A stretch of 39,893 nucleotides of DNA from Candidatus Uhrbacteria bacterium RIFCSPHIGHO2_12_FULL_60_25 (GTDB lineage Bacteria > Patescibacteriota > Patescibacteriia > 2-12-FULL-60-25), in NCBI GenBank assembly GCA_001791275.1, contig MGEH01000002.1, positions 1-39,893 of the forward strand, in the 5' to 3' direction. The notes under the pieces are model-generated. The model was not told where the DNA came from. It did not search any database and was given only the letters and a program-made list of their open reading frames with translations. Shown here in pieces: positions 1 to 39,893 of this stretch; position 1 is the stretch's first letter, and every line of letters starts with the position of its first letter. A program made the translations under genes and the position numbers.

Positions 1-1
1 C

Positions 2-2245
2 AAGACGCAGCAGGTGAACTGGATCGGGAAATCTGACGGCGCGCACGTTGATTTCAAAATTCGGGAACCGGGAACCGGGAACCGGGAACCGTCTGTTTCG
101 GTCAGGGTCTTCACGACACGGCCGGACACGTTGTTCGGCGCAACGTACATGGTCCTGGCGCCCGAGCACGAGTTGGTCCAGCGCTGGATCCACGAAGGGA
201 AGATTACGAACGCGCGCGAGGTGAATGCGTACCGCGAAACGACATCCAAGAAGACCGAGATGGAACGTCAGGCGGAAGGGAAGGAGAAGACGGGAGTTGT
301 CTTGGAAGGCGTCGCGGCGACGAACCCCGCGACCGGAAAAGAAATTCCGGTCTGGATCGCGGACTACGTGCTCGTCGGCTACGGCACGGGCGCCATCATG
401 GCCGTGCCGGCGCATGATGAACGAGACTTCGAGTTTGCGAGACAGTATGGTTTGCCGGTGAGGCAGGTGGTGGCGCGGTATTTTGTTGACAAAGTCGGTA
501 AAGATGCGATTCGTTCCGATAAACCAACGGTTCGTCGGCAGACCATCTACGTCATCGTCAAGCATTGGAGTGAGGACAAATATCTTTGTTTGGATTGGGA
601 AAAATTCGGTTGGCATTCAGGCATTATCGGTGGCATAGAGGAAGGGGAGGATCCGGTTAAGGCCGCGGAACGCGAAATCATCGAGGAGACCGGGTATCAG
701 CACGTGCGTTTCGTGAAATACTTGACCGGCGAAATACACAATCATTTCTTTGCCGGTCATAAAGACCAGAATCGGTATGCCGTTGGTCGGGGGATACTCT
801 TTGAGCTCGAAAACGACGCATGGGAAAAACCGAATGAGGAAGATACGAAGAACCATCGGGCTGTCTGGGTTGATCGCAACGACATGCCCTCGTTTTTGAA
901 CCTTGGGAATTTTCAGTACATGTGGAAGTTTGTCGATGGAGGTTCCGAGTGTTTCACGGATGAAGGCGTCGCCATCCATTCCGATTTGCTGAACGATCTC
1001 CAAACGGCGGAAGCCAAAGAAAAAATGATCGTCTGGCTCGAAGAGAAAGGTCTCGGCGAGCGCGCGACCACGTACCGCCTGCGCGATTGGGTCTTCTCCC
1101 GCCAGAGATACTGGGGCGAGCCCATCCCGATCGTCATCTGCAAGACGTGCGGGTACGTTCCGGTACCCGAAGACCAGCTTCCGGTCTTGCTTCCCGACGT
1201 CGAAAGCTACCAGCCGACCGATACGGGCGAGTCGCCGCTCTCGAAGATTCGGTCGTGGGTCGAGGTGCGCTGTCCGAATTGCGGAGGAGACGCGGAACGC
1301 GAGACCGACACCATGCCGAACTGGGCTGGGTCCTCATGGTACTTCCTGCGGTACTGCGATCCGAAGAACGACAGCGCGTTTGCAGACCCGGAAAAGCTGA
1401 AGTACTGGATGCCGGTGGACCTCTACGACGGCGGCATGGAACACACCACGCTCCACCTCCTGTACTCGCGCTTCTGGCACAAGTTTTTGTGGGATATCGG
1501 CGCGGTCCCGAAAGAGGTCGGACCCGAACCGTACGCGCGCCGCCGCTCACACGGGCTCGTCCTCGCCCAAGGCGGTGAGAAGATGTCGAAGTCCAAAGGG
1601 AACGTGGTGAATCCGGACGAGATCGTGGAGCAGTACGGCGCGGATGTGTTCAGAGTCTATGAAATGTTCATGGGGCCGTTCGACCAGCCCGTGCCGTGGG
1701 ATATGAATGGGATCGAAGGCGTGCGTCGCTTTTTGGACAAAGCCTGGAAGCTATTTAGCGGCTCGTCCCTCCCTTCGGTCACGCCCAACCTCGAGACGCT
1801 GTACCACAAGACCGTGAAAAAAGTGTCCGACGACATTGAGTCGCTCTCGTTCAACACGGCCGTGTCCCAACTCATGATCCTCACGAACGCGTTCGTCGAG
1901 GTCGGGGGCGTGCCGAAGGAATTCCAGGAAGGGTACTTGAAGGTCCTGGCGCCATTCGCGCCGCACATTGCGGAAGAACTGTGGCGAGATCACGGGCACG
2001 ACACGAGCATCCACGTCTCGGCTTGGCCAACGCACGACGCGTCCAAGATCGTCGCATCGTCCTTCGAGCTCGTGATCCAGGTGAACGGAAAAGTACGCGA
2101 CCGCTTCAACGTCCCGACAGACATCTCGGAAGAAGACGCGAAGGCGAAGGCGCTCGCATCAGAGAACGTGAAGAAACACCTGGGCGACAAATCGCCGTCC
2201 AAGGTCATCTATGTGAAGGGGAGACTCGTGACGATTGCGACGTGA
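2..2245 (+). CDS. leuS: Leucyl-tRNA synthetase, 5' end outside window, with internal Nudix hydrolase domain
   Basis: FTTRPDTLFGATY, GYGTGAIMAVPAHDERDFEFA (CP1 editing domain), MPNWAGSSWYFLRYCDP, EKMSKSKGNVVNPDEI (KMSKS) and the C-terminal VQVNGKVRDRF motif. The frame is open to the window edge (KTQQVNWIG), so the ORF-track start at GTG 14 is internal. Confidence 0.97.
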   Translation, partial: KTQQVNWIGKSDGAHVDFKIREPGTGNREPSVSVRVFTTRPDTLFGATYMVLAPEHELVQRWIHEGKITNAREVNAYRETTSKKTEMERQAEGKEKTGVVLEGVAATNPATGKEIPVWIADYVLVGYGTGAIMAVPAHDERDFEFARQYGLPVRQVVARYFVDKVGKDAIRSDKPTVRRQTIYVIVKHWSEDKYLCLDWEKFGWHSGIIGGIEEGEDPVKAAEREIIEETGYQHVRFVKYLTGEIHNHFFAGHKDQNRYAVGRGILFELENDAWEKPNEEDTKNHRAVWVDRNDMPSFLNLGNFQYMWKFVDGGSECFTDEGVAIHSDLLNDLQTAEAKEKMIVWLEEKGLGERATTYRLRDWVFSRQRYWGEPIPIVICKTCGYVPVPEDQLPVLLPDVESYQPTDTGESPLSKIRSWVEVRCPNCGGDAERETDTMPNWAGSSWYFLRYCDPKNDSAFADPEKLKYWMPVDLYDGGMEHTTLHLLYSRFWHKFLWDIGAVPKEVGPEPYARRRSHGLVLAQGGEKMSKSKGNVVNPDEIVEQYGADVFRVYEMFMGPFDQPVPWDMNGIEGVRRFLDKAWKLFSGSSLPSVTPNLETLYHKTVKKVSDDIESLSFNTAVSQLMILTNAFVEVGGVPKEFQEGYLKVLAPFAPHIAEELWRDHGHDTSIHVSAWPTHDASKIVASSFELVIQVNGKVRDRFNVPTDISEEDAKAKALASENVKKHLGDKSPSKVIYVKGRLVTIAT
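63..90 (+). repeat. Tandem heptanucleotide GGGAACC x4 (perfect) inside leuS
   Basis: gggaacc at 63-69, 70-76, 77-83 and 84-90. Confidence 0.95.
472..948 (+). other. Nudix hydrolase domain inserted in the LeuRS editing (CP1) domain
   Basis: GGIEEGEDPVKAAEREIIEETGY matches the Nudix box GX5EX7REUXEEXGU, apart from the last hydrophobic being Tyr. LeuRS sequence flanks it on both sides (..ARQYGLPVRQVV / ECFTDEGVAIHSDLLNDL..). Local GC is visibly lower than in the flanks. Confidence 0.9.
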
Positions 2246-2253
2246 AAAGAAAA

Positions 2254-2290
2254 AGTCCCCGTAGGGACGGAACCCTACGAGGATCTTTTC
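2254..2290 (-). terminator. Hairpin terminator between convergent leuS and the toxin gene, possibly bidirectional
   Basis: CGTAGGG-acggaa-CCCTACG stem. Minus strand continues GGGGACTTTTTCTTTT; plus strand continues GGATCTTTTC. Confidence 0.65.
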
Positions 2291-2308
2291 AATCGTAATT
2301 CATTTTGA

Positions 2309-2650
2309 TCATACCACTCTCGATCGTAGTTCGAGAAGAGTCTGTTGCAGATGGTCGTTGATCTCTTTTTTTGACATGGAGATCCTATCACTCTTGAAAT
2401 AGATGGTGATAGGAACGAGAAAGCCTTCTGATTCCACCATGAGGATCACCAAACGGAATGACTTACTTTTCCCTTTTGGAAGACTCTTGATCTTGAGTCG
2501 TATTTTATAAACGCTGCCGCCAAGATGATCGTGTTGACGGGCATCAAACCGTTCAAGGGTTTCAATGATCGCATCTTTGAGGTCGTGATGCTTTTTTACA
2601 AACGGCTTTAGCTGACGTTTAAAATGGTCAAGAACGATCGTCTGATACAG
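2309..2650 (-). CDS. RelE/ParE-superfamily-like toxin; not in the ORF track; no ATG/GTG/TTG start near the 5' end (nearest candidate CTG at 2650)
   Basis: Minus-strand frame continuous from the antitoxin TAG (2660-2662) to TGA (2309-2311): HIGLYQTIVLDHFKRQLKPFVKKHHDLKDAIIETLERFDARQHDHLGGSVYKIRLKIKSLPKGKSKSFRLVILMVESEGFLVPITIYFKSDRISMSKKEINDHLQQTLLELRSRVV*. It resembles RelE-type toxins and sits next to an RHH antitoxin. Confidence 0.75.
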   Translation of the reverse strand: MYQTIVLDHFKRQLKPFVKKHHDLKDAIIETLERFDARQHDHLGGSVYKIRLKIKSLPKGKSKSFRLVILMVESEGFLVPITIYFKSDRISMSKKEINDHLQQTLLELRSRVV

Positions 2651-2659
2651 ACCGATGTG

Positions 2660-2914
2660 CTAAACGTCTTCCAGTTGCGTTTTTATGTTTGGCAGCGTTT
2701 TGCCTTTGTGGCCATGCGTGATCTCGTGTTGTAGCGTTGCACTCAGGAAGTTAAAACGTTCGTCTTCTGTCGCAAATGGTTTTTGGACGATATCCAAAAA
2801 ATGGACGGCTGCAAAACGAAAAAATTCGGCTTTGCTGGCAAATCCTTTTTCTTTTATCGTCTTATTGATCCGCTTTTCAAGGGTCTCTGGAACAGCAAAA
2901 TTGATAATGGCCAT
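2660..2914 (-). CDS. Ribbon-helix-helix antitoxin-like protein
   Basis: 84 aa, MAIINFAVPETLEKRINKTIKEKGFASKAEFFRFAAVHFLD: RHH/CopG-like N-terminus, directly upstream of the toxin-like frame. Confidence 0.8.
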   Translation of the reverse strand: MAIINFAVPETLEKRINKTIKEKGFASKAEFFRFAAVHFLDIVQKPFATEDERFNFLSATLQHEITHGHKGKTLPNIKTQLEDV

Positions 2915-2928
2915 ATTATTATTATATG

Positions 2929-2947
2929 GATTCGATGTTGATTCGAT
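2929..2947. promoter_or_regulatory. Candidate antitoxin operator: direct repeat GATTCGAT-gtt-GATTCGAT (11-bp period)
   Basis: Two identical octamers one helical turn apart, just upstream of the antitoxin start. Confidence 0.5.
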
Positions 2948-3056
2948 ATATTAAAGTTTAATAGTCTCAATCAGAGAAGTCAATGCGATTGTGATTTAGC
3001 TACATTGAGCCAAATAATTTTGAGTAAATTAGCTACATTTTGGCTGTAAAGCACTC

Positions 3057-3085
3057 TTGACAAATTCTCCATTTTGTGCTATATT
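3057..3085 (+). promoter_or_regulatory. Sigma70-like promoter: TTGACA-17-TATATT with TGC extended -10
   Basis: ttgacaaattctccattttgtgctatatt upstream of the 3217 CDS. Confidence 0.75.
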
Positions 3086-3216
3086 TATAACGTTCAATGA
3101 TGAACAATCGTGCCCATGCGAATCATGGGTTTCTACCTGCGGCCTAGCTGAATCCGAATCCGGACAACCACGGATCGGACAGAGCGGAAGCCAATGGATA
3201 GACGGAGGATACGACA

Positions 3217-3792
3217 ATGGAAGCATCGATGAATCAGTACCTTCAGATCGGCAACATGATGGTGAGCGGCGCGATCTCGAAACAGCTCGCGCAGGCCATC
3301 ATCGAGGGCAATGTCCAGATCGTGGAGAGCCTGATGACGAAGGGTTCCGAGACGGTCTACACCCTCACGCTCGACTGCACGCAGTCCCTCAGTGACCTCA
3401 TCGCCCAGGGCAAGTACGACTTCGTGAACGACAACATCACGGAGAAGAACTTCCCAATTGAGTGCTCGGGTGAGACCATCAAGATGGCGCTCGAGGTAAT
3501 CCTCGTCCACCTGGACGAACGTCTCACGACGAAGCGGGTGAAGCACGAGCTCGACCGCCGTGGTTTGAAACTCGCGCCGATCGACATCCTACTCGCTCTG
3601 GGCGCGGCTGAATCCGATCTCCAGAGGAAGTTCCCGATCGTGGCTCTCGGCTATTCGTGGCCCGATTCCGGCCGCGATCTCGTTGTGCCGGAGCTCTGGC
3701 ACAATGGCAGCGCGCGCGTGGTGAACCTGAACTTCGTCTATCCTGACGATAGGTGGGACGGGTACTATCGCTTCGTCGCCCTTCGTAAGTGA
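3217..3792 (+). CDS. Hypothetical protein, 191 aa
   Basis: GGAGGATACGACAATGG start context, promoter upstream, hairpin terminator downstream. Confidence 0.8.
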   Translation: MEASMNQYLQIGNMMVSGAISKQLAQAIIEGNVQIVESLMTKGSETVYTLTLDCTQSLSDLIAQGKYDFVNDNITEKNFPIECSGETIKMALEVILVHLDERLTTKRVKHELDRRGLKLAPIDILLALGAAESDLQRKFPIVALGYSWPDSGRDLVVPELWHNGSARVVNLNFVYPDDRWDGYYRFVALRK

Positions 3793-3840
3793 GCCCTTGG
3801 GTCGTCATACGGTCCGCGGGCCGTTCGACGGTCCTTCTCA

Positions 3841-3876
3841 CCCCCTCGTCCTGAATCTCGGACGAGGGGGTTTGAG
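3841..3876 (+). terminator. Rho-independent terminator
   Basis: CCCCCTCGTCC..GGACGAGGGGG 11-bp stem followed by TTTGAGTTTT. Confidence 0.85.
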
Positions 3877-3944
3877 TTTTATGAGTGACAAGTTTTATGA
3901 GTGCATTGATTTTTCCGCGTTTTTTCCGTAACGTCACCCCACGT

Positions 3945-5243
3945 ATGCGCGTCGCGGTGATCGGGACTGGGTATGTGGGCCTCGTCTCCGGGGCTTGTCT
4001 TGCCGACCTCGGCCACACCGTGGTGTGCGTGGACGTGGTGCCGGAGAAGATCGAGAAACTGAAGAATGGAATCATGCCGATCTTCGAGCCTGGACTCGAG
4101 GAATTGGTCGAACGGAACGTGAAAGCCGGCCGGCTCGCGTTTTCGACGAGTTACAACGAAGCGATCCCGGGCGCTGAAGTCATCTCTATGGCGATCGGCA
4201 CGCCGTCGGCGGCCGACGGGTCGGCGGACATGACGGCATTTTTTGCTGCGGCCGACATGGTCGCGCGGTCGCTCTCCGGATACGCGGTGATCGCGAACAA
4301 GAGCACGGTGCCGGTGGGCACGGCGGAGCGGGTCGCCGAACTCGTTCGTGCAGTCTACCGCGGAGAGTTCGACGTGATCTCAAACCCGGAGTTCCTGCGC
4401 GAAGGGCACGCGGTGTACGACTTCCTCCACCCCGCGCGCGTGGTCATCGGGTCGGATTCGAAGCGGGCGACGGACGTGATGATCCACCTGTACGGCTACC
4501 TCGACTGTCCGAAGATCACGATGGACCGGCGGAGCGCGGAGCTCACTAAGTACGCGGCGAACGCGTTCCTCGCCACGAAAATCAGCTTCATCAATGAGAT
4601 CGCGCACCTGGCGGACGCGGTCGGCGCGGACGTGGAGGACGTCGCAAAGGGGATTGGCAGCGACCCGCGCATCGGCAAGGAGTTTCTGCGGCCGGGGCTC
4701 GGCTGGGGCGGGAGCTGTTTCCCGAAAGACGTGCGCGCCATGCTCCACTTGGGTGACCGTCACGGCCACCCGCTCCCGGTCACGCGTTCGGCATACGACA
4801 TGAATCGCCTCACGCGGACGCGCGTGATTGACCGGCTCGAGCGCGAACTCACGAGCCTGAAGGGCAAACTCGTGGCGCTCCTCGGGCTCGCGTTCAAAGG
4901 CAACACGGACGACACGCGGGAGAGCGCGGCTATCGATCTCTTGAATGCGCTCCTCGAGCGCGGGGCCACGGTCCGCGCGTACGACCCGGTCGCGCGTCTC
5001 GCGCCATCCGATCTGAACGGCCACGAGCTCCACCATGCATCCGACCCGTACGCGGCCGCGATTGGCGCGCACGCCGTGATCGTCGCGACCGATTGGGAGG
5101 AATTTCGCGCGCTCGACCTGGCGCGCCTCTCGTCCGTCATGGCGGACAAGGTCCTCTTTGATGCGCGCAACCTCATGAATCCAGACTCCGTCCGGTCCTC
5201 TGGGTTCCGCTACTTCGGCGTAGGGAGAGGCAGAAGTTCCTGA
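3945..5243 (+). CDS. ugd: UDP-glucose 6-dehydrogenase
   Basis: MRVAVIGTGYVGLVSGACLADLGHTVVCVD, GWGGSCFPKDVRAM, LGLAFKGNTDDTRESAAI. Start moved from 3885 to the ATG at 3945. Confidence 0.93.
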   Translation: MRVAVIGTGYVGLVSGACLADLGHTVVCVDVVPEKIEKLKNGIMPIFEPGLEELVERNVKAGRLAFSTSYNEAIPGAEVISMAIGTPSAADGSADMTAFFAAADMVARSLSGYAVIANKSTVPVGTAERVAELVRAVYRGEFDVISNPEFLREGHAVYDFLHPARVVIGSDSKRATDVMIHLYGYLDCPKITMDRRSAELTKYAANAFLATKISFINEIAHLADAVGADVEDVAKGIGSDPRIGKEFLRPGLGWGGSCFPKDVRAMLHLGDRHGHPLPVTRSAYDMNRLTRTRVIDRLERELTSLKGKLVALLGLAFKGNTDDTRESAAIDLLNALLERGATVRAYDPVARLAPSDLNGHELHHASDPYAAAIGAHAVIVATDWEEFRALDLARLSSVMADKVLFDARNLMNPDSVRSSGFRYFGVGRGRSS

Positions 5244-5257
5244 TCACACCCCTTCCG

Positions 5258-5284
5258 ATCCTCGTCCCAGCGACGAGGATTTTC
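5258..5284 (+). terminator. Rho-independent terminator
   Basis: ATCCTCGTC-ccagc-GACGAGGAT followed by TTTT. Confidence 0.8.
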
Positions 5285-5361
5285 AATGATGTAGTGCCGC
5301 ATGTTTTATTCAGTCCCACGGACAATAGGGTCGGTCAATTGTGGATAACGCTCTCTCTTCA

Positions 5362-5392
5362 TGTACGGGCGACGCATTGCGTCGCCCGTACA
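5362..5392. repeat. Perfect intergenic palindrome, 15-bp arms
   Basis: TGTACGGGCGACGCA-t-TGCGTCGCCCGTACA. Confidence 0.95.
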
Positions 5393-5453
5393 GGCAAAAA
5401 TAAAGCTTTTTTCACTACTTGTGACTTTCTGCTCCCATGGTACTGACTGAATA

Positions 5454-6836
5454 ATGCTTGGTTTTCTTATCGGCGTATTACTGCACGCGGCATATCCGTT
5501 TACCCGGACGCCCGTCGGATACATTATCGTCGGGATCGTGATCGGTACTGCTGTGCTGACCAGATCGAAAACGATCGGGGTCTTCCTGTTGGCAATGGTT
5601 TTTGGCGTCTTTTTATTCGATCAATCGATCCCAGTGCAAGAAGCGCCAACGGAATTTTCCGGCAAAGTCGTCGAAGTTCGACGATACGACGTCGTCGTCC
5701 GCCCGGACGATGGCGGACGCATCGCGATTCCGGCAAGACGTTCGCTGGGCGAACGCGTCCGCGTCTCATGCGCGTCCGTGAAACGCATCGACCCCGCGAA
5801 TCCGCGTTCGGCGCGCGACGCGCGGGACGGCGTGTGGTTCGCCTGCAAGAAACCGGACATCGTCCATCTGGAATCGTCCGGATTCGACGTGCGTGCGGTC
5901 CTGTCGCGTTGGCGCATGACCATGTCGCGGCGCATCCGGTCCGTCCTCCCGGGCGACGAAGGCGCGCTCCTCGCAGGCATCCTCTATGGCGAACGCGAAC
6001 TGTCTCCCGAGGCCAACCTCTCGTTTCGAAACGCGGGGATGACGCACCTGATCGCCGTGTCCGGGTCCAACATCACGCTGGTCGTCGGTCTCCTCGTTCC
6101 GCTCTTCGTGGCAACGGGCTACCGGCGGAAGAGCGCGATCGTCCTCTCGGGGCTCGGTATTTTTCTCTTCGTCCTCTTCGTGGGCGCGCAGGCGTCGGTG
6201 GTCCGCGCGGCACTCATGGGGTGGCTGGCGCTCCTCGCGCGCGTCTTTGGACGCAAAGCGGATGCAACGAGGCTCCTCATGATCGCCGCGACAGCGATCG
6301 TCCTCGCGGACCCGTGGGCGCTCGCGTTTGATGCAGGGTTTGCGCTGTCGTTCCTTGCCACGTGGGGTCTCATGGCGTGGGCCCGTCCTATCGCGGAACG
6401 TCTGTCCTGGATTCCGGACGTCGTCGGCCTCCGCGAAATCGTCTCGACGACGGTCGCCGCGACGTTCACGACAATGCCCTACACGCTCTGGGCGTTCGAG
6501 CGGACGTCGCTCGCAGGTCTCCTCACGAATCTCTTCGCGATCCCGCTAGTCGGACTCACCATGCTCTGGGGCGCCGTCGCGGTCTCCGTGGGGCCGCTCC
6601 TGCCCGTCACGGCCCTGCCCGCGCTGGGCTGCCTCCGCGTCATGCTCGGCATCGCGGACGTCGCCGACCGGTTCCCGTGGTTGCAGATGTCCTTGTCGCT
6701 TCCGACCTGGGGATTATTTTTCACCTACGGCGTCATGATGGTCGTTTGGATGCGCAATCAAGCCACGGAATCGGATTATCCACAGCGCACGATGTCTGAT
6801 CGCGAAAAAATTGTCATGCAGACGATTGATTCTTAG
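5454..6836 (+). CDS. comEC: ComEC/Rec2-family competence membrane protein, short form
   Basis: LLAGILYGERELSPEANLSFRNAGMTHLIAVSGSNITLVVGLLVPLF (ComEC/Rec2 competence domain). 460 aa, no C-terminal metallo-beta-lactamase domain. Confidence 0.88.
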   Translation: MLGFLIGVLLHAAYPFTRTPVGYIIVGIVIGTAVLTRSKTIGVFLLAMVFGVFLFDQSIPVQEAPTEFSGKVVEVRRYDVVVRPDDGGRIAIPARRSLGERVRVSCASVKRIDPANPRSARDARDGVWFACKKPDIVHLESSGFDVRAVLSRWRMTMSRRIRSVLPGDEGALLAGILYGERELSPEANLSFRNAGMTHLIAVSGSNITLVVGLLVPLFVATGYRRKSAIVLSGLGIFLFVLFVGAQASVVRAALMGWLALLARVFGRKADATRLLMIAATAIVLADPWALAFDAGFALSFLATWGLMAWARPIAERLSWIPDVVGLREIVSTTVAATFTTMPYTLWAFERTSLAGLLTNLFAIPLVGLTMLWGAVAVSVGPLLPVTALPALGCLRVMLGIADVADRFPWLQMSLSLPTWGLFFTYGVMMVVWMRNQATESDYPQRTMSDREKIVMQTIDS

Positions 6837-7460
6837 GTCCTTACGACAGACGTTTCGTTCAGTTCTCACATTGCGGCATTGCACGCCGTTGACCTCGTTG
6901 GATGAAACTGTCAGAGAAGACGAAACAATTCGTTTGACGCGATGTTCGATGAACCTCACGCTGTAGAGGTGAACCGTCCACGTCGAAAGACCGATGACGG
7001 ATCGCACCTCGACAGTGCATGAACGCATGATGAACTCCCATGGGGAGCGTCAGACGGCCACCGCGTCTTTCAACGACCGTGGCCATGAGGTCAGTTCGCA
7101 CGGGCAACGCGTCCGGGTGGTGCCGACGCACGAGCCACGGTCCGGTTCTTCGTTGGAACTGGTCCGCACACTGTGCGACAGGGGGATCCTGATCTCTCAC
7201 GCTCCAGGTCCGTCCGTCCAGTTCGACGCCGTTCGCGTCGGATTCCACGGTCGAAGACTCGCCATTCCATCCTGACATGCGGCATCGCTCATCCGTCCCG
7301 GTTTCGACCGGGCCGCATCGATCGCCGCACCCGTATCGCCACAGGCGGTCGGAATATGTCCGATGCGGATGACGGTCTGGGATGCTCCCGGCGATGTCCT
7401 CGCGACCGATGACCAACGAAGTCGTCGTTACCAACGGGGCATTCGTCGTGCACGCATGTG

Positions 7461-7493
7461 CGGGAGATCACTCGCGACGCGAGTGACCTCCCG
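7461..7493. repeat. Long near-perfect hairpin in a non-coding region
   Basis: CGGGAG-a-TCACTCGCG-a-CGCGAGTGA-c-CTCCCG. Confidence 0.85.
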
Positions 7494-7659
7494 CCCGAGT
7501 CGTACTTGTGTGCGACATCCTTCCCCCTGTCCCACGAACGCGTGAGTGGGACCTCGGAAGGGAGTCAGCCCCTTGGGGCGTATCCGTCATATTGACGGAG
7601 CTCGGACCTTCACATTTTGACGCGTTGCAGGGTCGTTCGACCCTGCGTGGAGACATGCC

Positions 7660-9744
7660 ATGTCGGCAACGTTGAGATACTGGATGTTGATCGTGATCTG
7701 TACGGCCTGTTCGTCGAACAAGGTCGGGCAGACCGTGGAACCCATTCACGAAGGACCGATCAAGGGCGTCGCCGCGTGCAACGTCACGACGGTCCGATAT
7801 CCAACGACGATCGAGGAGTTCTCGAAGCTCTACGAGAAGCGTGGGTTCTACACGGACGGTAACCATCTCGGGGACGACAACGCGCTCCCGGAAGGGACAG
7901 CGATCCATCCGGTCGCGTGCGGCACGATCAAGGTTTACCGGTCCGCCCAAGGGTACGGACGGCTCGTGGTCGTGATCGAGCACACGCTCCCGCGCCCGAT
8001 CCAAGTTGCGAACGGTCTCGGTGAACCAGTCGAGATCACCACGTTCCTGTCGATCTACGGACACCTCCAGAAGGGGAGCCTCGCATGGAAGACAGGCGAC
8101 ACGGTCACTCCGGACGACATCGTCGGGTACGTGGATGCCGACGCCACGAACGGAGACGGCGGTGTGCACCTGCACCTCGGCATCCGTCTCCAGAGCGAGA
8201 GTGACGCCCAGGCCACGGACGTGAGCTGGTTTCGCGGCTACGACGATCCGTACGTGAGCCAGCGGAAGTGGTTCGCGGACCCGGCCGTGTTTCTCGACAC
8301 GCTCATGAAGGCTGGACTCGTCGTTCGCTGGCACCCGGAGGGGACCGTGATCGAGCGGGAGCTCGACCGGAGCCACTGGATGGTCGGTCCCGGGGATGCG
8401 CTCCTCGCGCTGTCGTCGCCCATCGAAACGCAAGACCGTCTCCTTGGCCGCGCCATTCCGGTGTCCGAATCCGAATTCGGGTGCATGTGGGAGTCAGGAG
8501 GCGTGTACGCGTCCGAGCTCGCTGGTCACAAGCTCGTGAAGTTCGAAGACGAGTCCACGGTCTACGAGTACGACGGACTCCACCCGGGCGCACGACGCTG
8601 GTCGTTCGTGAACGAACCCGCGTTCCGGTCATGGGCATGGAAGGATACGGAGATCCAGGTGTGGTCTCCACTCCTCCGGTCGTACTTCATGAGTTCGACA
8701 ACGGACCAGGGATTCCGGCGGTTGCGCGACGGCACGCTCGTGAAGGCCAAGGGCCAGAGCGAAGTCGCGGTCGTCGCGGGCGGCGTGCGCCTTCCGATCT
8801 ACGACTGGTCCACGTTCCTGTCCTTGGGCTACAAGGCGGAGAACATCGTCGAAGTCGAGGAGAGCGTCCTCGACGCTTCGGCCGGACCGCGCGGTGCGAC
8901 CATCACGCCGGACCTCGTGAGCCTGTGCCGTCATCCCGAAACCTGCCTCGTCGACTGTCCCGATCAGGGACCGGGCGGCGGGGGAGTCGGTGAAGAAGAT
9001 GCGGGCCAGGTCGCGGACGACGCGGTCGCGCCAGAGACAGACGCTGGGTCCGTGACCGGCGGAGCAGGCGGTTCTCCGTCTGTTCCAGACGCGGCATCAG
9101 GGAGCGGCGGGACGTCTGCCAAGCCCCCGACCTGTACGCCAGGAGCAACCAAAGCCTGCGCGTGCGTCGGCCAAGGCCTCGTCGGCAGCCAGGTCTGCGC
9201 TATGGACGGACTGTCCTACGGACCCTGCGTGTGTCCGGACCCCTGGAATGGGGAACTTGATTCCGGGAACGGTGGGAGTCCGTCAGACGCAGGTCATCAG
9301 TTCGACGCCGGATCGTCCGGTGCGGGAGGATCTGGAGGGACGAGTAACGTCCCGCCGCCTGATGCCGGGTCTCCACAGTCCACGTCGTTGCATGTCGCAT
9401 ACGTCTCTCCCGTCTCCGGGTCGCTCCGTATTGAAGGATGGACGAAGCTCCAGGATGGGACGAATATCTCGTGGCACATCGTCACCGAATGCGCGGACGT
9501 GAATCCGTCCGACAACCTCCTCGAGTGCGACCTGCCGGTTCCGTCCGGCTCCCAGCGCTTTGAGTTCCAGGTGTACCTGCCGAACGGGAAGTACTGGGGC
9601 GATCACGCATGCGATTCCGGCGGCTGCGGTCAGCCGCTCGGACAGCTCACGCTCACGAAAGGAGGATCGCCCGTGAGCTGGACCTTCACGCCGAACAATG
9701 CAGGCGCGCCGTACTACAACGGTCTCGTCTCGCCGGTTCCGTAG
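7660..9744 (+). CDS. Secreted/lipoprotein-like M23-family metallopeptidase-like protein with low-complexity linkers and a Cys-rich module
   Basis: N-terminal hydrophobic segment LRYWMLIVICTACSS; HLGDD (HxxxD), YGHL and VHLHLGI (HxH) typical of M23; linker DAGSSGAGGSGGTS; CTPGATKACACVGQGLVGSQVCAMDGLSYGPCVC. Confidence 0.8.
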   Translation: MSATLRYWMLIVICTACSSNKVGQTVEPIHEGPIKGVAACNVTTVRYPTTIEEFSKLYEKRGFYTDGNHLGDDNALPEGTAIHPVACGTIKVYRSAQGYGRLVVVIEHTLPRPIQVANGLGEPVEITTFLSIYGHLQKGSLAWKTGDTVTPDDIVGYVDADATNGDGGVHLHLGIRLQSESDAQATDVSWFRGYDDPYVSQRKWFADPAVFLDTLMKAGLVVRWHPEGTVIERELDRSHWMVGPGDALLALSSPIETQDRLLGRAIPVSESEFGCMWESGGVYASELAGHKLVKFEDESTVYEYDGLHPGARRWSFVNEPAFRSWAWKDTEIQVWSPLLRSYFMSSTTDQGFRRLRDGTLVKAKGQSEVAVVAGGVRLPIYDWSTFLSLGYKAENIVEVEESVLDASAGPRGATITPDLVSLCRHPETCLVDCPDQGPGGGGVGEEDAGQVADDAVAPETDAGSVTGGAGGSPSVPDAASGSGGTSAKPPTCTPGATKACACVGQGLVGSQVCAMDGLSYGPCVCPDPWNGELDSGNGGSPSDAGHQFDAGSSGAGGSGGTSNVPPPDAGSPQSTSLHVAYVSPVSGSLRIEGWTKLQDGTNISWHIVTECADVNPSDNLLECDLPVPSGSQRFEFQVYLPNGKYWGDHACDSGGCGQPLGQLTLTKGGSPVSWTFTPNNAGAPYYNGLVSPVP

Positions 9745-9809
9745 TCAGGATCAGTCATACCTCGGCGGCCTCGATCACCTCTTTGATCGGGGCCGCTACT
9801 AATAAGAAT

Positions 9810-9834
9810 GAGTGCTTAAGTGCTTGAGTGCGAG
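9810..9834 (+). repeat. Left 25-bp inverted repeat of the S23 cassette
   Basis: GAGTGCTTAAGTGCTTGAGTGCGAG, the exact reverse complement of 10212-10236. Confidence 0.95.
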
Positions 9835-9845
9835 AATTTACACAT

Positions 9846-10268
9846 ATGAAATCATATAAAGAAATGTTTGTCTGGCAGAAGGCAATGGAATTATCTGAAT
9901 CCACATATCGACTGGTAAAACTACTGCCTTCATCAGAAGAATTTGGTCTGAAGTCTCAAATGAGACGCGCTTCTGTCTCGATCGCCTCAAATCTTGCTGA
10001 AGGTTTTGGTAAAAATACACGTAATGAATTAAAAAATTATTGTCGTATCGCAACAGGCTCTGCAATGGAGCTTGAGACCCAACTTTTGTTGATTCAGCGA
10101 CTCGGTCTGGTGTCCAAAACCGATATTGATAGAGTATCGCTTCTATTGCAATCGGTCCTACGGTTATTACGTTTACTTCATAGGTCTCTTACGAAGACAG
10201 TGAAGATGCCACTCGCACTCAAGCACTTAAGCACTCAAGCACCCTCATTATCCCCACCCGCCCCTTGA
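9846..10268 (+). CDS. Four-helix-bundle protein (S23 / 23S rRNA intervening-sequence protein family)
   Basis: MKSYKEMFVWQKAMELSESTYRL..FGLKSQMRRASVSIASNLAEGFGKNTRNELKNYCRIATGSAMELETQLLL. ATG at 9846 preferred over 9828. Confidence 0.9.
   Translation: MKSYKEMFVWQKAMELSESTYRLVKLLPSSEEFGLKSQMRRASVSIASNLAEGFGKNTRNELKNYCRIATGSAMELETQLLLIQRLGLVSKTDIDRVSLLLQSVLRLLRLLHRSLTKTVKMPLALKHLSTQAPSLSPPAP
10212..10236 (-). repeat. Right 25-bp inverted repeat of the S23 cassette, overlapping the CDS 3' end
   Basis: CTCGCACTCAAGCACTTAAGCACTC; encodes the C-terminal ..LALKHLST.. residues. Confidence 0.95.
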
Positions 10269-10352
10269 CCGCGTGCACTTCCAACGAAAGCGGCGACTAT
10301 GTTAAGGTTTTACTCATTATAGAACAAGAATAGAACACTTGTCACACCCACT

Positions 10353-11426
10353 ATGGCCAAGAAAACGACAGAACTCGACGCCCGCCACCGTGCGGCACAG
10401 GAAGCGATTGATCAGATCAAGGAACGGTTCGGCGACGGTGCCATCATGCGGTTCGGCGAAGCGAAGCGGTCGGTCATGGATACGATTCCGACCGGATGCC
10501 TGTCCATCGACCTCGCGCTTGGCGTCCTCGGTGTGCCCCGCGGACGCGTGGTCGAGATCTTCGGTCCCGAATCCTCCGGCAAGACCACGCTCGCCCAGCA
10601 CATCATCGCCGAGTGTCAGAAGCTGGGAGGCATGGCGGCCTTTGTGGACGCGGAACACGCCCTCGATCCGGACTACGCGCGGAAGCTCGGCGTGAACGTG
10701 GATGATCTCCTGATCTCGCAGCCGGATACGGGCGAGCAGGCGCTCGACATCGTGGAGACGCTCGTCCGGTCCAATGCGATCGACGTGGTCGTCGTGGACT
10801 CCGTCGCGGCGCTCACGCCGAAAGCCGAGATTGAAGGCGAAATGGGGGATAGCCACATGGGTCTTCAGGCGCGTTTGATGTCTCAAGCACTCCGCAAGCT
10901 CACGGCCATCATCTCGAAGACCAAGACCGTCGTCGTGTTCATCAACCAGATCCGCCAGAAGATCGGGGTCGTGTACGGGAACCCAGAGACGACGACCGGC
11001 GGCGTGGCGCTCAAGTTCTACGCCAGCTGCCGCATCGAAGTCCGCCGCAGCGCGCAGATCAAGATGGGCGACCGCATCATCGGGAACCGCGTGAAAGTCA
11101 AAATCGTGAAGAACAAGGTCGCGGCGCCGTTCCGCACCTGCGAGTTCGACATCATGTACAACGAGGGGATCTCGCTTTCCGGCGACCTCATCGACACGGG
11201 CGTCGAGTATGGCGTGGTTAAAAAGTCCGGTAATTCGTACTCCTACGGCGATGAGAAGCTCGGTATGGGCCGCGAGAACGCGAAGGCGTCGCTCCGCGAA
11301 CGTCCGAGCATCATGAAAGAGATCCGCGAGAAAGTCATCGCCGAATTCCAGGCGCGCGAGGAGTCTGGCAATGTGCGTCCCGTCCCGGTCGGCGAAGGGG
11401 AAGACGAGATGCCGCCGGTTGAGTGA
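10353..11426 (+). CDS. recA: Recombinase RecA
   Basis: [72 protein letters not shown]. Confidence 0.98.
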
Positions 11427-11816
11427 TTACAAGTTACGCCGAATTTTCTCGGCCATTGCCGCGAGTTCGTCCGGTGAGGCGTCCCGCGCATTCGTCTGTG
11501 CCAGGTCCGCCGGCTTCGAGATGGGGATCAACTTCACGTGGGCGTGCGGAACCTCGAGACCCTCGATGACCAGGCCGACACGGAGCGACCCGGCCGCTTT
11601 CTGGATGGCGGGGACGAGGCGCTTCGCCGCCCGCATGAGGTCGCAGTACTCATCGTCCGCCATGTCGAAGGGATGTTCGACTTCTTTTTTCGGGACCACG
11701 ATCGTCATGCCTGGTTGGATGGGGTGGATGTCGAGGAACGCGAAGAAGCGGTCGTCTTCCCACACCTTGTGGCACGGGATTTCGCCGTTGATGATACGGG
11801 TGAAAATGCTCGGCAT
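11427..11816 (-). CDS. HIT family protein
   Basis: MPSIFTRIINGEIPCHKVWEDDRFFAFLDIHPIQPGMTIVVPKKE..; HAHVKL in place of the HxHxHxx triad. Confidence 0.88.
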   Translation of the reverse strand: MPSIFTRIINGEIPCHKVWEDDRFFAFLDIHPIQPGMTIVVPKKEVEHPFDMADDEYCDLMRAAKRLVPAIQKAAGSLRVGLVIEGLEVPHAHVKLIPISKPADLAQTNARDASPDELAAMAEKIRRNL

Positions 11817-11877
11817 AAATCGGGGTCTACTCTAGCAAAAAGCCGGTCGATACCATAGTCTATGTGGAGAACGCCAC

Positions 11878-14124
11878 ATGTCTCCGCGACGGAAAAAGCC
11901 GTTTAAACTCGACCTGTCCCTCGATCCTGAAACGCGTAAGGGCGTATTCACGGTCTTTTTGTTTTTCATCTCGCTCATCATCCTGCTCTCCATGTTCGGC
12001 CTGGCCGGGCGATTCGGCGACGCCGTGGACGGCGCGATCACGCAAATCTTTGGGTGGGACAAGATCGCGGTGCCGTTCTTCTTGATCGCGTGGGGGTACC
12101 ACCTCATGGCGCCGGAAAAGCTCCCGATGAAAGCCACGAACTTCATCGGGTTCGCCCTCTTTTTCGTCGCGTTGAACAGCCTTGTGCACGCCGTGACATT
12201 CCCCGTGACGCCGGAACAGTTCGATGTTGAGGCGCTGAAAGCCGCTGGCGGGAAACTTGGGCAGCTCATCGCCATGCCCGGAATCGCCCTCTTCGGCGTT
12301 GCCGGCGCGGTCACGCTCTTCACGGCGCTCTTCGTGGTCTCGTGGCTCCTCATCTTCAATACGTCGCTCCAGTCCATCGTGCGATTCTTCCGGCAGCTCT
12401 GGCTCGGCCTCCGGTGGCTCCTCCGCACGCTCGCGATCCCGTTCGTGTGGTTGTCGCGTCGCCGGTCGCCAGTCGCGAGTCATGAATCGACTGAAGAAGC
12501 CACGGATGTTGAAGAAGAGGAAGAACCGGACACGGCTGTCCAGAAACTTCCGCTTCCGGAGGATGATGCTGATGTTCCGTCCGCGCCGCCCAAACCCCGC
12601 CGCCGTCGCGGCAAAGTCGAAATCCCGCTCGATCTTCTCTTGCGCCGCGACCAACGACCCGTGTCGGGTGATATCGAACTCCGACAGGAAGTTATCCGGA
12701 AGACGCTCGCGAATTTCGGTATTCTCGTTGAGATGGGTGACGTGTCCGTCGGTCCGACGGTCACGCAATTCACACTGAAACCGTCAGAAGGGATCAAGCT
12801 CTCCCGCATCACGGCGCTGCACAACGATCTGGCGCTCGCGCTCGCGGCTCACCCCATCCGCATCGAAGCTCCGATACCGGGAAAGTCCCTCGTCGGTCTC
12901 GAAGTCCCAAACCAAAGTATTGCGACCGTGGGGCTTCGTGAAATGCTTGAAACCCGTGAGTTCCGCGAACGTAAATCGCCCCTGTCCTTCGTCCTCGGCA
13001 AGGACGTGGCTGGCGCGCCATGGGTCACGGAGCTCGGCAAGATGCCGCACCTCCTCGTGGCGGGCGCCACGGGATCGGGCAAGTCGGTCTGCTTGAACAT
13101 CCTCATCATGTCGCTCCTCTACGCGAACGGGCCGGACGATTTGAAGATCATCCTCGTGGACCCGAAGCGCGTGGAGTTCCCGGTGTACAACAACATCCCG
13201 CACCTGCTCACCCCCGTCATCACGAACGTGGAGAGCACGGTGAACGCGCTCAAGTGGACGCTCCGTGAGATGGATCGGCGGTTCGACATCCTCTCCAAAT
13301 TCGGGGCGCGCGACCTCGCGAGCTACAACCAGCGGTCGGAAGACAAGATGCCATACCTCGTGTTTGTGGTGGACGAACTCGCCGACCTCATGGTCACGTC
13401 CCAGGCCGACGTGGAAGGCCCGATCGTCCGGCTCTCGCAGATGGCGCGCGCCGTCGGCATCCACCTGGTTCTCGCAACCCAGCGACCGTCCGTGGACGTA
13501 CTCACGGGTCTCATCAAAGCGAACATCCCGGCGCGCGTGGCCTTCGCGGTCGCGTCGGCCACCGACTCGCGGACGATTTTAGACCAGATGGGAGCCGAGA
13601 AACTCCTCGGTCGCGGGGACATGCTCTACCAGTCGGCCGACATGCCGAGTCCGAAACGCATCCAGGGCGCGTTCGTGACCGAAGATGAAGTCAAGCGCGT
13701 CGTCGAGTTCCTCACGGGCAAGTACGGCCCGCCGGACTATGAGCCGGCCGTCGTCGAGAAGCGGGGCACCGGCGGCACGGCCTTTTCGGGCGGGACGCCG
13801 ATCGATGATGAGGACTCCGACCCGTTGCTCCCTGAAGCAAAAGAGGAAATCCTGCGTGCCGGAAAAGCGTCCGCTTCACTCCTTCAGCGACGTTTGAAGG
13901 TCGGCTACGCGCGAGCCGCCCGCATTCTGGATCTCTTGGAGCAGGAAGGGTTTATCGGGCCGGGAGAAGGCGCGAAACCGCGGGAAATTTTAAAGGCGGA
14001 GTTCACGAAAGGGATGGATCAGGTGCCCGTCCCGTCACGCGCGCATGGCGCTGACATCGAAGAGCGCGCCCGTCTCGCAGAAATTGATCGGATCGCGAGC
14101 ACACAAGACGATGAGGACGTATGA
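11878..14124 (+). CDS. ftsK: DNA translocase FtsK/SpoIIIE
   Basis: N-terminal TM segments; MPHLLVAGATGSGKSVCLNILIMSLLY (Walker A); VFVVDELADLMVTSQADVEGPIVRLSQMARAVGIHLVLATQRPSVDVLTGLIKANIPARVAFAVAS; winged-helix gamma-like C-terminus. Confidence 0.97.
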   Translation: MSPRRKKPFKLDLSLDPETRKGVFTVFLFFISLIILLSMFGLAGRFGDAVDGAITQIFGWDKIAVPFFLIAWGYHLMAPEKLPMKATNFIGFALFFVALNSLVHAVTFPVTPEQFDVEALKAAGGKLGQLIAMPGIALFGVAGAVTLFTALFVVSWLLIFNTSLQSIVRFFRQLWLGLRWLLRTLAIPFVWLSRRRSPVASHESTEEATDVEEEEEPDTAVQKLPLPEDDADVPSAPPKPRRRRGKVEIPLDLLLRRDQRPVSGDIELRQEVIRKTLANFGILVEMGDVSVGPTVTQFTLKPSEGIKLSRITALHNDLALALAAHPIRIEAPIPGKSLVGLEVPNQSIATVGLREMLETREFRERKSPLSFVLGKDVAGAPWVTELGKMPHLLVAGATGSGKSVCLNILIMSLLYANGPDDLKIILVDPKRVEFPVYNNIPHLLTPVITNVESTVNALKWTLREMDRRFDILSKFGARDLASYNQRSEDKMPYLVFVVDELADLMVTSQADVEGPIVRLSQMARAVGIHLVLATQRPSVDVLTGLIKANIPARVAFAVASATDSRTILDQMGAEKLLGRGDMLYQSADMPSPKRIQGAFVTEDEVKRVVEFLTGKYGPPDYEPAVVEKRGTGGTAFSGGTPIDDEDSDPLLPEAKEEILRAGKASASLLQRRLKVGYARAARILDLLEQEGFIGPGEGAKPREILKAEFTKGMDQVPVPSRAHGADIEERARLAEIDRIASTQDDEDV

Positions 14125-14846
14125 CCTTCCTTCACAAGAGGGTAGGGACAGGTCCAGCGACGTTCGGAACCGACCTTCGCGACCTGCGCGAGCTCCATAA
14201 CCTCACGATCGAGCAGGTGGCGCGTGAAACGAAAATCCGTGACACGGTCCTCCGGGCGCTCGAAGAGGATCGGCTCTCCGACATCGACGATCCGGCGTTC
14301 ATTGTGCGCCACCTCACGACGTACGTCCGCCACCTGGGCGGCTATGAGCCCTACTTCCTCGCGCGGTTTCGCGCGAAGCTTGAGGAACTCCATGCCACGC
14401 GGAAGACGAGCGACCTCCTGCCCCGCACGCGGGGCGTCCGGAGCCTCGACCTCATGGTCGGGCCGCACCTCTTGGGGGTTCTCGGAGTCGTGTTGCTCGC
14501 CGTCGGTCTGGGTGGGTACGTGTGGTGGCAGGCAGAGGCCGTGAATGCGCCGCCGCTCCTCGTGGTTGAATCGCCTCTGGACGGCGAACGGCTTCTGCAC
14601 CCGATCGTTCTCGTTCGCGGGCGCACGATTCCAGAAGCGTACGTGCGCGTGAACGGCCGCGATGCGGCCGTGGACGGGAACGGGGCATTTGAACTCACGC
14701 TGGACGTCCGCCGTGGCACGATGATTGTGAGTATCGTCGCCCGACGTCGACGAGGGAGCGAAACCGTCATCGAGCGACGCGTTGTCTACGACCGACCGCT
14801 TCCGGAAACGGAATTGATCGACCTGTCCGCCACGGGTACGCAATAA
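14121..14846 (+). CDS. RodZ-like HTH membrane protein
   Basis: LRELHNLTIEQVARETKIRDTVLRALEEDRLSDIDDPAFIVRHLTTYVRHLGG followed by a TM segment; 4-nt overlap with ftsK (ATGA). Confidence 0.82.
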   Translation: MTFLHKRVGTGPATFGTDLRDLRELHNLTIEQVARETKIRDTVLRALEEDRLSDIDDPAFIVRHLTTYVRHLGGYEPYFLARFRAKLEELHATRKTSDLLPRTRGVRSLDLMVGPHLLGVLGVVLLAVGLGGYVWWQAEAVNAPPLLVVESPLDGERLLHPIVLVRGRTIPEAYVRVNGRDAAVDGNGAFELTLDVRRGTMIVSIVARRRRGSETVIERRVVYDRPLPETELIDLSATGTQ

Positions 14847-14853
14847 AACCAAA

Positions 14854-14877
14854 CCCCGCCGTTCGTGAACGGCGGGG
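14854..14877 (+). terminator. GC-rich hairpin after the rodZ-like gene, weak T-tract
   Basis: CCCCGCCGTTC-gt-GAACGGCGGGG. Confidence 0.55.
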
Positions 14878-15131
14878 CATTCTGCAGGCGGAGCTGCAAC
14901 GCGGTGCCACGTTGTAAGTGGGCGTCATGATCGACGGGAGGAGAGAGTCCTCGCATTGCTGCGAGGGGGCCGTCAATAGTGATACCCGGGAAACGTACAC
15001 CACGTCGCAGTTCAACCGGCACAACTCAGTTTGACCTCTTGGATTTCTAGAATAGGCGAGTGTGTCGGGATCGTCAATCCGTCACTCACACAAGACCCGT
15101 CCACCAGTGCTCTCGCTCCGGTGAACGGGTG

Positions 15132-15428
15132 TTAGTTTACAGGACGTCCGAGTCGGAACGTCACGGTGTGCTGCCAACGAAGTTTTCCGTCGGTTGCGAC
15201 GATACGCGTCGGGTCATGCTGGAATACATTCAAGGTGTACCGATCACGGATGATCCGTAGGCACTCCTCAAAGTCCTGTACCGTCATCGCGAGAACGTTG
15301 AGGTCGTTCTCTTTCGTTCGGACGACGTCAGGATCCGACGTTCCAATGATGGTGACGGTCTCGTGTGTGAAGGTGGCCCACTGGAGGAGTTCCTCCAGCC
15401 GAACGCGCCAGTTCTTGGCATCGACCAT
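15132..15428 (-). CDS. Hypothetical protein, 98 aa
   Basis: SD AAAGGAGATTCTC then ATGGTCGATGCCAAGAAC (MVDAKNWRVRLEELLQWATF..). ORF-track start at 15446 is probably upstream of the true start. Hairpin ACCCGTtCACC..GGTGgACGGGT downstream. Confidence 0.65.
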   Translation of the reverse strand: MVDAKNWRVRLEELLQWATFTHETVTIIGTSDPDVVRTKENDLNVLAMTVQDFEECLRIIRDRYTLNVFQHDPTRIVATDGKLRWQHTVTFRLGRPVN

Positions 15429-15785
15429 GAGAATCTCCTTTTTCATTGGTGCACCTCATCCGTGTGACGGATTCGTCCGTCAGACAGATGAGGCGGGGAG
15501 GCGGAAGAATGCCATTCCTCCGCCTCCAATAGGGTGTCTCGCGTCCCGATGGATATCGGGGCGGGCGATGAAGGGACTGCATGGTCGACACTTCACCGCT
15601 CGAGTCTCTCTCCTCCCTGTGTGGGGTGCGGTGCATCCATGAAAGGACCACCGCGGGCGAACGTTAGCATGGATCGTTCGCAATCCTTCACACAGTATCT
15701 CATACGGTCCCGCGTTTCCGGGGACCGAAGTCCGGGCCGTTCGACGGCCAAGGCTTCGATCCCCGTCGTGAGACGGAGACCGGAT

Positions 15786-15895
15786 GATTGATGGAATGTT
15801 CAATCCCGTTTGTGCGGGATCACTTCGCAATTCATCCATCAATGATGAATTGCAGAGTGATCCGCGGTCCAGCCCGGAGAAATGGGCTGGACCGC
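15786..15895. repeat. Four consecutive hairpins in about 110 nt
   Basis: GATTGA..TCAATC (15786-15805); CCCG..CGGG (15805-15818); GATCACTTCGCAATTCATC..GATGAATTGCAGAGTGATC (15818-15862); GCGGTCCAGCCC..GGGCTGGACCGC (15864-15895). Confidence 0.8.
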
Positions 15896-15914
15896 AGAGA
15901 GTGCACAAGGTGCT

Positions 15915-17306
15915 TCAGTTCACCGAGGAGGTGGCCGCACTCGTGGCCTGTTCCACCGCGTCGGCAGGCGCGTCGGACCCCTCGGTTCTGCCCCCCTCGC
16001 TTCGCTCGAGGGTAGGCGGGGCGGGGTTCGTGCCGGACTCCTCGACCCCCGCGTCGCCGGGGTCGGCGTACTCCTCGCGGTCTTCGTCTTCCGCCGTCGG
16101 GGGAGCCTCGGTGGAGAGCTTCTCGTGGCTCTCGTCCGGCCAGAACGGCAGGAGCTGTTCCAGGATCCCCGACGTACGGATGACGTCGATGTTCCGGATG
16201 ACCTGGATCCACTCCCTGTTCCGCAGAATCAGGGCCCAACCGACGTCGTGCTTCCCGCGCGGGAAGGCGCCGATCACGAGCGTGTCCACGCTCTTCACGG
16301 GATCGTCGGTCAAGGGCTTGTCCGCGTCGAGCTGCGCGTAGACGAAGAGCCGTTCGCGGTTCCCCGGCCGATACAGTTGGTTCAGGTGCGCGGGCTTGAG
16401 CGCCGTGAGCACGTGACGCCACGGCATGGAGACCTCGCGATCGCACGCGCACGACATCTCGGAGTACACCACCTTGTCGTCCTCCTTCGTGACGACCCCG
16501 AGCCGCGCTCCGGGAATGCCTCGGGCATCGGTCGGAAGCGGAACGGCATCCGTTTCGAGCTCGTAGAGTTCGACGGCATGTTCCGCGATGGCGTGCATGA
16601 GGTTCTCCGGGAGCTTCGTCAACTTGACGCGCTTCTGTCCCAGATACTTCCCGAGGACGTGCTTGCGGTGCTTCGAACCGTGGAGGAGCCGCTGCCACGC
16701 GTCTTCCACGGCGCCCTTTGACCGCTCTTCCGCGTTCCGGAGCCGGGTCGTTTCCTGTTGGGTCACAGGCGCCGGGTTTGCGGCCTTGAGCTCGGTGCGT
16801 TCGCGGTACAGCTCTCGGAGCGCCTCATCCGCTTCGCGGACATCAGCGTCGAGATTGCCCCGGCGGTTGCTCTTCTGCAGCCGTCGGACCTTCTTCTCCT
16901 GGGCGTCGATCGCGCCTTCCAGCTCCTTGAACCCCTCGATCTTCTCGAAGTGCTCGCGGCACAACCGCTCTACGTCTCTCGCCTTGTCGATGGCGGTTTC
17001 GTGCGCCTCGACGGCTTTCGCGAGGTCCGGGTCGCCTTCGACGTCGACCTTCAGGAACTCTTCGAACTTCCGGGAGTACTCGCCGACGCGCGCGACGAGG
17101 TGGGTGTCTACCTGCGGGAACCGGGGCACCGCGTCACCCTTGACGTTCCGATGCATGAAGAGCCGCGTTCGCCCTATCACCTGGTTCGTGAAGGTGAGGG
17201 CAAGCTGCGGGCACCCCACGCGCTTGTCGGTCTTGAGGAGCGCGGAGCTTGTGGTGAGGTTCAGGGTGAACCCTGAAACCATACGGACGGGTTTCTGGTC
17301 GGTCAT
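15915..17306 (-). CDS. Hypothetical protein, about 463 aa, coiled-coil/charged centre
   Basis: Start ATGACCGACCAGAAACCC preceded by AAGAAAGAGG; long frame with Glu/Lys-rich helical segment and acidic Pro/Ser-rich tail. Confidence 0.75.
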   Translation of the reverse strand: MTDQKPVRMVSGFTLNLTTSSALLKTDKRVGCPQLALTFTNQVIGRTRLFMHRNVKGDAVPRFPQVDTHLVARVGEYSRKFEEFLKVDVEGDPDLAKAVEAHETAIDKARDVERLCREHFEKIEGFKELEGAIDAQEKKVRRLQKSNRRGNLDADVREADEALRELYRERTELKAANPAPVTQQETTRLRNAEERSKGAVEDAWQRLLHGSKHRKHVLGKYLGQKRVKLTKLPENLMHAIAEHAVELYELETDAVPLPTDARGIPGARLGVVTKEDDKVVYSEMSCACDREVSMPWRHVLTALKPAHLNQLYRPGNRERLFVYAQLDADKPLTDDPVKSVDTLVIGAFPRGKHDVGWALILRNREWIQVIRNIDVIRTSGILEQLLPFWPDESHEKLSTEAPPTAEDEDREEYADPGDAGVEESGTNPAPPTLERSEGGRTEGSDAPADAVEQATSAATSSVN

Positions 17307-17737
17307 GTGGCGGCCTCTTTCTTGTTGTTGTGGAACGTGCAACAGCCTGTTCGTCCCTGGCGGCGTCTCACGATTTCGCGTGCGGCGACTTCAGGGGCGG
17401 AGAGACACAGGGTACGCCGCGCTGTCCGGATTTCCAAACCGTCGCTTCGGGTCCGGCGAGCCAGGATTGGGGAGCCATACAGCGAGGCTCAATGGGCCCG
17501 GTCGCCGGGCCGGAAGCGGCGGCGGTTCGTCCGGACGGGTATGGAGGAAAGCTCGCGCATTCGACAATAGTCGCGCGCGAGCGGATGCGCCTGGCCGTGC
17601 GACGAATCCAGCCGTAGCCGGAGTCTCGTACGGTCGTGCGCGTCACCTGTGATGGTCACCCCACCTGCAATGCAGGCAGGGCGACCGATCAAAGGGGCCC
17701 CTCCATACCGGTCAGGGCGAATAAAAACGAACCATGG

Positions 17738-17766
17738 AACCTAACAGGTTTCAGTTGGAATGTCAA
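17738..17766 (-). promoter_or_regulatory. Sigma70-like promoter on minus strand, about 425 nt upstream of the 463-aa CDS
   Basis: Minus strand: TTGACA-ttccaactgaaacctgt(17)-TAGGTT. Confidence 0.6.
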
Positions 17767-17808
17767 GTAGGGACGACCCACTCCCAGAAAACAAACATCC
17801 GGCCGGTT

Positions 17809-18078
17809 TCAGTGCGAAACCGACCGGATATGAGGCTGTTCTCGTCGTTCGTGGTTCCGTCGTCGTGCGACGAGACCGACCAGGGCAAGGATTGTGAGCG
17901 ACACGGGCCAGACCGTCTGGAGCATGGAAGCGACGAGTCCCTGGTAATACCGTGGTGTTTCACCACCGTAGAGTCGTCGTTCGATGGCGAGCAGAAGAAC
18001 GAATCCGAGCGCGCAGTAGGCGATGACGGCGAGCGCCATAATGACGATCTCCCGGGTCAGTTGGAAGACGTCTGTCAT
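17809..18078 (-). CDS. Small membrane protein, hypothetical
   Basis: MTDVFQLTREIVIMALAVIAYCALGFVLLLAIERR..SLTILALVGLVARRR, two TM segments; overlaps the upstream gene by ATGA. Confidence 0.65.
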   Translation of the reverse strand: MTDVFQLTREIVIMALAVIAYCALGFVLLLAIERRLYGGETPRYYQGLVASMLQTVWPVSLTILALVGLVARRRNHERREQPHIRSVSH

Positions 18079-18332
18079 AGCTCGATCCCTTCGTCTCGAC
18101 CAGTCTCTGGTTCTTCTGGCATGAACGGAATCGTCACGTAGTTCTCGCCGAAGAGCTGGTGCCGAATGAGCAGTTCGTCGCTCATGATCTCGCTGGCAGT
18201 GTCGGAGATGGTCGTATTGACCGACGCGGCTCCCGGAGGATCTTGTCGCGTCGATCCATGTTCAAAACCCAGGACGTATCCCGTCGTGAAGAGACCCGCG
18301 GCTACGCAGAAGATGATTCCACTCTTTTTCAC
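18075..18332 (-). CDS. Small secreted/membrane-anchored protein, hypothetical
   Basis: MKKSGIIFCVAAGLFTTGYVLG signal/anchor-like N-terminus; SD AAAGGAGGTCGTTCCGTG upstream. Confidence 0.7.
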   Translation of the reverse strand: MKKSGIIFCVAAGLFTTGYVLGFEHGSTRQDPPGAASVNTTISDTASEIMSDELLIRHQLFGENYVTIPFMPEEPETGRDEGIEL

Positions 18333-18374
18333 GGAACGACCTCCTTTCAGGAAAGGTGCGGACGCCGCACTCCA

Positions 18375-18581
18375 TCACACATTCCCATTTTGATCAAGTC
18401 CCCTCCGCCGATCTTCCCGTTTTCTCGCGGTACGGTCATAGGCCTTCTTACTTTGCATGGTCCGGGTTGCTTTTATGCCAGCGATGCGGACTTTTTTATC
18501 GATGTCAGATATGCGAATTCGTCCGACCGCATGGGTCTGTCGCATCGGAAGACGGACCGGGTGTGATCGTCTTTTTGCCAT
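18375..18581 (-). CDS. Small basic hypothetical protein, 68 aa
   Basis: MAKRRSHPVRLPMRQTHAVGRIRISDIDKK..; no clear SD. Confidence 0.35.
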   Translation of the reverse strand: MAKRRSHPVRLPMRQTHAVGRIRISDIDKKVRIAGIKATRTMQSKKAYDRTARKREDRRRGLDQNGNV

Positions 18582-18611
18582 GAGTCACATCTTATCACGA
18601 CAAACTGAAAC

Positions 18612-18644
18612 CCCCCCGTCCCACGAGATGTGTGGAGCGGGGGG
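18612..18644 (-). terminator. Terminator-like hairpin downstream of the 77-aa ORF
   Basis: Minus strand: CCCCCCGctCCAC..GTGGgaCGGGGGG followed by GTTTCAGTTTG. Confidence 0.65.
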
Positions 18645-18656
18645 TCCAGAGTTGGG

Positions 18657-18890
18657 TCAGGCGGCGATCGGTCGCGCCGCCCGTGCGTCCAGGATGCGCT
18701 CGAGGTCCTCGACGACCTGGCCCAGGTGGGCGCGGTCATCGCGGAGGTCGGCGAGCTCTTCGTCGCCCGAGGCCTGTATGTCGTCGAGGACCTTGTCCAG
18801 GGCGTTCGCGAGCTTCAGGTGCAAGCTCACGAGCTCGTCGGTCTTCCTCGATCGCATCCAGGTCGGGGTCAAAATGTTCGCGAGCTTCAT
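18657..18890 (-). CDS. Hypothetical helical protein, 77 aa
   Basis: SD AAAGGAGATTCCCATG; MKLANILTPTWMRSRKTDELVSLHLKLANALDKVLDDIQASG.. Confidence 0.7.
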   Translation of the reverse strand: MKLANILTPTWMRSRKTDELVSLHLKLANALDKVLDDIQASGDEELADLRDDRAHLGQVVEDLERILDARAARPIAA

Positions 18891-18908
18891 GGGAATCTCC
18901 TTTCGGGA

Positions 18909-19265
18909 TCAGGCGACCCGAGCCCGGTACGCGCGGGCGGCGGGCGTCTTCAGGTTCGCCTTCGCGTAGGCGAACGTGCTGAACTGGTGATCGCCCGTGA
19001 CGACGTGCGTGTTCTTCACGGACTGGTACGCTCGCACGAGCGTCGAGAGCGTCTCGTAGTCGTACGGGGCGAAGAGGTCCTGGGTCGAGGTCGAGCCGTC
19101 TGCCTCACGGCGGACGACGGACACGATGGTTCCAGGGTCCACGCCGTCGTAGGGGACGGACGCCGAGCGGAGTACGACGTCATCTGCGAAGGCGATGTCG
19201 TTGAACAGCGACCAGACGGCGCCGCCCGCCGTGTTCTGGTACTGCTTCATGGTGATTTGATTCAT
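18909..19265 (-). CDS. Hypothetical protein, 118 aa
   Basis: Start shifted from 19601 to ATG at 19265 (MNQITMKQYQNTAGGAVWSLF), with SD AGGAGAAACGACCAATG and promoter upstream. Confidence 0.75.
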   Translation of the reverse strand: MNQITMKQYQNTAGGAVWSLFNDIAFADDVVLRSASVPYDGVDPGTIVSVVRREADGSTSTQDLFAPYDYETLSTLVRAYQSVKNTHVVTGDHQFSTFAYAKANLKTPAARAYRARVA

Positions 19266-19316
19266 TGGTCGTTTCTCCTGTTGTGGGTGGAAGGAGCTGA
19301 GTTTTTTTAACGAGAT

Positions 19317-19345
19317 AGAATAACACAAAATGAAGCTTTTGTCAA
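19317..19345 (-). promoter_or_regulatory. Sigma70-like promoter for the 118-aa gene
   Basis: Minus strand: TTGACA-aaagcttcattttgtgt(17)-TATTCT. Confidence 0.75.
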
Positions 19346-19373
19346 GCCCACTAGGCAGTTCAGGGTTTTGGCC

Positions 19374-19402
19374 TTGACGGTTATCTGGTCCTCGGCTAGA
19401 AT
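19374..19402 (+). promoter_or_regulatory. Sigma70-like promoter for rpoBC
   Basis: TTGACG-gttatctggtcctcggc(17)-TAGAAT. Confidence 0.65.
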
Positions 19403-19485
19403 TCGCGCGCAATAGAGCGGGTTGACAGACGGGTGAGGACCCGCTATCGCCCCCATTCTCCACGAATGTCGCGCTCAATGATGTA

Positions 19486-19530
19486 GACGCCCATACCCTC
19501 CGACACCTCGTCACGGAGGGTATTTGCGTC
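19486..19530 (+). promoter_or_regulatory. Large hairpin in the rpoB leader
   Basis: GACGC-ccATACCCTCCG-acacctcgtca-CGGAGGGTAT-tt-GCGTC. Confidence 0.7.
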
Positions 19531-19710
19531 TCACGGTTGCCGATTGCGCGTCCCACAATTTCAGGACCATGGTCCTGGACGGGATCGTCCGATCGCTTCA
19601 CTCACAACGCGTTCCCTTTTCTCCCGCTTCCCCCGGCACCTCAGGCCGGTATGTCCGCCCGTCGCACGGGGTGGCAGTGGTGAGGGTTCACGCGTCACAT
19701 CACGAGACCC

Positions 19711-22700
19711 ATGTCCACACAGGTCTTCCGTCGCATCGAGCCCACATCGGCCGATCGGCGATACTTCACGGCGTCACGAGACGCCATGGCGCTTCCGGAT
19801 CTGATCGAGGTCCAGAAGAAGAGCTACCGCTGGTTCCTCGAAGAAGGAATCCGCGAGCTCTTGAATGAGATTTCTCCGATCAAGGACTTCATCGGCCGCG
19901 ACCTCGAGCTCTCGTTCACCGACTATTTTTTTGATGATCCCAAATTCGACGAACAGACATCGAAGGAGAAACACATCAACTACGAGGCCCCGCTCCGCGT
20001 GAAGACGAAGCTCGTGAACAAGCGCACGAGCGAAACGAAGGAGCAGGAGGTGTACCTGGGCGAACTCCCGGTTATGACCGATCGGGGAACGTTCGTGATC
20101 AACGGGATCGAGCGCGTCGTGGTGTCCCAGCTCGTCCGTTCCGCCGGCGCGTTCTTCACGGCCGAGGTCACGCGCGGCCGCCGGTACTACGGCGCGAAGC
20201 TCATCCCGAATCGCGGCGCGTGGCTCGAGTTCGAGACTGACGCGAACAACGTGATCTGGGTGAAAATCGATCGGAAGCGCAAGGTGGCGGCCACGTCGCT
20301 CCTGCGCGCGTTCGGCATTTCCACGGACGATGACTTGAAGCCGCTCTTCACCAACGTCGATACGCACCCGTTGAATCACTACATCGACTCCACGATCGCG
20401 AAGGACGCGGCATCGAACGAAGAAGAGGGCTACATCGAAGTCTACAAGCGCATCCGTCCGGGGGACCTCGCCACGTCAGACAACGCGAAGTCGCTCATCC
20501 ACTCGATGTTCTTCAAGTTCGAACGCTACGACTTGGGCGCCGTGGGCCGGTTCAAGTTCAACCAGCGATTCGGGCTGCCGGCTGACCGCGATGAGGTGAA
20601 GAAGGACGTGAACCGCATCATGACGAAGGAAGACATCGTGAACATTATGAGGGAGATTATCCGTTTGAACATCACGCAGGAAGAACCGGACGACGTGGAC
20701 CACCTTGGGAACCGCCGCGTGCGTGCCATCGGCGAACTCGTGCAGAGCCGTTTCCGGATCGGGCTCGCGCGCATGGAGCGCATCGTGAAGGATCGCATGT
20801 CCACGCAGGACATCACTACGATCACGCCCGCGAAGCTCATCAACGCGCGACCCGTGATCGGCGCCGTGCGCGAGTTCTTCATGAGCTCGCAGCTCTCGCA
20901 GTTCATGGACCAGACGAACCCGCTCGCCGAGCTTGAACACAAGCGGCGGTTGTCGGCCATGGGCCCGGGCGGCCTCACGCGCGAACGCGCGGGCTTCGAC
21001 GTGCGCGACGTGCACCGCACCCACTACGGCCGCATCTGCCCGATCCAGTCGCCGGAAGGTCCGAACATCGGGCTCGTGGGTCACCTCGCGTGCTACGCCC
21101 GCATCAACGATTTCGGATTCATTGAATCGCCGTACCGGAGGGTCGTCTCCTGGGTCGCAAACGACGGGAAGGAAGGCGTGGGGGAGACGCTCCGTGTGGA
21201 CGCCGTCTCGGGGGACGGGAAGGTCCTGGGAAAGAAGGATGAGAAGATCACGAAAGATCTCGCGAAGGAGCTCAAGGCGAACATCCACACGGATCGCATT
21301 CCGGTCGTTCCCCGCGTCACGAATGAAATCGTGTACTTGAATGCCTTTACCGAAGAGCGCGGGACAACCGCTCCGGCGACGACCCCGTTCGATCCGAAGA
21401 CGGGCCGGTTCCTCGCGGAACGCGCGAGCGCCCGTAAGAACGGCGAACCGACAACCGTCGACGTGGGCGAAATTGATTATCTCGATGTCTCATCGAAACA
21501 CGTCTTGTCCGTCGGCACCTCGCTCATCCCGTTCGTGGAACACGATGACGGCCAGCGCGCGCTCATGGGCACGAACATGCAGCGTCAGGCCGTACCGTGC
21601 ATCAAGCCCGACGCGCCGATTGTGGGCACGGGCGTTGAACGGCGTTCCGCCGTGGACTCCGGCCACGCGATCCTGGCGCAGGACGACGGCATTGTCATGT
21701 CCGTTTCCGGCAGCCACATCGAGCTCCAGACCGAATCCGGCGCCACGCGTCGGTACGACCTCGTGAAATTCCAGCGCTCGAACCATTCGACGTGCATCAA
21801 CCAGCGTCCGACGGTTTCAAAAGGACAGAAGGTCATGGCGGGAGAGGTCTTGGTCGACGGCGCGAGCTGCCAGCGCGGGGAACTCGCGCTCGGCCAGAAC
21901 CTGCTCGCGGCCTTCATTTCCTGGGACGGGTACAACTACGAGGATGCCATCATTTTGTCCGAACGCCTCGTGCACACGGATCGCTTCACCTCCATCCACA
22001 TCGAACACCACGTGATCGACGTCCGTGACACCAAGCTCGGACCCGAAGTCGTCACGTCCGACATCCCGAACGTTTCGGAGGAGAAACTAAAGAACCTGGA
22101 TGACCAGGGGATCGTGCACATCGGCGCCGAAGTCAAAGCCGGCGACATTTTGGTCGGGAAGATCACGCCGAAGGGCGAAACGGACCTGTCCGCCGAAGAG
22201 AAGCTCCTGCGCGCGATTTTCGGCGAGAAGGCGCGCGACGTGCGCGATTCGTCCCTGTACCTCCAGCACGGCGAGCACGGCCGCGTGGTCGACGTGAAAG
22301 TATTCTCGCGCGACGCGGGCGACAAGCTCCAGCCGGGCGTCATCAAGCAGTACGTGGTCGCGGTCGCGGACCTCCGGAAGATTCAGGTGGGCGACAAACT
22401 CGCCGGCCGCCACGGGAACAAGGGCGTCATCTCGAAGATCGTGCCGGTGGAAGACATGCCGTTCCTCCCGGACGGCACTCCGGTCGACATCATCCTCTCG
22501 CCGCTCGGCGTCGTCTCCCGCATGAACCTGGGGCAGATTCTCGAGACCCACCTGGGACTCGCGGCGAACGCCCTGGGCTACACGGTCGCGTCCCCCGTAT
22601 TCGACGGCGTGCCCGAGAAGACGATCCGCGACGAACTCGAGCGGGCGGGGTTCCCGCAGGACGGACGCATCACGCTCATGGACGGCCGCACGGGAACGGC

Positions 22701-23190
22701 GTTCGATCACGCGCCGACCGTGGGCTACATCTACATCCTGAAGCTGAACCACATGGTGGAAGACAAGATTCACCAGCGGTCCATCGGCCCCTACTCGCTC
22801 ATCACCCAGCAGCCCCTGGGCGGCAAGGCGCAATCCGGCGGCCAACGCTTCGGAGAAATGGAAGTGTGGGCGCTCGAGGCGTACGGCGCCGCGCACATGC
22901 TCCAAGAGATCCTCACGATCAAGTCCGACGACGTTCCGGGCCGGTCCAAGGCGTACGAATCCATCATCAAAGGCGAACCCATCCGGAAAGTGAACGTCCC
23001 GGAATCGTTCAACGTGCTCGTCCGCGAACTGAAGGGACTCTGCCTCGACGTCGAACTCCTGAAGCGCGGCAAGCGCATCGAGGAATCATCCCCGCGCCCC
23101 GAACACTTCCGCGCCCGTCCGGCGCTCACGAACCCGTCGGATGACGAGCGCGCGAAGCACTGGGCTCCGTCTGAATCCGAAGCGAAATAA
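19711..23190 (+). CDS. rpoB: RNA polymerase beta subunit
   Basis: [106 protein letters not shown]. Confidence 0.99.
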
Positions 23191-23201
23191 CCACACCGCC
23201 T

Positions 23202-27140
<3,939 letters not shown>

Positions 27141-27143
27141 ATC

Positions 27144-27174
27144 AAAAAGTCCCCCGTTCGACGGGGGACTTTTT
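27144..27174. terminator. Bidirectional terminator between convergent rpoC and the 169-aa gene
   Basis: AAAAAGTCCCCCGT-tcg-ACGGGGGACTTTTT, 14-bp stem. Confidence 0.92.
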
Positions 27175-27182
27175 ATTGATGG

Positions 27183-27692
27183 TTAACTCGGTTTGTCGTC
27201 AGGCGTCTTCCGACGCATGGTGAGCTGCTGCCGGAGTCGCGTGGCATAGTCCTTCGTATCCGTCTTTGTGATGCCAGAAAAAGCGGCATCGATGTCTGAT
27301 TCCTGAAGTTCCTCGAGACCGCCTTGTGGCGCTGCCTCACCAGGCCGCACCTCAATGTCCCCGGGTCGTGACGCGAGTGATGCGCCTGTCTCGGAAACAG
27401 CCGAACGACGCGCTTCCTCTATCTTTATCGCCATCCGCGCCTCTTCGAGCGCATTCGCGGGAATCGCAACTGCACCACCGGACTTGATAAGTCCCGCTTC
27501 ACCCTTCAGCATTGCGTGGATGCGATCGAGTGCTGTACGCGCTTCCTTCTCGTCTTCACCGCGGAGCGCCGCAGCTTCAGCCTGCGCCTGTTTCGCGCGC
27601 GCAACTTTCGTTGCACGCTCTGTCGCGGACCTCCGTTCGGGCGTCATCGGTTCGAATTTCGTAGCTTGGAGTTGTTCAGGAGTTTGAGGCAT
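27183..27692 (-). CDS. Hypothetical protein, 169 aa
   Basis: MPQTPEQLQATKFEPMTPERRSATERATKVARAKQAQAEAAALR..; promoter immediately upstream, terminator downstream. Confidence 0.75.
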   Translation of the reverse strand: MPQTPEQLQATKFEPMTPERRSATERATKVARAKQAQAEAAALRGEDEKEARTALDRIHAMLKGEAGLIKSGGAVAIPANALEEARMAIKIEEARRSAVSETGASLASRPGDIEVRPGEAAPQGGLEELQESDIDAAFSGITKTDTKDYATRLRQQLTMRRKTPDDKPS

Positions 27693-27700
27693 ACTGAAAA

Positions 27701-27729
27701 AGAATATCAGAAAATAATCACTTTGTCAA
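27701..27729 (-). promoter_or_regulatory. Sigma70-like promoter placed for a near-leaderless transcript
   Basis: Minus strand: TTGACA-aagtgattattttctga(17)-TATTCT, then TTTTCAGT ATG. Confidence 0.7.
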
Positions 27730-27750
27730 GTTGAGATGACGTTCCATACT

Positions 27751-28248
27751 ATGTCTTTCCTACGGGTGTTAGGCGTCGACCCTGGTTACGGCCGCACGGG
27801 GCTTGGCGTTGTGGACGTCACGGGCGGTGATGCGACGTGGGTGTGGCACTCGGTGATTGATACCAGTCCAGAGTCCGCATTTGTCGAACGTCTCGCGGCC
27901 GTCCGGAACGACGTCCGTGAGGCGATCCGACGGTTCTCGCCGACGGTCGCGTGCGTTGAGTCGCTGTTCTTTCAGACGAACGCGAAGACGGCGATGAAGG
28001 TCGGCATGGCGCGCGGCGTCATCATGCTCGCGCTCGCGGACGCGGGACTCCCCATCGTTGAAGTGACGCCAAACCAGGTGAAGCAGGGGATTGCGGGGTG
28101 GGGGAATGCGGACAAGAAGCAGGTCCAGGCCATGGTCACCCGTCTTCTCAAGCTTGCGAACCCCCCCAAACCGGACGATGCGGCGGATGCGCTCGCGCTC
28201 GCCATCGTTGGTGGGCTTGTGCATCGCCAATCGAGATCAATTGGCTAG
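27751..28248 (+). CDS. ruvC: Holliday junction endonuclease RuvC
   Basis: LRVLGVDPGYGRTGLGVVD; VESLFFQTNAKTAMKVGMARGVIMLA; PNQVKQGIAGWGNADKKQVQAMV; KPDDAADALALAI. Confidence 0.95.
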   Translation: MSFLRVLGVDPGYGRTGLGVVDVTGGDATWVWHSVIDTSPESAFVERLAAVRNDVREAIRRFSPTVACVESLFFQTNAKTAMKVGMARGVIMLALADAGLPIVEVTPNQVKQGIAGWGNADKKQVQAMVTRLLKLANPPKPDDAADALALAIVGGLVHRQSRSIG

Positions 28249-28310
28249 ACTTTTTGAGGCCTTTTTGGCCTTCTTTTTTTTGCAGGCTCGTGATAAGATT
28301 TGCCCACGTT

Positions 28311-28955
28311 ATGCTCATCTTTTGGCACGGGTACACGAGCGTCCGAATCGAGGCGAAAACCGGGGAGCAGGAGTGTACGCTCGTGACCGATCCCTATGAA
28401 AACGAGACGTCCATCCGGTACCCACGGACACTCACGCCGGACGTCGTGGTCCTCTCGCACCAGGATCGAAAGCGGTTTAATCTCGAACCGATTCAGGGGA
28501 CGCCGTTTATCATTTCCGACCCCGGAGAGTACGAGGTCAAAGGGATGTTCGTGAACGGGATTCAGGACCCGAACGCCGATCAAGGACTTCAGCGCCCCGT
28601 GATCTACCGGTTCCAGGCCGAGGGGATGTCGCTTGCGTTTCTCGGAGGATTGAAGCGCGTCCCGACCGAAACGGAGCTTGAGGCGCTGCCCAACATCGAC
28701 ATTCTCATCCTTCCAGTCGGCGGTGGAGAAGTCATGGATGCGAAGACGGCCGCTGGAGTGATCTCGACGATCGAACCTCGCATTGTGGTACCGCTGTCGT
28801 TCGACATCCCGGGTCTCAAAGCGAAGCTCGGGTCCGTCGACGCGTTCTGCAAACAGCTCGGTGCGTGCCAGCGGCAGAATGTGAACCGGCTCAAGATTGC
28901 CAAAAAGGATCTTCCCGTTGATCAGATTATGGTCGCCGTATTGGAACGAGCCTGA
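28311..28955 (+). CDS. Metallo-beta-lactamase-fold-like protein, degenerate metal site
   Basis: MLIFWHGYTSVRIEAK..LVTDPYENETSIRYPRTLTPDVVVLSHQDRKRFN..IISDPGEYEVKGMFVNGIQ. Start moved from 28098 to 28311. Confidence 0.75.
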   Translation: MLIFWHGYTSVRIEAKTGEQECTLVTDPYENETSIRYPRTLTPDVVVLSHQDRKRFNLEPIQGTPFIISDPGEYEVKGMFVNGIQDPNADQGLQRPVIYRFQAEGMSLAFLGGLKRVPTETELEALPNIDILILPVGGGEVMDAKTAAGVISTIEPRIVVPLSFDIPGLKAKLGSVDAFCKQLGACQRQNVNRLKIAKKDLPVDQIMVAVLERA

Positions 28956-28965
28956 CCATTCCCAC

Positions 28966-29520
28966 ATGCCCCGCAAATCATCACCACGTTCCAAGTTGCC
29001 TCGCGGGCCAGCACACCCCGACGTTTTTCAAGATACGCCGCGGCTGATCTCGTCCGATGAGAAACGCGAGCTCATCCTCGCGCACGCCGCGAGCCGCGCG
29101 CCGCAGGACCCGCTCCAGCGGATGTCGTTCTGGGCGGGGATCGCCATCGCCGTCGCGGTCATCGCGGGCGGCTGGTGGACCACGGTCGGCTGGCAGGTGA
29201 GCCAGTCGGTGAATCGCGGCGGGGAGGATCTGAAGGAGGTCACCAAGCGACTGAATGAGTTTACGGAACAGGTGGACTCGAATCCGCTTTTGAAGACTCC
29301 TTCACTCGATGGACCGACGACCGCAGCCGCTGCGGCGGAATTGAGCGAACGCATCAAGACTGCGCTCCAGACGTCTTCCTCATCAACCGAACGACAGGGC
29401 GATCTCATGGCGCCGTCGGCACCAGGGGCGCCTTCGTCGACAACGCCGACTGAACCAGGTCCGTCACCATATCCGATCAACCCCCAGACACCTGGCCTAA
29501 CGCCTGCACCTGAATCCTGA
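28966..29520 (+). CDS. Hypothetical membrane-anchored protein
   Basis: MPRKSSPRSKLPRGPAHPDVF..MSFWAGIAIAVAVIAGGWWTTVGW (single TM), Pro/Ser-rich tail. Confidence 0.7.
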   Translation: MPRKSSPRSKLPRGPAHPDVFQDTPRLISSDEKRELILAHAASRAPQDPLQRMSFWAGIAIAVAVIAGGWWTTVGWQVSQSVNRGGEDLKEVTKRLNEFTEQVDSNPLLKTPSLDGPTTAAAAAELSERIKTALQTSSSSTERQGDLMAPSAPGAPSSTTPTEPGPSPYPINPQTPGLTPAPES

Positions 29521-29526
29521 CCTGGT

Positions 29527-32037
29527 ATGCCTAAACCCCAGAAAAAAGAACCAGCCCCGATCCAAACTGCACTCGCGTCAAACGTCGGAACCCTGGAGCC
29601 AGGCCCTATTTCGGACGAGATGCGACGCGCGTACATCGACTACGCGATGTCGGTGATCGTGGCACGCGCGCTCCCGGACGTGCGCGACGGATTCAAGCCG
29701 GTCCACCGCCGAATTTTGTACTCGATGTGGAAGAACGGGCTGCGGTCTACCGCGAAGTTCAAGAAGTGCGCGTCCGTTGTCGGTGACGTGCTCGCGAAGT
29801 ACCACCCGCACGGCGACATGGCCGTGTACGACTCGCTCGTGCGCATGGCGCAGGATTTTTCCTTACGCTATCCGCTCATCAAAGGACAGGGGAACTTCGG
29901 GTCGCTCGACGGCGACGGCGCGGCCGCGTACCGCTACACGGAGAGCAAGCTCCAGGCGATCGCCGAAGAGATGCTTTTCGACATCGACAAGGAGACCGTG
30001 CCCTTTGCGCCGAACTTCGACGGGTCGGAGAAGGAGCCCACGGTCCTCCCGGCCAAACTCCCAAACCTGCTCTTGAACGGCACGCTCGGCATCGCGGTGG
30101 GCATGGCCACGAACATCCCGCCGCACAACCTCACGGAGGTCTGCGACGCCGTGGTGGCGCTCATCGAGAATCCGGACGTCGAAGTGGAAGACCTCATGAA
30201 GTTCATCAAAGGTCCGGATTTCCCCACTGGCGGCATCATCTACGACAAGAAGGAGATCCTGAACGCCTACGCCACCGGGAAGGCGGGCATCGTGATGCGC
30301 GCGAAGACGGAGATCACGGAGGACAAGGCTGGCGCGTATCGCATCCTGGTTACCGAGATCCCGTACCAGGTGAACAAGGCGCAGCTTCTCGAAAAAATCG
30401 CGGAGCTCGTCCAAGACAAAAAGATCGAGGGGATCCGCGACCTGCGGGACGAGTCCGCAAAGGGAGACGTCCGCATCGTGGTCGAACTGAAGAAAGACGC
30501 GTACCCGAAGAAGGTGCTGAACCAGCTCTTCAAGATGACGCCGCTCCAGGAAACGTTCCACGTGAACATGCTCGCGTTGGTTGATGGCGTCGTGCCCCGC
30601 GTCTTGCCCTTGAAGACCATGCTCGAGGAGTACGTGAAGCACCGGCAGACGGTCGTCCGGAAGCGTACGGAGTATGACTTGGCGAAGGCCAAGGAACGAG
30701 CGCACATCCTCGAAGGGTTGCGCATCGCGCTCCTGAAGATCAACGAGGTGATCGAGACCATCAAGAAGTCGAAAGACAAGGACGAGGCGAAGGTGAACCT
30801 CATGAAGAAGTTCAAGCTGTCCGACGCGCAGAGCCAGGCGATTCTCGAGATGCGTCTCCAGGCGCTCGCGAACCTGGAACGTCTCAAGGTCGAGCAGGAG
30901 TACAAGGAGAAGATGGAATTGATCGCGGAGTTGGAGAGCATCCTCAAGTCCGTGAAGAAAATGCTCGACATCATCAGGAAGGAAGTGCTGGAAATCAAAG
31001 ACAAGTACGGCGACGCGCGGCGCACCCAAGTCGTCGCCGGCGCAGTCGGGGAGTTCTCGATGGAAGACCTCGTCCCGGACGAACCCACGGTCGTGATGCT
31101 CACGACCGACGGGTACATTAAGCGCCTGCCTCCCGACACGTTCCGTACACAGAAGCGCGGCGGCAAAGGCGTCATGGGTCTCTCAACGAAAGACGAAGAC
31201 CAGGTGGAACAGCTCTTCTCCACGTCCACGCACGCGGACCTCATGTTCTTCACCACGCGCGGTCGCGTGTTCCAGCTCAAGGCGTACGACGTGCCGCAGG
31301 GGAGCCGCACGGCCAAGGGCCAGGCCATCGTGAACTTTTTGCAGCTCGCGCCGGGCGAACGCGTCGCGACGAGTCTTGCCATGGACGACATCGAAGGCGA
31401 GAAGTTTCTCGTGATGGTGACGAACCAAGGGACGATCAAGAAGACGTCGCTCGATGAGTTCGAGAACGTCCGACGGTCCGGTTTGATCGCGATCAGACTC
31501 CATGAAGGCGACGACTTACGGTGGGTGAAACCGACGTCCGGAAGCGACGAGATCTCGCTCGTCACGAAGAACGGACAGAGCATCCGCTTCAAGGAGGCGG
31601 ACGTGCGCGGCATGGGCCGGGTCGCGGCCGGCGTGCGCGGCATCAAATTGAAGAAGGCGGACGAAGTGATCGGCATGGACGTGATCAACCCGGCCGTTGC
31701 CAAGAAAGGCCAGCTCGAGCTCTTCACGCTCGCGGAAAACGGCCTCGGCAAGCGCACGAACCTCACGGAGTACAAAGTCCAAGGCCGCGGAGGCAGCGGC
31801 ATCCGCACCATGCGGGTGACGGCGAAGACGGGCGGCGTCGTGGCCGCCTACGTGTCCGGCAAAGACGACGACCGCGACCTCATGATCATCTCGAAGAACG
31901 GCATCGTGATCCGCACGCCGTTCTCAAGCGTCTCAAGCCTCGGCCGCGACACGCAAGGAGTCCGCGTGATGCGGTTCAAGGAAGAGGGCGACAAGGTATC
32001 GAGCTGCGCGTTTTTGACGGGGGTGGAGAAGGAGTAG
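29527..32037 (+). CDS. gyrA: DNA gyrase subunit A
   Basis: [66 protein letters not shown]; GyrA-box-like QKRGGKG. Confidence 0.97.
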
Positions 32038-32047
32038 GCGGACGCGG

Positions 32048-32659
32048 TCACGAAATAATCTTATCCACGATCCCGTACTCCATCGCTTCCTTCGGGTTCA
32101 TGAAGTTGTCGCGGTCCGTATCTTGTTCCACCTTCTTGATGGCCTGTCCCGTGTGTTTGGCGAGGATTTTATTCAGTTGCTCCCGCATATTCAGGATTCG
32201 TTCGGCGTGGATCTTGATGTCAGTCGCCTTCCCCTCCATACCGCCCAGCGGCTGGTGGATCATGATTTCGGCGTTGGGGAGGGCGAAGCGCTTGCCTTTG
32301 GCGCCGCCCGCGAGGATGATCGCGCCCATGGACGCGCTCATGCCCATACAGATCGTTGAGACGTCGCAGCTCACGTGCTGCATGGCGTCGTAGATGGCGA
32401 GGCCTGCCGTGACGCTGCCGCCCGGCGAGTTCACGTAGAGCTTGATGTCCTTGCCTTTGTCTTGGCTCTCGAGGAACAGGATCTGCGCCACGATCGTGTT
32501 CGCCACGCCGTCATCGATGGGGGACCCCAGCATGATGATGCGGTCCTTGAGCAACCGCGAGTAGATGTCGTACGCCCGCTCGCCGTAGTGCGTCTTCTCA
32601 ATGACGGTCGGGATGAGGTAGCTGGATTTCGTTTCCGAACGGATTTCGTAAGGATTCAT
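32048..32659 (-). CDS. clpP: ATP-dependent Clp protease proteolytic subunit
   Basis: [23 protein letters not shown]-like [43 protein letters not shown]. Confidence 0.98.
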
Positions 32660-32686
32660 ATGGTTAGCAGTCTACTAGAGTGAGTG

Positions 32687-33646
32687 CTAATTGACAACAG
32701 GCCCCTTGTCCGTGACCTTAATCCTCCCTTTCACCGTGAACCCCGCCGCCTTCTTGTGCCCGCCGCCGCCCAACAGTCTCGCGACCTTGGAGACGTCACG
32801 CGTGAGGGAGCGGAACGAACCCTTCACGTACCCGTCGGGCATTTCTTTCAGTACCAGGATCGTGTCCACGTTCCCCGTGACCGCGTTCAGAAAATTCGCG
32901 ATCCCGTCCACCGCGTCGTTTGAGATATCGGTCACGTCGGTTTGCAGGATATACGTGGCGACCACGTCGTACGCGGGGTTGTAGCGGAGCCGCGAGAGCA
33001 TGAGGCCCCAGAGTTTGAGCGCGTCCACGTTCTGGCTCATCCACACGTGCTTCAGGATGTCCTGGAACCGTCCGCCGGCGCCCACGAGCGTCGCGGCCGC
33101 TTCGACGGCCTTGGGATTCGTCCCGGCGTTGGAGAAGTTCGAGGTGTCGGTACAGAGTCCCGTGAGGAGACACGTCGCGATCCGGTGGTCGAGCGGCACC
33201 TTGTTCTCTTCGAAGAAGCGATAGACGACCTCCGCTGTCGAACTGGCGTCGGTCAACACGATGTTCAGGTGCCCGAAGCGGTCATTCGTCACGTGGTGGT
33301 CCAGGTTCACGAGCAGGTAGCCCTGCGGAAGATTGGGCACGTACTTGTCGACGCCGCAGTACTTCAGGTCGCCGGAATCAAAGACCACGACGAGGTCATA
33401 ACGCTCCTGAAAGACCGCGGGGTCGGTGGTGTACCGGTGGAGCTGGTCGAGGTACCCGTACATGTCGGGCGGGGCGTCCAGACAGAACGCGGTCACGTCC
33501 TTTCCCTCGCGCAGACACCAGTTGAAGAATCCCGAACTCGAGCCCAGCGTATCGCCGTCCGGCTTCTTGTGCGCCACAAGCAAAATGCGATCCGCCGTGC
33601 GGACCGCTTCGTGGAGACGACCAAACAAGTGGGTGGTGGAAGACAT
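32687..33646 (-). CDS. DHH-family phosphoesterase, NrnA-like
   Basis: LVAHKKPDGDTLGSS; VVFDSGD; NLDHHVTNDRFG; GGGGHKKAAGF. Confidence 0.93.
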   Translation of the reverse strand: MSSTTHLFGRLHEAVRTADRILLVAHKKPDGDTLGSSSGFFNWCLREGKDVTAFCLDAPPDMYGYLDQLHRYTTDPAVFQERYDLVVVFDSGDLKYCGVDKYVPNLPQGYLLVNLDHHVTNDRFGHLNIVLTDASSTAEVVYRFFEENKVPLDHRIATCLLTGLCTDTSNFSNAGTNPKAVEAAATLVGAGGRFQDILKHVWMSQNVDALKLWGLMLSRLRYNPAYDVVATYILQTDVTDISNDAVDGIANFLNAVTGNVDTILVLKEMPDGYVKGSFRSLTRDVSKVARLLGGGGHKKAAGFTVKGRIKVTDKGPVVN

Positions 33647-33695
33647 GTGGACCGGAAACCTTACGGAGAATAGACAATCCAGTCAAGGATTCCCT

Positions 33696-33774
33696 GGTAC
33701 GGGCGCACTGCGTGCGCCCCGACGTTATGAGTCGTCATTTTCTTTTCCTGCTCGGGGCGCACGCAGTGCGCCCC
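33696..33774. repeat. Pair of REP-like palindromes in inverted orientation
   Basis: GGGCGCAC-tgc-GTGCGCCC (33701-33719) and GGGGCGCAC-gca-GTGCGCCCC (33754-33774); the two flanked units are near reverse complements. Confidence 0.9.
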
Positions 33775-33785
33775 TACTGGGACCA

Positions 33786-34133
33786 TCAAATCTCTCCCTT
33801 CTTCTTCAATTCGTGCAATTCCTTTTCTATCACCGCCGCCTCTTCCTCCGTCCGGTCGAACCGCCAGTGGAGGTGGGGGATCCTGCGCATGCGGAGCTCT
33901 TTTGCGAGCGCATCTTTCACGTCGTGTTCGTAGTCGCGGAGCGCGCGCAACGCTTCGGCTTCGTTGCCGGTCGGCAGGACGGAAAGCGTCCCTGTGGCGT
34001 GCTTCGAGTCCGGCGTGAGGTGCGCTTCTACAAGCGTGACTAGCGTGCCCATGGGGAACTCCACCTGCTCGGCGATTACACGGGCCAGGGCGGCATGGAA
34101 GTGGGCATTCGTGGACTCAAGGTTCCGTGGCAT
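33786..34133 (-). CDS. rbfA: Ribosome-binding factor A
   Basis: MPRNLESTNAHFHAALARVIAEQVEFPMGTLVTLVEAHLTPDSKHATGTLSVLP..LAKELRMRRIPHLHWRFDRTEEEA. Start moved from 34235. Confidence 0.88.
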   Translation of the reverse strand: MPRNLESTNAHFHAALARVIAEQVEFPMGTLVTLVEAHLTPDSKHATGTLSVLPTGNEAEALRALRDYEHDVKDALAKELRMRRIPHLHWRFDRTEEEAAVIEKELHELKKKGEI

Positions 34134-34145
34134 GTGGGAATAGTA

Positions 34146-34164
34146 ACTGGGGACTGGGGACTGG
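34146..34164. repeat. Heptanucleotide tandem repeat (ACTGGGG)2.7
   Basis: actggggactggggactgg between rbfA and smc. Confidence 0.9.
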
Positions 34165-34200
34165 TAAATGGGTCTTTCCGCCTGTAACCTGTCCTCCGTT

Positions 34201-36408
34201 ATGTATCTCCGGCGCCTCGAGCTCCAGGGTTTCAAGACGTTCGCCCAGAAGACGGCGTTGGAGTTTCACCCGCAATCGAAAGCGCGGCGCGGACTCACGG
34301 GGATCGTGGGGCCGAACGGCTCGGGGAAATCCAACATCGCGGACGCCATCCGCTGGGTGATGGGTGAGCAGAGCATGAAGCTCCTCCGGGGCAAAAAGGG
34401 CGAGGATGTCATCTTCTCCGGGTCTGCGAAGAAGGCGCGTTCCGGATTTGCGGAGGTGAGTCTCACGCTCGTGAACGACGACAAGCCGGAGATCGAGCTG
34501 TCTGAAATCGTCGTGACGCGACGCTTGTACCGTGACGGGAAGAGCGAGTACGAAGTGAACCGCCAGGCGGCCAAGCACGGCGAGATCGTCCTCCTGCTCG
34601 CGCAGGCCGGGCTTGGACAGCGGACGTACAGCGTGATCGGGCAGGGGATGGTGGACGCGGTCTTAGTCGCGTCCCCGTCCGAGCGCAAGGAGTTCTTCGA
34701 TGAAGCGGCCGGCTTGCGTCCGTTTCAGCTCAAACGTCACCAGGCCATGAACAAGCTTGAGACGTCGAAGCAGAACCTGTCGCAGGCCGAAGCCTTGCTC
34801 CGCGAAATCGGCCCCCGTCTTTCGACGCTCGAGCGGCAGATGAAGCGACTCCTCGAACGGTCCAGCCTCGAGAAGGAACGAGGCGAGCTCGAGCGGAAAT
34901 ACTACGGCGGGAGCTGGCACGACATCTGGGGCAACCTCACGAAGGTCCAGACGGACGTGGAACGAGCGCGCGCATCCGAGTCCAAGCTGTCGTCCGAGGC
35001 GAAGGCGCTCGAAGCCGAACTCGCGGCGATGGAGAAAGCCGTTCCCCCGTCGAAAGAATTCGACAACCTCCGGAAGTCGCTCGACGACATCGCGGACCAA
35101 CGCGCGAGTCTGCGGGAACAGCAGGCGAAACTCGAAGCACGGGTCGAAATCGCGCGTGCGAAAGGGGACACGGCATGGGCCGCCCTCCCGCTCTCGAAGA
35201 TCATCGAGTCGGTCGAGGAGTCGCAGAAGAAGCTGAACGAACTCTGGAAGGTTCTCGAGTCAGCCAAACCCGACTTCGCGCGCGCGAAGTCGCTCGTCGG
35301 CGACCTGCGTGCGCGCCATGAGTCGTTGGTCTCAAAACTCCAGCAACCCGCTCCTGAACCTGCCTCTAAGACCGATCCGAAGATCGCAAAAGACCTCGAT
35401 GAGGTCGCGAAGCAGATGGGGGAGCTCGTGAAACGCGCGGCCTCGATCCAAGCCGAGCTCGACGGGTGGTCGAAGAAGGAAGAGGGCAAGCGCGCGCACC
35501 TCTTTGAGACGCAACGGAAGCTGAACCAGAAGCGGACCGAGGCGCAGCAGGCCGAACGCAAGGCGAACGAATCTGCGGTCGAGCTCGCCCGATGGGAAAC
35601 GCGTCGCGACGCCTTCTTGGTCGAGCTCCGCCAGCACCAACCGGACTGGGAGAAGACGCTTAACACACTCGCACAGGAGGTCGGGAAGGTCGATGGTGTC
35701 GAAGGGCTGCTCCCGCGCCTCGCAAAAGTCCGGTCGCAGCTCGAATGGATCGGGAGCATTGATCCGGAGACCGAGAAGGAGCACGGCGAGGCGAAGACGC
35801 GCTTCGATTTCCTGTCCACGCAGACTGCGGATCTGAAGGGCGCGATCGCAGGCCTCGAGACCGTGATCGAGGAACTCGACGAGACGATCCGAACCAGGAG
35901 CGAGACGGCGTTCCATGCGATGGACCGCGAGTTCGGAAAGTTCTTCAAGCTGCTCTTCGGCGGCGGAGAAGCGAAGCTCCTGCAGCTTGAGGCGGAACCG
36001 GAAGAAGACGAAGAGGGCAATTTGATCGAACGGGACGACAGGACGACAGGACGACAGGAGGTCGGGGGGATCGAGATTCAGGCGACGCCTCCGGGGAAGC
36101 GCCTCAAGAACATCGCGCTCCTGTCCGGCGGCGAGCGAGCGCTCACGTCCATCGCGCTCATCTGTTCCATCATGGCCACGAACCCGTCGCCGTTCGTCGT
36201 CTTAGACGAAGTGGACGCGGCGCTCGATGAAGCGAACTCCAAGAAATTCGCCGACATCCTGTCGCAGCTGTCCGACAAGACGCAGTTCGTCGTCGTGACC
36301 CACAACCGCGCGACCATGCAGCAGGCATCCGTGCTCTACGGCGTCACGCTCACGGACGACGGAACGAGTCAGCTGCTCTCCGTGAAGCTGGAAGACGTGC
36401 TGAAATAG
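34201..36408 (+). CDS. smc: SMC-family ATPase, short form without recognisable hinge
   Basis: MYLRRLELQGFKTFAQKTALEFH; GIVGPNGSGKSNIADAIRWVMGEQSMKLLRG; IGQGMVDAVLVASPSERKEFFDEAAG; LSGGERALTSIALICSIMATNPSPFVVLDEVDAALDEANSKKFADIL. About 735 aa. Confidence 0.93.
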   Translation: MYLRRLELQGFKTFAQKTALEFHPQSKARRGLTGIVGPNGSGKSNIADAIRWVMGEQSMKLLRGKKGEDVIFSGSAKKARSGFAEVSLTLVNDDKPEIELSEIVVTRRLYRDGKSEYEVNRQAAKHGEIVLLLAQAGLGQRTYSVIGQGMVDAVLVASPSERKEFFDEAAGLRPFQLKRHQAMNKLETSKQNLSQAEALLREIGPRLSTLERQMKRLLERSSLEKERGELERKYYGGSWHDIWGNLTKVQTDVERARASESKLSSEAKALEAELAAMEKAVPPSKEFDNLRKSLDDIADQRASLREQQAKLEARVEIARAKGDTAWAALPLSKIIESVEESQKKLNELWKVLESAKPDFARAKSLVGDLRARHESLVSKLQQPAPEPASKTDPKIAKDLDEVAKQMGELVKRAASIQAELDGWSKKEEGKRAHLFETQRKLNQKRTEAQQAERKANESAVELARWETRRDAFLVELRQHQPDWEKTLNTLAQEVGKVDGVEGLLPRLAKVRSQLEWIGSIDPETEKEHGEAKTRFDFLSTQTADLKGAIAGLETVIEELDETIRTRSETAFHAMDREFGKFFKLLFGGGEAKLLQLEAEPEEDEEGNLIERDDRTTGRQEVGGIEIQATPPGKRLKNIALLSGGERALTSIALICSIMATNPSPFVVLDEVDAALDEANSKKFADILSQLSDKTQFVVVTHNRATMQQASVLYGVTLTDDGTSQLLSVKLEDVLK
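36033..36056 (+). repeat. Tandem octamer (GGACGACA)x3 inside smc
   Basis: ggacgaca at 36033, 36041 and 36049; 24 nt, so in-frame. Confidence 0.93.
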
Positions 36409-36611
36409 CGGTCTTAAGTGATAGACATTTTGTCACGAACTGGGGCGGGGTTGACACGACCATTGAACGGAGTGTTCCGAGGCGGTATAAACAGACCAGA
36501 ACATTTATTCGGCCCACAGGTCGGTTTTTTGTCTCTTTACAAACGTCAATGAAGCCAAAAAATACCCAAGAAGTCGCACCGTTGACAGAAGAAGTCAGGT
36601 AGGGTAAGCTA

Positions 36612-36790
36612 TCTCCTCCCGGTAAGGAGGCGGGCGCCCTTCACATCGTTTTTAGAGGATTGCCAAAGAGACTTTGAGCAATCCGCGTCCACGACAAGCA
36701 TGGAACCTAATCGTAGGGTGCCGCCGGTCTTCGGACTCGCTCTCCCCTACAACTAGGTTTCTTGGATGCGGATTGCTCGAGGCCTCTTTT
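36612..36790 (+). ncRNA. Candidate structured non-coding RNA of unknown class
   Basis: Upstream TTGACA-17-TAAGCT; hairpin GGATTGC-CAAAG-aga-CTTTG-a-GCAATCC (36657-36685); long stem GAGCAATCCGC(GTCC) / (GGAT)GCGGATTGCTC (36676-36690 / 36764-36778); inner GTAGGG/CCCTAC; apical c(UUCG)g loop; ends GAGGCCTCTTTTTT. Confidence 0.6.
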
Positions 36791-36831
36791 TTATTTAGGT
36801 CCGTCATCCCGAGTGAGGCACCACACCCCAG

Positions 36832-36883
36832 GTGTTATCCCGACCGGAGCCCCGTTCCGACGGGGCTCCGGTCGGGATGACAC
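36832..36883. repeat. Long perfect-type hairpin, 24-bp arms, part of a GTCATCCCGAG...GGATGAC element
   Basis: GTGTtATCCCGACCGGAGCCCCGT-tccg-ACGGGGCTCCGGTCGGGATGACAC. Confidence 0.92.
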
Positions 36884-36894
36884 TAGGGAGGTTT

Positions 36895-38811
36895 TTAATT
36901 CACGACCGTCACGTCGGCCGACCCTTCGGTAGGTTCTGTCCCTTCCTCGGCTGGGGGTTCGGAAAGTTTCTCAACGCCGACGAGGCAGATGGCCTGCCAG
37001 GGCCGGTAGTGGGAACGGAATACTTCTTTCTTTTCCGTCCCGTCGGCGTAGGTCACGGTGTACGTGAACTCGGCGTCTGCGCCGGCGTGTGCAATCTCGG
37101 TACACTTCTTTTTCCCGGGCGGGAGATCGAGCGTCTCCACGAGCTTTCCCGGCGGCGGAGACGTCACGTTGAAGATTCGGGGTTTCGTCTGATTGACCGT
37201 GCGGCCATCTTTCGTCCCCCAGAACTCATAGATCACGTCGTCGCCGTCCAGGTACGCGTGGATGAGGACGTGCGTTTTCATGTCGTTCAAGAATCGGAAG
37301 TCGGGGCGCGGCTCGTAGATCGTCGCGTCCGTGCCCGCGGGTTCGTAGTAGCGCACACGGTAGCTGTGGTTCGTGCGTTGGGTGATCGGGAGTCCGCTCC
37401 CGAGTGCCGCTCGGAAGGTCGTGGTCCCGATCTGACAGAGGCCGCCGCCGAGTTCAGGTTCGGTTTTGTTCCCTTTGATCACGAGCTCCGGGAGCCAGCC
37501 GTTCGCCGCCGTGACCGGCCCGAGCGTCTGTAAGAGGGAGAACTCGGCCCCGGGTTCGATGAGCGAACCGTTCACTTTCTTCACGCCGGTCGCGATGTTC
37601 TTCCGGCGATTTGCAGGGGAGCCGGAAAAGTTCGAACGGCCGATGCCCACTATCTCCTTGATCCCGAGGCGTTCCGGGTCCTTGCCGACGAGTACGGGTT
37701 CTTCGCGGACCACCTGGATCGTGAATGTCGTGGTTGTCGCTTTTCGCGACCATGCGTCGAGGATCGCTTCGCGCGTCGCCGTGTCGTCAATGGCAATGCC
37801 TTCCGTCCCGGCCTCAAAGCTCTTCAGTTTTCCGTCTTCAATCACGAGCGATCCCTTTTTCGCTGTTTTCTCGATATCCGGTGCGAGCGTGCGAAGGCCC
37901 TTCCCCATGCGGTCCTGGTCGATCGTGAGCTCGGTCACGCCACTCGTTCGCACGGCGTTCAACCACGTCGCGAATGTTGAGGTCGCCACGGTGAAGGTTT
38001 GCTTCTTGCCGGATGTCGCGTCCTCATACGCGAGCCGGAACGGGGCGTGGGCAAGCAGACTCTGGACGATATTCACGAGCGCCTCTGCGTCCTTTGTGGT
38101 GATCGATGGCGACTCGGTCTGTTCTTCAAGCAAAATGGGCTGGAAACGAAGTCGCTCGGCCTGGACGCGTAGCGTCGCGAGCGCGGTGTCGAAGCGGACC
38201 TTCTTTCCCGCGCGTTCCGGAGTCACGTTGGTCTCCGCGCGCCCTGTCGCAGGGTTCCACGTCACGTCGAGGGACGCGTTCCTGACCGCCGGCACTGCAT
38301 CTTTCAGCGCGGACGTGAGCGCGTTCGTAATGCCGTCATCATCCACGGTCACTTCGGCTTGGAGATTCACGGGAGACACGCGGGCACGCCAGCGGAGAAA
38401 GGTATCGAATACGATATTGTCGCTACGCCCGTAGCCCATGGCCGCCACGACGGGCTTGTCCAATACGTATCGCACGAGGTCTCGCGCCATGTCCCGGTCG
38501 TTCAGTGCGACGGTCGTGGCATCGAGCGTCACCTCACGCGCTTTGCCTTCTGTTGAATCAACGACGTATCGGAACCGAAGTCCGTCTTTCAGCGCCTCAT
38601 CCACGGCTTTGTTGAGCGTGGCACGGGCTTCGTCTGCCGTGAGGCCGTCCAAACGGACACCCAACACGCGCACGCCCGGGAAGACGCGGCCCTCGTAGAG
38701 TCGCGCGTACCCCACGACGGCGAAAAACCCCAATCCGCCCACGACGGCCGCGACGCCGAAGGCCGCGATAGTCCAGGTGAGAAATGTCTTCCAGCCGTTT
38801 GGTTTAGGCAT
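36895..38811 (-). CDS. VanW family protein with repeated N-terminal domains
   Basis: N-terminal TM; VGIGRSNFSGSPANRRKNIATGVKKVNGSLIEPGAEFSLLQTLGPVTAANGWLPELVIKGNKTEPELGGGLCQIGTTTFRAAL. Confidence 0.92.
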   Translation of the reverse strand: MPKPNGWKTFLTWTIAAFGVAAVVGGLGFFAVVGYARLYEGRVFPGVRVLGVRLDGLTADEARATLNKAVDEALKDGLRFRYVVDSTEGKAREVTLDATTVALNDRDMARDLVRYVLDKPVVAAMGYGRSDNIVFDTFLRWRARVSPVNLQAEVTVDDDGITNALTSALKDAVPAVRNASLDVTWNPATGRAETNVTPERAGKKVRFDTALATLRVQAERLRFQPILLEEQTESPSITTKDAEALVNIVQSLLAHAPFRLAYEDATSGKKQTFTVATSTFATWLNAVRTSGVTELTIDQDRMGKGLRTLAPDIEKTAKKGSLVIEDGKLKSFEAGTEGIAIDDTATREAILDAWSRKATTTTFTIQVVREEPVLVGKDPERLGIKEIVGIGRSNFSGSPANRRKNIATGVKKVNGSLIEPGAEFSLLQTLGPVTAANGWLPELVIKGNKTEPELGGGLCQIGTTTFRAALGSGLPITQRTNHSYRVRYYEPAGTDATIYEPRPDFRFLNDMKTHVLIHAYLDGDDVIYEFWGTKDGRTVNQTKPRIFNVTSPPPGKLVETLDLPPGKKKCTEIAHAGADAEFTYTVTYADGTEKKEVFRSHYRPWQAICLVGVEKLSEPPAEEGTEPTEGSADVTVVN

Positions 38812-39031
38812 GCTTTGATCCGAGCAGTTGATTTAAGATGTGCTGTGCCATGGACTGGCGTCCCGCGTCTTCCGAGCCAAGCACGGCTGCGATGACACGG
38901 ACCTCGAGGCCGGATTTCGGCGTCCCTTCGCACGCCGTCGCGGGGATCCGGAACGTCTGCCCGTCTTCGAGCTTGATCGTCACCGAGTCTCCGTCCACGG
39001 TCTGGACGGTTGCTTTGAGGGGGGTCGCCAT
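38804..39031 (-). CDS. Small hypothetical protein, about 75 aa
   Basis: MATPLKATVQTVDGDSVTIKLEDGQTFRIPATACEG.., beta-rich; overlaps the vanW start. Confidence 0.65.
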   Translation of the reverse strand: MATPLKATVQTVDGDSVTIKLEDGQTFRIPATACEGTPKSGLEVRVIAAVLGSEDAGRQSMAQHILNQLLGSKHA

Positions 39032-39063
39032 ATTGTAAGCACAGTAACGCAATCCTTATCACA

Positions 39064-39200
39064 TGTCATTCCGAGCGTAGCGAAGCGGAGCCGAGAGCCT
39101 GCCCTGAGCGCAGCCGAAGGGGACAGTTTTCCGTGGCGCGAGGTTCCGAAAACTGTCCTTCGGCTTCGGGCCGTCGGACGGCCCTCCGCTCAGGATGACA
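39064..39200. repeat. Nested palindromic intergenic element bounded by TGTCATTCCGAGCG / CGCTCAGGATGACA
   Basis: Outer arms near-complementary; inner stem GCCGAAGGGGACAGTTTTC (39113-39131) / GAAAACTGTCCTTCGGC (39148-39164). Confidence 0.88.
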
Positions 39201-39208
39201 CGTGTGAG

Positions 39209-39592
39209 TTACTCCTCCACTTTCACGCGAATGTTGCGCTCTCCTGATTTTCGAATCGGCACGCGGATCTCAAGGAGTCCATTTTTTAGACTCGCTTCGG
39301 CGCGGTCGGCGTTGACTTCGTAGGGGAGCACCACCGAGCGGCTGAACGCGCCCCAGTAGCACTCGCGGTAGTACCAGTCGTCTTCCTTGACTTCCCGGCC
39401 GTGATCGCGTTTCCCCCGGACCGTGAGCAGATCGCCGTGGATCGAGATGTCGAGGTCTTCCGGGGCCACGCCGGCCACGGTTGACCGGATCACGAGGTCG
39501 TTCTTGTCGCGGAATACGTCCACGGAGAGCTGGCCTTCGTCCAAAGAACGCGATGACCAGTCTGGCATTTGGGTAGGGGAAGGGGTGAACAT
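39209..39592 (-). CDS. hsp20: Hsp20/alpha-crystallin family small heat shock protein
   Basis: LSVDVFRDKNDLVIRSTVAGVAPEDLDISIHGDLLTVRGKRDHGREVKEDDWYYRECYWGAFSRSVVLPYEVNADRAEASLKNGLLEIRVPI. Confidence 0.95.
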   Translation of the reverse strand: MFTPSPTQMPDWSSRSLDEGQLSVDVFRDKNDLVIRSTVAGVAPEDLDISIHGDLLTVRGKRDHGREVKEDDWYYRECYWGAFSRSVVLPYEVNADRAEASLKNGLLEIRVPIRKSGERNIRVKVEE

Positions 39593-39701
39593 AGCTAGGA
39601 GCAGTGTAACTGGTTCTGTCCGTCTTGACGAGGCGCATGGTTACGGCATTTCCGCGTTCTCCGTGGTATACTTTTCCTTGCCTCCGCGAGGAGGCAATCA
39701 C

Positions 39702-39893
39702 ATGCCCGGAACGTCCGTGGCAGAGCGATGGCGTTCCCTCACGCGCGAGCAACAACTCTCGGTGGGGGTGTTGGGCGTGTGCGGGGTGATCGCGATCGTG
39801 TTTTCCATCGTGCGCGTGAGGAGCGCGATCACGCGTCCGTTCACCACGCCGGTTCAAACGCTCGTGGACGTGAAGAAGCTTCTCGGTCCGAGC
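39702..39893 (+). CDS. Hypothetical membrane protein, N-terminal part only, continues past the window
   Basis: ATG 39702 with GAGGAGG SD and TGgTATACT extended -10; MPGTSVAERWRSLTREQQLSVGVLGVCGVIAIVFSIVRVRS. Confidence 0.65.
   Translation, partial: MPGTSVAERWRSLTREQQLSVGVLGVCGVIAIVFSIVRVRSAITRPFTTPVQTLVDVKKLLGPS

Follow-up and report, generated by a model that had tools for sequence, protein, structure and literature searches.

An antitoxin-first RelE-superfamily operon of Candidatus Uhrbacteria with CTG at the position of the toxin start codon

RelE and HigB proteins are ribosome-dependent mRNA interferases. The locus described here, part of a stretch of 39,893 nucleotides from a Candidatus Uhrbacteria contig (the window), resembles RelE-superfamily type II modules (PF06296) in its toxin family, in its two-gene operon with the antitoxin upstream, and in its upstream promoter and palindromic element; unlike them, its toxin start reads CTG. 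The nearest solved sequences are those of HigB-2 toxins (e.g. 5ja8), to which the match is marginal (E about 0.04). Homologous modules in other Patescibacteria-like genomes share with it a conserved toxin, an antitoxin directly upstream (16 of 17) and, in the closest of them, a -35 box, but differ in that the toxin starts with ATG in all; among themselves they vary in their stop codons, their spacing and their relative frames. Weak or non-canonical start codons that limit toxin synthesis have already been described for type I toxin genes (PMC8167048); those systems, however, are regulated by RNA, whereas the window pair is of type II and its weak start is found in a single genome. Among known systems the locus takes its place as an ordinary RelE-superfamily type II pair, and there is no sign of a new mechanism based on readthrough.

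Read on the minus strand, the antitoxin-like frame ends in ...QLEDV-TAG (TAG at 2660-2662) and then stays open for 116 codons, as HIG-CTG-YQTIVLDHFKRQLKPF..., up to a TGA at 2309-2311, so that the frame shared across the TAG, as reported in a preliminary description of this DNA, is confirmed. The same description placed the first ATG, GTG or TTG at about residue 71; the long stretch devoid of such codons is indeed there, and its first TTG (2450-2452) lies at codon 67 when numbering begins at the CTG and at residue 70 when it begins at the TAG. The toxin of one homologue, L007, is likewise without an alternative start until codon 67, and judged by this comparison the stretch is nothing peculiar. 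Upstream of the antitoxin, a TTGACA box and, behind it, an AT-rich element (consensus TATATAnAATCAATATnTAATCCATATA) recur in 11 aligned modules (2895-3010 in the window, minus strand) and are likely a common promoter-operator; the element of the window itself (Table 1) is likely an autoregulatory operator. A promoter, a terminator and the conserved operator-like element are thus all present, which counts for an ordinary operon. The window also carries, on the plus strand at 14-2245, a leucyl-tRNA synthetase gene cut by the contig edge, in which a NUDIX domain (Pfam 1.9e-9, residues ~200-293) lies between the editing- and catalytic-domain matches.

Table 1. Features of the toxin-antitoxin locus, in window coordinates
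Feature	Position	Strand	Remarks
Promoter-like site TTGACT-17-TAAACT	2955..2983	-	-35 box resembles TTGACA and is conserved ahead of the antitoxin genes of homologous modules
Conserved AT-rich element reaching from upstream across the antitoxin start	2911..2950	-	includes palindrome 2911-2929
Antitoxin gene	2660..2914	-	84 aa from ATG to TAG; weak family evidence for an RHH/CopG-like protein
Gap between antitoxin stop and toxin start, CACATCGGT	2651..2659	-	9 nt; the 22 nt that precede the start hold Shine-Dalgarno matches of at most 3 nt
Start-codon hairpin GUCUG-UAU-CAGAC	2640..2652	-	5 bp; folds at -5.0 kcal/mol in an 18-nt segment
CTG at the exact ATG start position of homologues	2648..2650	-	alignment to homologues
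RelE-superfamily toxin gene	2309..2650	-	113 aa when read from CTG, ending in TGA; no family-invariant residue lost
Intrinsic-terminator-like hairpin, then T tract, 3' of the toxin	2256..2283	-	

The frame downstream of the TAG had been called a RelE-like toxin, and this assignment is borne out by a match to Pfam RelE PF06296 of 30.4 bits over residues 16-102, against a curated cut-off of 27 bits; 11 of 12 aligned family members match the same family. Over its full length the window toxin is ~40-58% identical to homologues in other genomes, and in 10 other loci the toxin is accompanied by a conserved antitoxin, 37-54% identical to that of the window. The Pfam match, the full-length homology and the conserved adjoining antitoxin together argue that the toxin frame is an intact coding frame and not a product of chance. 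Every invariant residue of the 12-member toxin alignment, the window being one of the 12, is kept, and, more tellingly, in a leave-one-out profile the window toxin scores 152 bits (family range 109-164), above the median and in the upper part of the range, which gives no signal of decay. The antitoxin is equally normal, scoring 116 bits in the corresponding test (range 97-131). Its earlier label as an RHH protein is weakly supported: RHH_1 is matched by 2 of 11 antitoxin family members, with a best E of 5.5e-4, and the window copy matches no Pfam family.

The module is present as a single copy in its genome (979 kb in 37 contigs, 95% complete) and is patchily distributed, occurring in 12 of 389 genomes of the class with its own genome included. 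None of the 40 other genomes searched in the same order, three of the same genus among them, carries it; one record bearing a homologue is a Candidatus Parcubacteria MAG. With a GC content of 43% against 60% for the genome, the module was likely acquired horizontally. A scan of viral contigs with the toxin and its alignment gave no relative, a search of plasmids gave only distant matches (30-39% identity), and PADLOC gave no match.

How, then, does the start of this toxin compare with those of its relatives? By searching whole genomes and genome contigs we gathered 17 homologous loci in which the 5' end of the toxin gene is complete (L002-L007, L009-L013, L015, L017-L020, L024). The toxin starts with ATG in all 17, and this ATG coincides exactly with the window CTG in 15, being one codon earlier in one locus and one codon later in another. 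Because homologues carry an ATG in the column of the CTG, the toxin possesses an independent start and need not be entered from the antitoxin. It was this outcome, an ATG at the CTG position, that the preliminary description had itself named as a refutation, and the alignment shows the window to carry a variant codon where the start ordinarily lies. Of the three options raised at the time, initiation at CTG and decay of the start codon both keep their place, as the CTG sits where homologues have ATG; UAG readthrough is not supported. Our literature search, limited in coverage and thus weak evidence, found no toxin of a toxin-antitoxin system described with a CUG start. A codon-usage scan of the genome found no second coding gene devoid of a start: it returned 77 ORFs in which 30 or more codons precede the first standard start, the leaders of many looking non-coding, and six of those with better coding scores gave no match to Pfam. 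The initiator tRNA of this genome (L098, G000:C12:8141-8216, minus strand, outside the window) has a C1-A72 mismatch, and A29-U41 replaces G29-C41 in its anticodon stem; a CCAGG/CCTGG stem is shared by 18 of the 30 loci compared, L098 being one of them. We rejected a special initiator tRNA as the cause of the CTG, the A29-U41 variant being common among relatives and hence a lineage trait.

The locus thus holds an operon in which an intact toxin has CTG at the ATG position and stands in no conserved frame relation to its antitoxin. Our preferred reading, to which we give a probability of about 0.52, is that of an antitoxin-first RelE-superfamily type II operon in which CTG has replaced ATG, the two proteins are made separately, and weak reinitiation at CUG keeps the ratio of toxin to antitoxin low. 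Ribosomes that stop at the UAG of the antitoxin would, in a few cases, reinitiate at the CUG 9 nt downstream, so that toxin output would be weak and the toxin-to-antitoxin ratio low; like other RelE and HigB proteins, the toxin would presumably act as a ribosome-dependent mRNA interferase. The spacing between antitoxin stop and toxin start ranges from -8 to +21 nt in homologues, and a strong Shine-Dalgarno sequence precedes the toxin in none of the 11 modules examined, the best match being 5 nt long at 13-14 nt from the start; in the window no match longer than 3 nt lies within the 22 nt upstream. Such poor sites, together with the short spacing, suggest that the whole family couples translation of the two genes by termination and reinitiation. 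Reinitiation in E. coli becomes weaker as stop and start move apart (1, 4, 7 and 40 nt were tested) and is down to background at 40 nt (PMC2268962). CUG makes up 0.024% of bacterial start codons, and initiation at CUG in E. coli yields 0.86% of the output from AUG (PMC11497404). The hairpin around the start codon and the absent Shine-Dalgarno sequence would lower initiation further, and toxin production is probably weak or absent.

Readthrough of the UAG, giving an antitoxin-toxin fusion and thereby coupling the levels of both, was put forward in the preliminary description as a mechanism not recognised among described toxin-antitoxin systems. Its attraction lies in the frame common to both genes across the TAG, which is interrupted by no other stop. 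This arrangement is not conserved, however: among the 16 homologues in which an antitoxin was found, the toxin is in the antitoxin frame in four, with TAG as the stop in two and TAA in the other two, a proportion about the same as the one in three expected, and the shared frame of the window, too, is what chance alone would yield. In four other homologues the toxin starts before the antitoxin stop, and where the genes overlap in this way readthrough cannot join them; moreover, all relatives have a toxin start position of their own. Furthermore, prfA, the gene for release factor 1, is present in the genome above the cut-off, TAG terminates 112 of 413 long genes or ORFs as an ordinary stop, and no amber-suppressor tRNA with a CUA anticodon is found among the 44 tRNAs, in a survey of TAG usage and tRNA content covering ~974 kb of the 979 kb genome. 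Reassignment of TAG is rejected on the same three grounds. Readthrough is accordingly hardly credible to us, and the claim of an undescribed mechanism falls together with it.

At the level of the sequence, a silenced gene, weak use of CUG and an error in the consensus base look alike, and with no relative above 58% protein identity, the closest found, the comparison can neither date the change from ATG to CTG nor test whether the CTG is conserved. A recent ATG-to-CTG mutation may in effect have shut the toxin off, so that a working antitoxin is followed by a gene that is intact but not translated; ATG is kept by all homologues, CUG is a very poor start (PMC11497404), no Shine-Dalgarno sequence is present, and a hairpin surrounds the start codon. 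In addition, from its absence in the other genomes searched in the order and from its GC content, the module looks recently acquired, maybe without strong selection. Against this, there is no second lesion, and the full-length frame, the invariant residues and a normal profile score are all retained, so that decay, if real, must be recent; we hold it to be a tentative alternative, possible and less probable than weak translation. Alternatively, the true base could be A and the start an ordinary ATG. The window codon is one substitution away from that of every homologue and the 37-contig assembly is probably metagenomic, but a lone A-to-C transversion away from a homopolymer run is an atypical class of error, and we think such an error rather unlikely. 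More doubtful still is that selection has made the CTG, with the hairpin it creates, into a throttle on a type II toxin, the CUG being accessible only to ribosomes that have just finished the antitoxin, so that a very low toxin-to-antitoxin ratio is fixed. The hairpin is lost in the 18-nt segment when AUG takes the place of CUG, but once 30 nt of upstream and 40 nt of downstream sequence are included, the folds with CUG and AUG differ by only 1.4 kcal/mol, so that little weight can be placed on it. From these comparisons a weakly translated toxin appears to be the most likely state, with recent silencing as the main alternative and a base error also possible.

For the annotation of such modules, the locus illustrates how a single substitution in a start codon hides an intact toxin from ORF callers and leaves what appears to be an orphan antitoxin; a homology check that allows alternative starts would recover genes hidden in this way. 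If the CUG is used, this pair would moreover provide a type II example of toxin control through a weak start codon.
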